Part shown: piece by piece, positions 1 through 64,000 of the stretch
How positions within the stretch are numbered: position 1 is the stretch's first letter
Layout: the number at the start of each line of letters is the position of its first letter
Source of the DNA: Oscillospiraceae bacterium
GTDB lineage: Bacteria; Bacillota; Clostridia; Oscillospirales; Ruminococcaceae
Assembly: GCA_021769725.1 (NCBI GenBank)
Contig: JAETSI010000002.1
Span: forward strand, 1-64,000
DNA: 64,000 nucleotides
Direction of reading: 5' to 3'
Notes under the pieces: model-generated
Databases searched by the model: none
Seen by the model: only the letters and a program-made list of their open reading frames with translations
What the model was told of the DNA's origin: nothing
Program-made: the position numbers and the translations under genes

Positions 1-144
1 GATTTCTTCAATGTTTCGTTGGACTATTTAGTTTATGGAAAAGAAAAAAACTCATCAAAGATCGAGTTGACCGTTGATGAGCAGGAGCTACTTACTTACT
101 ATAATAAATTACAGGAACAAAAAACCTTTATTTCCACGGTATGA
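1..144 (+). CDS. C-terminal fragment of XRE-family transcriptional regulator (truncated by window edge)
   Basis: Frame 1 reads DFFNVSLDYLVYGKEKNSSKIELTVDEQELLTYYNKLQEQKTFISTV*; FFNVSLDYLVYG is typical of the end of an XRE HTH domain. Confidence 0.65.
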   Translation, partial: DFFNVSLDYLVYGKEKNSSKIELTVDEQELLTYYNKLQEQKTFISTV

Positions 145-553
145 CCTTTTTTGTCCAGATTGACAAGGATAAAAAACAGGCGAAATATAGGCAAAAATTA
201 GCTCATATCAGGGCAATGAAATGTGTGAGGATAATGATACTTCCGTCCAGTCACAGACTCAAGCAATGAGGACGGCACTATGAGAATCATAGTGGGATGA
301 GATTTCCATGAGATCGGTAAGCTGCCGGTCGCCTGTAAAGTTCCGTGTACAGCGGATATCGGGGATAAATACTGTACAAGGCAAAACGAATTATAGATGA
401 GGCAAGTTTGCTTGCTGAAATCTATTTGCCATATTTTGCGGTTGTCATCTTTGATGACGAGCAAAATGGCATTTAAATGAAACTGCGGTTTGCGTTTGTC
501 AGACCGCAGCTTTACATAAGCCGGTGCTCCGGCAGAGCAATTCGTTTTTACTT

Positions 554-658
554 TTAGAGTAAACTTTTCATAAGGCTCGACCGGAGAAAAATTATGTATC
601 TTTTATCAGCGTAGTACTTGCCGTACTTGGTTTGCAGACTCTCAGTAACATTTTTCAT
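554..658 (-). pseudogene. Truncated tyrosine integrase N-terminus (34 codons left)
   Basis: Reads MKNVTESLQTKYGKYYADKRYIIFLRSSLMKSLL*; KYGKYYA resembles the integrase arm-binding N-terminus. Good RBS (ggaggtg); start overlaps the excisionase-like stop as ATGA. Confidence 0.5.
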
Positions 659-873
659 GGGCAGCACCTCCTTGTTCCCAGTATATATTCTATTACTTTT
701 ATCTTTGGTATCTTTATATTTTTACCGACATTGAAGCTCTGTATCTCGCCGCTGTTGACCAGTTCGTATGCAGCATGGCGACCTACCGACAGCATTTTCA
801 TCAGCTGCGGAACGCTCACCACGTCAGGATAATCGGTAAACATCTTGTCGTACATCTTTTCAATTTCTGCCAA
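655..873 (-). CDS. Excisionase-like helix-turn-helix protein
   Basis: 72 aa with VSVPQLMKMLSVGRHAAYELVNSGEIQSFNVGKNIKIPKIKVIEYI, typical of Xis/MerR-like HTH_17 proteins. Confidence 0.7.
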   Translation of the reverse strand: MAEIEKMYDKMFTDYPDVVSVPQLMKMLSVGRHAAYELVNSGEIQSFNVGKNIKIPKIKVIEYILGTRRCCP

Positions 874-955
874 TAGCTAACACCTCTCGTTATATTTCTA
901 AACGCGATCACATAAATTACATTATTCATTTTACTTTCCTCCTTTGGAATATTTT

Positions 956-1024
956 AAAGGGGAGCGGTGAAGTACCGCTCCCTTTGACAATGTAAAGGGT
1001 ACGGTGTTTTACCGTACCCTTACA
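956..1024. terminator. Two consecutive hairpins (gggagcggtgaagtaccgctccc; aagggtacggtgttttaccgtaccctt)
   Basis: Perfect inverted repeats read directly. Confidence 0.5.
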
Positions 1025-1274
1025 CAATTTTAATTGCCATTGCTATGACACTATTTCAGGTTTTCACTCTTGCCGAACATCACATCTATTATCAGTTCAG
1101 CACAATCACGAAAGCCTTGTACATAGCTTTCGGCTATCATTGTTTCTGACAATTTTCCATGCAGATCTGTTATTTCGTTAAGCAGTTTTTTGTCATCGAG
1201 CGATAACCTTTTCTCCAGAGAATCACACATCTTGAGCAGTTCAAGACCGTGTTTCGCATATTCGGATTCGCTCT

Positions 1275-1508
1275 TTACACTATGCAGACACGGTGTCCAC
1301 CTTTTTTTAAGCCAAAAAGTTCATCAAGAGAAATATTAAGAGTTTCGGAAAGCAGTGGTAAAAGAGAACCGTCAGGATAACTTGTATTTTCCCATTTTGA
1401 AACAGCCTGCGGTGAAACATTCATTTTCTGAGCAAGTTGTTCCTGAGTAAGACCAAGTTCCTTTCTTCGATTTACTAAATTTTTTCTGAATGCAGTGTTG
1501 TTATCCAT
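1275..1508 (-). CDS. XRE-family HTH regulator (short frame; probably continues to 1051 in the -1 frame)
   Basis: FRKNLVNRRKELGLTQEQLAQKMNVSPQAVSKWENTSYPDGSLLPLLSETLNISLDELFGL. Confidence 0.85.
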   Translation of the reverse strand: MDNNTAFRKNLVNRRKELGLTQEQLAQKMNVSPQAVSKWENTSYPDGSLLPLLSETLNISLDELFGLKKGGHRVCIV

Positions 1509-1892
1509 AATTTTTTCTCCGGAGTTATTATGTTTTTTACTGTAATTCTATTATAGCACATCATTCGGTGGAGTGCAACTTAAATATTTTCTAATCATTT
1601 CTACTAAAATAATATTTGATCAACTAAAGGTATAGGTAACAATGCATAATCCCCGATTTCAAAAAGAATAAAGAAAACACTCGGCAGAAATGCCGAGTGA
1701 GCAAAGAAATATATATTTTTTCGCAAGAGTACACTGAACCAGACCGACGAATCCACCCTTGCCCCAGATAGACAAACATTGCAGTTTCAAACTGTTAAAT
1801 CAAATATCCTGCATATAAACTTCTTGAAATACGACAATCCATTGAGAATTTGTGACGCAGAACAGTAAAATATTGGTTGAAAGATCCATTAG

Positions 1893-3170
1893 TTAATCTG
1901 GTAGTTTTTCAATTGCATCAATAAATTCCTTGTACATATAAAGAGAGCCCAGAGCAATAAGTGGTATATTACGGTTTTGTGCGTATTCATATGCGGATTT
2001 GACACCTTTTTTAAAGTCTGTAAAATAAGCTGCTGCAATTCCTTTTGCATTAAACGAATCCGCCAGCAGACTGCTGTCAAGAGCTCTTGGATTATCCGGT
2101 TTGACGGCAAATGCCTTGTCGGTCAGATCTCCCAATATATCGGCGTAAAGACCGTATTCCTTGTCAGCCATCACGCCGATGAGAAGAGCAGCTTTTTTAT
2201 CCGAACAAAGTTGTATACTGTCAGCAGCGCACTTTATGCCGCATGGGTTATGAGAACCGTCAAAAATTACAAGTGGATTTTTTCTGAGAATTTCAAATCT
2301 TCCGTGCCATTTTGCTTTTTCAAGACCTGTTCTGACATCGCTGTCGGTGATATTCAGGCCACGCTTACGCAGAATTTCAACTGCTGTCAGTACATTTGCA
2401 GCGTTATAAATCTGGTAAGTTCCGGTGAGGCATATATGCAGTCTGCCGAATCCCTCAAAGCAGAAATCCGTGCCGCCGAGAGAGCAGGAAACATCAGATA
2501 TCCGGCTGAGATCGGTGCGGTAAAGCTCCGATCCGGCTTTCTGTGCGGCTTCGGCTATTACTCTGTCGGCATCGGGATCATTTCCGCCGAAGAGAACCGG
2601 GCAGCCTGGACGAATAATCCCTGATTTGTGACGTGCAATTTCTTCGGGAGTATTTCCAAGAAAACTGCAATGATCTTTCTGGACGTTTGTAATTACAGAA
2701 AGCAGGGGAGCATCAATGACATTGGTAGAATCAAGACAGCCGCCCATTCCGCATTCTACAACAGAAATATCACAGTTTTTATCTGTGAATAATTTGTAGG
2801 CAGCGGCGGTAAGAACTTCAAATTCAGTTGGTTTGTCGTTTATGCTTTCGCAAAGGGGGGTGAGCGAACAAATGAGATCTCCGAATTCTTCACGGAGGAT
2901 CTCACTGCCGTTTATGCGGAAGCTGTCAGTGACTTCTGTGATTGCCGGGGAAGAGAAACTGCCTGTAAGATATCCGGCTGTTTTCAGGACAGAACAAAGC
3001 ATAGCGCCGAATGAACCTTTTCCGTTTGTGCCTGATATATGGACAGCCTTTACTTTATTCTGCGGTTCGTCAAGTAGTGTCATGATCTGTTTGATACGTT
3101 CAAGACCCAGCTTGCTTCCTCTGCGTGAGATGTTTTTCAGATATTCCAGGGCGTTGTCGTAATTTGTCAT
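1893..3170 (-). CDS. folC: Bifunctional folylpolyglutamate synthase/dihydrofolate synthase
   Basis: HISGTNGKGSFGAMLCSVL, LLSVITNVQKDHCSFLGNTPEEIARHKSGIIR, FDGSHNP Mur-ligase motifs. Confidence 0.95.
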   Translation of the reverse strand: MTNYDNALEYLKNISRRGSKLGLERIKQIMTLLDEPQNKVKAVHISGTNGKGSFGAMLCSVLKTAGYLTGSFSSPAITEVTDSFRINGSEILREEFGDLICSLTPLCESINDKPTEFEVLTAAAYKLFTDKNCDISVVECGMGGCLDSTNVIDAPLLSVITNVQKDHCSFLGNTPEEIARHKSGIIRPGCPVLFGGNDPDADRVIAEAAQKAGSELYRTDLSRISDVSCSLGGTDFCFEGFGRLHICLTGTYQIYNAANVLTAVEILRKRGLNITDSDVRTGLEKAKWHGRFEILRKNPLVIFDGSHNPCGIKCAADSIQLCSDKKAALLIGVMADKEYGLYADILGDLTDKAFAVKPDNPRALDSSLLADSFNAKGIAAAYFTDFKKGVKSAYEYAQNRNIPLIALGSLYMYKEFIDAIEKLPD

Positions 3171-3727
3171 TTTTTCACTCTTTCAAGCTGATCTGAAAAA
3201 GCTTTGTTTTTCAGCAGCAGATAAATAATATAAAATTCCAGTATTCCGATACCTATATACAGTGGTATCCTCAACAGGAGCACTTGTATAGGCGTATGGA
3301 AATATAAATACATACCTATTGATTTTATCAGCATAGAGCCTGCTGCGTGAGCGGCAAGAACGGAAAGAGCCGTTCTGGGACATTTATCCATCTTTGAAAG
3401 AAGAATAGATATAAGTCCTGAAATGAATCCGATAGAAGCTGCCCCCAAAGTAATAACAGGATTAATGGAGTAGCCTACCAGGAGACATCCAATCAGGTCG
3501 GCACCGGCTCCGACAGCTGCTCCGATAAACGGCCCGAAAAATATTCCTGCCATGAGAAGCGGAAGATTCTCGAAGCTGATGCGGATGCTGGTTCCGATGT
3601 TAAATGCCAACACTTTGCCGAGCACAATGCTCATGGCGATGAACAGCGCTGATACAACCAGCACACGGGTGTTGCCAAAGAGTTTAAGACTCTTAACAGC
3701 AGAAGTTGTCTTGTTTGTTGAATTCAT
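3167..3727 (-). CDS. folT: Folate ECF transporter S component
   Basis: Membrane protein with LVVSALFIAMSIVLGKVLAFNIG...RISFENLPLLMAGIFFGPFIGAAVGAGADLIG; next to folC and behind a THF riboswitch. Start chosen at the ATG with aggagg RBS. Confidence 0.88.
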   Translation of the reverse strand: MNSTNKTTSAVKSLKLFGNTRVLVVSALFIAMSIVLGKVLAFNIGTSIRISFENLPLLMAGIFFGPFIGAAVGAGADLIGCLLVGYSINPVITLGAASIGFISGLISILLSKMDKCPRTALSVLAAHAAGSMLIKSIGMYLYFHTPIQVLLLRIPLYIGIGILEFYIIYLLLKNKAFSDQLERVKK

Positions 3728-3794
3728 AAAAAAATACCTCCTTTTCCTCACTCATATGACAAGAAAAGAAGGCATAATGCTTTTTATTGTCCTA

Positions 3795-3912
3795 TGAAGC
3801 GGGATGCAAGATGCGAATCGCAGCCGTATGGCTTTCGTCCGCCGGACAACTCCCCGTCCCGGCAGCACTGGAATACCGGATTCCCGGTATAGCGGACACA
3901 CCTTTACTCTTC
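3795..3912 (-). promoter_or_regulatory. Tetrahydrofolate (THF) riboswitch upstream of folT-folC
   Basis: Minus strand starts GAAGAGUA and ends UUGCAUCCCGCUUC, matching the known folT THF aptamer ends (GGAGAGUA ... UUGCAUCCGCUCC). AAGGUGUG pairs CGCAUCUU; GUCCGC pairs GCGGAC. Confidence 0.8.
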
Positions 3913-4075
3913 AGTGATAATGTCGGCATAAATTCTGATGCCGCATTTTTATTATACTCCCACAATTATGAATTGTCAATATGGAGTATTGGTAAACTTG
4001 TTTGCTTGTTATGTATTAATTTTGTGCGATTTAAACTATAAAACAAAAAATCATACAGTATACAGGAAATATATG

Positions 4076-4104
4076 TTGACATTGTAAAAAAAAAGTGATA
4101 TAAT
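4076..4104 (+). promoter_or_regulatory. Sigma-A promoter: TTGACA - 17 bp - TATAAT
   Basis: Consensus -35 at 4076-4081 and -10 at 4099-4104. Confidence 0.75.
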
Positions 4105-4196
4105 TATTCTCATGTAAGCGTATACACAAAGTATACAATATGTATAAATTCAGCATTAAAAAATCAGCTGATTTTACAGAAAGGAGCAGGCTTACT

Positions 4197-6503
4197 ATGA
4201 GTAATTTATTGAATCCGGAGTTTAAGATAAGAGAGGTCGCTGAGCGAATTAGAGCTACACGTGAGTCGGTAGGTCTGACCCCTGAGGAAATGGCTGAAAA
4301 AGTAGGGATGACATCCTTTGAATATCTTGCTTATGAGGGCGGAGCAAAGGATTTCAGCTTCTCGTTTATCTATAAATTCGCAGGCGCAACAGGCGTTGAG
4401 ATCACTGATCTCATGGAGGGTGAATCTCCGCATATCAATAGTTTTGACATTACAAGAAAAGGGGAAGGACTGCCTATTGCACGCCGCAAGGGTCTTACTT
4501 ATCAGCGTCTTGCCCCGAACTTTAAGAATAAGATTGGTGAACCGTTTCTTGTTACAATTCCGTATGTTGACGAAAAATTCAGGGTTGCTCATCCCCATAC
4601 CCATGAGGGACAGGAGATGGATATTGTTGTAAGCGGACAGCTTAAAGTTCAGGTCGGTGATAATGTCGAGATCCTGAACGAGGGAGACTCTATCTATTAT
4701 GATAGCTCTGAACCGCATGACGAATGGGCTGTAGGCGGCAAAGAGTGCAAATTCTATGCTGTCGTATTCGGTGCCAACGCTCCTCAGAGAGCTATTCAGC
4801 ACCTTGAACCCGTTATTTTGCCCGGAGTTACAAACTTCGATCTTGCAAAGGTCGAGAATCCTGTTGCAGATAAGTTCGTGGATGTTGAAACTGACGAAAA
4901 CGGTGCAATGAAGGATATTCATTTTAAGAATGTTGAAACATTTAACTTTGGCTTTGATATCGTTGATGTTCTTGCCGAAAAGAATCCTGACAAGTGCGCT
5001 CTCATTTACGTTTCCAACGAAATGGAAGAAAAGCGCTTTACGTTCAGTGATATCAAGAAATACTCAAATCAGGCGGCTAATTATTTCCGTTCAATGGGAA
5101 TCCGCAAGGGCGACAGGGTAATGCTTGTTCTTAAAAGACACTATCAGTTCTGGTTTGCAATTAATGCGCTTCACAAGCTTGGCGCTATAGTAATTCCCGC
5201 TACAAATCAGCTCGTTCAGCATGATTTCACATATCGTTTCCAGGCAGCTGATGTAAAAGCTATCGTCTGTACAGGAGACGGCGATGTTGCACATCAGGTC
5301 GATCTTGCCGTTGAAGAATGCGGTATGAATATCATTAAAATGATGGCGCACGGTCAGCGTGACGGCTGGTTCAGCTTCGACGAAGGCATCAAGGGATGCA
5401 GCGACGTATTTGAGCGTCCGACTGATCCCAGTGAACTTTCCTGCGGTCATGAGCCTAATCTCATGTACTTCACTTCGGGAACCACAGGATATCCTAAAAT
5501 TGCAGAGCATAGTCATCTGTATGCTCTCGGTCACTTTGTGACTGCCCGTTATTGGCATAACGTTGATCCTAACGGCATTCATTTCACTATCTCTGACACG
5601 GGCTGGGGTAAAGCACTCTGGGGCAAGCTTTACGGTCAGTGGCTCAGCGAGACCTGCGTTTTCGTTTATGACTTTGACCGCTTTGACGCAAACAAGATTC
5701 TGCCGATGTTCGCAAAGTACGGTATAACTACTTTCTGTGCTCCCCCCACGATGTTCAGATTCTTTATCAAAGAAGATCTGTCAAAGTTCGACCTCAGCAG
5801 CATCAAGTATGCGACAGTAGCCGGTGAGGCACTTAATCCCGAGGTGTACAATCAGTTCCTCAAGGCAACGGGCGTAAAGCTTATGGAGGGCTTCGGTCAG
5901 ACTGAAACCACCCTTGTTATCGGCAACTTCGTAGGCATGACGGCTCGTCCCGGTTCTATGGGAAAGCCAAATGTACAGTATGATGTTGACATTGTTGATC
6001 CGGACGGAAATCCCGTAAAGCCTGGTGAAACAGGCGAGATCGTTATCCGCACCGACAAGAATACGCCTCCCGGACTTTTCTTGGAATATTATAATGATCA
6101 GGAAAAGACAACGGAAGCATGGCATGACGGAATTTACCATACAGGCGATACAGCCTGGAAGGATGAGGACGGCTATTATTGGTATGTTGGACGTGTTGAC
6201 GATGTTATTAAGTCATCCGGTTACCGCATCGGACCATTTGAGATCGAAAGCGTTATTATGGAACTTCCGTATGTTCTGGAATGCGGCGTAAGTGCTGCTC
6301 CCGATCCGATAAGAGGTCAGGTTGTAAAGGCGTCTATCGTTCTCACAAAGGGAACAGTCGGAACGGATGAACTTAAAAAGGAGATCCAGAATTATGTCAA
6401 GGAGCATACTGCTCCGTATAAATATCCGAGAATAGTTGAGTTCCGTGACGAACTTCCAAAGACTATCAGCGGAAAGATCAGAAGAGTTGAACTTAAGGGT
6501 TAA
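4197..6503 (+). CDS. XRE HTH - cupin - AMP-dependent acyl-CoA synthetase fusion
   Basis: N-term VAERIRATRESVGLTPEEMAEKVGMTSFEYLAYEGG (XRE); HPHTHEGQEMDIVVSGQLKVQVGDN (cupin); YFTSGTTGYPKIAEHSH, GFGQTETT, YHTGDTAWKDEDGYYWYVGRVDDVIKSSGYRIGPFEIE, PKTISGKIRR (ANL synthetase). Start at the ATG after aaaggagc. Confidence 0.9.
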   Translation: MSNLLNPEFKIREVAERIRATRESVGLTPEEMAEKVGMTSFEYLAYEGGAKDFSFSFIYKFAGATGVEITDLMEGESPHINSFDITRKGEGLPIARRKGLTYQRLAPNFKNKIGEPFLVTIPYVDEKFRVAHPHTHEGQEMDIVVSGQLKVQVGDNVEILNEGDSIYYDSSEPHDEWAVGGKECKFYAVVFGANAPQRAIQHLEPVILPGVTNFDLAKVENPVADKFVDVETDENGAMKDIHFKNVETFNFGFDIVDVLAEKNPDKCALIYVSNEMEEKRFTFSDIKKYSNQAANYFRSMGIRKGDRVMLVLKRHYQFWFAINALHKLGAIVIPATNQLVQHDFTYRFQAADVKAIVCTGDGDVAHQVDLAVEECGMNIIKMMAHGQRDGWFSFDEGIKGCSDVFERPTDPSELSCGHEPNLMYFTSGTTGYPKIAEHSHLYALGHFVTARYWHNVDPNGIHFTISDTGWGKALWGKLYGQWLSETCVFVYDFDRFDANKILPMFAKYGITTFCAPPTMFRFFIKEDLSKFDLSSIKYATVAGEALNPEVYNQFLKATGVKLMEGFGQTETTLVIGNFVGMTARPGSMGKPNVQYDVDIVDPDGNPVKPGETGEIVIRTDKNTPPGLFLEYYNDQEKTTEAWHDGIYHTGDTAWKDEDGYYWYVGRVDDVIKSSGYRIGPFEIESVIMELPYVLECGVSAAPDPIRGQVVKASIVLTKGTVGTDELKKEIQNYVKEHTAPYKYPRIVEFRDELPKTISGKIRRVELKG

Positions 6504-6517
6504 ATAATATAAAGAAA

Positions 6518-6547
6518 AGCGGCGGTCATTAACTGACCGCCGCTTTC
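6518..6547 (+). terminator. Rho-independent terminator (aagcggcggtca-ttaac-tgaccgccgctttcc)
   Basis: Perfect 10-bp GC-rich stem directly after the CDS. Confidence 0.85.
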
Positions 6548-6582
6548 CTATTGGAGATATTGTAAATTGAAGATGTCTTATT

Positions 6583-9111
6583 TTATCCGAAATTTTCCGA
6601 AAGATAGATCGACATACGATTCTGTAACATATATGCGCATTCCTTCGGAGTTATTTCATAGTGGAACATACGCTGAAGTTCTTCATTATAAATATCGTAT
6701 ACATCGTTGTATCTCTGAGTATATTCATCGGAAACTCTGTCAGGGGAAGAAGATAGTACAGCTCCGGCAATGTACTTATCAACAACTGCTATATCTTCAT
6801 CAGTCAGATCTCCAAGCTCAAGATATTTAGTGTTGCCGTTTTCGTCAAAATATCCGGTGGGGTAGAGATAGCCGGTATAATCTTCATATCCGACTGCATA
6901 TTCATTGTCCTGCGGTTGTTGATCGTTTTTCCTGTATATCTCAAGACCGCTGTTCGTTACAGGAAATCTGGCTCCTGTATTATATGCGTCCTTATAGCAT
7001 TTGTCGCTTAAACGATATTTTATGAATTGCCATGCAAGCTCCTTGTTTTCGCAGCATTCCGGGATAGCGTACTGGCTGTGCGGAAAACTGAAAACTGCCG
7101 TATCCATTTTACCGTCGACCTCACCGAGTACGGTAACGTCTTCATTGCCGAAAGTTCCTTTTATTTCGTATAAATAATTATTGTATCTGCTGATATAGCT
7201 GTTGTTTAAAAGCGCCTTGTCCTCTATATACCGGCATTGCTGATCTATCCACCGCTGACGTGACTCCTCTTCGGAGGGTTCTTCATAAACGTAATTTTCA
7301 TCAGGTTCAGGATCAGGCTCGCCTGCCTGACAGTATTCAAGAAAACGGAGGAACTGTGGCGAATCAAAGTGACATTCAGCCTTTTCCTTGTCTATCCAGT
7401 GCCAGTGGTTTATAATACACGATCTTCCGTTCCGCGTCTTATATGATTCGTTCACAGAATCATTTCCAAGTATCTCGCTTTCGTTTTTAATGCAGTCCAG
7501 ATAAGTGTCAAAATCGAATTTCTTTATATCGCTCACAAATTTTGTTTTTGCCGTATTATCCAGCCTGATAGAGAAATTTGTTGGAATCGAATATACATGA
7601 CCGTCAAAAGATCTGTCTGCGGCGTTCAGCACACTGGGAACAAAACTCTCACGGGTAAGGGTTTCATCCTTGTCCATAAAATCATAGAGATCGCACAGCG
7701 CCCCCATGTCTGCAAGATCAATTCCGCCGAAAATTCCTGTGATATTGCCGCCGCCTTCGAGGACTAATACGTCCGGAAGTTCTCCTTTTGTAACGTCCTG
7801 CCTTAGCTGTTCAACAGCGCTGCTGCGAGCGTCTTCTATTTTTTTAAAGTAAGCATCCATAGCTTCGTCGTCGTCGAAGTCCATATTCTGCGAAACATGA
7901 TCGCTTTCCTGATAATATTTCACTTTGATCCGGCAATCACTGTTGTTTTCGTTGAAATCCTCGACTACAGAGCTGAAAAATTGATTTTCGTAGAACATTC
8001 CAACGGTTATGGTGGGAATATTTTCAAGCTCTGCCGGATCGCATTGAGTGAATTTTTTGACACTGACTGACCAGTCGCTGTAGCTTGTGACCGGAACAAT
8101 GAATTTCCCGTCAGAACCGATAGCAAAATCTGAAAAATTACTGGAATTAAGTCCGGCTGCATTAAGGCTGAAAAGTGATTCTATGGTACCGTCATCTGCT
8201 CTTACGCCATAGATCGTTGTCATAGAGCTGACGTACATCGAGTAATCGCCCGAACCGGGAACGATATCATACGATACAGTTTCCGGAAATTTGTATGTCA
8301 GGTCTGTTTTTTCAGCTTTTCCCTCCGAATTGACTTTACAGAACTGCACGCTTTCATCGCCGGTGCGGACAGCGCATATTATATTCCCGTCCTTATCCGA
8401 ACCGATACATTCTGCGGAACAGCCGTCATCAACGGTAAGTTCACCAATGTAAGTTCCGTCGATTGAAAATACTTCGTATGTTCCGTTGACGCTTACAACT
8501 AATGTTTTTCCGTCCGAAGCCATTCCGCTTATTGCGGTATCTCTTTCCGGCGTTATGGGACAGCTTGTTACATCGTTTGCAGTGAGCACGCTGCCGTCAG
8601 GAGCGTAGGTGTATATCCTGAAACCGTAGCTTGCGGCTGCATCATATTCTTCCTGGCTGTAGTCGGGGGACGATGTGTCGGGGGCAGGGAGATCGCCATA
8701 ATCCACGTTGTTTATAAAGGTCACGGCAGTTCCGTCGTCAAGTACGGTGATATTGTAGTTTGCACCCACATTAAAGTCAGGGTAATCTATTTCTTTGAAT
8801 TCCGTAAAGTCACGGTCGGTGATCCAGAACTGCGGTGATTTTTTTCCTGAGCCTAACAGAAGATAATTGTTTCCTCCGTTAAAAACATTGGAGCAGTAGA
8901 TCATATTTATATCCGCCGGAAGGTCAAGAGATTTCTTCTGATAAGCCGCATCCGAAAGCTTGACGGCTGTCATTCCAGTGGTATCGGGGGATTCTTCTTT
9001 GGAAACAGAGCTGCTGCTTTTGCTTTTGTTATTTTTACTTTCGCAGGAAAAGCACGCTGTACAGACTGTAAGTGCGAAGATAAATGCAAGTAATTTTTTC
9101 ATTAAAATCAA
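6583..9111 (-). CDS. Extracellular solute-binding lipoprotein with long N-terminal propeller-like region
   Basis: Lipobox LTVCTACFSC; C-terminal half resembles ABC family 1 solute-binding proteins (ELAWQFIKYRLS, GELPDVLVLEGGGNITG). About 45-50% apparent similarity to the adjacent ORF by eye. Confidence 0.75.
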   Translation of the reverse strand: MILMKKLLAFIFALTVCTACFSCESKNNKSKSSSSVSKEESPDTTGMTAVKLSDAAYQKKSLDLPADINMIYCSNVFNGGNNYLLLGSGKKSPQFWITDRDFTEFKEIDYPDFNVGANYNITVLDDGTAVTFINNVDYGDLPAPDTSSPDYSQEEYDAAASYGFRIYTYAPDGSVLTANDVTSCPITPERDTAISGMASDGKTLVVSVNGTYEVFSIDGTYIGELTVDDGCSAECIGSDKDGNIICAVRTGDESVQFCKVNSEGKAEKTDLTYKFPETVSYDIVPGSGDYSMYVSSMTTIYGVRADDGTIESLFSLNAAGLNSSNFSDFAIGSDGKFIVPVTSYSDWSVSVKKFTQCDPAELENIPTITVGMFYENQFFSSVVEDFNENNSDCRIKVKYYQESDHVSQNMDFDDDEAMDAYFKKIEDARSSAVEQLRQDVTKGELPDVLVLEGGGNITGIFGGIDLADMGALCDLYDFMDKDETLTRESFVPSVLNAADRSFDGHVYSIPTNFSIRLDNTAKTKFVSDIKKFDFDTYLDCIKNESEILGNDSVNESYKTRNGRSCIINHWHWIDKEKAECHFDSPQFLRFLEYCQAGEPDPEPDENYVYEEPSEEESRQRWIDQQCRYIEDKALLNNSYISRYNNYLYEIKGTFGNEDVTVLGEVDGKMDTAVFSFPHSQYAIPECCENKELAWQFIKYRLSDKCYKDAYNTGARFPVTNSGLEIYRKNDQQPQDNEYAVGYEDYTGYLYPTGYFDENGNTKYLELGDLTDEDIAVVDKYIAGAVLSSSPDRVSDEYTQRYNDVYDIYNEELQRMFHYEITPKECAYMLQNRMSIYLSENFG

Positions 9112-9121
9112 CCTTTCTGAA

Positions 9122-11554
9122 TTATCCGAATTGCTCGGAGAGATAAATGGATATACGACTTTGTATCATTGAAGCGCAGTCTTCGGCGGAAGATTCGCCG
9201 TGGAAGAATTTTTCTATTTCCTCGTTGAAAATGCGCATTGTTTCGGAAGCCTGTTCGTTGGTGAAGGCTGCGTAGATATAGGACTGATCGCTTGGCTTTG
9301 CGGAATCTATAAACTTATTTACTTCTGAGACGACATTATCATCCACATATCCAAGACGTTCATAAATATACTCGCCGTTTTCGTCCTTTGTATATGTATC
9401 ATATGTAACGCCGCCGTAGTCTTTTATCTGCGAATTGTAAGTATCACCCATTGGCTGTTTGTCATATTCCTCTAAAATCTTCATGCCGCTTTTGGTTGGC
9501 GCAAAACTTGGCATCCAATGGTAGCTGTCGGTAAAGTAATAATCCCTGTAATAATCATCGCTGAGCATATGCTTTATAAATTGCCATGCAAGCTCTTTAT
9601 TATCAGAAGTTTTTGTAATACCGTATGAATTGGACATAGCCTGTATTAAAGCGCCGCTGTTTTTCGATCCGGGTTTTCCCAGAACAGTAAACGGTTCTCC
9701 GCCGAACTCGCCTTTAGTTAAAGTGATATAGTCTTTATAATTCATAATAGAACCGTTGGTAAACAGTTCACGGTTTTCTCTGATTGCATAGTTGTATCTG
9801 CGCTGTTCAGCGTCCTGATCGTATTCTTCACCCTCGGATGCGTATGCATACTGATCGTCCGGAATACCCTCATATGCGTATTTCAGGGCACGTATGAAGT
9901 CCGGAGAATCAAAGCTGCATGAGACGTTTTTAAAGTCAAGATAATCGCTGAAACTATCAATACGAAGCCGCTGCCATTGGGTTTCTTCCTTGTTTTTAAA
10001 TTCGTCAGCCATGCCTGCCGGAGGCTCTTCAAGGAGATCCATATATGTGTTGAAATCCCAGTTTTGTATATCCCCCACAAATTCAGTCTTTGCCATGTAT
10101 GGGAGACGAACTCTGAACGATTCCGGCATCAGGTACAGATGACCGTTAAAATTATAGTCAAGATGTTCAAGCAGACTCGGTACAAGCGCATCACGGGTGA
10201 GGGTATCGTCCTTGTCCATGAATTCGTAGAGGTCGCAGTAAATATCCATGTTCAAGGTGTTGAATTCGCCGATCATTCCGTCTATTTCGCTTGAAACGAT
10301 AATATCGGGAAGATTTCTGTCAAGAGCGTCCTGTCTTATCTGTTCCGTGGCATCTTCATATTCTTCGCTGTCGCCGCCGTATGATTTCAGCGTTATCTGG
10401 TAATCCTGATTTTCGTCATTGAAGATTTCAATATATTCTTCCAAAGGCCAGTTCCTGCCATAAAAGCCGATTGTGAGCGTCGGGATGTTTTCAAGTTCCG
10501 AGGGATCGCATGGAATAAAACGCTTTATTTTGCATGTCCAGTTGCTGTAATTGGTTATCGGAACTGCAAAATTGCCGTCCGGGCACATGACAAAGTTTGA
10601 AAAGTTACTTGAGTTCAGCCCTGCACGGTTGACGCTGAACAGAGGAACAATAGAATTATCCCCGGATCTTATGCCGTATATAGTGGTCATGGAGCGGATG
10701 AACATGGTATAATCGCCCCAGCCCGGCTCTATTTCTCCGTAGACAGTCTCGGAAAGTCCATATGTCACCAAGCTTTTTTTCGTTTCGCCCTTGTTGGTTA
10801 TTTCACGGAGCTGTATGTTGTCAGCATCGGTGCGAACGGCAGCGATAAGCTTTCCACTGCTGTTTTTTCCGATATTCTCAACTGTTTCTCCGTCATTTGC
10901 AGTTAGTGCGCCAATATATGTACCGTCTACAGAGAATACCTCGTAACTGCCGTCAATATTTACAATAACTGTTTTTCCGTCTGAAACGCAGTCGGTTATC
11001 TGCGTCATCTGCTCCGGAAGCGTCGGAAAATCTTTTATTTCGTTGTCAGAGAGAAGACTTCCGTCGGTGGAATAGGTCAATATCCTGAATTTATACTCTG
11101 CCGCCGCTTCGTATTCTTCATAGTTATAATCCTCGGAGTTTGGATCAGGGGCGGGAAGATCGCCATAGCTTACATCGTTTATAAATGTTACAAATATCCC
11201 ATCCTCTGAAACGTCGGGCATATATGCAGCGCCGTATTTGAAATCGGGGATATCTACTTTGGTAAACGATGTAAAATCAGCGTCTGTAATCCAGAAAGCG
11301 ACTCCGCCTGAGCCATAGCCGATCACAAAATATTTTGAGCATTTGTCAAAGGGATCAACACTGTAGATCATTGTCATATCCTCTGGCAGCTTAATGATAT
11401 CGCCTTTATAAGCAATGTTGTTCATTTTTTCAGCCGTAAATGAGCGTGAAACTTCGTTTTTCTTATTTGTTTTACTACAGGAAAAAGCAGAAGTACAAAG
11501 AACAATTGCAGAAATTACTGCGACTAATTTTTTCATATAAACACAACCTCTCAT
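9122..11554 (-). CDS. Extracellular solute-binding lipoprotein, paralog of 6583-9111
   Basis: Lipobox IVLCTSAFSC; same domain layout (ELAWQFIKHMLSDDYY, RNLPDIIVSSEIDGMIG). Confidence 0.75.
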   Translation of the reverse strand: MRGCVYMKKLVAVISAIVLCTSAFSCSKTNKKNEVSRSFTAEKMNNIAYKGDIIKLPEDMTMIYSVDPFDKCSKYFVIGYGSGGVAFWITDADFTSFTKVDIPDFKYGAAYMPDVSEDGIFVTFINDVSYGDLPAPDPNSEDYNYEEYEAAAEYKFRILTYSTDGSLLSDNEIKDFPTLPEQMTQITDCVSDGKTVIVNIDGSYEVFSVDGTYIGALTANDGETVENIGKNSSGKLIAAVRTDADNIQLREITNKGETKKSLVTYGLSETVYGEIEPGWGDYTMFIRSMTTIYGIRSGDNSIVPLFSVNRAGLNSSNFSNFVMCPDGNFAVPITNYSNWTCKIKRFIPCDPSELENIPTLTIGFYGRNWPLEEYIEIFNDENQDYQITLKSYGGDSEEYEDATEQIRQDALDRNLPDIIVSSEIDGMIGEFNTLNMDIYCDLYEFMDKDDTLTRDALVPSLLEHLDYNFNGHLYLMPESFRVRLPYMAKTEFVGDIQNWDFNTYMDLLEEPPAGMADEFKNKEETQWQRLRIDSFSDYLDFKNVSCSFDSPDFIRALKYAYEGIPDDQYAYASEGEEYDQDAEQRRYNYAIRENRELFTNGSIMNYKDYITLTKGEFGGEPFTVLGKPGSKNSGALIQAMSNSYGITKTSDNKELAWQFIKHMLSDDYYRDYYFTDSYHWMPSFAPTKSGMKILEEYDKQPMGDTYNSQIKDYGGVTYDTYTKDENGEYIYERLGYVDDNVVSEVNKFIDSAKPSDQSYIYAAFTNEQASETMRIFNEEIEKFFHGESSAEDCASMIQSRISIYLSEQFG

Positions 11555-11758
11555 AAAAGTGTTTTCATAAGTAAGTGATTTTATTGAATAAAAAAGACGA
11601 AAAATTCGTAATAATTGTAGATATGCACAAATATAAGCTTAAAAGTATGTTAATTATCACGAAATTTAATTTAGGTCTTTTATTTTTTGCGAAGCTGTGT
11701 TATAATTAAAGAAATATACGGAATGCATTTCCAGGCAGTCAATATGTGACTGTTCTTA

Positions 11759-11918
11759 GAGCCTGTTTAATATCTCGCTGCGCACGTCTTTTCGGCAAAT
11801 TTTGCCGATGTATGCGTTGAAAAAGCTCACTATACGTCAGTATGCTTTCGCTTTTTCGTCTTGTCCTCGGTAAAATTATGCTCAAAAATCCGTACACACC
11901 GAGATGTTAAACAGGCTC
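11759..11918. mobile_element. MITE-like palindromic element, about 160 bp, with possible TTA target duplication
   Basis: Ends gagcctgtttaatatctcg / cgagatgttaaacaggctc are inverted repeats; TTA flanks both sides (11756-11758, 11919-11921). Confidence 0.65.
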
Positions 11919-11940
11919 TTACAAAATTTTTGTTCAGTAG

Positions 11941-13860
11941 GTGTTAAGAATGGGTAATATAATTAATATTGCAGTTATTGTATCCGGTCTGGATGAAGAA
12001 TACCAGAGCAACATTATAGGAGGAATAAACCGATTTGCTCGTGAAAACGAGGTGAATGTTTCTTACTTTGCCGCTTTTGGAGGAATGCTTGCAAGCAAAA
12101 GATTCGATATAGGCGAGTACAGTATCTATAATATGGTTGATTTCACAAAATTTGACGGTGTTCTGCTTATGACAAATACTATCTGTGCCCCGGATGTAAA
12201 AGAACGCATAGTAAATAAAGTCAGAAAAGCAGGTATTCCGGCTGTGGTTATTGACAACTCGGAATATTCCGATATGTATGATATATGCATTGACAATACC
12301 GCCGCTATGGAGGAGATTGTAAATCACGTTATAACTGAGCACGGCGCTAAGGTCATAAATTATATTTCAGGTCCACTTTCAAATCCGGAAGCAAAGGACA
12401 GATACGAGGCTTTTCTTAGAGTAATGAGTGAAAATGATCTTGAAGCTGACCCGGCAAGAGTGTTCTACGGCGAGTTCAGAAGCGGCGACGGAAAACTGGC
12501 TGTGGATGAATTTGTAAAATCAGGCTTATCACTGCCCGACGCTTTTATCTGTGCCAACGATGCCATGGCTCTGACCGCTGTTTCCGCTCTTCAGAAGCTT
12601 GGCTACAGAGTGCCGGATGATGTTATTGTTACAGGCTTTGACTATACATACAATGCAAGAAATTTTTGCCCTGCCCTTACTTCGGTTAAAAGGCCGCTGT
12701 TTACATCAGGATATAAGGCTTGCAGCATTATTTATGATATTATCAGCGGCGGCAAACCTCACAAGAGTACGAGACTGGAGGCATATCCCGTATTTTCGGA
12801 AAGTTGTGGCTGTCTGACTGAATCTCCCGATGATTTCAGGGACTTTAAGAGACGTACATACAAGAATACAGAGAATTCAAACGCCAACGTTTCCATGCTC
12901 AACCGCCTTACGGCAGGGTTGGCTGAAACTGAAACGGTTGAAGAGCATATGAACATTATCGGTGATTTTGTCGAAGAACTTGGCTGTGAGAAATTCTGCC
13001 TGTGTCTTGCCGACGATTGGCAAGACACATACGGCGGTCCTACTGTCACTGAGGACGGTGGCAGTTCTTTCTCGTCGTATATGACTGCTCCGCTTATCTG
13101 GGACAGAGGGGGAAGAAGAACGGTAAGTTGTTTCCCGAGCAGCAATATGTATCCGGAAGAACAGCTTACAGGAGGAAATATCAGTTATTTCCTGCCGCTT
13201 CACTTCCGTGAAAGATGCTTGGGATATTACATAATCACCAACGGCGATTTTCCTGTCAGCAGTCTTCTTTGCCATACCCTTACAATGACTATTAGCAATT
13301 CAATTGAAAATATCCGCAAGCTCTATCATCTTAACAAGGCAATGGAAGAACTGAACAGGATATATGTAATTGATCCGCTGTGCAATATTTACAACAGAAA
13401 CGGCTTTATAAATCAGGCTGATGATATGTACAAAGAATGTGTGAAGAAGAAAAAACGCATTATGCTCAGCTTTGTTGATATGGACGGATTGAAGTTTATC
13501 AACGATAATTATGGTCATAACGAGGGAGATTTTGCTATTCAGCGCCTGGCAGGAATTATAAACGAGTGCTGCGATCATTCTGCGATATGCGCACGTTTTG
13601 GCGGCGATGAGTTTGTAATCTTTGACACAAATGCGTCAGAGGGCAGTCCTGAGTCACTGGCAAGAAAGCTTAGTGTGAAACTGGACAGTATAAACGCTAT
13701 TATTAAAAAGCCTTATACTCTTTCTGCAAGCGTAGGAAGTATTCTGTCAGTTCCAGGAGATAACGACACGCTGTACAGTCTTATCAAGCAGGCAGATGAT
13801 AAGATGTACGATGTCAAGAAAAAGAAACACAACGCAAGAAAGTCCGAAAAAATATCATAA
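11941..13860 (+). CDS. LacI-type periplasmic-binding-like sensor domain with C-terminal GGDEF diguanylate cyclase
   Basis: DAFICANDAMALTAVSALQKLGYRVPDDVIVTGFD is LacI-like with no HTH; C-term has FVDMDGLKFINDNYGHNEGDFAI and ARFGGDEFVIF. Confidence 0.88.
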   Translation: MLRMGNIINIAVIVSGLDEEYQSNIIGGINRFARENEVNVSYFAAFGGMLASKRFDIGEYSIYNMVDFTKFDGVLLMTNTICAPDVKERIVNKVRKAGIPAVVIDNSEYSDMYDICIDNTAAMEEIVNHVITEHGAKVINYISGPLSNPEAKDRYEAFLRVMSENDLEADPARVFYGEFRSGDGKLAVDEFVKSGLSLPDAFICANDAMALTAVSALQKLGYRVPDDVIVTGFDYTYNARNFCPALTSVKRPLFTSGYKACSIIYDIISGGKPHKSTRLEAYPVFSESCGCLTESPDDFRDFKRRTYKNTENSNANVSMLNRLTAGLAETETVEEHMNIIGDFVEELGCEKFCLCLADDWQDTYGGPTVTEDGGSSFSSYMTAPLIWDRGGRRTVSCFPSSNMYPEEQLTGGNISYFLPLHFRERCLGYYIITNGDFPVSSLLCHTLTMTISNSIENIRKLYHLNKAMEELNRIYVIDPLCNIYNRNGFINQADDMYKECVKKKKRIMLSFVDMDGLKFINDNYGHNEGDFAIQRLAGIINECCDHSAICARFGGDEFVIFDTNASEGSPESLARKLSVKLDSINAIIKKPYTLSASVGSILSVPGDNDTLYSLIKQADDKMYDVKKKKHNARKSEKIS

Positions 13861-13905
13861 GAAAAACAGCGTCTGACCGGTATAGTCAGACGCTGTTTTT
13901 GTCAA
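13861..13905 (+). terminator. Terminator hairpin (aacagcgtctgac...gtcagacgctgttttt)
   Basis: 13-bp inverted repeat then T-run. Confidence 0.85.
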
Positions 13906-14303
13906 TTCTTTTTAAAGCCAAGAACCTTTACTGCAGCTACAGGATTACCGTCCTCGTCGGTTACACTCACATTGTAGCAGCACGTGGATCTGCCGTCCTT
14001 TATAAGTTCAGTTTCAGCAATGATGCGTTTCGTTTTGGGTGTGTCTACAAAGGAAATGTCCGTATTTACAGATACAGTGCCGATCTTTTGCCAGTTAGCT
14101 GCAACGGCAAAGGCAAAATCAGCCAGTGTGAAATATACGCCTCCCATAACGCCTCCGGCAGCGTTTTTGTGATGTTCGCTGATAGTAAGGCTGACCTTTG
14201 CATAATGTTCTCCGACCTCGTCAATAACAGCGCCGGCTTCCGTCGCAAAGCGGTCGTTTTTGAATAATTCACGGATTTGTTCAAGTTCCTCTGGTGATAT
14301 CAT
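13902..14303 (-). CDS. PaaI-family hotdog thioesterase
   Basis: AAGGVMGGVYFTLADFAFAVAAN and the overall hotdog pattern. Confidence 0.8.
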   Translation of the reverse strand: MISPEELEQIRELFKNDRFATEAGAVIDEVGEHYAKVSLTISEHHKNAAGGVMGGVYFTLADFAFAVAANWQKIGTVSVNTDISFVDTPKTKRIIAETELIKDGRSTCCYNVSVTDEDGNPVAAVKVLGFKKN

Positions 14304-14316
14304 TGCTTTTTCCTCC

Positions 14317-15069
14317 TCAGCCTAAAACAGCAGACATATCGTAAAGTCCGGGTTCCTGATCTTTCAGGAAAACGGCGGCATTTATTGATCCTTCAGCGAA
14401 AACAGTCTTTGAAGCGGCAGAGTGAGACAGTGTGATTACTTCATCGTGACCTGCAAAGATAATATCGTGTTCACCTACAATAGTTCCGCCACGGATAGCG
14501 TGCATACCGATCTCGGATTTTTCACGTTTCTGACGGCGTGAATGACGGTCGTAAACAAAGTGTTTTGAGTTGTTAAGAGTCTCGTTGATAGCGTTAGCCA
14601 GCATGATAGCCGTACCGCTCGGAGCGTCGATTTTCTGATTGTGGTGCTTTTCAACGATCTCTATATCAAACTGACCGCCCAGAACGGCAGCAGCTTTTTT
14701 AGCAAGCTGTACAAGCAGATTGATGCCCAGAGACATATTGAAAGTAAAGAAAACCGGGATCTGTTCAGAAGCATTCCTGATCTTCGCAATCTGTTCGTCG
14801 CTGTAACCCGTAGAAGCTACAACAAGCGGAACACCTGTTGACAGGCAGTATTCAAGAAGTCCATCCAGTGAGGCGGGGTTGGAAAAGTCGATGATAACAT
14901 CAGGCTTTACCGGGAGTTTTGAAGGGGAATCAACAATGGGAAAATCGGCGTACTGATGTGTGTACAGATCAATTCCAGCAACAACGGCACAGTCATCACG
15001 ATCCTGGATGCAGCTGTAAATGGTTTTTCCCATTTTTCCGTTAGCGCCGCATATAGCAATATTTGTCAT
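14317..15069 (-). CDS. dapB: 4-hydroxy-tetrahydrodipicolinate reductase
   Basis: ICGANGKMGKTI, IDFSNPASL, EIVEKHHNQKIDAPSGTA, GEHDIIFAG. Confidence 0.95.
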   Translation of the reverse strand: MTNIAICGANGKMGKTIYSCIQDRDDCAVVAGIDLYTHQYADFPIVDSPSKLPVKPDVIIDFSNPASLDGLLEYCLSTGVPLVVASTGYSDEQIAKIRNASEQIPVFFTFNMSLGINLLVQLAKKAAAVLGGQFDIEIVEKHHNQKIDAPSGTAIMLANAINETLNNSKHFVYDRHSRRQKREKSEIGMHAIRGGTIVGEHDIIFAGHDEVITLSHSAASKTVFAEGSINAAVFLKDQEPGLYDMSAVLG

Positions 15070-15144
15070 GTTTTACACTCCTATTTTTGAATTCTGAACC
15101 TGTCTGTATAATGATGTTGTGCAGACAGGTTTTATGGTAAACGA

Positions 15145-16035
15145 TTACTTAATAAGACCGTGCCTTTTCATAGAAGCCTGGAGTACAGCCTTATGTTCCT
15201 CAGACATTTCACAGAGAGGGAGACGGCAGGGACCTGCGTCCATGCCCATCATATTTACGGCTGCCTTTATGGGGATGGGATTTACTTCTATAAACAGGTT
15301 GTTTATAAGATCAAGATATTCTATCTGGAGCTTTGCCGCCTCTGCAAAATTGTTGTCAAGGCACAGCTGTACCATATCGTGAGTCTCCTTGGGGATAACG
15401 TGGGAAAGTACAGAAATAACGCCCTTTCCGCCCAGTGACATAATAGGCACGATCATATCGTCGTTGCCGCTGTAAACGTCGATCATATCGCCGCATTCTG
15501 CAATAAGCTTAGCAGCATAGCTGATATTTCCGCTTGCCTCCTTGACGGCTACGATATTAGGATGCTTTGCAAGCGCCTTAACGGTGGCGACATCCATATT
15601 CATTCCTGTTCTGCCGGGGATATTGTAAAGGATTATCGGAATATTGACAGCATTTGCAACAGCAGTGAAGTGAGCTATAAGACCGCTCTGAGTGGTCTTG
15701 TTGTAGTAGGGGGTGACGAGGAGAAGTCCGTCCGCACCGGCAGATTCGGCTTCTCTGGAGAGATCAGCGGCATATTTTGTATCATTGCTGCCCGTACCTG
15801 CGATAACCGGAACACGGTGCGCCGTTTTTTCAACGGCAAAGCGGATGCATTCAAGATGTTCTTCGTCTGTCATTGTAGAAGCTTCGCCTGTAGTACCGCA
15901 GATAACGATAGCGTCGGTGTGATTTTCTATCTGGAAGTCGATAAGTTCTCCCAGCTTTTTATAATTTATAGAACCGTCGGCGTTCATAGGGGTAATAATT
16001 GCTATGGCTGCGCCGGTAAAAATGGTATTCTTCAT
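15145..16035 (-). CDS. dapA: 4-hydroxy-tetrahydrodipicolinate synthase
   Basis: GTTGEASTMTDEEH, LLVTPYYNKTTQSGLIAHF, ILYNIPGRTG, VAVKEASG. Confidence 0.96.
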   Translation of the reverse strand: MKNTIFTGAAIAIITPMNADGSINYKKLGELIDFQIENHTDAIVICGTTGEASTMTDEEHLECIRFAVEKTAHRVPVIAGTGSNDTKYAADLSREAESAGADGLLLVTPYYNKTTQSGLIAHFTAVANAVNIPIILYNIPGRTGMNMDVATVKALAKHPNIVAVKEASGNISYAAKLIAECGDMIDVYSGNDDMIVPIMSLGGKGVISVLSHVIPKETHDMVQLCLDNNFAEAAKLQIEYLDLINNLFIEVNPIPIKAAVNMMGMDAGPCRLPLCEMSEEHKAVLQASMKRHGLIK

Positions 16036-16074
16036 AAATAAGTTCCTTTCATATATGCGGACGTTTGTCGAAAA

Positions 16075-17154
16075 TCAGTCGAAGTATCCCTTAGCTGCAA
16101 GAAGTTCGGCAAGAAGCACGCCGCCGCCTGCCGCACCTCTTAATGTATTGTGCGAGAGACAAACGAATTTGTAGTCATACTGTGTATCTTCACGGAGACG
16201 ACCTGTAGAAACAGCCATACCTCCCTCAAGGTTTCTGTCAAGTTTAGCCTGTGGACGGTTGTCATCCTCGAAATAGTGGATAAACTGCTTCGGAGCGCTG
16301 GGGAGTTCAAGTTCCTGCGGAACACCCTTGAAATCAGCCCAGAGCTGAAGTATTTCTTCCTTGGAGGGCTTGTTTTCAAAGCTCACGAAAACAGCGGCTG
16401 TGTGACCGTCTGAAACGGGAACACGGAGGCACTGCGTCGTGATAGAAGGAGTTTCAGCCTTGACGATCTCATTGCCCTTGATCTCTCCCCATACTTTGAG
16501 GGGTTCCTGCTCGGATTTTTCTTCTTCGCCGCCGATAAACGGGATAAGGTTATCTACCATTTCAGGCCATGTCTCAAAGTTCTTTCCGGCGCCGGAAATA
16601 GCCTGATATGTACAGGCAAGAACGTTTTTGAGACCAAATTTTCTCAGGGGATGGAGCGCCGGAACGTAGCTCTGGATCGAGCAGTTGGACTTAACTGCGA
16701 TAAAGCCTTTCTTAGTGCCGAGACGCTTTCTCTGAGCCTTGATGATCTCAATGTGATCCGGATTAATTTCCGGAACTACCATTGGAACATCCGGAGTGAA
16801 TCTGTGGGCGGAGTTGTTGGAAACAATAGGACATTCAGCCTTTGCGTATGCTTCTTCAAGAGCCTTTATTTCGTCTTTTTTCATATCAACGGCACAGAAA
16901 CAGAAGTCTACCATTCCGGCGATCTTGTCAATATCCGATGTAGCGTCCATAAGAATCATATTCTTCATGGATTCAGGCATTGGAACTGTCATTTTCCAGC
17001 GGCTGCCTGCTGCTTCCTGATATGTCTGTCCGGCGCTTCTGGGTGAAGCGGCAAGAACCTTGACGCTGAACCAGGGATGATTTTCAAGCAGAGTTGCAAA
17101 TCTCTGACCTACCATGCCCGTTGCGCCGATAATACCAACATTGTACTGTTTCAT
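16075..17154 (-). CDS. asd: Aspartate-semialdehyde dehydrogenase
   Basis: VGIIGATGMVGQRF, KSNCSIQSYVPALHPLR, TYQAISGAGK; start at MKQYNVG. Confidence 0.94.
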   Translation of the reverse strand: MKQYNVGIIGATGMVGQRFATLLENHPWFSVKVLAASPRSAGQTYQEAAGSRWKMTVPMPESMKNMILMDATSDIDKIAGMVDFCFCAVDMKKDEIKALEEAYAKAECPIVSNNSAHRFTPDVPMVVPEINPDHIEIIKAQRKRLGTKKGFIAVKSNCSIQSYVPALHPLRKFGLKNVLACTYQAISGAGKNFETWPEMVDNLIPFIGGEEEKSEQEPLKVWGEIKGNEIVKAETPSITTQCLRVPVSDGHTAAVFVSFENKPSKEEILQLWADFKGVPQELELPSAPKQFIHYFEDDNRPQAKLDRNLEGGMAVSTGRLREDTQYDYKFVCLSHNTLRGAAGGGVLLAELLAAKGYFD

Positions 17155-17194
17155 AAATGATCTCCTTTTATAAAAAATTACTGAAAATAACAAA

Positions 17195-17213
17195 AACCGG
17201 TTGCAAACCGGTT
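17195..17213 (-). terminator. Expression-platform terminator of lysine riboswitch (AACCGGTTTGCAACCGGTTTTT)
   Basis: 7-bp stem and T-run between aptamer and asd. Confidence 0.75.
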
Positions 17214-17259
17214 CATCATACGTTATAATAGAAATATTGACATCGGTATAAACAATGCC

Positions 17260-17421
17260 GATAGCTCTCCACCATAAAGCATGATGACAGTCGCAGACCT
17301 GTTGAGCCTGTGACCAGAACTGAATTTACCGGAGACAGTCCTTCGGCGGAATTGCCTTTCACCGGACTTCAAAGGAACGGTCATCCTCTGTCCGCTTACT
17401 GATCGCATCCGCACCTCTACC
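17260..17421 (-). promoter_or_regulatory. Lysine riboswitch (L box) upstream of asd-dapA-dapB
   Basis: Minus strand GGTAGAGGTGCGG ... GTGAAAGGCAATTCCGCCGAAGG ... CTGTCATCATGCTTTATGGTGGAGAGCTATC; P1 GGTAG/CTATC as in the B. subtilis lysC leader. Confidence 0.9.
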
Positions 17422-17502
17422 TTGTTACTATAATAGCACTTAATTTTTGATATGTCAAGAGTTTTTTTATATTATTGCAAATTAAACGAAAAGGAGAATT
17501 CC

Positions 17503-18534
17503 ATGCAAATTTTAAAATCTGATTTTTATTATGATCTTCCCGAGGAGCTTATAGCTCAGACGCCGGTCGAACCGAGGAGCGCTTCCCGGATGATGTGTGT
17601 TGACCGACGTACCGGAGAGGTCAGCCACGACCACTTCTATAATCTATGCAATCATCTGCGTGAGGGTGATTTGCTGGTAATGAACGATTCTCGTGTTATT
17701 CCCGCCAGACTGTATGGAGAGAAGATTGGAAACGGTACGTTTATCGAGTTCCTGCTGCTTGAGCAGAAGGGCGATAAGGTCTGGGAGATAATCTGCCGTC
17801 CCGGTAAAAAGGCAAAGGTCGGCACAAGATTCAGCTTTGGCGGCGGACGTCTTACTGCTGAAGTAACCGAGGTAAAGGACGACGGAAACAGGATAGTCCG
17901 GTTTGAGTGCGAGGGAAATTTCTTCACTGCTCTTGACGATGTGGGACAGATGCCGCTGCCGCCTTATATCACGACAAAGTTGGAGAACAAGGAGCGTTAT
18001 CAGACGGTATATTCCAGAGAACTCGGCTCTGCGGCTGCTCCGACGGCAGGACTGCATTTTACTCCGGAGCTGCTTGACAAACTCCGTGAGAAGGGCGTAA
18101 AAACGGCATTTGTTACGCTTCATGTGGGGCTGGGAACTTTCCGTCCCGTGAAAGAGGATAACGTTCTCGATCACAAAATGCACAGCGAGCACTATTATCT
18201 TCCGAAAGAAACTGCTGATCTCATAAACGAGACAAAGGCTAAGGGCGGACGTGTTATTGCTGTGGGAACTACATCCTGCCGTACTCTTGAAAGCGTGACG
18301 ACGTTTTATAACGAGATATCCGAGCATGACGGATATACGGATATTTTCATTTATCCCGGCTATGAATTCAAGTGCATTGACGGTCTTATCACCAATTTCC
18401 ACCTGCCGGAAAGTACGCTTATAATGCTTGTTTCGGCGTTTATGGGATATGACAACACTATGAATGCCTACAAAAAAGCCGTTGAGGAGCGTTACCGCTT
18501 TTTCAGCTTCGGAGATTCGATGTGTATTTTGTAA
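17503..18534 (+). CDS. queA: tRNA preQ1(34) S-adenosylmethionine ribosyltransferase-isomerase
   Basis: [58 protein letters not shown]. Confidence 0.95.
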
Positions 18535-18547
18535 AGGAGCGCTAAAA

Positions 18548-18922
18548 ATGGGTATTTCAGTATTTTTCAGGAGTATAGTCGAGAGCGATCCGGCACGGGT
18601 GATCGTCTGCGACCTTGGGCATAAGATAATCTATATGAACCCTGCGGCTTCCGCATTTTATGAACAGAAAGGTGTTCATCTTCTGGGCAGTTCGCTTCTT
18701 GACTGCCACAACAGTGAATCCAATGATAAAATCAGGGCTGTAGTGAAGTGGTTCGGAGAAAGCCGTGACAACAACCGGATATTTACATTCCATAACGAAA
18801 AGGAAAAAAAGGATGTTTATATGGTAGCTCTACGTGATGAAGACGGAAGACTTATCGGCTATTACGAGAAGCATGAGTACCGTACGCCGGAGACGGACGA
18901 GCCATATAAGGATATAAAATAA
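18548..18922 (+). CDS. Single PAS-domain protein
   Basis: VIVCDLGHKIIYMNPAASAFYEQKGVHLLGSSLLDCHN; no fused output domain. Confidence 0.75.
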   Translation: MGISVFFRSIVESDPARVIVCDLGHKIIYMNPAASAFYEQKGVHLLGSSLLDCHNSESNDKIRAVVKWFGESRDNNRIFTFHNEKEKKDVYMVALRDEDGRLIGYYEKHEYRTPETDEPYKDIK

Positions 18923-20062
<1,140 letters not shown>

Positions 20063-20063
20063 G

Positions 20064-20714
20064 GTGATTTTTGTGATAACAGCAATTTTTGATCTTGACG
20101 GCACTCTTGCCGATACATTGCAGGATCTTGCCGATGCTGTGAATTATGGTTTGAAAGAACTCGGATATCCTATACATTCCGTAGAAAGCTATAAGCAAAT
20201 GGTGGGAAACGGAGCTAAGAAGTTATGTTTTCGTGCGCTTCCCGATGGCAGCAAGGACAGGGAAGGAGAACTTTATGATATATTCTGTATCCGCTACGGA
20301 AGTCATTATCTGGACAATACCCAGCTGTATGACGGAATTGCGGAAACGATAAGAATTCTTTCACAGTCCGGAGTGAAGCTTGCAGTAGCTACAAATAAGC
20401 CGCAGGATGCCGCCAGAAAGATAATTGCAGCGTTTCTTCCGGAAGCAGGATTCTTCAAGGTACTGGGCGGCTGTGATGAACGTCCGAAAAAGCCGGATCC
20501 TGCCGTGATAAGAGAGATACTTGACGGTCTTCCGGATGACAACTTAGTATACATGATAGGTGACAGTAATGTGGATATACGGACGGCAAAAAATTCTGGG
20601 CTTATTTCCATAGGATGTGCATGGGGATTTCGTGGGCGGCATGAGCTTGAAGCTGAGGGTGCGGCATATATTGCAGAAAAGCCGCAGGATATCGCTGAAA
20701 TAATACTAGGATAG
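20064..20714 (+). CDS. HAD-family hydrolase, phosphoglycolate phosphatase-like
   Basis: AIFDLDGTLADTLQDL; MIGDSNVDIRTAKNSG. Confidence 0.88.
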   Translation: MIFVITAIFDLDGTLADTLQDLADAVNYGLKELGYPIHSVESYKQMVGNGAKKLCFRALPDGSKDREGELYDIFCIRYGSHYLDNTQLYDGIAETIRILSQSGVKLAVATNKPQDAARKIIAAFLPEAGFFKVLGGCDERPKKPDPAVIREILDGLPDDNLVYMIGDSNVDIRTAKNSGLISIGCAWGFRGRHELEAEGAAYIAEKPQDIAEIILG

Positions 20715-20719
20715 GAGGT

Positions 20720-21865
20720 ATGACAATGGCACGTGGAAAAAAGAAAAAAACAGAACCGGAAGTTTATACAGATGAACAGCTCAGAATTGTTGAAAAACAC
20801 ATCGGGGATAATTTCGGTACGGTCAGCAACTACTTTCAGAATAAGGAAGAGGGGCGTATAACGCTTAATATAAATGTTATCCCTGCAAGCCGCAAGAATC
20901 CGTATATAACACTGGTGACAACCGGAATGGGCGCTCATGTTATGAAAGCGGAAGGAAAAAGCGGAGAAAAGTATTGCAGCCGGGGAGAACTCGTGCTCTG
21001 TCTGCCGCCTGGCTGGAAGCTTGACGGCAGCGAACCGTACGCTTTCTGGCCGGTGCATCTGCTTGACCTGATCGCAGAATTTTCCGCCGGAGACGATACC
21101 TGGCTGAGCTGGGGGCACACAATTGACTACGGAAAGAATTTCCAGGAACAGTCCGGATTCCGTGGTGTCATACTTCTGATGTCCATGTTTGGTAAGGAAT
21201 CCTGGGAATGCAAGCTTTCTGAGGATGAGGAGGTCACGTTTTACCAGGTGATACCACTTACCGAAAGCGAGCTCATGTTTGCAGAGAAAAACGGATCGGC
21301 GGCCCTCACTGACCGCATGGGCAGGGATTTTTCAAAGGTGGCAGATCCGGAAAGACGCTCCTGTGTCCCTGACAATTTCGGCGATATTCTTGATACAGTA
21401 GGGGATCACGCATGCAAGATAGAGGAAAAGGAACTTGACATCTCGGATATAAACGGCGCCGATCATATTGCCGCATTTTTGCGATGGATGATAGAACATG
21501 ATATGATAAACGATGAATTTCTTGATTATTTTGCCGATGAGTTCCGGCTGATACGATCTGGTGAACTGGATATACGGAAGTTCCTCATAAATTCTCTGGA
21601 CGGAGAACTGAACAAAGAACTTTTTACCGAAGAGGGAAAGGCGTTTTCCGGATATTATTACGATTTTTATGGTGACGGCGATGCTCCGTGCTATCCCTCT
21701 GACGTAGACAGCATGGCTCTTGATTATTTCGGCGAAGAGCGTTACAACAGTGACGAATTCAGCGACGAGGCATATCTTTTTGTACCGTTTGACGAGGCTT
21801 ATTTTGAGCATATGTCCGGATATATTGACAAAGCGTACAATAAGTTTCTGCAAGATTTGAAGTAG
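20720..21865 (+). CDS. Suppressor-of-fused (SUFU)-like domain protein
   Basis: NPYITLVTTGMGAHVMK, RGELVLCLPPGWKLD, SWGHTIDYG are typical of bacterial SUFU-domain proteins. Confidence 0.72.
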   Translation: MTMARGKKKKTEPEVYTDEQLRIVEKHIGDNFGTVSNYFQNKEEGRITLNINVIPASRKNPYITLVTTGMGAHVMKAEGKSGEKYCSRGELVLCLPPGWKLDGSEPYAFWPVHLLDLIAEFSAGDDTWLSWGHTIDYGKNFQEQSGFRGVILLMSMFGKESWECKLSEDEEVTFYQVIPLTESELMFAEKNGSAALTDRMGRDFSKVADPERRSCVPDNFGDILDTVGDHACKIEEKELDISDINGADHIAAFLRWMIEHDMINDEFLDYFADEFRLIRSGELDIRKFLINSLDGELNKELFTEEGKAFSGYYYDFYGDGDAPCYPSDVDSMALDYFGEERYNSDEFSDEAYLFVPFDEAYFEHMSGYIDKAYNKFLQDLK

Positions 21866-21868
21866 GTA

Positions 21869-21897
21869 TTGACAAATGTGCTGATTTGTTGTAAAAT
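21869..21897 (+). promoter_or_regulatory. Sigma-A promoter for secA: TTGACA - 17 bp - TAAAAT
   Basis: Read directly. Confidence 0.65.
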
Positions 21898-21958
21898 ATA
21901 TTATATGTATTTATATCTTAAAGAAATAATCATCAATACATGAAAAGGCGGTATACAA

Positions 21959-24718
21959 ATGGGTTTATTCAAAGGAATTTTCGGCGCTAACGGTTACAGC
22001 AACAGAGAGCTGAAGCGTATCGAACCTATTAAAAATAAAGTCCTTGCACTTGACGAAGAGTATCAGAAACTTTCTGATGCCGAACTCAAGGCAAAAACTC
22101 AGGAATTCAAGGACAGGCTTGAAGAAGGCGAAACACTTGACGATATTCTTCCAGAGGCTCTTGCAACGGTAAGAGAGGCAGCATGGCGAGTTCTGGAAAA
22201 AAAGCCATACCCTGTACAGATTATCGGTGCTATCGTTCTTCATCAGGGACGTATAGCCGAAATGAAAACAGGTGAAGGTAAAACTCTTGTTGCCTGTGTT
22301 GCTTCATATCTCAATGCTCTTTCCGGTCTTGGCGTTCACGTTGTTACGGTAAACGACTACCTTGCCAAAACCCAGGCTGAGGAAATGGGAAAGGTTCACC
22401 GCTGGCTTGGACTTACTGTAGGATGCATTCTTCACGGTCTCACTAACGATGAAAGACGTGAAGCTTATAACTGTGATGTAACTTATGCAACAAACAATGA
22501 ACTCGGATTCGATTACCTCCGTGACAACATGGTAACTCATAAGGAAGAACGTGTTCAGCGTGCTCCTAACTTTGCTATCGTGGACGAAGTCGATTCAATA
22601 CTTATCGACGAAGCACGTACTCCTCTTATTATCTCCGGAAGAGGGGACAAGTCTACTGATCTTTATTCGATCGTTGACCGCTTTGCCAAGACGCTTACGC
22701 CTACGACCGTTGTTGAAATGGATGACAAGGCAGATCAGGACGCTCTAAATGAGACAGCCGACTATATTATTGACGAAAAGGCTAAAACTGCAACTATCAC
22801 TCAGCGTGGTGTAAAAAAGGCAGAGGCTGCTTTCAATGTTGAAAACCTTATGGATCCTGATAATATGACGCTTCTTCACCATATCAACCAGGCTATCAAG
22901 GCAAACGGCGTTATGAAGAACGATATTGACTATGTTGTCAAGGACGGAGAAATTATTATCGTTGACGAATTTACGGGACGTCTTATGATGGGACGCCGTT
23001 TCAATGACGGACTTCATCAGGCAATCGAGGCAAAGGAAGGCGTAAAGATCAAGAGCGAATCAAAGACTCTTGCAACTATTACTTTCCAGAATTTCTTCCG
23101 TCTTTATACAAAGCTCTCCGGAATGACCGGTACGGCTATGACCGAAGAAGCAGAGTTCAAGGAAATCTATAAACTGGACGTTATCTCTATTCCGACAAAT
23201 AAGCCCGTTATCAGAATTGATCATAACGATCAGGTATTCAGTTCGGAAAAGGGAAAGTATGCCGCTATCATAGAGAAGATCATTGAATGCCATGATAAAG
23301 GACAGCCTATCCTTGTAGGTACGGTATCTATTGAAAAATCTGAACTTCTTTCAGCTATGCTGAAAAGAAAAGGAATCAAGCATGAAGTACTCAATGCCAA
23401 GCAGCACGCCAAGGAAGCTGAAATCGTAGCTCAGGCAGGCAAGTACGGCGCTGTTACCATTGCAACAAATATGGCAGGACGTGGTACCGATATCATGCTG
23501 GGAGGAAACGCAGAATTCCTTGCAAGAGCAGAAATGAGAAAGCGTCAGATACCTGAGGAAATAATTACTGAGGCTATAGGCTTTGCTGATACTGAAGATC
23601 AGGAAATCTTACAGGCAAGAGAGCTGTATCGTCAGCTTTACAATAAGTTTAACGAGGAAGTAAAGGAAAAGGCAGTAAAGGTAAAGGAAGCCGGAGGTCT
23701 TTACATTCTGGGTACGGAACGTCATGAATCACGACGTATTGACAATCAGCTTCGAGGACGCTCCGGACGTCAGGGCGACGAGGGCGAAAGCTGCTTCTTC
23801 CTTTCAGTAGAAGATGATCTTATGCGTATTTTTGCCGGTGAACGTCTTGAAAATATGATGAGAACACTCAATGTTGATGAAAGTATGCCTATCGAAAGCA
23901 AACTCCTTACAAAGATTATTGAATCTTCACAGAAAAAGGTTGAGGGCAACAATTTTAGTATCAGAAAGAATGTTCTTAATTATGATGACGTTATGAACAC
24001 TCAGCGTGAGATCATATATAAGCAGAGATCGCAGGTTCTTGACGGCGAAGATCTCCACGAGAGCATTCTCAAAATGATGGAAGATCTCATTACAACTACT
24101 GTTAATACTTATCTCGTTGATGAAACGGTTAAGGAAGAATGGAATATTATAGGTCTTAAGGATCATTTCCAGGGATGGCTCCTTGGACCGGAAGATCTTG
24201 AATTCACCGAAGAAGAACTTGAGGATGTCACCAAGGAGGATATAATTCAGGCTCTCAGTGAAAAGGCAGGAGAGATTTATCAGGCTAAGGAAGAAGAATA
24301 CGGGGAAGAGGTAATGCGTGAACTGGAACGTGTTATCTTGCTTAAAGTTGTTGATACAAAGTGGATGGCTCACATCGACGATATGGAGGAGCTGAAAAAG
24401 GGTATCGGACTGCGCTCCTACGGTCAGAAGAATCCTGTTATTGAGTATCGCTTTGAAGGATTTGAAATGTTCGACGCAATGGTAGAGGCTATCCGTGAGG
24501 ATACTATACATATGCTCCTTACCGTAAAGGTGAGAAAGGACAGTATGCCGGAGCGTGAACAAGTAGCAAAGCCGGATGCTCCTAATGCCGGAGCAGGCGA
24601 CGGCAGTTTTTCCAATCAGGCTAAGGCAAAGAAGATAAAAGATAATGATCCATGTCCATGCGGCAGCGGCAAAAAGTATAAGAAGTGCTGCAAGGCAAAG
24701 GATATGGAAAATAAGTAA
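21959..24718 (+). CDS. secA: Preprotein translocase ATPase SecA
   Basis: [42 protein letters not shown]-terminal [13 protein letters not shown]. Confidence 0.98.
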
Positions 24719-24784
24719 TACTAAAGTTCACAAAGGCGGATGCATAGTCCGCCTTTTGTTGCAGAAAGGTCAGGTAAGGATCAG

Positions 24785-25504
24785 ATGAGAAAGTATTTTA
24801 TTCTTCTGATAGCAGCAGGAATCTTATCCGGATGTTCTGACAGAGAAAAAAGCTCTGCTTCAAGCGAAAAAGAAAAAGTTCCTGTTTCGGATATCAAAGG
24901 GGAAACAACAATTCCGGAGACATCTGAATCCGCAGCTTTGAAAGATTCAGAGTATAAATTCAAAGTTGAAGATGACGGTATCGTGTATTATGACGGAGGT
25001 TCTGTTTTACAGAAAATAGAGCTTGACTGTACGGATCTTATAAAGCGTGCCGAGAGCTATGACCGTGATCCGGAAGAATTTCTCATAATTTCCGATTTCA
25101 ACTTTGACGGTTATGATGATCTTTTTGTACCAAATATAATCGGAACTCCGAACATTCCGGGTACATATTTTTATATGAACCCTACAAGAGATTTCAATTC
25201 TTTTGAAAAATGGGACGTGCTGAATGAGATAGGACAGCTTATGGACGTCGATGCAGATAATCAGGTTCTGGATCTTGCGGTAAAGATAAGTGCCGCCGAT
25301 CATGAAACCATCGTCTATAAGTGGAAGTCAGGCAGGCTTGTTCCCGTTACACGCAAGCATGATTATGTCAGCAGCGAGGACGGTCAGCATTATATATATC
25401 GTTTTGAATATGATGAAAATGGTGAGGAAATTCTTGTAATAAAGGAGTGCGTCACCGTTGACGAGGACGGAAACGAAGTGGTTTCCGAAGTTTCCGGGAG
25501 GTGA
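24785..25504 (+). CDS. Putative lipoprotein
   Basis: Signal with ILSGCSD lipobox; DFNFDGYDDLF FG-GAP-like motif. Confidence 0.6.
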   Translation: MRKYFILLIAAGILSGCSDREKSSASSEKEKVPVSDIKGETTIPETSESAALKDSEYKFKVEDDGIVYYDGGSVLQKIELDCTDLIKRAESYDRDPEEFLIISDFNFDGYDDLFVPNIIGTPNIPGTYFYMNPTRDFNSFEKWDVLNEIGQLMDVDADNQVLDLAVKISAADHETIVYKWKSGRLVPVTRKHDYVSSEDGQHYIYRFEYDENGEEILVIKECVTVDEDGNEVVSEVSGR

Positions 25505-25509
25505 AACAG

Positions 25510-26277
25510 ATGTCGGGCTACAGCGCTTTTGCACGATTTTATGATAAACTTACGGCGAATATCGACTACCGGAAGCGGGGAGAATATTTTCATGAGATAA
25601 TAAAGAAATTCAAGACAACAAGCGGAAACATCCTCCTTGATCTCGCCTGCGGAACGGGCAGTATTTCAGAGGTAATGGCAGATCTCGGATACGATGTTAT
25701 CGGCGTTGACAATTCCGATGAAATGCTGGGAATAGCCATAGAAAAAAAGTTTGGCAGCGGCAGCAGCATACAGTATCTTTGCCAGGATATGCGCCGCCTG
25801 GATATGTACGGAACGGTAGATGTAACGATATGTGCCCTGGACAGCATAAATCATCTGCCGTCCATTGAGGATGTACGGAAGGTTTTTGAGGGCGTGGCAT
25901 TTTTTTCCGAGCTTGAAGGCTTGTTTATCTTTGATGTGAATACGCTGTACAAGCACCGGAATATTCTCGCTGACAATACTTTCACATATGAGGCAGAGGG
26001 TGTTTACTGCGTATGGGAAAATACTCTGAACAGAGAAACTGATGACGTACACATGAATCTTGAATTCTTTGAGGAGCTTGACAACGGTTTATACGAACGA
26101 AGCTCCGATAGCTTTTCTGAGAAAGCGTACAGTGAAGCAGATCTTGAAAGGGTTCTGGCAGAGTCGGGGTTTAAGCTTCTTGCCAAATACGGGGATGATA
26201 CATTCGCACCGCCTGCTGATGATACGCAGCGTATAGTATATGTTGCACGATGCATACGAAATGGTCAGAATATATGA
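25510..26277 (+). CDS. Class I SAM-dependent methyltransferase
   Basis: NILLDLACGTGSISEVMADLGYDVIGVDNSDEML. Confidence 0.88.
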   Translation: MSGYSAFARFYDKLTANIDYRKRGEYFHEIIKKFKTTSGNILLDLACGTGSISEVMADLGYDVIGVDNSDEMLGIAIEKKFGSGSSIQYLCQDMRRLDMYGTVDVTICALDSINHLPSIEDVRKVFEGVAFFSELEGLFIFDVNTLYKHRNILADNTFTYEAEGVYCVWENTLNRETDDVHMNLEFFEELDNGLYERSSDSFSEKAYSEADLERVLAESGFKLLAKYGDDTFAPPADDTQRIVYVARCIRNGQNI

Positions 26278-26289
26278 AAGGATAATACA

Positions 26290-27177
26290 ATGGGTAAATT
26301 ATATAGGGCAATATCGGCAGATGGTTCTGCCTTTGCAGAAGTTCTTGACGCTAAGGATATCGTATCGGAGATAGAGCGGATTCACACAACATCTGCGGTC
26401 ATAACCGCAGGTCTGGGACGGTTGACTATAGCCGCTTCCCTTATGGGATATATGCTTAAAGGCGAAAATGACAGCATTACTCTCCGTATAAACGGCGGAG
26501 GCCCTGCCGGACAGCTTACCGCCGTTGCCGACAGCCGGGGAAATGTAAAAAGCTGTGTTGCAAATCCGGTTGTGGAAATTCCACTTAACGCTCAGGGAAA
26601 GCTTGATGTCGGCGGAGCTGTCGGACGTGACGGTAATCTTTCCGTTGTGCGTGATATGGGACTTAAAGAGCCGTATGTAGGAGTAATTCCGCTTGTTTCC
26701 GGTGAGATCGCCGAGGATATTGCAAATTATTATGCAGTCAGCGAGCAGATACCTACGGTATGCAGTCTGGGAGTTCTGGTAAATCCCGATCTGACGGTAA
26801 GGTCGGCAGGAGGATTTTTAGTGCAGCTGCTGCCGTTTGCAGATGAAAAATGCATAGATATCATCGAGGAAAATATCAATAAAATGCCGCCGATCTCCAA
26901 GCTGCTGGATGAGGGAGTATCGCCGGAGGAAATTGCCGGTATGCTTCTTAAAGGTCTTGACCCCAACGAGCTTGATACGGCTTCACCGGAGTACCGCTGC
27001 GATTGCAGCCGTGAGAGAACGGAAAAGGTCTTAATAAGTATCGGTGCGGACGAGCTGAATGATATAGCCGAAGAGGGGAAAGATACAGAAGTGTGCTGCC
27101 ATTTCTGCGGTAAGAAATATGTTTTTACTCCGGGTGAGATCAGAAATCTGATGAACAGTATAAGAAAGGAATCCTGA
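26290..27177 (+). CDS. hslO: Hsp33 redox chaperone
   Basis: GGGPAGQLTAVADSRGNVK, YRCDCSRERTEKVL, CCHFCGKKYVF zinc motif. Confidence 0.95.
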   Translation: MGKLYRAISADGSAFAEVLDAKDIVSEIERIHTTSAVITAGLGRLTIAASLMGYMLKGENDSITLRINGGGPAGQLTAVADSRGNVKSCVANPVVEIPLNAQGKLDVGGAVGRDGNLSVVRDMGLKEPYVGVIPLVSGEIAEDIANYYAVSEQIPTVCSLGVLVNPDLTVRSAGGFLVQLLPFADEKCIDIIEENINKMPPISKLLDEGVSPEEIAGMLLKGLDPNELDTASPEYRCDCSRERTEKVLISIGADELNDIAEEGKDTEVCCHFCGKKYVFTPGEIRNLMNSIRKES

Positions 27178-28430
27178 TGTACGAAAATAAAACTGAAAAT
27201 ATTCCGGTCAAGGCAGTTCTTGCCTGTGTGGATACCGGCGAATTTGATGCCGAGGTCTCTATTCGTGAGCTTGAGGAACTTGCTTCAACTGCCGAAGCCG
27301 AGGTGGTCGGTACTGTTATCCAGAAACGCCCCTCATATGATCCTGCGACCTGTATGGGCAGCGGACGTCTTGAAGAATTGAAAGAACAGCTTGAAATACT
27401 CAAAGCCGAGCTGGTTATATTCGACCACGAACTGACAGGCGTTCAGGTGCGAAATATTGAGGATATCCTTGATATACGGGTAATTGACCGAACCACGCTG
27501 ATATTGGACATCTTTGCTCAGCGAGCCCGGACTAAAGAGGGAAAGCTGCAAGTTGAACTGGCGCAGCAGAAGTATCGTCTCCCACGTCTTACCGGAATGG
27601 GTACAGCTCTTTCAAGGCTTGGCGGAGGTATCGGCACAAGAGGCCCGGGTGAAACAAAGCTGGAAACGGATAAGCGGCATATCAGAAAAAGGATCTCCTA
27701 TCTTGAAGCCGAACTGGAGGAGCTTAAAAAGCACCGTGATTTCTCACGCTCACGCCGGAAGAAAGACGGAGTTCTATGCGCAGCGATTGTCGGATATACC
27801 AATGTGGGAAAATCAACTCTGCTTAATGCTTTGACGGATGCTGGAGTTCTGGCGGAAAATAAGCTTTTTGCGACTCTTGATACTACTTCTCGTTCAATAG
27901 AGCTGCCTGACGGACGCAGCGTCATGCTTATTGATACGGTCGGACTGATACGGAGACTGCCGCATAATCTGGTAGAAGCGTTCAAGTCAACGCTGGAGGA
28001 AGCGGCTTCTGCGGATGTGATCCTGAATGTACAGGATCTTTCCTCTCCTGAAAGGCAGGAACAGGCTGAGGTCACAGAACAGCTTCTCACGGAGCTTGGC
28101 TGCGGCGATATACCGAAGATCAACGTAATGAATAAGCTGGATATTGCTCTGGATGCCGATACGGTCTTTGAGGATGATTCAACAGTTCTGATAAGCGCCA
28201 GAGAACAGCGTGGATTTGACAGGCTGCTTGAATGTATCGTAAGAAAGCTTCCGGTGACGGCAAGGAGAATGAAACTGCTTATCCCTTATTCAAAAGCCGG
28301 GCTTGCAGGCAGAATACGTGAGGAAGGAAAGATCTTTTCTGAGGAATTTGTTGAAAACGGCACAGTGACGGATGCTCTGGTTGATGTAAAACTTATCAGG
28401 GAAGCGGAGCAATATCAGATAAAAGAATAA
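27177..28430 (+). CDS. hflX: GTPase HflX
   Basis: GGIGTRGPGETKLETDKR, VGYTNVGKSTLLNALT, DTVGLIRRLPHNLVEAFKSTLEE. Confidence 0.96.
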   Translation: MYENKTENIPVKAVLACVDTGEFDAEVSIRELEELASTAEAEVVGTVIQKRPSYDPATCMGSGRLEELKEQLEILKAELVIFDHELTGVQVRNIEDILDIRVIDRTTLILDIFAQRARTKEGKLQVELAQQKYRLPRLTGMGTALSRLGGGIGTRGPGETKLETDKRHIRKRISYLEAELEELKKHRDFSRSRRKKDGVLCAAIVGYTNVGKSTLLNALTDAGVLAENKLFATLDTTSRSIELPDGRSVMLIDTVGLIRRLPHNLVEAFKSTLEEAASADVILNVQDLSSPERQEQAEVTEQLLTELGCGDIPKINVMNKLDIALDADTVFEDDSTVLISAREQRGFDRLLECIVRKLPVTARRMKLLIPYSKAGLAGRIREEGKIFSEEFVENGTVTDALVDVKLIREAEQYQIKE

Positions 28431-28437
28431 GTTCAAA

Positions 28438-28471
28438 AACAGCCATATACCTTCCGGGGCATATGGCTGTT
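28438..28471. terminator. Convergent terminator hairpin (aacagccatat...atatggctgtt)
   Basis: 11-bp inverted repeat between hflX and the AI-2E ORF. Confidence 0.8.
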
Positions 28472-28484
28472 CTGTATATTGGGT

Positions 28485-29720
28485 TCATTTTGTTTTTTCC
28501 TGATCTTCTTTTTGATTCTTCTTTTTGATTGGCTCCGGTGCGGTCGGAGCGTAGTCGGCGGTAACTGCGGACATATTTTTGGATTCAAGACGATAGCTGA
28601 TATATTCGCTTATCAGCGAATATACGACGGCAAATACGGGAACACCGAGTATCATTCCGGCAAACCCGAAAAGACCGCCTCCAACAAGAATAGAGAACAG
28701 AACCCAGAATGAGGAAACACCTGTTGACTGACCAAGAATCTTCGGACCGATAACGTTTCCGTCAAGCTGTTGTATAATAAGTATAAGAATTGCAAAAGGA
28801 ATTACCTGCTTCGGCGATGATACAAGAAGCAGAAGTCCGCTTGGAATAGCTCCGATAAAAGGACCGAAAAATGGGATTATGTTAGTGATTCCCACGATAA
28901 CGGAAATAAGAACAGCAAAATTAAGTTTCATAACAGTCATGCAGATGAAACAGAGAAAACCGATAATTATGGAATCAATGATTTTTCCGGAGATAAATCC
29001 GCTTATTGAACTGTTCGTCTGCGTACATATCCGGAAGAAAGCGGAAGCTCCTTTTTTCGGAAGAATCGCATAGGTGAATTTTTTGATCTGTGCCTGAAAA
29101 TGTTCCTTATCATAGAGGAAATAAACGGCTACTATCATTCCTATAAGGAAATCTTTTATAGCGATCACAAATGCAAAGGTACGATCGGTTATTTTGACCA
29201 TGAGATCACCGACTTTAGGAACTAACTCTTCTACAAATTTATTCACATCAATTTCCAGGCGGCTTATCTGCTCATCAGCGTTTTTTACAAGATCTGGATA
29301 TTTGTCGGAGAGAGAATTTACCCAGTCATGGCAGTTGTCGATATATGTGCTGACATTTTCAAAAATACCGGTTATGCTGTTGAGCACCTGCGGCAGTATG
29401 ATTGCAAGAAGAGCTGAAATTATTGCAATAAAAACTGTCATTGCAATGGCGGTAGCGATGATGCGGTTCAGCCTGGGATGCGGCTTTTTGCGTTCAGTGA
29501 ACTTTTTTATCCGTCTCTCCGCAAGCATCATGATAGGATTTACCAGGTAGGCGATGACAAGACCCCAGGTAATCGGTGCGGCCACGGACAGAAATGTCTT
29601 TATCACCTTGCCTACAATAGTGAAATTGAACAGAATAGCGTAGACTACAAGGCAGGCTGTAAAGGTCAGTATGGTGTAAATGGAAATTGTATTATATTTT
29701 GAATTCCAGTTTATTTTCAT
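28485..29720 (-). CDS. AI-2E family transporter
   Basis: GLVIAYLVNPIM, VGITNIIPFFGPFIGAIPSGLLLL, QQLDGNVIGPKILG. Confidence 0.9.
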   Translation of the reverse strand: MKINWNSKYNTISIYTILTFTACLVVYAILFNFTIVGKVIKTFLSVAAPITWGLVIAYLVNPIMMLAERRIKKFTERKKPHPRLNRIIATAIAMTVFIAIISALLAIILPQVLNSITGIFENVSTYIDNCHDWVNSLSDKYPDLVKNADEQISRLEIDVNKFVEELVPKVGDLMVKITDRTFAFVIAIKDFLIGMIVAVYFLYDKEHFQAQIKKFTYAILPKKGASAFFRICTQTNSSISGFISGKIIDSIIIGFLCFICMTVMKLNFAVLISVIVGITNIIPFFGPFIGAIPSGLLLLVSSPKQVIPFAILILIIQQLDGNVIGPKILGQSTGVSSFWVLFSILVGGGLFGFAGMILGVPVFAVVYSLISEYISYRLESKNMSAVTADYAPTAPEPIKKKNQKEDQEKTK

Positions 29721-30244
29721 ATCCCGATTCCTCTTTTCGCTTGTGCTGCCCTAATTATAACATATATTTCCTTAATTTGCAAGTCCTGGAATTCTTATTG
29801 CTTTATAAAATGATTCCAAAGTAATTGATAATTATATTAATTATCACATATGCTATAAAGTTAACTTTTAAAAATAAATTTCTTATAAAACTATTGTATC
29901 TTGTGGCTTTTTTTGAAATTAGCCTGTAATTCGATGGGATACAGCAAGAAATCATGGTGGAGATACTTCTTTAAGTTAGCAAAAAATGACTGGTTTATTA
30001 ATAAATAGCAACATACGACTTGATTTGTTCATGAAAACGCAATAAAATATTAATATAAGATGACCTTTGAAAATTCATTTACCAGAAGTGCTTTTCAGAG
30101 GAAGCCATTTACTGACAGGGATCTGCACACTGTTCAGTACTTGATTCCGGATACGTTTCCGGATAAAATTTACCATTATATTAATTTAATTGAAAGCGAG
30201 GAATGATGCATATTAAGAAAAGCTTTTTAAGCAGAATTCCGACA

Positions 30245-30298
30245 GAGTTCTTAATGCGGTGTTGCCGTAAAGAACTCAAAGAAATCCGGATGGATTTC
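30245..30298 (+). promoter_or_regulatory. Two tandem hairpins in the xylanase 5' leader
   Basis: gagttctt...aagaactc (30245-30277) and gaaatccggatggatttc (30281-30298), just upstream of the RBS. Confidence 0.55.
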
Positions 30299-30330
30299 AC
30301 CTACTGATTATTTCTAAAGGGAGGATTTTT

Positions 30331-33180
30331 ATGAAACTGAAAAGTAAATTAAGCAAATTGGCTGGTGTGTTTACAGTTGCAGTTATGTGCTTCACGATGC
30401 TTCCAAAAATGCCGACTTCTTCTTCGGCAGCAAATGTTGGCGATAAGCTCAGCGTTGGCAACGGTACGAATCAGCATAAGGGCAATTGCGACGGTTACAG
30501 CTACGAGGTCTGGATTGACACAACTGGCGGCAACGGTTCTATGACACTCGGTCAGGGCGCTGCTTTCAAGGCGGAGTGGAACGCAAGCGTCAGCAGCGGT
30601 AACTTCCTTGCTCGCCGTGGTCTGGACTTCGGTTCCCAGAAAAAGGCTACCGATTATCCATACATCGGTATGGATTATGAAGCCGACTATCGTCAGACCG
30701 GGAGCGCAAACGGCAACTCACGTCTTTGCGTATACGGCTGGTTCCAGAACAAGAACGCCGGTAACGTACCGCTCGTTGAGTATTACATCATAGAGGACTG
30801 GGTAGACTGGTGTCCGGATGCTAATGGCAAGATGGTTACCATTGACGGCGCACAGTACAAGATTTTCCAGATGGATCACACCGGTCCGACTATCAACGGC
30901 GGCAGTGAGACCTTTAAGCAGTATTTCAGTGTACGTCAGCAGAAGAGAACCTCCGGTCACATTACTGTTTCCGATCACTTCAAAGCATGGGCAGACGAAG
31001 GCTGGGGTATCGGTAATCTTTATGAGGTTGCTTTGAATGCTGAAGGCTGGCAGAGCAGCGGCGTCGCAGATATCAAAAAGCTCGATGTTTATACAGACCC
31101 CAGCGGAAATCCAAACCCTACGCCCGACCCTACTCCCTCAGTAGAACCCGATGCAGACGGTAATTATTTCAAGAGCACATTTGAGTCCGGTACTGACGGC
31201 TGGTCAGAGAGAGGCGATGCATCTGTTTCAACTGATTCCAGCAATTATTATTCCGGCAAGAAGTCACTTTATGTTACAGGACGTACAGATAACTGGCACG
31301 GCGCTTCTATCGCTCTCAATTCTGATGCCTTTGTTGGCGGAAATACCTACAGTTTCAGCACAGGTGTTCTTCAGAAGAGCGGCTCGTCAGTTGATATGCA
31401 GCTTACACTTCAGTATAAACTGAACGGTGAAGACAATTACGATCAGATAGCTTCTGCTACAGTAAAAAGTGGAGAGTGGACAAAGCTTGAGAATACTTCA
31501 TTCACTATTCCCTCCGGAGCATCAGATCTTTTGCTTTATGTAGAAGCTCCCGACAGCCTTACAGATTTTTATATTGACGAAGCACAGGGATCAAAGTCAG
31601 GCGTAAAGTCATCTGTAACAACAGGCGGCGGTACGGTTGCTAGCGGAACAATTACAACAACTACAACAACTACAAAGAAACCGTCCGTAACAACTACAAC
31701 AACAGCTAAATCTGAGAATCCCGGTTTGAAAGTTACTCTCTGGGGCGATGCAGACTGTGACGGCAGGGTTTATCTTAATGATGCGGTACTTGTTATGCAG
31801 GCAATTGGAAATCCTGACGCATACGGCGTAAACGGAAGTGATGCAAGCCATATTACTGAACAGGGAAAACTTAACGCAGACGTAAACGAGGCTGGAAATG
31901 GTCTTACAAACCTTGATGCTCTTGCTATTCAGAAATATCTCCTTGGCATGATAAGCAAGCTTCCTGAGAGCGTTCAAGAGGGCAACACAGATCCTATAGT
32001 AACAACTACACCCCCTGTAGATACAGATGCTGAATTTTTTGATGACACTTTCTCTTCAGGAACAGACGGCTGGGAGCAGAGAGGAGCAGCAGCACTCTCA
32101 CTCGACAATTCAACTTATTATTCAGAGGGATCATCCCTTAAAGTTACGGGCAGAGAGGACACATGGCAGGGCGCTGCAAAGGCTCTTGACAATTCGTATA
32201 AGGCAGGAAGCACATACAGTTTCAGTGCCGCAGTTCTTCAGGCATCCGGTTCTTCTCAGACTGCCAAAATGACCCTCAAGTATAATCTTGACGGAGAGGA
32301 AATGTATGACGAGATAGCATCTGTAGCAGCAGCTGACAAAACATGGACAAAGCTCGAAAATACAGCTTACACTATTCCGGCAGGAGCAACTGATCTTTTG
32401 CTTTACGTTGAACTTCCCGATTCAACGGCTGATTACTATCTTGATGATGTTCAGGCAGCTTCAAAGGGAACAGCATCAAAGGTAGTAACAGGAAGGGGAA
32501 CGGTAGGAGAGATTTCAATTCCTGATATTACACCTTCGGGAAAAGTTGATCCTTCGAAGCCTATGGTTGCTATCAGCTTTGACGACGGTGCATCTCCGAC
32601 AACGGGTACAAGAATTATAGACGCTCTTGCAAAGCAGGATTTCCGTGCAACATTCTTCTATGTTGGCGACTGGATCAGAGGAACTGACGGCGAGCAGGAA
32701 GTTAAATATGCTTATTCAAAGGGCATGGAGATCGCTAACCATACAAAATCTCACCCCAATCTTACAGAGAAATCTGCATCCGAGATAAGAAGCGAGTATG
32801 ACCAGTGTGCATCCAAACTTAAAGGAATTATCGGAACAGAGCCTTCAAAGCTGCTGAGACTTCCTTATCTTGCTTCTAATCAGACTGTACAGTCAACTCT
32901 TAATGATGTTCCGCTTATCACTTGTTCTATTGATACACAGGACTGGAACGGCGCAACAAAGGATCAGATGGTAAATAAGATCAAGACAGCAATGAATGAT
33001 GGTTCTCTTAATGGATCTATCGTACTTTGTCACGAGACATATGAGGCAACAGCAGCTGCAATAGAAGAGCTTGCACCTTACCTTAAGGAACAGGGTTGGC
33101 AGATAGTAACCGTTTCCGAAATGTTTGAGGCAAAGGGGAAGCAGCTTAATGGCGGACAGATCCACACAAAGTGTAATTGA
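30331..33180 (+). CDS. Cellulosomal GH11 xylanase - CBM22 - dockerin - CBM22 - CE4 (NodB) esterase
   Basis: Signal peptide; GH11 (YVYGWFQN-like VYGWFQNKNAGNVPLVEYYIIEDW); two CBM22-like FESGTDGWSERGDA repeats; type I dockerin (GDADCDGRVYLNDAVLVMQ ... ADVNEAGNGLTNLDALAIQKYLLG); CE4 (VAISFDDGASPTT, EIANHTKSHPNL). Confidence 0.93.
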   Translation: MKLKSKLSKLAGVFTVAVMCFTMLPKMPTSSSAANVGDKLSVGNGTNQHKGNCDGYSYEVWIDTTGGNGSMTLGQGAAFKAEWNASVSSGNFLARRGLDFGSQKKATDYPYIGMDYEADYRQTGSANGNSRLCVYGWFQNKNAGNVPLVEYYIIEDWVDWCPDANGKMVTIDGAQYKIFQMDHTGPTINGGSETFKQYFSVRQQKRTSGHITVSDHFKAWADEGWGIGNLYEVALNAEGWQSSGVADIKKLDVYTDPSGNPNPTPDPTPSVEPDADGNYFKSTFESGTDGWSERGDASVSTDSSNYYSGKKSLYVTGRTDNWHGASIALNSDAFVGGNTYSFSTGVLQKSGSSVDMQLTLQYKLNGEDNYDQIASATVKSGEWTKLENTSFTIPSGASDLLLYVEAPDSLTDFYIDEAQGSKSGVKSSVTTGGGTVASGTITTTTTTTKKPSVTTTTTAKSENPGLKVTLWGDADCDGRVYLNDAVLVMQAIGNPDAYGVNGSDASHITEQGKLNADVNEAGNGLTNLDALAIQKYLLGMISKLPESVQEGNTDPIVTTTPPVDTDAEFFDDTFSSGTDGWEQRGAAALSLDNSTYYSEGSSLKVTGREDTWQGAAKALDNSYKAGSTYSFSAAVLQASGSSQTAKMTLKYNLDGEEMYDEIASVAAADKTWTKLENTAYTIPAGATDLLLYVELPDSTADYYLDDVQAASKGTASKVVTGRGTVGEISIPDITPSGKVDPSKPMVAISFDDGASPTTGTRIIDALAKQDFRATFFYVGDWIRGTDGEQEVKYAYSKGMEIANHTKSHPNLTEKSASEIRSEYDQCASKLKGIIGTEPSKLLRLPYLASNQTVQSTLNDVPLITCSIDTQDWNGATKDQMVNKIKTAMNDGSLNGSIVLCHETYEATAAAIEELAPYLKEQGWQIVTVSEMFEAKGKQLNGGQIHTKCN
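31650..31710 (+). repeat. Thr-rich low-complexity linker (aca/act repeats)
   Basis: acaattacaacaactacaacaactacaaagaaaccg... Confidence 0.8.
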
Positions 33181-33233
33181 TGTTTCTTAAAGTGTGTTTT
33201 TAAAATAAGATTTCTTCAATTTATATCCCCTTG

Positions 33234-33266
33234 CAGCAGCCGACTATTAAGGTCGGCTGCTGTTTT
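33234..33266 (+). terminator. Terminator after the xylanase (gcagcagccgac...gtcggctgctgtttt)
   Basis: Inverted repeat plus T-rich tail. Confidence 0.85.
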
Positions 33267-33328
33267 ATTCTTTCAGCTAAAAAACGTGGTTTGCAACTGC
33301 CTGTTGACAAATTGTAAAGTCTGGCTGC

Positions 33329-33357
33329 TTGACTTCAACTGAAATATATCATATAAT
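33329..33357 (+). promoter_or_regulatory. Sigma-A promoter TTGACT - 17 bp - TATAAT
   Basis: Read directly. Confidence 0.6.
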
Positions 33358-33405
33358 TAGACCGTAATCAATTGATATGCAATATACAGCAAAGGAGAAA
33401 ATTTT

Positions 33406-34410
33406 ATGATTTTTGCAGATAAGCTTATTGATCTAAGAAAGAAAAACGGTATGTCTCAGGAAGAACTAGCCGAAAAGATGAACGTCAGCCGTCAAGCAGT
33501 TTCTAAATGGGAGGGAGCGCAGTCTGTGCCGGATTTAAACAGAATACTTGCACTCTCTCGTATTTTCAGTGTAACTACTGATTATCTTTTAAACGATGAG
33601 ATCGAAATACTCGATGATGAACCGGTTATCGGAGATGACGATGAGAAATCTCTCAGAAAAGTGACAATGGAAGAAGCAGCTGCTTTTCTTAAAATAAATG
33701 AAAAAAATGCACGGCGTACAGCTTTTGCTGTTTTTCTCTGTATTTTTTCGGTGATTCCGCTTATATTGCTTGGTGTGGCAGGTGAAGGCGGCAGGATTCC
33801 GTTATCAGAGGACGGAGCAGGAGTGCTCGGACTTATAATTCTTTTACTTATAGTTGCTGTGGCAGTGGGGATTTTTATGGTATCAGATAGTGAAATGAAT
33901 CTGTATAAATATCTTGGAGAAGAAAGCATAGATACCGAATATGGAGTTTCCGGCATGGTAAGAGAAAAAAAGAAAAACTATGGCTTTTCGTATACACGTG
34001 ATAAAATTCTGGGTTCAATTCTTTGTATAATTTCTGTTATCCCTATGATCGGCTCGGCACTTATTTCAGAATCTGATTTTACATATGCCATAGGATTATG
34101 TATTATGCTGTTTATTTGTGCTTACGGTGTATATTTCCTTGTCAGAGCTGAGAATATCAACGAGGGTTTTGAAAAACTTCTTGAAGAGTGTAAATTTTCT
34201 AAAGAAAACAAAGCAGTAAAAAAAGAATATGACAGCAGACCAAGCATAGGGAAAATATATTGGCTCATAGTTACAGCGCTGTTTCTGGTTGATGGATTCA
34301 TTTCAGATGACTGGGGAGATAACTGGATAATTCTTGTTATCGGAGCTGTTCTATATGGCGTTGTGGTTGAATTCTCAAAACTTTTCGGCGGTAAATCCGG
34401 CAAATTATAA
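33406..34410 (+). CDS. XRE HTH regulator with C-terminal transmembrane region
   Basis: LIDLRKKNGMSQEELAEKMNVSRQAVSKWEGAQSVPDLNRIL; several hydrophobic helices follow. Confidence 0.85.
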   Translation: MIFADKLIDLRKKNGMSQEELAEKMNVSRQAVSKWEGAQSVPDLNRILALSRIFSVTTDYLLNDEIEILDDEPVIGDDDEKSLRKVTMEEAAAFLKINEKNARRTAFAVFLCIFSVIPLILLGVAGEGGRIPLSEDGAGVLGLIILLLIVAVAVGIFMVSDSEMNLYKYLGEESIDTEYGVSGMVREKKKNYGFSYTRDKILGSILCIISVIPMIGSALISESDFTYAIGLCIMLFICAYGVYFLVRAENINEGFEKLLEECKFSKENKAVKKEYDSRPSIGKIYWLIVTALFLVDGFISDDWGDNWIILVIGAVLYGVVVEFSKLFGGKSGKL

Positions 34411-34514
34411 TAATATTAAAAAGAAATTTGTTATAAATCAACAAAGTTTTTGCCCATCTATTTACAAATTATTTATTATGTTATATAATAAATATGAAAG
34501 TATAAATTTAAAGC

Positions 34515-35387
34515 GTGGTGAATAATGTGATAAAGTATCTTTCAGGAGATTATGAAACCGTGGATTACGATGAAAAAAAGTATGTACTGCTTCATGATAA
34601 TTATGATAACGAAGCATATCCTGTACATTGGCACAGTGCCGTTGAACTTCTTATGCCTTTGAAGAATCATTATATTGTCAATGTGGGAGGTATTGATTAT
34701 CGTATAGAGGAGAATGAGGTGCTTATCATTCCCCCCGGAGAACTACACAGTATGCCTGCTGTTCCGGGGCACAGACTGATATTCCAGTGCGATAATGTTA
34801 ATTTAGGAGAAGTTCCGGTGCTGGAAGCTGTTATGAGATCTTTAAAATCACCTGTGCTTATTACTCCGGAGTACAGTAAAGAACTTCACATTTTCGCCAG
34901 AAAAACTATGATGGATATATATAAAATGTATAATTCGAAATCAGAGCTTGCCGTAGTCAAAACTTATCTGATGATGATAGATCTTTTCATGGCTCTGCGG
35001 GAATTTCAGCTGGAGCAGAGCAAGATACTTATGGATTGCGATGACGAGAAGATCAGCGAATACAGCGAAAAATTCGGTACAGTTTTTAAATACATCGACA
35101 ATAATTATATGTATGATATTTCACTGGATCAGCTTGCAAATGTTGCAGGCTACAGCAAATATCATTTTTCAAGGATATTCAAGCAGTATAATTCCATGTC
35201 ATATTTGCAGTACATAAATGCACGCCGCACAAGAGCGGCAGAGCTTCTGCTTCTTGATCCGACTATCCCTATAACTGAGGTGGCAATGAGATCGGGATTC
35301 AAGAGCCTTACCACTTTCAATCGTATTTTCAAGGAGATAAAGCACTGTACGCCTACGGATTTCAAGAAGCTTTATTCTAATCATTAA
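34515..35387 (+). CDS. AraC-family regulator with N-terminal cupin
   Basis: IPPGELHSMPAV; DQLANVAGYSKYHFSRIFKQYNSMSYLQYINARRTRAAELL ... SGFKSLTTFNRIFKEIKHCTPTDFKK. Confidence 0.9.
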   Translation: MVNNVIKYLSGDYETVDYDEKKYVLLHDNYDNEAYPVHWHSAVELLMPLKNHYIVNVGGIDYRIEENEVLIIPPGELHSMPAVPGHRLIFQCDNVNLGEVPVLEAVMRSLKSPVLITPEYSKELHIFARKTMMDIYKMYNSKSELAVVKTYLMMIDLFMALREFQLEQSKILMDCDDEKISEYSEKFGTVFKYIDNNYMYDISLDQLANVAGYSKYHFSRIFKQYNSMSYLQYINARRTRAAELLLLDPTIPITEVAMRSGFKSLTTFNRIFKEIKHCTPTDFKKLYSNH

Positions 35388-35421
35388 AAAGAGCCGCACT
35401 GTTTTAAAGTGCGGCTTTTTA
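35388..35421 (+). terminator. Terminator (aaagagccgcactgttttaaagtgcggcttttt)
   Basis: Inverted repeat plus T-run. Confidence 0.85.
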
Positions 35422-35431
35422 CATATAGATT

Positions 35432-36934
35432 GGCATCCCAAAATATTTTGTGTAAAAGTAAAATCATCCAATCAAACAAAGGCTTGTAAGGCAAGCGTAC
35501 TTTAAGATTCCCTCTTAATTGCAAAGTTCCTGAAAGCTGACGTGGTATGCGCGCCGCAGGCGTGAATGCTGCGGCAACTTTCGGGAACAATAACAAGAAG
35601 AGAAATCTGTTTTATGCCGTTTCTCTATCCTCAAACATTATACGAAGCTGGTTGGAAACCATATCCCAGTTTCGACATGAAACAGTCCAGCGTTCGACAA
35701 TGTTCTTAGACGCAAGATACAACATTTTTCTCAGTGAGTCGTCATTTGTAAATGACGGCTTATTCTTTGTTATTTTCCGGAACTGACGATTTAGTCCTTC
35801 AATAATATTTGTTGTATATATTATCTTACGAATCTCTGCAGGATATGCATAAAACGTTGATAAAATGTCCCAGTTTTCCTCCCAGCTTCTGACACAGCTC
35901 GGATAGATTTTCTGCCAGTTTTCTTTGAACTGCATAAGTGCATTTAACGCTTCATCTTCACTTACAGCCTGGTAAACTTTTTTCAGGTCTGCCATTACGG
36001 CTTTAATATCTTTGTAGCTGACATATCTGGTTGAAGAGCGTATCTGATGGATAATACAGCGCTGGATCTGCGAATGAGGAAACGCTGCATTTATTGCTTC
36101 TCTGAAACCTGTCAGACCGTCAACGCAGAACACGTAAACGTCCTTAACACCACGATTTTTAAGATCATTCATGACGCTGAGCCAGAATTTTGCACTTTCA
36201 CTTTCTCCTATCCAGGTACCTAAAATATCCTTGTGACCGTCCTGCTGAATACCGAGTACAACATAAGCTGCTTTGGTAATATACTGATGGTTTTCCTTGA
36301 CTTTGTAGTGAATTGCATCCATGAAAATAAACGGGTAAACTGATTCAAGAGCTCGGTTTTGCCATGCAGTTACTTCAGGAGAAATCTTGTCTACAATTTT
36401 GCTTACAAGTCCGTCAGAAATCTCAACATCGTAAAGATTTTTGATTTGTTCAGAGATGTCGCGCTGACTCATTCCGCAGGCATAAAGTGCAAGAATTTTT
36501 TCTTCCATCCCATCGGCATTCCGGTTGTATTTTCCAATGATCTGCGGCTCATATTCTCCGTTTCTGTCACGGGGGATTTTGACATCAACCTCTCCCAACT
36601 GAGTTTTTACAGTCTTTTTCGAGTAACCGTTTCTGTAATTTTTTTGAATACCGGATTCGTCAGATTCTGATATACGCTGACTTTTTTCATAACCCAGCTT
36701 TTCTTCAAGTTCTGCTTCCATGACCTGCTGGAGCACATCACTGAACAATTCCTTCATGCTGTTCATGATGTCGGTTGTACTTGTGAATTTCTGGCTGTTC
36801 ACAAATTCCTTTAATAATTCTTTTGAGGTTTTTTCCATAATAAAAATACTTCCTTTCAGATCTTTTTTTCTTGCTCTTAGCTTTGTCTGATTGGAAGTAT
36901 TTTATTCTTTTTACACAAAATTTTTCAGGGTCTC
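35432..36934 (-). mobile_element. IS256-family insertion sequence, 1503 bp, with 8-bp target duplication TATAGATT
   Basis: Imperfect terminal repeats ggcatcccaaaatattttgtgtaaaa / gagaccctgaaaaattttgtgtaaaa (reverse complement); TATAGATT at 35424-35431 and 36935-36942. Confidence 0.93.
35612..36838 (-). CDS. IS256-family (Mutator-type) transposase
   Basis: FMDAIHYKVKENHQYITKAAYVVLGIQQDGHKDILGTWIGESESAKFWLSVMNDLKNRGVKDVYVFCVDGLTGFREAINAAFP; TTNIIEGLNRQFRKITK. Confidence 0.97.
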   Translation of the reverse strand: MEKTSKELLKEFVNSQKFTSTTDIMNSMKELFSDVLQQVMEAELEEKLGYEKSQRISESDESGIQKNYRNGYSKKTVKTQLGEVDVKIPRDRNGEYEPQIIGKYNRNADGMEEKILALYACGMSQRDISEQIKNLYDVEISDGLVSKIVDKISPEVTAWQNRALESVYPFIFMDAIHYKVKENHQYITKAAYVVLGIQQDGHKDILGTWIGESESAKFWLSVMNDLKNRGVKDVYVFCVDGLTGFREAINAAFPHSQIQRCIIHQIRSSTRYVSYKDIKAVMADLKKVYQAVSEDEALNALMQFKENWQKIYPSCVRSWEENWDILSTFYAYPAEIRKIIYTTNIIEGLNRQFRKITKNKPSFTNDDSLRKMLYLASKNIVERWTVSCRNWDMVSNQLRIMFEDRETA

Positions 36935-36940
36935 TATAGA

Positions 36941-38737
36941 TTATTCAGAGAATCTTGATGAAAGAGAATCCGGAACATTGGTGTCGGTAAGCTGATACCA
37001 GTGTTCTTCTATTGTTTTTTCTGTATGTGCATTCTGATGAACCCAATGAACCTGACCGTCAATAGAAACGGAGACGATGTTTGTATCGGAGTCATTGTAA
37101 TCATAGCTGAAAGTAAATTCTGCCGGTTTGATAACAATATCTTCGGTAATTTCACATTCAGTCCAGTCGTAGCCGTAGAAAATCTGGTGGAGAAAATCTC
37201 CTTCAAGTTCTGCGGCAGCGCCGTCACTTCGGATCACTTTATATGTTCCGCTGTTCTTTGCCAGATTTCCGAAAGGCGGATAAAGCGTATTGTTGTCAGT
37301 ATTGCTGCCGTTTCTGAATGCTGTCTCGATCTCTGCGTGCATCCGGCTGCCGGAATATTTATACCATCCGGAATTTTGGTCAATACTGCTTTTTATATAG
37401 AGATAGTCATCGCTGTAAATTTGAACGGAAAACGTTGTATCGGGTATTACTGTAACCTCAAATTTTATTATGGGTTCTGAAACAGGAACGTGATCTTCGA
37501 CAGATTCAAGCTTATCAAAGGCTTTATTAAAGTAATTGTCCAGAAGTATGCACTGCTCCTCAGTAAGATCGGGCATGGGCTTGTCGGAAAGGGTATATTT
37601 TATTTCAGCTCCGTTGTTAATTTCGGATTCAAAGTCGATAAACGGGTATGTTCTGATACAAGACTTTTCGTTATCGTCTGCATCAATTATCTGCTTAATA
37701 GTTTTACTGAACAGATCATAGTCTATCTTGTATTTTTTCATTGTATAATTACCGGAATCAGGAGGAAAGTCACCGTATGTTGCTGTAAGACATCCTGTAA
37801 TATCAAAAGAGATATCGCAGAAGAAATAGTCGTTTTTTCCATGCAGATTATATTCGCCTTTTGCAGGATAACTTGAAAGAGCTGCTTCGGCTTCATCCTC
37901 GTCAGTCCATTCAGTGTAATCCACATTGTTAAGGAACTGGACAAGGTTCAGTTTTTGTTCTTCGCTGACGGGAATGGCATGGCTGCTTTCATTATATTCG
38001 CCGAAGATAATGTCAAAGTCGTATTCACTCATATCACCAAAAGGAGCTGTTTTTTCATCCTTGTCAGTTTCCATGATAAGATTGACGGCATTCACGAACG
38101 CTTCAAAGTTTACCTTGTATTGTTCAATGACGGCAGGCTCGTCAGATGGGTATTCACCGGAGCTATGTTCTATTGTAAGGCAGTTATTGCAGTCAATAGT
38201 GATAGTGTCAGATCCCGTTTCGCTTTTTTCGATAAAAGTATATGCTGCGTAGTATGATCTTGTTATAGCAAACAGCTGATCTTCATCGGTCCATTCGCCG
38301 TATTCGCACTCGTTAAAAAAATCAGCAAAAAGCAATTTTTGCTTCTCGGTGAGATTTGTTGTCTGGACAGAACCTATTGTATTCGTTAAAGCGTAATTGT
38401 GATCGCAGAAGTCGGACAGAGGATTATTTTTAACTTCTACGCCCTCGATTCCTACCATTTGATTTTCTGTTCCGGGGGCGGAGCGTTTCAGGAAATGAGC
38501 CGCTGCTACAACGCTTCCTGTTATAACAGCACAAGCTGTTGCTGCACTTATCATTCTGGTGATACGATGTGTTTTCGCCTTTTCAACGCCGCTGACCTGC
38601 TGGATAAATCCGGATTCATTATCGGACAGTTCTTCGAGATTCTTTTCCAGTTCGTGACATCTTGTAATTATCCGCTCTTTAGCATCTTCCGGCATTGTTA
38701 TTTTTTCGGCGGATCTTTTAAGTTTCTTGTAATTCAT
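36941..38737 (-). CDS. Anti-sigma-factor-like membrane protein with repeated extracellular domains
   Basis: Translationally coupled to the ECF sigma gene; single TM (MISAATACAVITGSVVAAAHFL); repeats LTEKQKLLFADFFNECEYGEWTDED / VSEEQKLNLVQFLNNVDYTEWTDED. Confidence 0.65.
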   Translation of the reverse strand: MNYKKLKRSAEKITMPEDAKERIITRCHELEKNLEELSDNESGFIQQVSGVEKAKTHRITRMISAATACAVITGSVVAAAHFLKRSAPGTENQMVGIEGVEVKNNPLSDFCDHNYALTNTIGSVQTTNLTEKQKLLFADFFNECEYGEWTDEDQLFAITRSYYAAYTFIEKSETGSDTITIDCNNCLTIEHSSGEYPSDEPAVIEQYKVNFEAFVNAVNLIMETDKDEKTAPFGDMSEYDFDIIFGEYNESSHAIPVSEEQKLNLVQFLNNVDYTEWTDEDEAEAALSSYPAKGEYNLHGKNDYFFCDISFDITGCLTATYGDFPPDSGNYTMKKYKIDYDLFSKTIKQIIDADDNEKSCIRTYPFIDFESEINNGAEIKYTLSDKPMPDLTEEQCILLDNYFNKAFDKLESVEDHVPVSEPIIKFEVTVIPDTTFSVQIYSDDYLYIKSSIDQNSGWYKYSGSRMHAEIETAFRNGSNTDNNTLYPPFGNLAKNSGTYKVIRSDGAAAELEGDFLHQIFYGYDWTECEITEDIVIKPAEFTFSYDYNDSDTNIVSVSIDGQVHWVHQNAHTEKTIEEHWYQLTDTNVPDSLSSRFSE

Positions 38738-39216
38738 ACCATAAACTCCTTTTTGTAAATATCTCTTAACAGTGTTCTTCCTTTCTGGAGACGCATTTTG
38801 ACAGCAGATGATGATTTGCCGATAATTTTTGCTATTTCCTCAACCTTGTATCCCTCTACATAGTGGAGTGTCATAACGATCCTGAATTTTTCTGGAAGTT
38901 CAAACAGAGCTTCAAGTATTCCGGAGCAGTCCTCATTCTCATTAACGGCTATATTTTTGAGAATTTCCTCGCTTTCGTCCTCTGTTCTGCCACGTTTCCG
39001 AAGCATATCACGGCACTTATTGGCAGAAACGGTTATGAGCCATGCCTTTTTGTGTTCGCTGCTTGTAAAAACTGGTTCTTTCTGTATATATTTTATAAAA
39101 GTTTCCTGAACAGCATCCTCAGCATCCGCATGATTTTTCAGCATAAGGAGACAAATTCTGTATAGTATATCGCCATATTCGTGGACATCCCGGGTAATGC
39201 TTTCAGCATCGGTCAT
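38734..39216 (-). CDS. ECF-subfamily RNA polymerase sigma factor
   Basis: DILYRICLLMLKNHADAEDAVQETFIKYIQ; TLHYVEGYKVEEIAKIIGKSSSAVKMRLQKGRTLL. Confidence 0.92.
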   Translation of the reverse strand: MTDAESITRDVHEYGDILYRICLLMLKNHADAEDAVQETFIKYIQKEPVFTSSEHKKAWLITVSANKCRDMLRKRGRTEDESEEILKNIAVNENEDCSGILEALFELPEKFRIVMTLHYVEGYKVEEIAKIIGKSSSAVKMRLQKGRTLLRDIYKKEFMV

Positions 39217-39235
39217 ATTGTCAGCTCCTTTCTGA

Positions 39236-39393
39236 TACTAATCCTTGACTAACCTGTTGAAAATCTTGACAGCTATCATTTCGTCACTCTGCGTCAATTA
39301 TCTTTGCCATACGACAGTATTCCCACAGCTGATTTCCTTGATTGACAAAACGCTATCTGTCAATCTTTTCATCAGTTTGATCAAGGATTAGTA
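39236..39393. mobile_element. MITE-like palindromic element, about 158 bp
   Basis: tactaatccttgactaacctgttgaaaatcttgacag at the left versus reverse complement of right end tactaatccttgatcaaactgatgaaaagattgacag. Confidence 0.6.
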
Positions 39394-39511
39394 TGAGTGA
39401 TATATTTCTCTAATTATAACACGTTTCGGATTATTAAAAGGTCATTTTACAGAGAAATTTTTTTAAAAATAAAACCGGGAACAGAATCATCCGCTCCCGG
39501 TAATTTTATTA

Positions 39512-40402
39512 TCAGAAATCAAAGTAATCGTCGTAGTCGTCGTAATCGTCATCGTCGTAGAGATCATCCAGATCAAATCCGCCTAAACCGCCATAACCGC
39601 CTAAATCCTTTGCAAGATCAAGCCAGCCGCCAAACGAATCTTCATCGGCATAAGGTGCAAGATACCAGCCGCTGCATCCCTTATACTTTACAACGTAGAT
39701 GTTGAAAGTAGCGCCGGCAGATACTTCTTCTTTTTCGTATTCAGCTTCAGCTTCAAGTTTAACCTTTACTCTGTAGGCTTTCTTTACTTCAACTTCGTCA
39801 AGACCCATTTCTTCAAACACCATGTTAGCCATATCTTCAATGTCATCACAGGTGCCGCCAGATACCTTTTTCTTGCCCTTGAAGTCAACTTTTACCTTGT
39901 AATCAAGTTTAGTATCTTTGAGAGTATCATTGATCTCGTCTTCAAGATTCTTTACAGCTTCTTTGTAACTGTCACCGGTTTCGTCCTCAACAATATCCTT
40001 GAAATCGTTGAATTGTTTTTTAGGGATAACAGCATGAGCAACCTTATCAATATCGACTTTGTTTATACCCTTTACAGCGTTTTTAATAGGCTTTTTATAA
40101 CCGCCGAAGAAAATGTTGAAAAGGAATATAAGCAGAGCTATAAGTACAACAGCCGCAATGCCAAGGACAATGAAACCCTTCTTTGAGTTGGATTTGTTAT
40201 TTCCCGGTACAAAAGAAGCGTTAAAATCGCCGCCGGCTGCCGCATCGGGATTATAAGCTCCCATGTTTCCGCCGTTATCGGAAGGAGAGAAAGGAGCCGC
40301 CGCCTGCTGCTGACCAGAAACTGCGTCGTTCTGAGCGGCGCATGATGCACATTGAGTCATTCCGTCAGGAATCTGTACACCGCAAGTTTTACAAAATGCC
40401 AT
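39512..40402 (-). CDS. Zinc-ribbon membrane-anchored protein
   Basis: MAFCKTCGVQIPDGMTQCASCAAQ then one TM helix; Asp-rich C-terminus DLDDLYDDDDYDDYDDYFDF. Confidence 0.7.
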   Translation of the reverse strand: MAFCKTCGVQIPDGMTQCASCAAQNDAVSGQQQAAAPFSPSDNGGNMGAYNPDAAAGGDFNASFVPGNNKSNSKKGFIVLGIAAVVLIALLIFLFNIFFGGYKKPIKNAVKGINKVDIDKVAHAVIPKKQFNDFKDIVEDETGDSYKEAVKNLEDEINDTLKDTKLDYKVKVDFKGKKKVSGGTCDDIEDMANMVFEEMGLDEVEVKKAYRVKVKLEAEAEYEKEEVSAGATFNIYVVKYKGCSGWYLAPYADEDSFGGWLDLAKDLGGYGGLGGFDLDDLYDDDDYDDYDDYFDF

Positions 40403-40540
40403 AATAAACCTCCACAAAATATAAAAATTAGAAAATAAGTACAATTCTGCCGGAAATTCTAAAAATACGACAACATAAGCCACAGAATTTACTGATAATC
40501 CTCACGTTAATCATATCATACAATTTTTTGTTTGTCAACA

Positions 40541-41143
40541 TTATTTTTGCATTTTCTTTGCTTTTTTACTATAATTTATCTTATTTGTAACATTTAAAAT
40601 CAGAAGTATGCAAAAGACCGGAAAGAACTCTTTTATTCCCAGAAAAACGGCTGCAGCCGCAGCAATGAGAAGCGCATATCTGACGGTTGCAAGAAGAATT
40701 CGGATACCGTATTCGCAGCGTATTCCACTTATCAGGATTTCAATGACAGCTCCGCCGTCGAGGCTTGGAAATGGCAGCAAATTATACAGACAAAGGGTCA
40801 GATTCAGCATCATAAAAAGGCGGCTGCCGCCCAGAAGTTTTGTTATGACGGCGAATATCAGATTGACTGCAGGCCCGGACAGTAACAGAAAAAGACTGCG
40901 CTTTATGGGAACGGCGGCATTTTTTTCCGTAGTTATAATTATTCCTGTCCCGCTCAGGACGATATTTTCTGCTGCCGTTCCTGCAATAGCGGCGGCAAGT
41001 ATATGTCCCAGTTCATGCAGAAGGCATCCACTGTAAAAGTAAAGGATCGTCCGGTGCTCCCTGACAAGAAAAATAAGAGCGTTGAACATCAGGAACGAAA
41101 AGCTGATACTAATCCGTATTCCCCCTATTCTGAAGCTAATCAA
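40541..41143 (-). CDS. M50-family intramembrane metalloprotease (SpoIVFB-like)
   Basis: CLLHELGHILAAAIAG and LYNLLPFPSLDGG. Confidence 0.82.
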   Translation of the reverse strand: MISFRIGGIRISISFSFLMFNALIFLVREHRTILYFYSGCLLHELGHILAAAIAGTAAENIVLSGTGIIITTEKNAAVPIKRSLFLLLSGPAVNLIFAVITKLLGGSRLFMMLNLTLCLYNLLPFPSLDGGAVIEILISGIRCEYGIRILLATVRYALLIAAAAAVFLGIKEFFPVFCILLILNVTNKINYSKKAKKMQK

Positions 41144-41405
41144 AAAACGGGCGGAGCAGATCTATAGGATTAGGAAAAAGTTCTGCCGGATCTGCGGTAA
41201 GTTCTTTTATTTTTTCAAATATACCGACAGCTATTCCAGGAAAAATAATATTGATTATAAAAACCGATGCCGCAATCACAATACATACTGCCGCCTGCAT
41301 AGCCGGAGCATCACCGGAGCGTTCACGGTATTTTTCTTCATAGTCCGGCAGAAATTCCTGCGGACTATCTTCTGTCGGCTCGGAAGTTTGTGTGTTTTCC
41401 GTCAT
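41136..41405 (-). CDS. Small single-TM protein coupled to the M50 protease
   Basis: 89 aa; AAVCIVIAASVFIINIIFPGIAVGIF; end overlaps the protease start. Confidence 0.6.
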   Translation of the reverse strand: MTENTQTSEPTEDSPQEFLPDYEEKYRERSGDAPAMQAAVCIVIAASVFIINIIFPGIAVGIFEKIKELTADPAELFPNPIDLLRPFFD

Positions 41406-41709
41406 ATATATTCAGCTCCTTTCTCATTATTTATAATATGTTTGTCCTGCTGATTCAAGAACCGTTATAATAAAATAGTAATGGGAATCAATACCGGGAT
41501 TCCAAAGGGGATAATATCTCTTTGTGAGGTGTTGCATTTAAGGAGGCAGCCCCCCTTTTTTTAAAAAGCAATGATGAGCATAAAAAATTGAATTACGTGT
41601 AAAATTGTAAAAAAGTGTTGATTTTTTTTCTTTTTTGTGATACAATTATAGCATTGTTTTGCTTGCTTGGCAAAATATCAGGAATATGGAGGATAAGGAG
41701 AATATATTT

Positions 41710-43113
41710 ATGAAACAAAACAGTGAAGCATCTTCAAATGGTGGATTCGGCTCGAAAATAGGTTTTATTCTTGCAGCCGCAGGTTCTGCTGTGGGACTTG
41801 GAAATATATGGCGGTTCCCGTATCTTGCAGCAAAATACGGCGGCGGAATTTTTCTGCTGATCTACCTGATATTTGCTGTAACTTTTGGTTTTGCGCTTAT
41901 TGTAACAGAAATATCTATAGGGCGCAGAACAGGCAAAAGTGTTATAGAAGCATTTTCTGATGTAAATGGAAAATTCAGACCTTTAGGTTGGCTGTCGGCA
42001 CTTGTTCCGGCACTCATACTTCCTTACTACTGCGTTATTGGAGGGTGGGTTCTGAAATACATGACCGTCTTTATTACGGGCGGAGGTTCGGAAATTGCCA
42101 GTGCATCCTACGGCACTGCGGAAAGCGGAGCAGAGATTGGATTTTTCGACCATTTTATCGGATTCGTCTCACAGCCTACTGTATTTTTTTTGATATATGT
42201 CCTGGTAGGAGCTGTAGTGGTATGTCTCGGTGTTGAAAAAGGAATTGAGAAATTCAGTAAATTCCTTATGCCTGTGCTTCTGGTACTTATACTTGGCATA
42301 AGCATTTATACGCTTACCCTTGACGGTGCAGGGGAGGGACTTAAATATTACGTTCTCCCTGATTTTGATGGATTTACTGGAACAAAGCTTATGAAGACAA
42401 TTGCCGCCGCAGTAGGACAGCTTTTCTACTCAATGTCCATTGCAATGGGAATTATGGTTACATACGGCTCTTATATGCGCCGGGAAGATTCTATTGAAAG
42501 TTCTGTAAGACAGATTGAGATATTTGATACCCTTGTGGCTTTTCTGGCAGGACTTATTATTGTTCCGGCAGTATTCGTATTTTCAGGCGGCGATCCCGAT
42601 GCTCTCAACAAGGGACCGGGACTTATGTTTGTTACTATGCCCAAGGTGTTTGATTCTATGCCGGCAGGTCAGATAATAGGAACAGCATTTTTTATACTTG
42701 TTGCTCTTGCAGCGCTTACATCGTCAATTTCTCTTATGGAGACAGTGACTGCCGTTGTTATGGAAAAGACGAAACTGAACAGAGTAAAAAGCTGCTGCGT
42801 AGTTATAGTATTCACGATAGTATTAGGCATGATGTCGGTGCTTGGTTACAGCGTATGGTCTGATTTTACACTTTTTGGTATGCAGATGCTTGATTTCTTC
42901 GACTTTATAACCAATAATCTTATGATGCCTGTAGCAGCGTTGTTCACTTGTATTCTTGTGGGATACGTGGTCAAGACAAAATATGTTGAGGATGAAGTGA
43001 TGTACGGAGAAAGAAAATTCCGTTCAAAAATTTTGTACCGTGGTATGATAAAATATGTGTGCCCTGTATGTATGCTGGTAATTCTCATTACGCCGTTTGT
43101 AACGGAAATATAA
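41710..43113 (+). CDS. Sodium-dependent transporter, NSS/SNF family
   Basis: GFILAAAGSAVGLGNIWRFPYLAAKYGGG. Confidence 0.93.
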   Translation: MKQNSEASSNGGFGSKIGFILAAAGSAVGLGNIWRFPYLAAKYGGGIFLLIYLIFAVTFGFALIVTEISIGRRTGKSVIEAFSDVNGKFRPLGWLSALVPALILPYYCVIGGWVLKYMTVFITGGGSEIASASYGTAESGAEIGFFDHFIGFVSQPTVFFLIYVLVGAVVVCLGVEKGIEKFSKFLMPVLLVLILGISIYTLTLDGAGEGLKYYVLPDFDGFTGTKLMKTIAAAVGQLFYSMSIAMGIMVTYGSYMRREDSIESSVRQIEIFDTLVAFLAGLIIVPAVFVFSGGDPDALNKGPGLMFVTMPKVFDSMPAGQIIGTAFFILVALAALTSSISLMETVTAVVMEKTKLNRVKSCCVVIVFTIVLGMMSVLGYSVWSDFTLFGMQMLDFFDFITNNLMMPVAALFTCILVGYVVKTKYVEDEVMYGERKFRSKILYRGMIKYVCPVCMLVILITPFVTEI

Positions 43114-43131
43114 AGGAAAAGAGGTAATTTT

Positions 43132-43851
43132 ATGTATTGTAAAAAATGTGGTTCTTTATTAAATGACGGGGCAGCTTTCTGTCCTAATTGCGGTCAGACG
43201 ACAGCGGCAAAGCCGGCTGCTCCTGCCGCCGGAGTGAATGCCCCACCTCCGCAGCAGCCAATGTATGGATCATATTCTCAGCAGCCCGGTTATGGTTATT
43301 ATGGAAATCAGCCGTATGGAAATACATATTCTTCCGGAACGTCCCTGAAAGGACTTTTTGCTCTTGCTATGGCTGTTCTGCTCGTTATTCTTGCTGTTGG
43401 ACTTCTGGAGTTCGGCGTCGTTAAATACGGAAGAGAATGGTTCTATGCAACCAGCATCAGCGGTAACGGAGATGTGCTGTTAGCCGGACTTTATTCTACA
43501 GACGGCGATGTTGCTGAAATGATAGGCGACCTTGTAGAAGACGGCGAACTTGGAGGAGTATGTGTAATTATTTCTTTCGTTATGATGTGCATATCAATAC
43601 TTGCTGCTGTTATCGGAGCTTTGTGTTCTCTTGTCAAGAACCATGCTGCTGCAACTTTACTGATAGGAATTGGAATGTTAACTACAGTTTTGGGATATAT
43701 TGCAAACATTATCGAGGGCATATATATTGTAGGTGAATCAAACAGCGATTATCACTTTATATGCATCTCTCCTATTATTTTACTTGTTGTATGTCTGGCT
43801 CTTGCGGTTGTTTCTTTTGTTGCTTCAGGAAGAATAAGAAACAGCGATTGA
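43132..43851 (+). CDS. Zinc-ribbon domain membrane protein
   Basis: MYCKKCGSLLNDGAAFCPNCGQ; Pro/Gln/Tyr-rich linker; 4 hydrophobic segments. Confidence 0.75.
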   Translation: MYCKKCGSLLNDGAAFCPNCGQTTAAKPAAPAAGVNAPPPQQPMYGSYSQQPGYGYYGNQPYGNTYSSGTSLKGLFALAMAVLLVILAVGLLEFGVVKYGREWFYATSISGNGDVLLAGLYSTDGDVAEMIGDLVEDGELGGVCVIISFVMMCISILAAVIGALCSLVKNHAAATLLIGIGMLTTVLGYIANIIEGIYIVGESNSDYHFICISPIILLVVCLALAVVSFVASGRIRNSD

Positions 43852-43964
43852 TTATGTTTTTAGAAAAAGGGGAGAATGCGTTCCCCCTTTTTTCTTTTTA
43901 TCGGTTGACTTTTATATCAAAAAGAAGTATAATTGATTTATCAGGATTTCAGGAGGAGGCAGAA

Positions 43965-44255
43965 ATGGAAAGAAATAAAATGATAGGGCTTATAGCTGCT
44001 GTTTTAGCGGCTGTGCTTATGGCAATAGCAGGAAAATCCTGTGTAAAAGATGCTAAAACTAAAAATACTGTTACACAGCGTCCTACAATAATTGTTTCTC
44101 CGCAGATCGTTCAGGGAGATAATGCCTATACGCCGTCATATACGACTGCTCCACCGGCGCAGACTGTTCCGTCTGAACCGGAAACGCCTGAAAATATTCC
44201 GCAAACAGAAACTTCTTCAAAGTCAAAACTGGATGAACTCTGGGAAAGAAAATAA
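43965..44255 (+). CDS. Small putative membrane/secreted protein
   Basis: MERNKMIGLIAAVLAAVLMAIAGKSC... with Pro/Thr-rich tail; aggaggc RBS. Confidence 0.5.
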   Translation: MERNKMIGLIAAVLAAVLMAIAGKSCVKDAKTKNTVTQRPTIIVSPQIVQGDNAYTPSYTTAPPAQTVPSEPETPENIPQTETSSKSKLDELWERK

Positions 44256-44271
44256 TTAGGAGGAAATAATA

Positions 44272-44742
44272 ATGGTTATTATTGAAATGGAAAATGGAAA
44301 GAAGATAAAGATTGAGCTTTATCCTGAAATTGCACCTATATCGTGCGCAAATTTTGAAAAGCTGGTAAACAGCGGATTCTATGACGGACTGACTTTTCAT
44401 AGAGTTATTCCCGGTTTCATGATTCAGGGCGGATGTCCTAACGGTACGGGAACAGGCGGTCCGGGCTGGAATATCAAGGGCGAGTTTTCCTCAAACGGCG
44501 TTAAGAACGATCTTAAACACACAAGAGGAGTGCTTTCTATGGCTCGCTCCATGATGCCTGATTCCGCAGGTTCGCAGTTCTTTATCATGCACGAGGACGC
44601 TCCGCACCTTGACGGTCAGTATGCGGCTTTCGGCAAAGTCATAGAGGGAATGGACATTGTTGACGAGATTGCTGAAACTCCTACGGATTTCAGGGACAAG
44701 CCCGTTAATCCTCAGATCATGAAAAAAGTTACTATAGAATAA
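44272..44742 (+). CDS. Cyclophilin-type peptidyl-prolyl isomerase
   Basis: [56 protein letters not shown]. Confidence 0.95.
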
Positions 44743-44756
44743 TTCCGGAGGAAAAT

Positions 44757-45590
44757 ATGCTTTATATCGGATGTCATCTGTCAAGTTCAAAGGGGTACAT
44801 GGCTATGGGAAATCAGGCGGCTGAAATAGACGCCAATACTTTTGCCTTTTTTACCAGAAATCCCAGGGGAGGATCTGCAAAGGCAATCAATCCGGAGGAT
44901 GCAGCTGGTTTTGTCAAATTTGCAGCTGAAAATAATTTCGGTAAGCTGGTCGCACACGCTCCGTATACCATGAACGCCTGCGCCGCCGACGAGAATATCC
45001 GTCGTTTTGCAAGAGAGGCTATGGCGGATGACCTTGTACGTATGGAGGCTACTCCGGGGAATTACTACAATTTTCATCCCGGTTCTCACGTGAAACAAGG
45101 GGCTGATGTGGGAATAGAACTTATTGCGGATCAGCTTAATACCGTTCTTACGGCCGAGCAGTCTACTATAGTTCTTCTGGAGACTATGGCTGGAAAAGGT
45201 TCGGAGGTTGGAAGATCATTTGAGGAACTCCGGGAGATAATCGACAGAGTACGGATTAATAACAAACTCGGCGTCTGCTTTGATACATGTCATGTCTGGG
45301 ACGGCGGCTATGATATCGTTAATGATCTTGATGGCGTTTTAGGGGAATTTGATCGCATCATCGGTTTGGACAAGCTGAAAGCGATTCATCTTAACGACAG
45401 TATGAATTCTCTTGGTGCTCATAAGGACAGACACGCTAAGATCGGTGAGGGACATATCGGTGCGGACGCTCTGATAAGAGTGATAAATCATCCGAAGCTC
45501 CGGGGACTTCCTGTTATTCTGGAAACACCTAACGATATCGAGGGGTATGCCAGGGAAATTAAATTCCTGCGTGAGAATTACAGTGATTAA
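44757..45590 (+). CDS. nfo: Deoxyribonuclease IV (endonuclease IV)
   Basis: [74 protein letters not shown]. Confidence 0.94.
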
Positions 45591-45595
45591 ATTTT

Positions 45596-45644
45596 AGGGC
45601 AATATCGCACAGAAATATATGTGTTTTGTGCGATATTGCCTTTT
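45596..45644 (+). terminator. Terminator (ggcaatatcgcac...gtgcgatattgcctttt)
   Basis: 13-bp inverted repeat plus T-run. Confidence 0.85.
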
Positions 45645-45676
45645 GAAATATTTTTTAAGAAATTAAAAAATATATC

Positions 45677-45729
45677 TTGACAAAATTTGCAAGGTATTGT
45701 ATAATATAAATGGAAATATTATACAATAC
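45677..45729 (+). promoter_or_regulatory. Consensus promoter (TTGACA-17-TATAAT) overlapped by 14-bp palindrome
   Basis: -35 45677-45682, -10 45700-45705; gtattgtataatat (45694-45707) / atattatacaatac (45716-45729). Confidence 0.75.
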
Positions 45730-45775
45730 TTGTATGGCGCCAACTAAAATGTTTTTAATTTAGGAGGTGCATGTT

Positions 45776-45811
45776 ATGAGAAAACTTAAACATCTGAAAT
45801 TTATGAAATAA
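45776..45811 (+). CDS. Candidate 11-aa peptide ORF MRKLKHLKFMK
   Basis: ATG 7 nt after the strong SD taggaggt, downstream of the consensus promoter. Confidence 0.35.
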   Translation: MRKLKHLKFMK

Positions 45812-45853
45812 CTTGCAATCACTGGGCAAGGCATTTCTTATATTGACATTATA

Positions 45854-47110
45854 ATGGAGAAACTTATGAAAAAAATAATCTGCATCCCTTTGATATTGGC
45901 AGCATCAGTTACGGTAACGTCCTGTGAAAAAAATGCTGATGACAGTGATAAGGACACGGACGGCAATGTAATTATTTCTCCGATAGAAACCACTTCTGTA
46001 ACCGATACAGAAATTACCACTGCCGCAAACACTGAATATGCGTCAGAGAACAGCGCATTCTATTACACTCCGCCTGTAGAACTGCCTGATGAGGTATCCG
46101 AAAACAAGGAAAACGTCAAGGCAGACGGTTTTGTGTATACCGATTATCTCGGCAGTGAATATGACTCGTTAGCTTTGATTGCATTAGATGATAAATATGT
46201 TTATTTTGAAAAATGGATTGAAAAATTTAATGGAACCTCAGATTTAATATTTTATAAATACAATCTTACCACGGGAGAATCAACTGAATTTAATGGAATT
46301 GTTCCGGGATGCAATGTAAAAACAGGAGATACTGCATTTGTTGACGGCAGGATATATTCTGTTATGTATGGCTCTGGAGGTCGGATACATTATTTATTGG
46401 ATACATTGACAAACAGCGCTGAAATAATTCAGAAGGGTGAAGGCAACGACAGCCTTATGCGTACAACGCATGCCGTCGGCAAAGATTCCTATATGGAGAT
46501 ATGGGCGACAGGTCAGGGGTATAATGAGACTATTCATGTAATGTTGTTTAATAAAAGCGGCAGCAGAGAGATAATAAAAAAGAAATATAATTCCAGTAAG
46601 GAAAGGCTTGTCTATACCGCAAACGGAGATCATATCTACGAATATGCACAGACATCGGATTCAACAGAGCCTTGTCTTAATATCTACAATGAAAACGGCG
46701 AGCTTGAATCGTCAGTCTGTCTGAAAGAAATCGCATATGAATTAAAGCAGGATCCGGATAATTATGTTGCGCAAATGAATGTAAGCGGAAGATTTATTTC
46801 TTTTGACTTTAACTTCGGCGAATCAACTGCAAAGAGTTATATTTATGACATGGAAAGCGGAAACTATTATCGTGCAGACGGCTGTCAGAGCATTGCCACG
46901 CCGAATTATCTTCCGCCCGATTTCGGGAAAATTCTTTTTCTGCAAAGAAACAGTGATTCGGAGGGAACAAAGTTCGATTTGTTCTGTCTATACGCAAACG
47001 GAGGTATTGAGAAACTTTCAGAGAATATAGGAATTGATACTATGATCGTTGCCAATGGCGAAAAGGCTGCCTATTTTAAGAATAAAGAGCTTTATACGAT
47101 AGAATATTAA
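45854..47110 (+). CDS. Putative lipoprotein, propeller-like
   Basis: MKKIICIPLILAASVTVTSC lipobox; repeated beta-rich pattern. Confidence 0.65.
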   Translation: MEKLMKKIICIPLILAASVTVTSCEKNADDSDKDTDGNVIISPIETTSVTDTEITTAANTEYASENSAFYYTPPVELPDEVSENKENVKADGFVYTDYLGSEYDSLALIALDDKYVYFEKWIEKFNGTSDLIFYKYNLTTGESTEFNGIVPGCNVKTGDTAFVDGRIYSVMYGSGGRIHYLLDTLTNSAEIIQKGEGNDSLMRTTHAVGKDSYMEIWATGQGYNETIHVMLFNKSGSREIIKKKYNSSKERLVYTANGDHIYEYAQTSDSTEPCLNIYNENGELESSVCLKEIAYELKQDPDNYVAQMNVSGRFISFDFNFGESTAKSYIYDMESGNYYRADGCQSIATPNYLPPDFGKILFLQRNSDSEGTKFDLFCLYANGGIEKLSENIGIDTMIVANGEKAAYFKNKELYTIEY

Positions 47111-47172
47111 AAAAACGGCTCTCCGGATGAACGGAGAGCCGTTTTTATGTATTGCCTTAAAACCTAAGAAAA

Positions 47173-47754
47173 TCAGCCTATTTCAACGATCTCGCCGTAA
47201 AGTTCACGTCCTGCGCCTACAGCGTTTGATTCGTCGGTGTCGATGTGCATTGCACGTGCATACTTTTCAGAAACACGGCATACAACATCACCGAGAACTG
47301 CACTTCTCTCCGGAGTAGCAAGCTTTACCCATACTATCTGCTTGTCCTTTACGCCAAGCTCTTCAGCATCGGCAGGGGTGAGGTGAATGTGTCTCTTTGC
47401 AACGATAACGCCCTCAGAGATTTCAATTTCGCCGGCAGGACCGATAAGCTTGCAGGCGCCTGATCCTGCGATATCAGCAGATTCTCTGATAGGAGCGGCA
47501 ATTCCGATAGAACGAGCATCAGTAGCGGAAAGCTCGACCTGTGTTTCAGGACGTACAGGACCGAGAATAGAAACGCCGGCAAGTTCCTTTTTAGGACCAA
47601 CGACTGTTACTCTCTCCTCGCAGGCAAATTGACCGGGCTGGGAAAGATCTTTTTTCTTTGTGAGCTCGTAGCCCTTGCCGAAAAGAATTTCAAGGTGCTC
47701 CTGAGTTACGTGTACGTGACGGGCGGATGTTTCAACGATAAAAGTTTTAGACAT
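47173..47754 (-). CDS. PduL-family phosphotransacylase
   Basis: VETSARHVHVTQEHLEILFGKGYELT, GPVRPETQVELSATDAR, VAKRHIHLTPADAEELGVKD. Confidence 0.92.
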   Translation of the reverse strand: MSKTFIVETSARHVHVTQEHLEILFGKGYELTKKKDLSQPGQFACEERVTVVGPKKELAGVSILGPVRPETQVELSATDARSIGIAAPIRESADIAGSGACKLIGPAGEIEISEGVIVAKRHIHLTPADAEELGVKDKQIVWVKLATPERSAVLGDVVCRVSEKYARAMHIDTDESNAVGAGRELYGEIVEIG

Positions 47755-47849
47755 AATAAAAGCCTCCATATATTATTGGGATTCATCCCTGATTAACCTT
47801 TTCTTATTTTACACTATTTTTCCGGAAACGTCAAGACCCGATAAGAAAA

Positions 47850-48788
47850 TTATCTCACAAAAAGATAAACAGTGTATCCTGCATACAGAACTACCATTGA
47901 TATTCCGTGCCATCTGACGAGTTTTTTCTTCGGCAGACAGAAAGCGAGCACCAGCAGACTTGAAGCTATGAGGAATATTGTATCAATGGAATTCTGTATT
48001 GTAAATCCAATAGGCGAAATGACAGCGGCGATCCCGAGTACAAAGAGGATATTGAAGACGTTTGACCCGATAACATTTCCAAGAGCCATATCTATTTCGT
48101 TTTTTCTGGCGGCTACGACCGACGTAACAAGTTCAGGCAGGCTTGTGCCGAGAGCAACTATAGTCATGCCTATGAGATTGTCCGACATACCGAGACTTCT
48201 TGCGATATCTGATGCCCCCTCAACCACCATTTTTCCTCCGGCAGCAATGGCGATTATTCCGCCGATTATATATATGATGCATCGCCAGACAGGAAGTATC
48301 TTGATTTCCTCTTCATCGCTTATCAGAGTACCGGATCGTCTTGCCTTCAAAGCGCTGTTTACCATGATGTAAAGGAAAAATATAAACAAAAGCAGCAAAA
48401 CGATTCCAGCTATGCGTGATATGCTGCCGGTGAAAAATCCGAATCCGAGCAGAACAGCGGCTGCAAGTATTGAAAAAGGGAAATCTCTTTTCAATGTATC
48501 ACGGTTTATCGGCAGCGGACAAAGAATCGCACAAAGACCTGCCACGATCATAAGATTGAAAATATTTGAACCGACGGCGTTGCTGATAGAAAGGTCGTTT
48601 TTGTCAGCTAGTGAAGCGCTGATGCTTACGGATGTCTCCGGCAGACTTGTTCCCATTGCAACGATTGTCATGCCGATGATGATTGGCGGTATGCTTAGTT
48701 TCTTTGCGGCTGATGAACTGCCCTCAACGAAGAAGTCGGCACCCTTTATAAGCAGGACGAAGCCTGCCATTAGCAAAAAATACATCAT
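47850..48788 (-). CDS. Calcium/sodium antiporter (CaCA family)
   Basis: Two copies of the alpha repeat: GMTIVAMGTSLPETSVSISAS...NAVGSNIFN and GMTIVALGTSLPELVTSVVAA...NVIGSNVFN. Confidence 0.93.
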   Translation of the reverse strand: MMYFLLMAGFVLLIKGADFFVEGSSSAAKKLSIPPIIIGMTIVAMGTSLPETSVSISASLADKNDLSISNAVGSNIFNLMIVAGLCAILCPLPINRDTLKRDFPFSILAAAVLLGFGFFTGSISRIAGIVLLLLFIFFLYIMVNSALKARRSGTLISDEEEIKILPVWRCIIYIIGGIIAIAAGGKMVVEGASDIARSLGMSDNLIGMTIVALGTSLPELVTSVVAARKNEIDMALGNVIGSNVFNILFVLGIAAVISPIGFTIQNSIDTIFLIASSLLVLAFCLPKKKLVRWHGISMVVLYAGYTVYLFVR

Positions 48789-49003
48789 AGATTTTTAACT
48801 CCTGTAATTCCAATTTCTATTAGTATACCACATATATCTCTTTTTTGCAAGAGTTATCGACAAGTTGTCCAAAAAAGTGATAGACGGGTGAAAAAACGAA
48901 CCTTATTTGTAGAAAATTATCATCCTGTCTGAATTTTCTTGAAAAATCTGAGCGGATGTGCTATAATTCGTAATGGATTTTTGATTTTAATGGAGGCTTT
49001 TTT

Positions 49004-50353
49004 ATGACAGCACAAATTTTTGCCGTAATAATTTTTGTTGCAATGTTCATTATGATCGTGCTTGACAAAATAGAACGGCATTACGTGACGCTTGGCAGCG
49101 GAGTTCTGACTATTGCCGTAGTTTTCGGTATCTGTCAGCATAGCTGGACTGCAATCTGGAATACGCTTGCGATAAAGAATTTCGCAACGGCAGAATTCTG
49201 GTATGCCACGTCGGAAAGCGAAAGCAAAGGAATAAACTGGGCAACTATCATTTTCATTGCCGGAATGATGATTATGGTCGAGGGAATGGCTAAGGCAGGA
49301 TTTTTCCGCTGGCTTTGCATGAAGATAGCGTTCCTGGTAAAATGCCGGACGATACCTGTTTTCATTACATTCATGATAATGTCGGCAGTTCTTTCAATGT
49401 TTATCGACAGCATTACTGTTATCATGTTTTTAGCGGCTGTAACTATCGAACTTGCACAGCTTCTCAGGTTCAATCCCGTGCCGATGATACTGTCGGAGAT
49501 TTTCTGCGCAAATCTGGGCGGAAGCGCTACGATGTGCGGAGATCCTCCTAATATTATTGTGGGAACTTCTATGGGATATTCATTTTTTGATTTTCTCAGC
49601 AATACGGGCGTGGCTGCCGGAATATCGCTTGTATTTTCAGTGGTATTTTTCTACTTTGCGTTCAGGAAGGAACTTGTTTCGGATAACGCCGAAAAAATCG
49701 ACATAAGCAAGCTTCCCAAGCCGTCGGAGGCTATTACAAACAAGAAGGACTTCATTGTCAGCAGCCTTATTTTCGGACTTGCTGTTGTTCTTCTTGTAAC
49801 ACATTCCATAACTCATCTTACGGTTGCAACTATCGGTCTTGCAATAGCAGTCATTACGATTATAGCGGCAGGAAAAAGTACACCTGAAATCATGAAAAAG
49901 GTGGATTATAAGACTGTAGTATTCTTTATCGGACTGTTTATCGTTGTAAGCGGTCTTGAAGAAACCGGAATCCTTGAACTTATCGCACAGTTCATTGAAA
50001 AAATAAGCGGCGGAAACGCAATGGCAATGATAGCTATTATTCTCTGGGTATCGGCGATTGCCAGTGCTTTTGTTGATAATATTCCGTTTGCGGCTACAAT
50101 GGTTCCTGTTATACAGAGTCTTGCCGCTTCGACCGGAGTAAGTCTGCATACGCTTGCATGGACGCTTTCTATCGGTACGGATATCGGCGGAAGCGCAACT
50201 CCCATCGGAGCTTCCGCAAATGTTGTAGGAACTTCCGTAGCAGCCAAGAACGGTCATCCTGTAAGCTGGGGAAGATACTGCAAAAAACTTGCTCCTGCAA
50301 CAGTAATGGTACTTGCTATTTCGACAGTATATATATTTGTACGCTATATTTGA
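49004..50353 (+). CDS. ArsB/NhaD-family (SLC13-like) ion transporter
   Basis: ANLGGSATMCGDPPNIIVGT; DIGGSATPIGASANVVGTSVA. Confidence 0.88.
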   Translation: MTAQIFAVIIFVAMFIMIVLDKIERHYVTLGSGVLTIAVVFGICQHSWTAIWNTLAIKNFATAEFWYATSESESKGINWATIIFIAGMMIMVEGMAKAGFFRWLCMKIAFLVKCRTIPVFITFMIMSAVLSMFIDSITVIMFLAAVTIELAQLLRFNPVPMILSEIFCANLGGSATMCGDPPNIIVGTSMGYSFFDFLSNTGVAAGISLVFSVVFFYFAFRKELVSDNAEKIDISKLPKPSEAITNKKDFIVSSLIFGLAVVLLVTHSITHLTVATIGLAIAVITIIAAGKSTPEIMKKVDYKTVVFFIGLFIVVSGLEETGILELIAQFIEKISGGNAMAMIAIILWVSAIASAFVDNIPFAATMVPVIQSLAASTGVSLHTLAWTLSIGTDIGGSATPIGASANVVGTSVAAKNGHPVSWGRYCKKLAPATVMVLAISTVYIFVRYI

Positions 50354-50371
50354 AATTAACAGGAGGAAATT

Positions 50372-50965
50372 ATGGGACAGATAATTATTTCAGTCGGACG
50401 TGAATTCGGCAGCGGCGGACGTGTTATCGCCGAGGCACTTGCAAAGAGATTTGATATTCCGATATATGACCGTCATCTTATTCTTGAGATCGCAGAAAAG
50501 ACCGGACTTGCACCGGAAGAAATCGAGAAATATAATGAAAATCCGAAGCACAGGCTTTTTTCACGTTCTGTAAGGGGATACAGCAACTCTATCGAGGACA
50601 ATATCGCAGAAATGCAGTTTAAATTCATTGAGGACAAAGCCGCAAGCGGGGAATCGTTTGTGGTAGTGGGACGCTGCTCCGAAACAAAACTGCGTAAGTA
50701 TGAGGGACTTGTATCGTTATTTATTCTTGGGGATGCAGATGAAAAAGTAAAGCGTGTCATGGAGGTTTACGACCTCTCCGAGGAAAAGGCAAAAGATCTT
50801 ATAGATAAAAAGGACAGAAAGAGAAAACGCTATCACAACTATCATTGTTCGGGTCATTGGGGCGATTCAAGACTTTATGATCTCAGCATCAACAGCAGCC
50901 GTCTCGGAATAGACCGCACCGTTGATATGCTTGAAAAGTATATTCGTGCCAGAATGAGCGAATGA
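50372..50965 (+). CDS. Cytidylate kinase-like protein
   Basis: IISVGREFGSGGRVIAEALAKRFDIPIYDRHLI; SFVVVGRCSE. Confidence 0.88.
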   Translation: MGQIIISVGREFGSGGRVIAEALAKRFDIPIYDRHLILEIAEKTGLAPEEIEKYNENPKHRLFSRSVRGYSNSIEDNIAEMQFKFIEDKAASGESFVVVGRCSETKLRKYEGLVSLFILGDADEKVKRVMEVYDLSEEKAKDLIDKKDRKRKRYHNYHCSGHWGDSRLYDLSINSSRLGIDRTVDMLEKYIRARMSE

Positions 50966-51972
50966 TGTCGTATCAGGAAATAGTAATTTTCTTATTCGGT
51001 ATATTTATAGGTATCCCAGTTGTTTCGGGATTTAAGGGACTTGTAAAATTTGCCGTCGAGAAAATGCGTGGGGGCTCTGTGAAGCTTTTCAGATATCTGA
51101 ATATTTGCTGGAGAGAAAAATCAGGATTCAGCATAATAGGCTTTTCACCGATATGTGAGCTGCATATGTTCAGGGAAAATGAGAGCGATCATTCTGCTAT
51201 TGTATCTTATTCAATAGAAAGTGCAATAGATATTTTTGCTTGTATCGTTTATAATTTTCTCATGGTGAGACTATGGATTAACGGAGATGCTGACAGAAGG
51301 CTTGTGTCGTTCTTTCTTGGGATTGGTGCATGGTTTGTAGTGTTTCTTATATCAGGTTTCATATTTCTTTATATTGAGGTAAAACGGAAGTCATCAGGAG
51401 TAAGCAGGCAGTTGACAGAAATCACCGGAAAAATGAAAAATGATATTAGTTTTGATGATATAGATGTTCCTGATTACAAGACGCTTGACGGCAAGGCGGT
51501 ACAGTCAGAGGTGATATTTTATCTTTCTTATGCTTTTATAAAGAAGCTCTGGGATGATGATATTTCCGGTGCAGGCGAGGTAATACATTCTCAGGAAACA
51601 GCGATGAAAATCAATTATATTGATAAGCCGAAAGAGTATCTTATAGCATGGTCGAGAGCTTATTACGATATGCTGTATTATTATTCGGCAGTATGCCTTA
51701 ATAAGACACGTGCGGATTATTTTTATGATATGCTGAAAGATCAGCTGAAAAGTGATATGGATGCTGATTCACAGCGAATTCTTGCTGCATATTATTTCTA
51801 TGTGAGGAATGATATAGCGGCGGCTGAACGATGTGCGTTCAGGGCGGAGGAAGCATCTCACGACTGTAAGACCAGAGCAGAAAGACTTGCCGAAGATAAG
51901 CTGATTAAAGAACTTATCGCTGATATACACGAAAAAAAGAAATATTTGGAATCATCAAGGGCGGCATTATGA
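50962..51972 (+). CDS. Membrane protein of unknown function
   Basis: Start overlaps the previous stop; at least two hydrophobic segments. Confidence 0.55.
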   Translation: MMSYQEIVIFLFGIFIGIPVVSGFKGLVKFAVEKMRGGSVKLFRYLNICWREKSGFSIIGFSPICELHMFRENESDHSAIVSYSIESAIDIFACIVYNFLMVRLWINGDADRRLVSFFLGIGAWFVVFLISGFIFLYIEVKRKSSGVSRQLTEITGKMKNDISFDDIDVPDYKTLDGKAVQSEVIFYLSYAFIKKLWDDDISGAGEVIHSQETAMKINYIDKPKEYLIAWSRAYYDMLYYYSAVCLNKTRADYFYDMLKDQLKSDMDADSQRILAAYYFYVRNDIAAAERCAFRAEEASHDCKTRAERLAEDKLIKELIADIHEKKKYLESSRAAL

Positions 51973-52105
51973 CTGCCCTTATTTTTTTAGATATTTTTCT
52001 GATTTTTTACAAAAAACTGTGGCTTTTTTGCTTCAAATATGATATAATTAAATTTACGGCATCGTTATACGATGCGGTGAGAGAAAAAATATTAGGAGTA
52101 AAAAA

Positions 52106-53236
52106 ATGCCTGTTTATCTTGATAACGCTGCAACCACCAGACCATGTGCTCCGGCTGTTGCCGCAGCCGTCGATGCAATGACAGTTAATTTCGGGAATCC
52201 GTCTTCCCTGCACAGAGCAGGACTGGACGCTCAGCTTGTCATGGACAAAGCCAGAAAGATAATTGCCGATACTATAGGTGCATCACCTGACAATATAATA
52301 TTCACATCCGGAGCAACCGAGAGCAATAACCTTGCTCTTCGTGGAGCTTCTGATGCTTACGGAAGAAAACGCCGGAAAATAATTATCTCGTCAGTGGAAC
52401 ACGCTTCGGTCGAAGAAACAGCCTCTGCTCTTGAAAAGAACGGATTTGAGGTCGTGAGGATTTCTCCACGAAGCGACGGAAAGATATATTCTGAAGATTT
52501 TCTTGAATCATGTGACGAAAATACCTGTCTTATCAGCATGATGCTCGTCAATAACGAGACCGGTTATATTCTCCCTGTAAAGGAGACTTTCACTGCCGTA
52601 AAACGGCGTTTTCCGGATATTATTACCCACTGCGACTGTGTTCAGGGATATATGAAGCTTCCGGTCAGGGTAAATTCTCTGGGAGCTGACCTGATTTCTT
52701 TCAGCGGTCATAAAATCCATGGCGTTAAGGGTGCAGGAGCTATTTATATAAAGAAAGGTATCAGGGTTCTTCCGGTTGTCACAGGAGGAAAGCAGGAAAA
52801 GGGAATTCGTTCCGGAACGGAAAGTGTTCCACTGATAGCCGCATTCGGAGCTGCTGCGGAAACTCTTGCCGCAGATATCGGGCAGCGGTTTGACAGAGCG
52901 GCTGAACTCAAAAAATATCTTCTCGGACAATTATCGGATATTGAAAATATAGAAATAAATTCGCCGGATGACGGATCTCCGTATATCATAAATATTTCGG
53001 CAACAGGAAAGCGGTCTGAGATCATGCTTCATTTTCTGGAAAGTAAGGAAATTTATGTTTCAAGCGGTTCTGCGTGTTCAAAGGGTGCACAGAGCGGTGT
53101 TCTGGGACAGTTCGGGATCACCGGAAAAAGAGCGGACAGTGCTCTGAGGATCAGCATTACAGCAGAGACAACGGAGGCTGAACTTGATTTGTTTGTGTCG
53201 GCTCTCCGTGAGGGGCTTGAAAAAATAAGAGGATAG
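52106..53236 (+). CDS. Cysteine desulfurase (NifS/IscS-like)
   Basis: VYLDNAATTRPCAPAV, TSGATESNNLAL, SFSGHKIHGVKGAGAIY, YVSSGSACSKG. Confidence 0.95.
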   Translation: MPVYLDNAATTRPCAPAVAAAVDAMTVNFGNPSSLHRAGLDAQLVMDKARKIIADTIGASPDNIIFTSGATESNNLALRGASDAYGRKRRKIIISSVEHASVEETASALEKNGFEVVRISPRSDGKIYSEDFLESCDENTCLISMMLVNNETGYILPVKETFTAVKRRFPDIITHCDCVQGYMKLPVRVNSLGADLISFSGHKIHGVKGAGAIYIKKGIRVLPVVTGGKQEKGIRSGTESVPLIAAFGAAAETLAADIGQRFDRAAELKKYLLGQLSDIENIEINSPDDGSPYIINISATGKRSEIMLHFLESKEIYVSSGSACSKGAQSGVLGQFGITGKRADSALRISITAETTEAELDLFVSALREGLEKIRG

Positions 53237-53250
53237 AAAGGATTACGAAA

Positions 53251-54426
53251 ATGAAAGAAGTTGTACTTGCAAAATATGGTGAAATGGCTTTGAAAGGACT
53301 TAACAAGCGGACTTTTGAAGATATGCTCACAAAGAATATCAAGCGGAGGCTAAAGCTTATCGGTAGCTTTACCTGTACCACTGCCCAGTCTACAATGTAT
53401 ATCACCCCGAACGACGAAAATGCCGATCTTTCGGATGTGATAGATCGTGTCGGCAAAATATTTGGCATTGCTACCCTCTGCCGTGCCTGCGTCTGTGAGA
53501 AGAATTTTGATGATATTGCAGAAAAAAGCGTTGAATATCTTGCTGATGTGCTGAATAATGCACATACTTTTAAGGTAAACGCCAAGAGAGCAGATAAGGC
53601 GTTCCATATGAAATCCCCCGAGATATGTATGGAACTGGGCGGAATTCTTCTTGAAAAATTCCCGCACCTTACAGTTGATGTGAAGAATCCGCAGGTGACA
53701 GTGACGGTTGAGATACGTGATACAAACGCTTACGTACACGGAGAAAATCTGAAAGGGGCAGGAGGACTCCCGGTGGGAAGCAGCGGAAAGGCAATGCTTC
53801 TTCTTTCCGGAGGCATTGACAGTCCTGTTGCCGGATGGATGATGGCAAAAAGAGGAGTTCATATTGAGGCTATTCATTATGTAAGTCCGCCTTATACATC
53901 TGACCGTGCGCAGCTCAAGGTTGAGCAGCTTTGTGATAAGCTTACAGATTACTGCGGCGGAATTGCTTTCCACTGCGTACCGTTTACAGAGATTCAGGAA
54001 GCAATCAAGGATAATTGTCCGGAAGAATTCTTTACAATTATAATGAGACGTATTATGATGGAGATTGCCCAGAGAATAGCTGCCAAGGACAATTGTCTCG
54101 CTCTTATTACCGGAGAAAGCGTCGGTCAGGTGGCAAGTCAGACCATGGCGGCTATCGCTTGTACTGATGCAGTTTGCCGGATTCCCGTTTTCCGTCCTCT
54201 TGTAGGTATGGACAAGACGGAAATAATTGAAATCGCACGTAAAATAGACACATTTGAGACATCGACGCTTCCGTACGAGGATTGCTGTACGGTGTTTACT
54301 CCTCGTCACCCCAAGGTACGTCCGCAGCTTTCGGATGTGGAAAAAGCTCAGAACAATTTTGATTTTGAACCGCTTATTCAGAAAGCTGTTGAAAATACCA
54401 AGATGAAAGCCTTTAATTTTGATTGA
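53251..54426 (+). CDS. thiI: tRNA 4-thiouridine synthase
   Basis: LAKYGEMALKGLNKRTFE, LLLSGGIDSPVAGWMMAKRG, ALITGESVGQVASQT. Confidence 0.95.
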   Translation: MKEVVLAKYGEMALKGLNKRTFEDMLTKNIKRRLKLIGSFTCTTAQSTMYITPNDENADLSDVIDRVGKIFGIATLCRACVCEKNFDDIAEKSVEYLADVLNNAHTFKVNAKRADKAFHMKSPEICMELGGILLEKFPHLTVDVKNPQVTVTVEIRDTNAYVHGENLKGAGGLPVGSSGKAMLLLSGGIDSPVAGWMMAKRGVHIEAIHYVSPPYTSDRAQLKVEQLCDKLTDYCGGIAFHCVPFTEIQEAIKDNCPEEFFTIIMRRIMMEIAQRIAAKDNCLALITGESVGQVASQTMAAIACTDAVCRIPVFRPLVGMDKTEIIEIARKIDTFETSTLPYEDCCTVFTPRHPKVRPQLSDVEKAQNNFDFEPLIQKAVENTKMKAFNFD

Positions 54427-54501
54427 GAAAAGAATCCATGATTGTTACAATTTAGTGAATGGCTTTTGTTACTAATGTACATTAATTGAAGAAGGGATAA
54501 A

Positions 54502-55029
54502 TTGAAAACTGTTGAACATGATGAATATGCGACCAAAAATCTTGACAAATTGGTTACAAATGTTGTACAATTATTAGTACGGAGAGGTACATCCATTTCT
54601 ACTGCGGAGAGCTGCACCGGAGGTCTTTTGTCGGAGCTGATAACGGCAGTACCGGGGGCTTCCGGAATTTTTGAACTTGGAGTATGTACTTATTCTGAAA
54701 GAATGAAAAGCAGATTTCTGGATGTTTCCCCCGAAACTATCAGAAAATATGGCGTTGTAAGCCGTGAGACAGCTCTTGAAATGGTCAGGGGACTGAAAAA
54801 GGTTTCTGGAGCTGATATATGCGTTTCCGTTACGGGAATAGCAGGTCCGGGAGGAGGAACAGAAGAAACTCCGGTAGGAACAGTATATATCGGATTTGAT
54901 ATAATGGGCAGACAGTTTGCAGAACTGCCTGAATTATGGAAATTGAACGATCTGAGCCGCAGCAGCATCCGTAAGGCGGCAGCAGTATATATATTTGAAA
55001 CAATAGAAAAAGCACTTATGGAGGCGTAA
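54502..55029 (+). CDS. CinA C-terminal domain protein (nicotinamide-nucleotide amidase-like)
   Basis: TAESCTGGLLSELITAVPGASG; GIAGPGGGTEETPVGTVYIG. Confidence 0.93.
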   Translation: MKTVEHDEYATKNLDKLVTNVVQLLVRRGTSISTAESCTGGLLSELITAVPGASGIFELGVCTYSERMKSRFLDVSPETIRKYGVVSRETALEMVRGLKKVSGADICVSVTGIAGPGGGTEETPVGTVYIGFDIMGRQFAELPELWKLNDLSRSSIRKAAAVYIFETIEKALMEA

Positions 55030-55036
55030 AAAACGA

Positions 55037-56710
55037 ATGAATGATTTATACGGCAGTTCTGAGGATCTGAGCAGAGCCGATAAAATTAGCAGGATCAAAA
55101 AAAGTGTTCGTCCGGAAAACGATATGATGAAATCAGCTGAATCACCTGAAATTGCGGATTGGGAACAGAATATAAACAGAATCCTTGCAAAAAAAGAACG
55201 CAAGCCGGTATCGCTGGGAGCGGAAACTGCCGAGAGCATTCTTGCGGAGATATATGGGGAAGATGTTATTAAACATCAGGCTTCGTCGGTTCTTAAGCCC
55301 GAACCTGCGCATGAGCCTGTGTATGAACAAGCACATGAAACCGTTCATGAACCTGAAATTATCCATGTACCAGAAAAGATATCCGAACGTGAGCCGCATA
55401 TTATTGAATCTGTTGAATCTGCTCCTGTACCGGAAATTGAGGTGAAGAAACTGCCTCCGTTATCTCATGAAAGAGAAGAAATATATGCTGAGGATCATGG
55501 GAATACTGTTCGAGAAGAAGAAAAAAATGAAGTCGAGAAAAAAACGGCTAAGAAGATAAAAGACACTCCCTTGACTGTCTCCGACACGAAAAAGAAAAAG
55601 AAGAAGAAAAAAACGTTCAGACAGCGTTTTCTTGGTCTTTTCCCCCAGAAAGGGGACAGCGTTCTGGAGGTCATCCGCAAGATCGTCTTTATGGTTTCTA
55701 TAATCGCTATAGTTGTCTGCGGATATATGGTCGCTGATTACTACCTTGATTTGTGGAAGAGTAAAAAAGTTAACGAAGAGACAAGAAATCTTTACTGGAC
55801 ATATGAGACGACTGAGCCGTCCGGCGGCGAGAAGCATCCCGTTGTGGTAACCGATACCGACAAAGCCGAAAAACTGCCGGTTTACACACTGCTTCCAGGA
55901 GCAAAAAAACTTCTTGATGTCAATAAAGATGTTGTCGGTTATATAAAGATAGATGGAACGCCGATTGATAATGTTCTGCTCAGAGGCAGTGATAATTTTG
56001 AATATCTTGACAAGAAGATAAGCGGTGAAGAAAACCGGGCAGGAGAACTTTTCCTGGACTGGAGAAATCATTTTGATGACGTGGACGATGAGGGACATCT
56101 TAAAACCCCGAATTCCCAGAATCTGGTTGTTTACGGTCACGCCATGAAAGATGAGAGTATGTTCGGCTGTCTGATAAAATACCGGAATACTTCTGATTAT
56201 TACAGCGATCATCCGATAATCCACCTTAATTCAAATTACAGCCACTATACCTATAAAATATTTGCCATATTTATTCTTGATTCCGAAGATAAGAGTGAGA
56301 CAAAGTTTGATTGCTGGAACAAATTTAACTTTGGCAGTGAACAGGAATTCTATGACTTTGTTAATGAAGCAAAGAGAAGAACTATTCGGACGAATGATGT
56401 TGATGTAAAATACGGAGATCAGCTCCTTACTCTGTCCACCTGCGATGATTATTTGGGCGAAAGAGGCCGTCTTATTATCATGGCAAGACAGGTGAGATCC
56501 GGAGAGGATGCAAAAAAAGGTACTGAGAACAGCAAGTCAAACTCAAATATCAAGTGGCCGTCAATGTACTACAATACAAAGACAAATGAGCACTATGATC
56601 CGGATGACTTTGTCCCATATAATGCTCCGGTAAAAAAGAAAGAATCTGAAACGCCGGCAGAACCGGAAAAGGTATCGGTTTCCGCAGAAGCTTCGGGAGC
56701 AGTTGGATAA
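55037..56710 (+). CDS. Class B sortase with long acidic N-terminal region
   Basis: VVYGHAMKDESMFGCLIKY, YGDQLLTLSTCDDYLGERGRLIIMARQVR. Confidence 0.87.
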   Translation: MNDLYGSSEDLSRADKISRIKKSVRPENDMMKSAESPEIADWEQNINRILAKKERKPVSLGAETAESILAEIYGEDVIKHQASSVLKPEPAHEPVYEQAHETVHEPEIIHVPEKISEREPHIIESVESAPVPEIEVKKLPPLSHEREEIYAEDHGNTVREEEKNEVEKKTAKKIKDTPLTVSDTKKKKKKKKTFRQRFLGLFPQKGDSVLEVIRKIVFMVSIIAIVVCGYMVADYYLDLWKSKKVNEETRNLYWTYETTEPSGGEKHPVVVTDTDKAEKLPVYTLLPGAKKLLDVNKDVVGYIKIDGTPIDNVLLRGSDNFEYLDKKISGEENRAGELFLDWRNHFDDVDDEGHLKTPNSQNLVVYGHAMKDESMFGCLIKYRNTSDYYSDHPIIHLNSNYSHYTYKIFAIFILDSEDKSETKFDCWNKFNFGSEQEFYDFVNEAKRRTIRTNDVDVKYGDQLLTLSTCDDYLGERGRLIIMARQVRSGEDAKKGTENSKSNSNIKWPSMYYNTKTNEHYDPDDFVPYNAPVKKKESETPAEPEKVSVSAEASGAVG

Positions 56711-56740
56711 AAGATCATGCTTTAGGAGTGTGAGAAATAA

Positions 56741-57718
56741 ATGAAAAAATCAATTAAGATCACGACGGCCTGTATTTCGCTGGCTGTTGCCGTGGGAATG
56801 GGAGCGTATGTTTTTTCCCTTAAAAAAGGAGATGAGGACGTCCCTGTCGTAAGTATCTCACAGGTAGAAACGACCGTTCCTGTTGTTGAGTTTGAAACAG
56901 AATTTGTTCTTCCTGACAATTGGTCGGATAACGTTGAATATGTCCCCTCGGATAACGGAATTACGGCAAAGGCAAAGGTTATGAACAGTATAAATCCAGA
57001 TTATATCGCATGGATGAAAATTGACGGAACACCGGTTGATTATCCTGTTTTTCTTGATCCTGGAGAGATTGCGGCAAACGATGCTTATCATGGTACGGAA
57101 AATGCCGGAGAGACTTATTACTATCTCTATCGTAATTCTGATAAAAGCTATGAATTCGCCGGATCTATCTTTATGGATTACCGGAATACGCTTAATTCAA
57201 ACGATGATGAACAGTCGGAAAATCTTGTTATTCACGGACATGATATGCTGAATGAGACTATGTTTGGGTCATTCAGGAGATACAGGAATGAGCCCGGGTT
57301 CTATGAAAAATGCTCTTTTATAGAACTGGAATCAAAGTATGATAGTCAGGACTATGTCATTTTTGCCTATCTGCCTACCAAGGGTGAATACGAAGAAAAC
57401 GGATTCAATTATTGGGATATGGAGGAACTTGATACTAAGGAACAGTTTGATGCTTATGTAAAGACCTGCAAGGACGGGGCTTTGCTTGACACCGGAATTG
57501 ACGTTCAGTACGGCGACAGACTGATAACCTTGTCTACCTGCTACAATAATCAGGCAGATATGCGCTTTATTGTTGTGGCAAGAAGTCTCCGTGAGGGAGA
57601 AAGTATAAGCGATGTTTCAAGTATCGCACACACACAGGAATGGATCAATGAACAGAAAGTCAAAGCTGAAGCAGAGGCTGCCAGCAAAGCAGCGGCTGAA
57701 AATACTTCGGCAGCTTGA
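56741..57718 (+). CDS. Class B sortase
   Basis: VIHGHDMLNETMFGSFRRYRN, YGDRLITLSTCYNNQADMRFIVVARSLRE. Confidence 0.88.
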   Translation: MKKSIKITTACISLAVAVGMGAYVFSLKKGDEDVPVVSISQVETTVPVVEFETEFVLPDNWSDNVEYVPSDNGITAKAKVMNSINPDYIAWMKIDGTPVDYPVFLDPGEIAANDAYHGTENAGETYYYLYRNSDKSYEFAGSIFMDYRNTLNSNDDEQSENLVIHGHDMLNETMFGSFRRYRNEPGFYEKCSFIELESKYDSQDYVIFAYLPTKGEYEENGFNYWDMEELDTKEQFDAYVKTCKDGALLDTGIDVQYGDRLITLSTCYNNQADMRFIVVARSLREGESISDVSSIAHTQEWINEQKVKAEAEAASKAAAENTSAA

Positions 57719-57723
57719 TTGAT

Positions 57724-59268
57724 ATGGTGATGATTATGAACAACAAATATTCATTAAAAACTGCCGCTGCCATAATGGCAGGGTTGATAGTTCTTACTGG
57801 AACGGTATCTGCAATAAGCTATGCAACCGAACCTGAGACGTCCGCTTCATCGGATATGACTGAGCCAGAGAATATTACAGAAATTCATACGGAAGACACA
57901 GAAGAATTTCCTGTTGAGGAGGCAGACTGGGCAAAGGCGGATATTTCCGAATATGACAACAGTTTGTCTTTGGTTAGCTACGAGGAGACAACTCCTGAAA
58001 TGCTCGCAACAGTTGGAGTTAAGACGTTTTCTGAGGGCACAGATGCTCTTACGGAAGAGGAATTTGCAGCTATGACTGAGAGACGCCGGAAGATAATGAA
58101 AGCATCCCCGTCTCTTACCAGAAAATCAAGAAATGCCGAGCCTACAACGGTGGAACTTTACCTTTCCGGAAAGCCGGTAGGTGATATTCCGCCCAGTCAG
58201 AGAGTAAACGCAGAGGCACAGCCAGGAGATTTCGCTTTTATTACTTATGGATGGGGCCACGGCGTGGGAATGAGTCAGAACGGCGCCAATTTCTATGCGA
58301 CATACAGCGGATGGACATATCAGGATATCCTGTTCCATTATTATCCGGGAACATTTCTCATGAATACTGGACTTACGGATTATGAAGAACTTACCGTTCG
58401 TCATCAGCCTGCCGGAGATACTCTTGATGTAGTGTCTCAGATAGTTTATAATGAGGTCGGCGGCTCTATGGCATATGAGGCGATAAAAGCGCAGGCTGTT
58501 GCTGTGTATACATATATTAAATACAATGGTGATGATTCCAGCGACCTGCGTCCAAAGGCAAATCCGCCGCAGATCGTTATTGACGCTTGTTCGGAAGTTC
58601 TCGGTGAAGCACTTTTCTATGACGGAGACTATGCCCTGACCATGTTCTACGCTTCCAGCGGCGGCTGTACGGCTAATTGCCATGAGGTGTTCTATCAGGA
58701 TATTCCATATCTGGTAAGCGTTCCAAGTGACTATGACGGCGCATATGATCCTCATTTCGGCACTGTTACTTATATAAGCGCAAAGGAACTCAAAAACAGG
58801 ATAGAATCAGCATATGGACTTACGCTTTCAGAAAATCCTTATAACTGGATTCAGCCGATTTATTCTGATGCAACAGGATATATAACCGATATTCTTATTG
58901 ACGGACAGATGTATGTAAAAGGATATGCTTTCTCACTTGCTATGGGTTTGAAATCATGCAAGTTTGATATTATGTATACACCGCCGGAAGACAGCGACTA
59001 CGCTGATGACCCGTCAGCTCCTATCGGTTCTGCTCCGATGCCTGATGTGCCTATGCCTGATGTGCCTGTATCGGATATAGTTCCGGATATACAGATACCT
59101 ACAACTCCTGAGGAGCCGGAAGTGCCTGATGTTACGGATAATACCGAGCCGCCAACACAGCCCGATGTTACTGCACAGCCACCGGAAGTTATTACGACGG
59201 ATGTGTCAGAACCTATAACAGTGTCACAGAACGATAAGAGTTCCAGAACAACTTCAGTTACAGATTGA
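57724..59268 (+). CDS. Secreted SpoIID/LytB-like protein with permuted motif order
   Basis: YGWGHGVGMSQNGANFYATYSGWTYQDILFHYYPGT precedes VVSQIVYNEVGGSMAYEAIKAQAVAVYTYIKY; Pro-rich C-terminal tail. Confidence 0.82.
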   Translation: MVMIMNNKYSLKTAAAIMAGLIVLTGTVSAISYATEPETSASSDMTEPENITEIHTEDTEEFPVEEADWAKADISEYDNSLSLVSYEETTPEMLATVGVKTFSEGTDALTEEEFAAMTERRRKIMKASPSLTRKSRNAEPTTVELYLSGKPVGDIPPSQRVNAEAQPGDFAFITYGWGHGVGMSQNGANFYATYSGWTYQDILFHYYPGTFLMNTGLTDYEELTVRHQPAGDTLDVVSQIVYNEVGGSMAYEAIKAQAVAVYTYIKYNGDDSSDLRPKANPPQIVIDACSEVLGEALFYDGDYALTMFYASSGGCTANCHEVFYQDIPYLVSVPSDYDGAYDPHFGTVTYISAKELKNRIESAYGLTLSENPYNWIQPIYSDATGYITDILIDGQMYVKGYAFSLAMGLKSCKFDIMYTPPEDSDYADDPSAPIGSAPMPDVPMPDVPVSDIVPDIQIPTTPEEPEVPDVTDNTEPPTQPDVTAQPPEVITTDVSEPITVSQNDKSSRTTSVTD

Positions 59269-59275
59269 CATAATG

Positions 59276-59305
59276 AGCAAGCCCCTTTATCCGGGCTTGC
59301 TTTGT
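59276..59305 (+). terminator. Terminator (gcaagcccctttatccgggcttgcttt)
   Basis: Inverted repeat plus T-run. Confidence 0.8.
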
Positions 59306-59570
59306 TGTTTTATTGTTGCTATTTGAATTTTTTCTTAATTAATTGCAAACATTCGTTTTGTTATTTGTTCCCTTTTAATGTACTTTTGATAATAATAACC
59401 AATAATGCAGCAAAATACTTGTTTAGCATTGTGTAGAATTACATCTTGTAAAATGTGCGATAAAGTGATAAAATTATTGTAGGGTGAAAAAAGGTGATGA
59501 GTTGTGAAAATTTCCATCATTCTGGCGGAACTTTTTACTCCCGAATAAAAACGAAAGCGAGGCGAAGATC

Positions 59571-60008
59571 ATGTCGGATCCGTTGTGCGGTACTTATTAT
59601 CCAAGTATTGACCAAAAGGGACGTATGAGCTTCCCAAATAAGCTTCGTGAGATCCTTGGCCCGGAGTTCTATCTCTGTGCCGGTCATGATGATCGTTACA
59701 TCGCCGTTTACTCCCCTGAGGAATTTCAGGTGTACAGAAGCAAGCTCTATTCCGTAAAAGGAAAAGCCGGCAGTGATATCCGCCGTCTGCTTCTTTCCTG
59801 CGCCGATAAACAGGTGCCGGACAAGCAGGGCAGAATCTTTATTACCCAGACTCTCAGAGATCATGCGGAAATAGGTTCGGAGGATGAAGTTGTGGTTATC
59901 GGTTCTGAAAACAGAGCTGAAATCTGGAACAGAGCGAAGTGGGAGGAATTCAGCAGCAGCATTTCTATCGAAGATATTAATGACGTGCTGGCAGATCTCG
60001 TCCTTTGA
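59571..60008 (+). CDS. mraZ: Transcriptional regulator MraZ
   Basis: GTYYPSIDQKGRMSFPNKLREILG; first gene before rsmH. Confidence 0.94.
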   Translation: MSDPLCGTYYPSIDQKGRMSFPNKLREILGPEFYLCAGHDDRYIAVYSPEEFQVYRSKLYSVKGKAGSDIRRLLLSCADKQVPDKQGRIFITQTLRDHAEIGSEDEVVVIGSENRAEIWNRAKWEEFSSSISIEDINDVLADLVL

Positions 60009-60102
60009 TAAGATTTATGTTGTCCGGTGTGCTTACAGCCAGGCCCGTGAAATATCGGTGAGCTTAGAGGTGCTGCAGGCCCGGAAAAAGGAGAAACGAA
60101 GA

Positions 60103-61044
60103 ATGGAATTTACCCATATCCCCGTGCTGGCAGAGGAATGCATGGAGGGGCTAAATATTCGTCCGGACGGAGTCTATGTAGACGGTACAGCCGGCGGCGG
60201 CGGTCACTCTTATTTGATAGCATCCCGTCTCAGCGATAAGGGCAGGCTTATTTCACTTGACCGTGACCCGGATGCCGTAGCCGCAGCCACAGAAAGACTG
60301 TCGGGATTCGGCAATGCACAGGTCATTCACAGTAATTATTCACAGCTTCGCAGGGTGTTGGATGAACTGGAGATAGACGCCGTTGATGGTATCCTTATGG
60401 ATCTGGGCGTGTCATCATATCAGCTTGACGAGGGAAGCCGAGGCTTCTCATATCACCTGGACGCTCCCCTTGATATGCGTATGAGCAAGGAGGGTATGAG
60501 CGCTGCGGATATTGTCAACACATATTCCGAACAGGAGTTGGCAAGAATCATTTTTGAATACGGTGAGGAGAAATTTTCACGGCGTATTGCAGGAAATATT
60601 GTGAAAGAACGTGCAGTCAGACCTGTTGAGACAACATCTCAGCTTGCTGATATTATCAGGAACAGCGTTCCTCAGAAAGCAAGACGTGAAAAAAACCCTT
60701 GCAAAAAGACCTTTCAGGCAATAAGAATAGCAGTGAATGGAGAACTTGAGCATTTGTCCCAGGGACTTGACGATGCGTTCGGCAGCTTGAAGGCAGGAGG
60801 CAGACTTGCAGTTATAACTTTTCATTCTCTGGAGGACAGGCTTGTCAAGCAGAGATTTGCAGGTTGGTGCAGGGGATGTATATGCCCTCCGGATTTTCCC
60901 CAGTGTGTATGCGGACGCAAGCCGCAGGGGAATCTTGTGAACAAAAAACCAATAGAAGCTAACGAAAAAGAACTTGAAAGAAACAACAGAAGCAGAAGCG
61001 CAAAACTCAGAGTGATAGAAAGGAGTGCGGAAGCAGATGGCTGA
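60103..61044 (+). CDS. rsmH: 16S rRNA (cytosine(1402)-N(4))-methyltransferase
   Basis: HIPVLAEECMEGLNIRPDGVYVDGTAGGGGHS; GILMDLGVSSYQLDEGSRGFSY; FHSLEDRLVKQRF. Confidence 0.96.
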   Translation: MEFTHIPVLAEECMEGLNIRPDGVYVDGTAGGGGHSYLIASRLSDKGRLISLDRDPDAVAAATERLSGFGNAQVIHSNYSQLRRVLDELEIDAVDGILMDLGVSSYQLDEGSRGFSYHLDAPLDMRMSKEGMSAADIVNTYSEQELARIIFEYGEEKFSRRIAGNIVKERAVRPVETTSQLADIIRNSVPQKARREKNPCKKTFQAIRIAVNGELEHLSQGLDDAFGSLKAGGRLAVITFHSLEDRLVKQRFAGWCRGCICPPDFPQCVCGRKPQGNLVNKKPIEANEKELERNNRSRSAKLRVIERSAEADG

Positions 61045-61555
61045 TAATACCGTTTATTATTACGACGACGAGTACAGCTATGAATACTCCGACACTCAGA
61101 ATGAATACAGCGATGAGCCTGTCAATGCTCCGGAACTTGAGCCTGAAGAGGAAGAAAAACCGCAGATAAGCTACAGGCGCACCGAAGCCAGAAGGGGTTC
61201 GGTAATGAGAATCGTTATGCTGTCATTGCTTGCGGCAGCGATGCTTGGTTCGGTAATTTATTCGCTTGACAGAAGAAATACTGTGTATAATAAGGTTTCT
61301 TCTCTTAATCACGATTTGGAGCTGACTGAGGCAGAAAACACAAGGCTGCATTCTGAGCTTGAAAGCAAGATGTCTGCTAAAAACGTCGAAGAATATGCAG
61401 AAAATGTACTCGGTATGCAGAAGATAGATCCTTCGCAGATCGAATTCATTAAGATACAGACCGGTGACGTAGTTAATATTCCAAAACAGAAAAAATCATT
61501 ATTTGACAAAGTCGGTGATTTTTTTGATAGATGTGCGGAATATTTTAAAGGGTAG
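61037..61555 (+). CDS. FtsL-like septum formation protein
   Basis: Single TM (IVMLSLLAAAMLGSVIYSL) then a coiled-coil-like region; position between rsmH and PBP. Confidence 0.75.
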   Translation: MADNTVYYYDDEYSYEYSDTQNEYSDEPVNAPELEPEEEEKPQISYRRTEARRGSVMRIVMLSLLAAAMLGSVIYSLDRRNTVYNKVSSLNHDLELTEAENTRLHSELESKMSAKNVEEYAENVLGMQKIDPSQIEFIKIQTGDVVNIPKQKKSLFDKVGDFFDRCAEYFKG

Positions 61556-61599
61556 TACAAATATAAATATTAAAAAGACTGCCCATTAAATTGATAGAA

Positions 61600-61820
61600 T
61601 ACTATCGGCGAAACAATAAATTAAAGCCGAGGTTATATGTAGGACACGGAGATACAGCGAGTGGTCGGAATAAGGGATCACTTTCCCGGACTGCGGAATA
61701 AACAGTCCGGGAATGCGGTTCCACGCTTGAACAGCGAAAAATCCTTCGTCGTATCAAATGGAAACGGACATCATTTCTGATAAGATGTTCAAAGGCGGGG
61801 TGGATATAAAACCCTGCCTT
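61600..61820 (+). ncRNA. Candidate structured RNA/leader between ftsL and PBP gene (unassigned family)
   Basis: Perfect 11-bp stem TTCCCGGACTG-cggaataaa-CAGTCCGGGAA (61683-61713), plus TCGGC/GCCGA, GTGGTC/GATCAC, ACATC/GATGT and terminal GGCGGGGT/ACCCTGCC hairpins. Confidence 0.5.
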
Positions 61821-61897
61821 ATTCTATTTATAATTCATAATGCAGGAATTGACGAATTTTTCCGGATTATGTTTTATTCACCGCAAAGGAGGCTTTT

Positions 61898-64000
61898 ATG
61901 GCAAATTATAATCCATCACAATCTATGAGATTCAGAACAAAAATTATCATGACGGCCGTGTTTTTCGTACTGTTTTTCCTTATTGCTCTGAATTTTTTTA
62001 AAATATCTGTTGTTAATAATAATAAATATCAGGCTATGGCTAATAGTCAGCATTTCGGCTCAATAACAATATCAGCTCACAGAGGCTCGATCTTTGACGC
62101 TAATGGGAATGTTCTTGCCAAGAGCGCAACAGTATATAAGGTATTTCTTGATCCGTCAATGTATAAAAATGAACTGGAAGAGCTTCAAAAACGTATAGAC
62201 AAGAGGAATGAAGACAAAAAAAACGGCGACTACAAGCCTGAATATGATGAAAACGGAGTAGAAATGAATGCTCTTCCCGAATCTGCAAACGCTTTCACTG
62301 AGCAAACGGTGGCTTTTTTGTCGGAAAAACTTGCTATTGAGCCGGATAAGGTTCGTAAGGCTATGGAGGAAGATACACAGTATAGTGTGCTCCAGGATCA
62401 GGTCGAAAAGCCTGTAGCAGATGAAGTACTCAGCTTCTTTAACAAATACGGCTTTGTTTCGTTGGCAGTAGAGGAAGATACAAAGCGCTATTATCCACAG
62501 TCAGAACTGGCAGCGTCTGTTATCGGATTTACCTCTGCCGACGGAAACGGAATGTACGGCGTTGAAGCATCCTATAATGAATACCTTTCCGGTATTGACG
62601 GCAGAACGATCTCTGCAAAAGATTCAAACGGAAACGAACTTCCGTACAGATATTCCAAGACGTATGACGCCAAGAACGGTGACGATGTGTATCTGACGAT
62701 AGATATGAACATTCAGTATTATCTGGAACAGCATCTCCAGGAAATGGTTGAAAAATACAAGGTCAAGAACAGGGGCTGCGCTATTCTTATGAATGCCAAG
62801 ACCGGCGCTATATACGGCATGGCACAGTATCCGAGCTACGATCTTAATAATCCGTATAAGATCTCTGAAGATAAGGAAACTGCAATAAAGGCACTGAAAA
62901 ATGAGACGGAGGCTGACAAGAAGCTTGCCGAGGAACGTGAGACACAGTGGCGCAATAAGAATATAACCGAAGTATATGAGCCAGGGTCGGTTTTTAAGGT
63001 GATAACAAGCGCTGCGGCTTTTGAAGAAAATCTCATCGATCTTGCAAAAGATTCATTCTATTGCTCCGGAGCTGTCAAGATTGAAGGTCATCCCGAACCG
63101 ATAAAGTGTCATAAGCATGAGGGTCACGGAGCGCAGACATATCAGGAAGCGCTTACCCACTCATGCAACCCTGCATTTATGGAAATAGGAAAGCGGCTTG
63201 GCATTGAGAAATTTTCATATTATCTGGATGCCTTTGGCATTGACCAGAAAACAGGGATCGACCTCCTGGCAGAAAGTGCAGGTATCATAAAAGAAGCCGA
63301 TGAAATGACGAATGTTGACCTTGCGGTAAATTCTTTCGGACAAGGCGAGACCATAACGCCTATAGAGATGATAACATCCTATTGTGCGGTAATAAACGGC
63401 GGATATTTGCTACAGCCATATGTGGTTGACAAAGTTGTTGATAATGACGGAAACATCGTTTTCAAGAACGAGAGAACCGTGCGCCGTCAGGTAATATCTG
63501 AGGATACTTCCGCAACCATGAGAGAGGCTCTGTTTAACGTGGTAAACGGCAACGGCAAGGGCAATGTTTCTATAAAAGGATATTCTATCGGCGGAAAGTC
63601 CGGTACGGCAGAGCGTCTGAGCGCAGGAGATATGAAAGATGAATACGCAGCTTCTTATGTCTGCTTTACTCCTGCTGATGATCCTGAAATAGTTCTTCTT
63701 GTAATGGCAGATATGCCTGACAAGGAAAACGAGAGATATTACGGCAGCGTTGTTGCTGTTCCGACTGCGAGAGATATCCTTACCGATGTTTTGCCTTATC
63801 TGGGCATCAGCCCTGAATATACCGACGAAGAACTTGCAAATCTTGATGTGAAGATACCTCTTCTGGAAGGTCCCCTTGATGATGCTAAAAGAACGCTTGA
63901 AGGTCAGGGTATAAAGTATGAAGTTATCGGAAACGGTATTGAAGTAGTCGCACAGTCGCCGATAACGGGAAAAAGCGTTGCAAAGGACGGATGCGTATAT
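61898..64000 (+). CDS. Penicillin-binding transpeptidase (FtsI/SpoVD-like), truncated by window end
   Basis: Starts MANYNPSQSMRFRTKIIMTAVFFVLFFLIAL; YEPGSVFKVITSAAA, LTHSCNPAFMEIG, GGKSGTAERL; begins a PASTA-like region near the end. Confidence 0.93.
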   Translation, partial: MANYNPSQSMRFRTKIIMTAVFFVLFFLIALNFFKISVVNNNKYQAMANSQHFGSITISAHRGSIFDANGNVLAKSATVYKVFLDPSMYKNELEELQKRIDKRNEDKKNGDYKPEYDENGVEMNALPESANAFTEQTVAFLSEKLAIEPDKVRKAMEEDTQYSVLQDQVEKPVADEVLSFFNKYGFVSLAVEEDTKRYYPQSELAASVIGFTSADGNGMYGVEASYNEYLSGIDGRTISAKDSNGNELPYRYSKTYDAKNGDDVYLTIDMNIQYYLEQHLQEMVEKYKVKNRGCAILMNAKTGAIYGMAQYPSYDLNNPYKISEDKETAIKALKNETEADKKLAEERETQWRNKNITEVYEPGSVFKVITSAAAFEENLIDLAKDSFYCSGAVKIEGHPEPIKCHKHEGHGAQTYQEALTHSCNPAFMEIGKRLGIEKFSYYLDAFGIDQKTGIDLLAESAGIIKEADEMTNVDLAVNSFGQGETITPIEMITSYCAVINGGYLLQPYVVDKVVDNDGNIVFKNERTVRRQVISEDTSATMREALFNVVNGNGKGNVSIKGYSIGGKSGTAERLSAGDMKDEYAASYVCFTPADDPEIVLLVMADMPDKENERYYGSVVAVPTARDILTDVLPYLGISPEYTDEELANLDVKIPLLEGPLDDAKRTLEGQGIKYEVIGNGIEVVAQSPITGKSVAKDGCVY

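Follow-up and report, generated by a model that had tools for sequence, protein, structure and literature searches.

A conserved structured RNA between ftsL and the PBP gene of Ruminococcus, a candidate transcription attenuator within the dcw cluster

The dcw cluster is among the most conserved gene clusters of bacteria. RNA-level control within it is, to our knowledge, little known, and among riboswitches we are aware of none that responds to lipid-linked or UDP-MurNAc precursors of peptidoglycan. The RNA described here is closest in kind to UpsM, a leader of 268 nt that has a Rho-independent terminator and is located before the division and cell-wall genes of the Rhodobacter sphaeroides dcw cluster; its authors suggest that this sRNA was derived from a riboswitch (PMC5089854). 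Likened by description, both are leaders with a terminator before dcw genes, but UpsM sits before mraZ in Rhodobacteraceae, whereas in Ruminococcus the leader lies within the cluster, separating ftsL from the gene for a penicillin-binding protein (PBP). The mraW RNA motif, RF01746, listed for Actinomycetales (PMC2864571), likewise takes its name from a dcw gene and is a candidate structured RNA, but it belongs to another gene in another phylum, and it did not match the Ruminococcus element at either the gathering or a lax threshold. ON-type transcriptional riboswitches share with the predicted fold of the Ruminococcus RNA a closed domain, a P1 helix that shares the 5' arm of the terminator, and a terminator exclusive with P1; unlike them, the Ruminococcus RNA matches no known Rfam aptamer.

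The ftsL-PBP gap and its conservation in the genus

The locus lies near the 3' end of the window, the whole 64,000-nt stretch of DNA analysed. The genes and signals flanking the RNA are as follows.

61025..61555, + strand: ftsL-like gene, an open reading frame with a weak FtsL model match, situated between rsmH and the PBP gene
61537..61571, + strand: conserved element GGAATAT ... AATATAAAT, covering the ftsL 3' end and reaching a short way beyond the stop codon; candidate promoter
61885..61892, + strand: Shine-Dalgarno sequence of the PBP gene, AAAGGAGG, from sequence
61898..64000, + strand: PBP gene, SpoVD-like class B, running off the window; from the open reading frame and model searches

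The FtsL model scored 17.3 bits on the ftsL-like reading frame (cut-off 42.5). The PBP contains transpeptidase, dimerisation and PASTA domains by model search and scored 547 bits against TIGR02214 (SpoVD-like), under the cut-off of 688. RsmH proper was identified in the window by model search; rsmH matches at the relative loci represent homologous DNA only, the query having been out of frame. The genes 3' of the PBP gene are, in order, murE, mraY, ftsW/spoVE, murG, murA, divIB/ftsQ-like and ftsZ, with the murG, divIB and ftsZ labels given by sequence and position instead of model search. The genes from PBP to ftsZ presumably form a single transcript, with PBP at the head of the operon proposed to be regulated. 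Directly 5' of mraZ, at 56741-59268, the window carries genes for a class B sortase and, after it, a SpoIID/LytB-domain protein.

An earlier note on this DNA had placed a gap of about 340 bp between ftsL and the PBP gene, and we measured 342 nt (ftsL end at 61555, PBP ATG at 61898). The minimum fold of the gap (61556-61897) was -98.6 kcal/mol, and none of 100 dinucleotide shuffles, which gave -74.6 +/- 5.4 kcal/mol, reached this stability (z = -4.44). The note had been unable to place the element in a riboswitch class, and a scan with Rfam 15 agreed: no family matched the window element or the relative loci at the gathering threshold, and lax filters applied to the gap gave chance matches only, all far under the cut-offs. 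A divergent RNase P or 6S RNA was rejected, as the genome carries both elsewhere. A phage or mobile origin was also rejected, the core pattern (below) being absent from viral contigs and the locus always syntenic where read. Neither Rfam nor the literature searched describes an ftsL-PBP RNA, and the main texts of two genome-wide ncRNA surveys contain no motif matching it. We consider the ftsL-PBP RNA a new RNA family, an orphan attenuator of a known, riboswitch-like kind. Elsewhere in the window, three Rfam families scored over their gathering score: a lysine riboswitch at 17254-17427 (- strand), a THF riboswitch at 3795-3913 (- strand) and a pemK RNA at 231-311 (+ strand).

Of the first 60 genomes searched by blastn with the gap, 32 gave a match, every one of them in the same genus, the Ruminococcus group of R. 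flavefaciens relatives. R. flavefaciens is one of the major degraders of fibre in the rumen and gut. The similarity began at the ftsL end and mostly stopped with the U-tract, at about 61832; the last ~50 nt before the ribosome-binding site were mostly unconserved. A degenerate pattern of the core retrieved 91 stretches from the GTDB genome collection, with one match each, nearly all of them titled Ruminococcus flavefaciens or Ruminococcus sp. With a covariance model built from 19 sequences, the RNA was detected in nearly every genome of the genus, 117 out of 125 overall and 66 out of 68 of high quality. It is present in the R. flavefaciens strains ATCC 19208, 007c, ND2009 and MA2007. Thirty loci were read with their flanks, and an ftsL-like gene and a PBP gene were found on either side wherever the contig extends far enough and the weakly conserved FtsL is recognisable. 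Three weak additional matches in the genus scored 21.6-24.9 bits, and a second match in genome G406 was the other half of an interrupted copy, in which ~115 nt are inserted between the two half matches (L172). Copies with insertions also occur at L017, L044, L093, L113 and L122; these are possible natural domain variants. Among the flanked loci, the core-pattern search and the covariance search of the genus, no convincing copy was found away from PBP. The domain has been lost in a handful of members of the genus and is therefore not essential.

The other genera of the family gave weak covariance-model matches only. Those at L129-L132 were dismissed as mostly terminator-only or chance, and L133 was the only one at the syntenic place, where it has the same terminator sequence.

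Helices of the RNA and their covariation

The RNA was resolved into the following elements.

61579..61584, + strand: 5' strand of P1, CUGCCC, the antiterminator; from pairing predictions and complementarity
61601..61633, + strand: P2 hairpin (ACUaUCGGC ... GCCGAGGU); from covariation
61639..61672, + strand: most conserved core, GUAGRAC-n-GGAGAUACAGCG-RGUG-AUCGGAAUA; from alignments and the core-pattern search
61651-61659 with 61747-61755, + strand: P3 long-range helix, GAUACAGCG with CGUCGUAUC; from conservation
61674..61722, + strand: P4 arm, outer 61674-61682/61714-61722 and inner 61683-61693/61703-61713; from covariation
61724..61736, + strand: P5 hairpin, CGCU-UGAAC-AGCG; 4 of 4 modelled pairs change on both sides
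61766..61790, + strand: P6 hairpin, GGACAUC ... GAUGUUC; from covariation
61792..61820, + strand: intrinsic terminator hairpin, AAGGCGGGG ... CCCUGCCUU; 99.3% paired in 74 sequences
61797..61803, + strand: 3' strand of P1, GGGGUGG, overlapping the terminator 5' arm
61819..61832, + strand: U-rich tract, UUAUUCUAUUUAUA, where conservation stops

The perfect 11-bp stem that the earlier note had seen at 61683-61713 was recovered exactly, with arms at 61683-61693 and 61703-61713, and several more hairpins were found in the gap besides this stem and the terminator, in keeping with the multiple hairpins it had described. Across the family, 7 of the 8 pairs of P2 change on both sides (97.6% paired), as do all 10 modelled pairs of the P4 inner hairpin and 4 of the 7 pairs of P6 (99.4% paired). 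P3 is 98.6-100% paired, and its inner pairs are invariant and hence lack double-sided covariation, so that this central helix is backed by conservation rather than covariation. G-U pairs were frequent on the + strand, which fits the + strand being the transcribed one.

In the model alignment (~74 distinct sequences fitted to the structure, the 75th row being a spurious fragment), 96% of the cells were standard pairs, compared with 35-45% in slid controls. Changes on both sides occurred in 33 of 52 pairs versus 19.5 in shuffles, and the covariation score was 0.343, against 0.132 in shuffles and 0.04-0.06 in slid controls. A MAFFT alignment of 19 sequences, made without structure and itself the source of the consensus structure, still had 11 pairs changing on both sides versus 6.4 when shuffled. 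Under a tree-based null (our own implementation modelled on R-scape, with 60 null alignments), eight P4 inner pairs and one P2 pair scored above essentially all 60 nulls, the strongest signals being those of the P4 inner hairpin and P2. Both conservation and covariation, for which the earlier note had wanted relatives compared, were found, and the structured RNA it proposed stands; judged from the alignments, the multi-helix fold (P2-P6 and the terminator) is supported by covariation.

The terminator, P1 and the proposed switch

The terminator-like stem that had been noted at 61794-61818 was borne out: GGCGGGG (61794-61800) pairs with CCCTGCC (61812-61818), with 61818 lying 80 nt before the PBP start, and AA/TT pairs lengthen the stem to 61792-61820. 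Its loop of 11 nt exceeds the limit of 8 in the hairpin scan, which therefore missed it. The U-tract is interrupted (UUAUUCUAUUU), which counts against an attenuator. Across 73 sequences, the distance from the terminator end to the PBP start codon had a median of 48 nt and a minimum of 34 nt, and in the short-spacer species the stretch between them comprises the U-tract and ribosome-binding site only. Because the spacer is no longer than 48 nt in half of the species, it leaves no room for a promoter, so that, barring a promoter within the RNA itself, transcription would reach the PBP operon by readthrough.

Near its 5' end the leader contains CUGCC(C/U), complementary to GGGGCAG, which is composed of part of the terminator 5' arm and its loop; in most relatives the 3' strand of P1 reads GGGGCAG or GGGGCAC. 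In predictions on leaders ending after the terminator 5' arm, P1 formed with a mean probability of 0.96 and exceeded 0.5 in 64 of 66 sequences. In the full-length leaders of the 66 sequences, the terminator displaced P1 and was predicted to form at 0.90. The first 28 nt paired with the terminator arm at 0.61 (0.32 when shuffled), and the P1 duplex had an energy of -12.3 kcal/mol in native sequences, -6.7 in shuffled ones and -11.8 when strands were swapped between species (native versus swapped, P = 0.0036, uncorrected for relatedness). The 5-bp core of P1 was 93% paired, with five G-C to A-U exchanges at one pair; covariation in P1 is modest, with that one covarying pair. By computation, P1 and the terminator are mutually exclusive. 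Relatives with an eroded domain (L170, L171 and L175-L177) retain a terminator-like stem, and most of the eroded relatives, judged by eye, keep the 5' complementary element; L167 has neither.

The conserved RNA, its fold, its synteny, its terminator and, on paper, the exclusivity of P1 and terminator were established by comparison among the relatives; that termination occurs, that it is regulated, its sign and its trigger are what we infer. The RNA is probably a genus-restricted, riboswitch-like, cis-acting transcription attenuator of the PBP operon. A transcript passing through, or started at, the ftsL end would fold into a domain of ~240 nt, consisting of P2, P3 enclosing P4 and P5, and then P6, and closed by P1 through pairing of the 5' CUGCC with GGGGCAG. 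P1 and the terminator would exclude each other because the strand they share is the terminator 5' arm. By default, the terminator would displace P1, and polymerase would stop ~35-80 nt before the PBP start, or further in some species. A trigger, which could be a metabolite, an ion, a protein or another RNA, would stabilise the domain so that P1 persists and polymerase continues into PBP-murE-mraY-ftsW-murG-murA-divIB-ftsZ, making the RNA an ON switch. A conserved structured domain was found in the leader of a gene, as in transcriptional riboswitches, together with, by computation, a terminator and a mutually exclusive antiterminator (P1), and on these predictions the ftsL-PBP RNA is a candidate transcriptional riboswitch. 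That it represents a new riboswitch class sensing a cell-wall or growth metabolite, such as a peptidoglycan precursor, and gating the PBP-mur-ftsZ operon inside dcw is a tentative and rather unlikely extension. An orphan leader with a computed switch provides a testable candidate RNA sensor in named R. flavefaciens strains; if true, the sensor would make peptidoglycan synthesis and the supply of FtsZ responsive to a signal.

Alternative readings and the ftsL 3' end element

The earlier note had offered two readings of the gap, a cis-regulatory leader or attenuator and a standalone ncRNA. The near-universal syntenic presence, the covariation, the terminator adjoining PBP and the competing antiterminator helix favour the former, and the latter is less likely as the whole story, although a terminated by-product transcript may exist. 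In its fuller form, the ncRNA reading posits a trans-acting sRNA, standalone or freed by termination in the dcw transcript, that acts on a target of its own, with PBP expressed from another promoter or by leaky readthrough. A large conserved fold ending in a terminator, the possible promoter at the ftsL 3' end and the sRNA UpsM, produced from a comparable Rhodobacter leader (PMC5089854), speak for it, but the short spacer before PBP in half of the species, the failure of the searches above to find a convincing copy away from PBP, and the overlap of P1 with the terminator arm, an arrangement unnecessary in a plain sRNA, make it quite unlikely. The terminator could instead be constitutive, its fold conserved but unregulated, merely lowering expression of the PBP operon relative to mraZ-rsmH-ftsL. 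Eroded relatives do retain the terminator without the domain, and several other genera of the family also carry a terminator-like hairpin between ftsL and PBP; this reading, however, leaves unexplained why sequence and fold are so highly conserved over ~200 nt 5' of the terminator, as well as the P1 complementarity, and we regard it as improbable.

Two further possibilities concern what might act on the leader. An RNA-binding protein or a product of the operon, in place of a small molecule, could stabilise or break P1 in a form of autoregulation, as is suggested by the confinement of the RNA to one genus and one operon and by conserved motifs lying outside the helices. We consider this possible, if on the unlikely side; it is a special case of the attenuator, and our estimates for these readings accordingly overlap and do not sum to one. 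Translation of a short open reading frame, opened by the invariant GGAG-N9-GUG of the core, could also set the fold. The GUG falls at one alignment column in all 74 sequences, with GGAG 5' of it in the core, but GGAGAUAC belongs to P3, one-base indels right after the GUG change the frame, and the reading frame ranges from 1 to 62 codons without a shared stop. With its frame, length and stop unconserved, a leader-peptide attenuator was rejected as very unlikely indeed. A cis-acting attenuator remains the reading we prefer.

We also examined the conserved element at the ftsL 3' end. The final ftsL codons are nearly invariant at their synonymous sites (Glu GAA in 72 of 72 sequences and Tyr TAT in 70 of 72), and an A+T-rich motif follows the stop codon; a comparable arrangement occurs in further genera of the family. 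In its simplest reading, this sequence may be a promoter, and transcription may also arrive from upstream dcw promoters. The genus has SigE-like, spoIVA and spoIIIAA genes. Upstream of spoIIIAA (L217-L234), the motif KMATAWW-N13-GAATATKAT was observed in about half of the species and is a candidate sigma-E consensus for the genus, derived from these upstream sequences. The ftsL-end motif resembles them, and a matrix built from spoIIIAA ranked the ftsL-end element 528 of 127920 if GAATATT is taken as the -35 and 43 if GGAATAT is taken as the -10. A sigma-E promoter at the ftsL end was not adopted, as these ranks are ambiguous between sigma types.

Other genera of the family also have a terminator-like stem in this gap before PBP, for example at L136, L138, L139 and L142-L144. 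These hairpins differ from the Ruminococcus element in lacking the conserved domain, and only L133/L139 closely shares the terminator sequence. A different hairpin, of the type AAAGUUAAG ... CUUAGCUUUCUU, was observed just 3' of ftsL at L142, L143, L144, L147, L149, L152, L158 and L160, and it may be a terminator or a 5' stabiliser.
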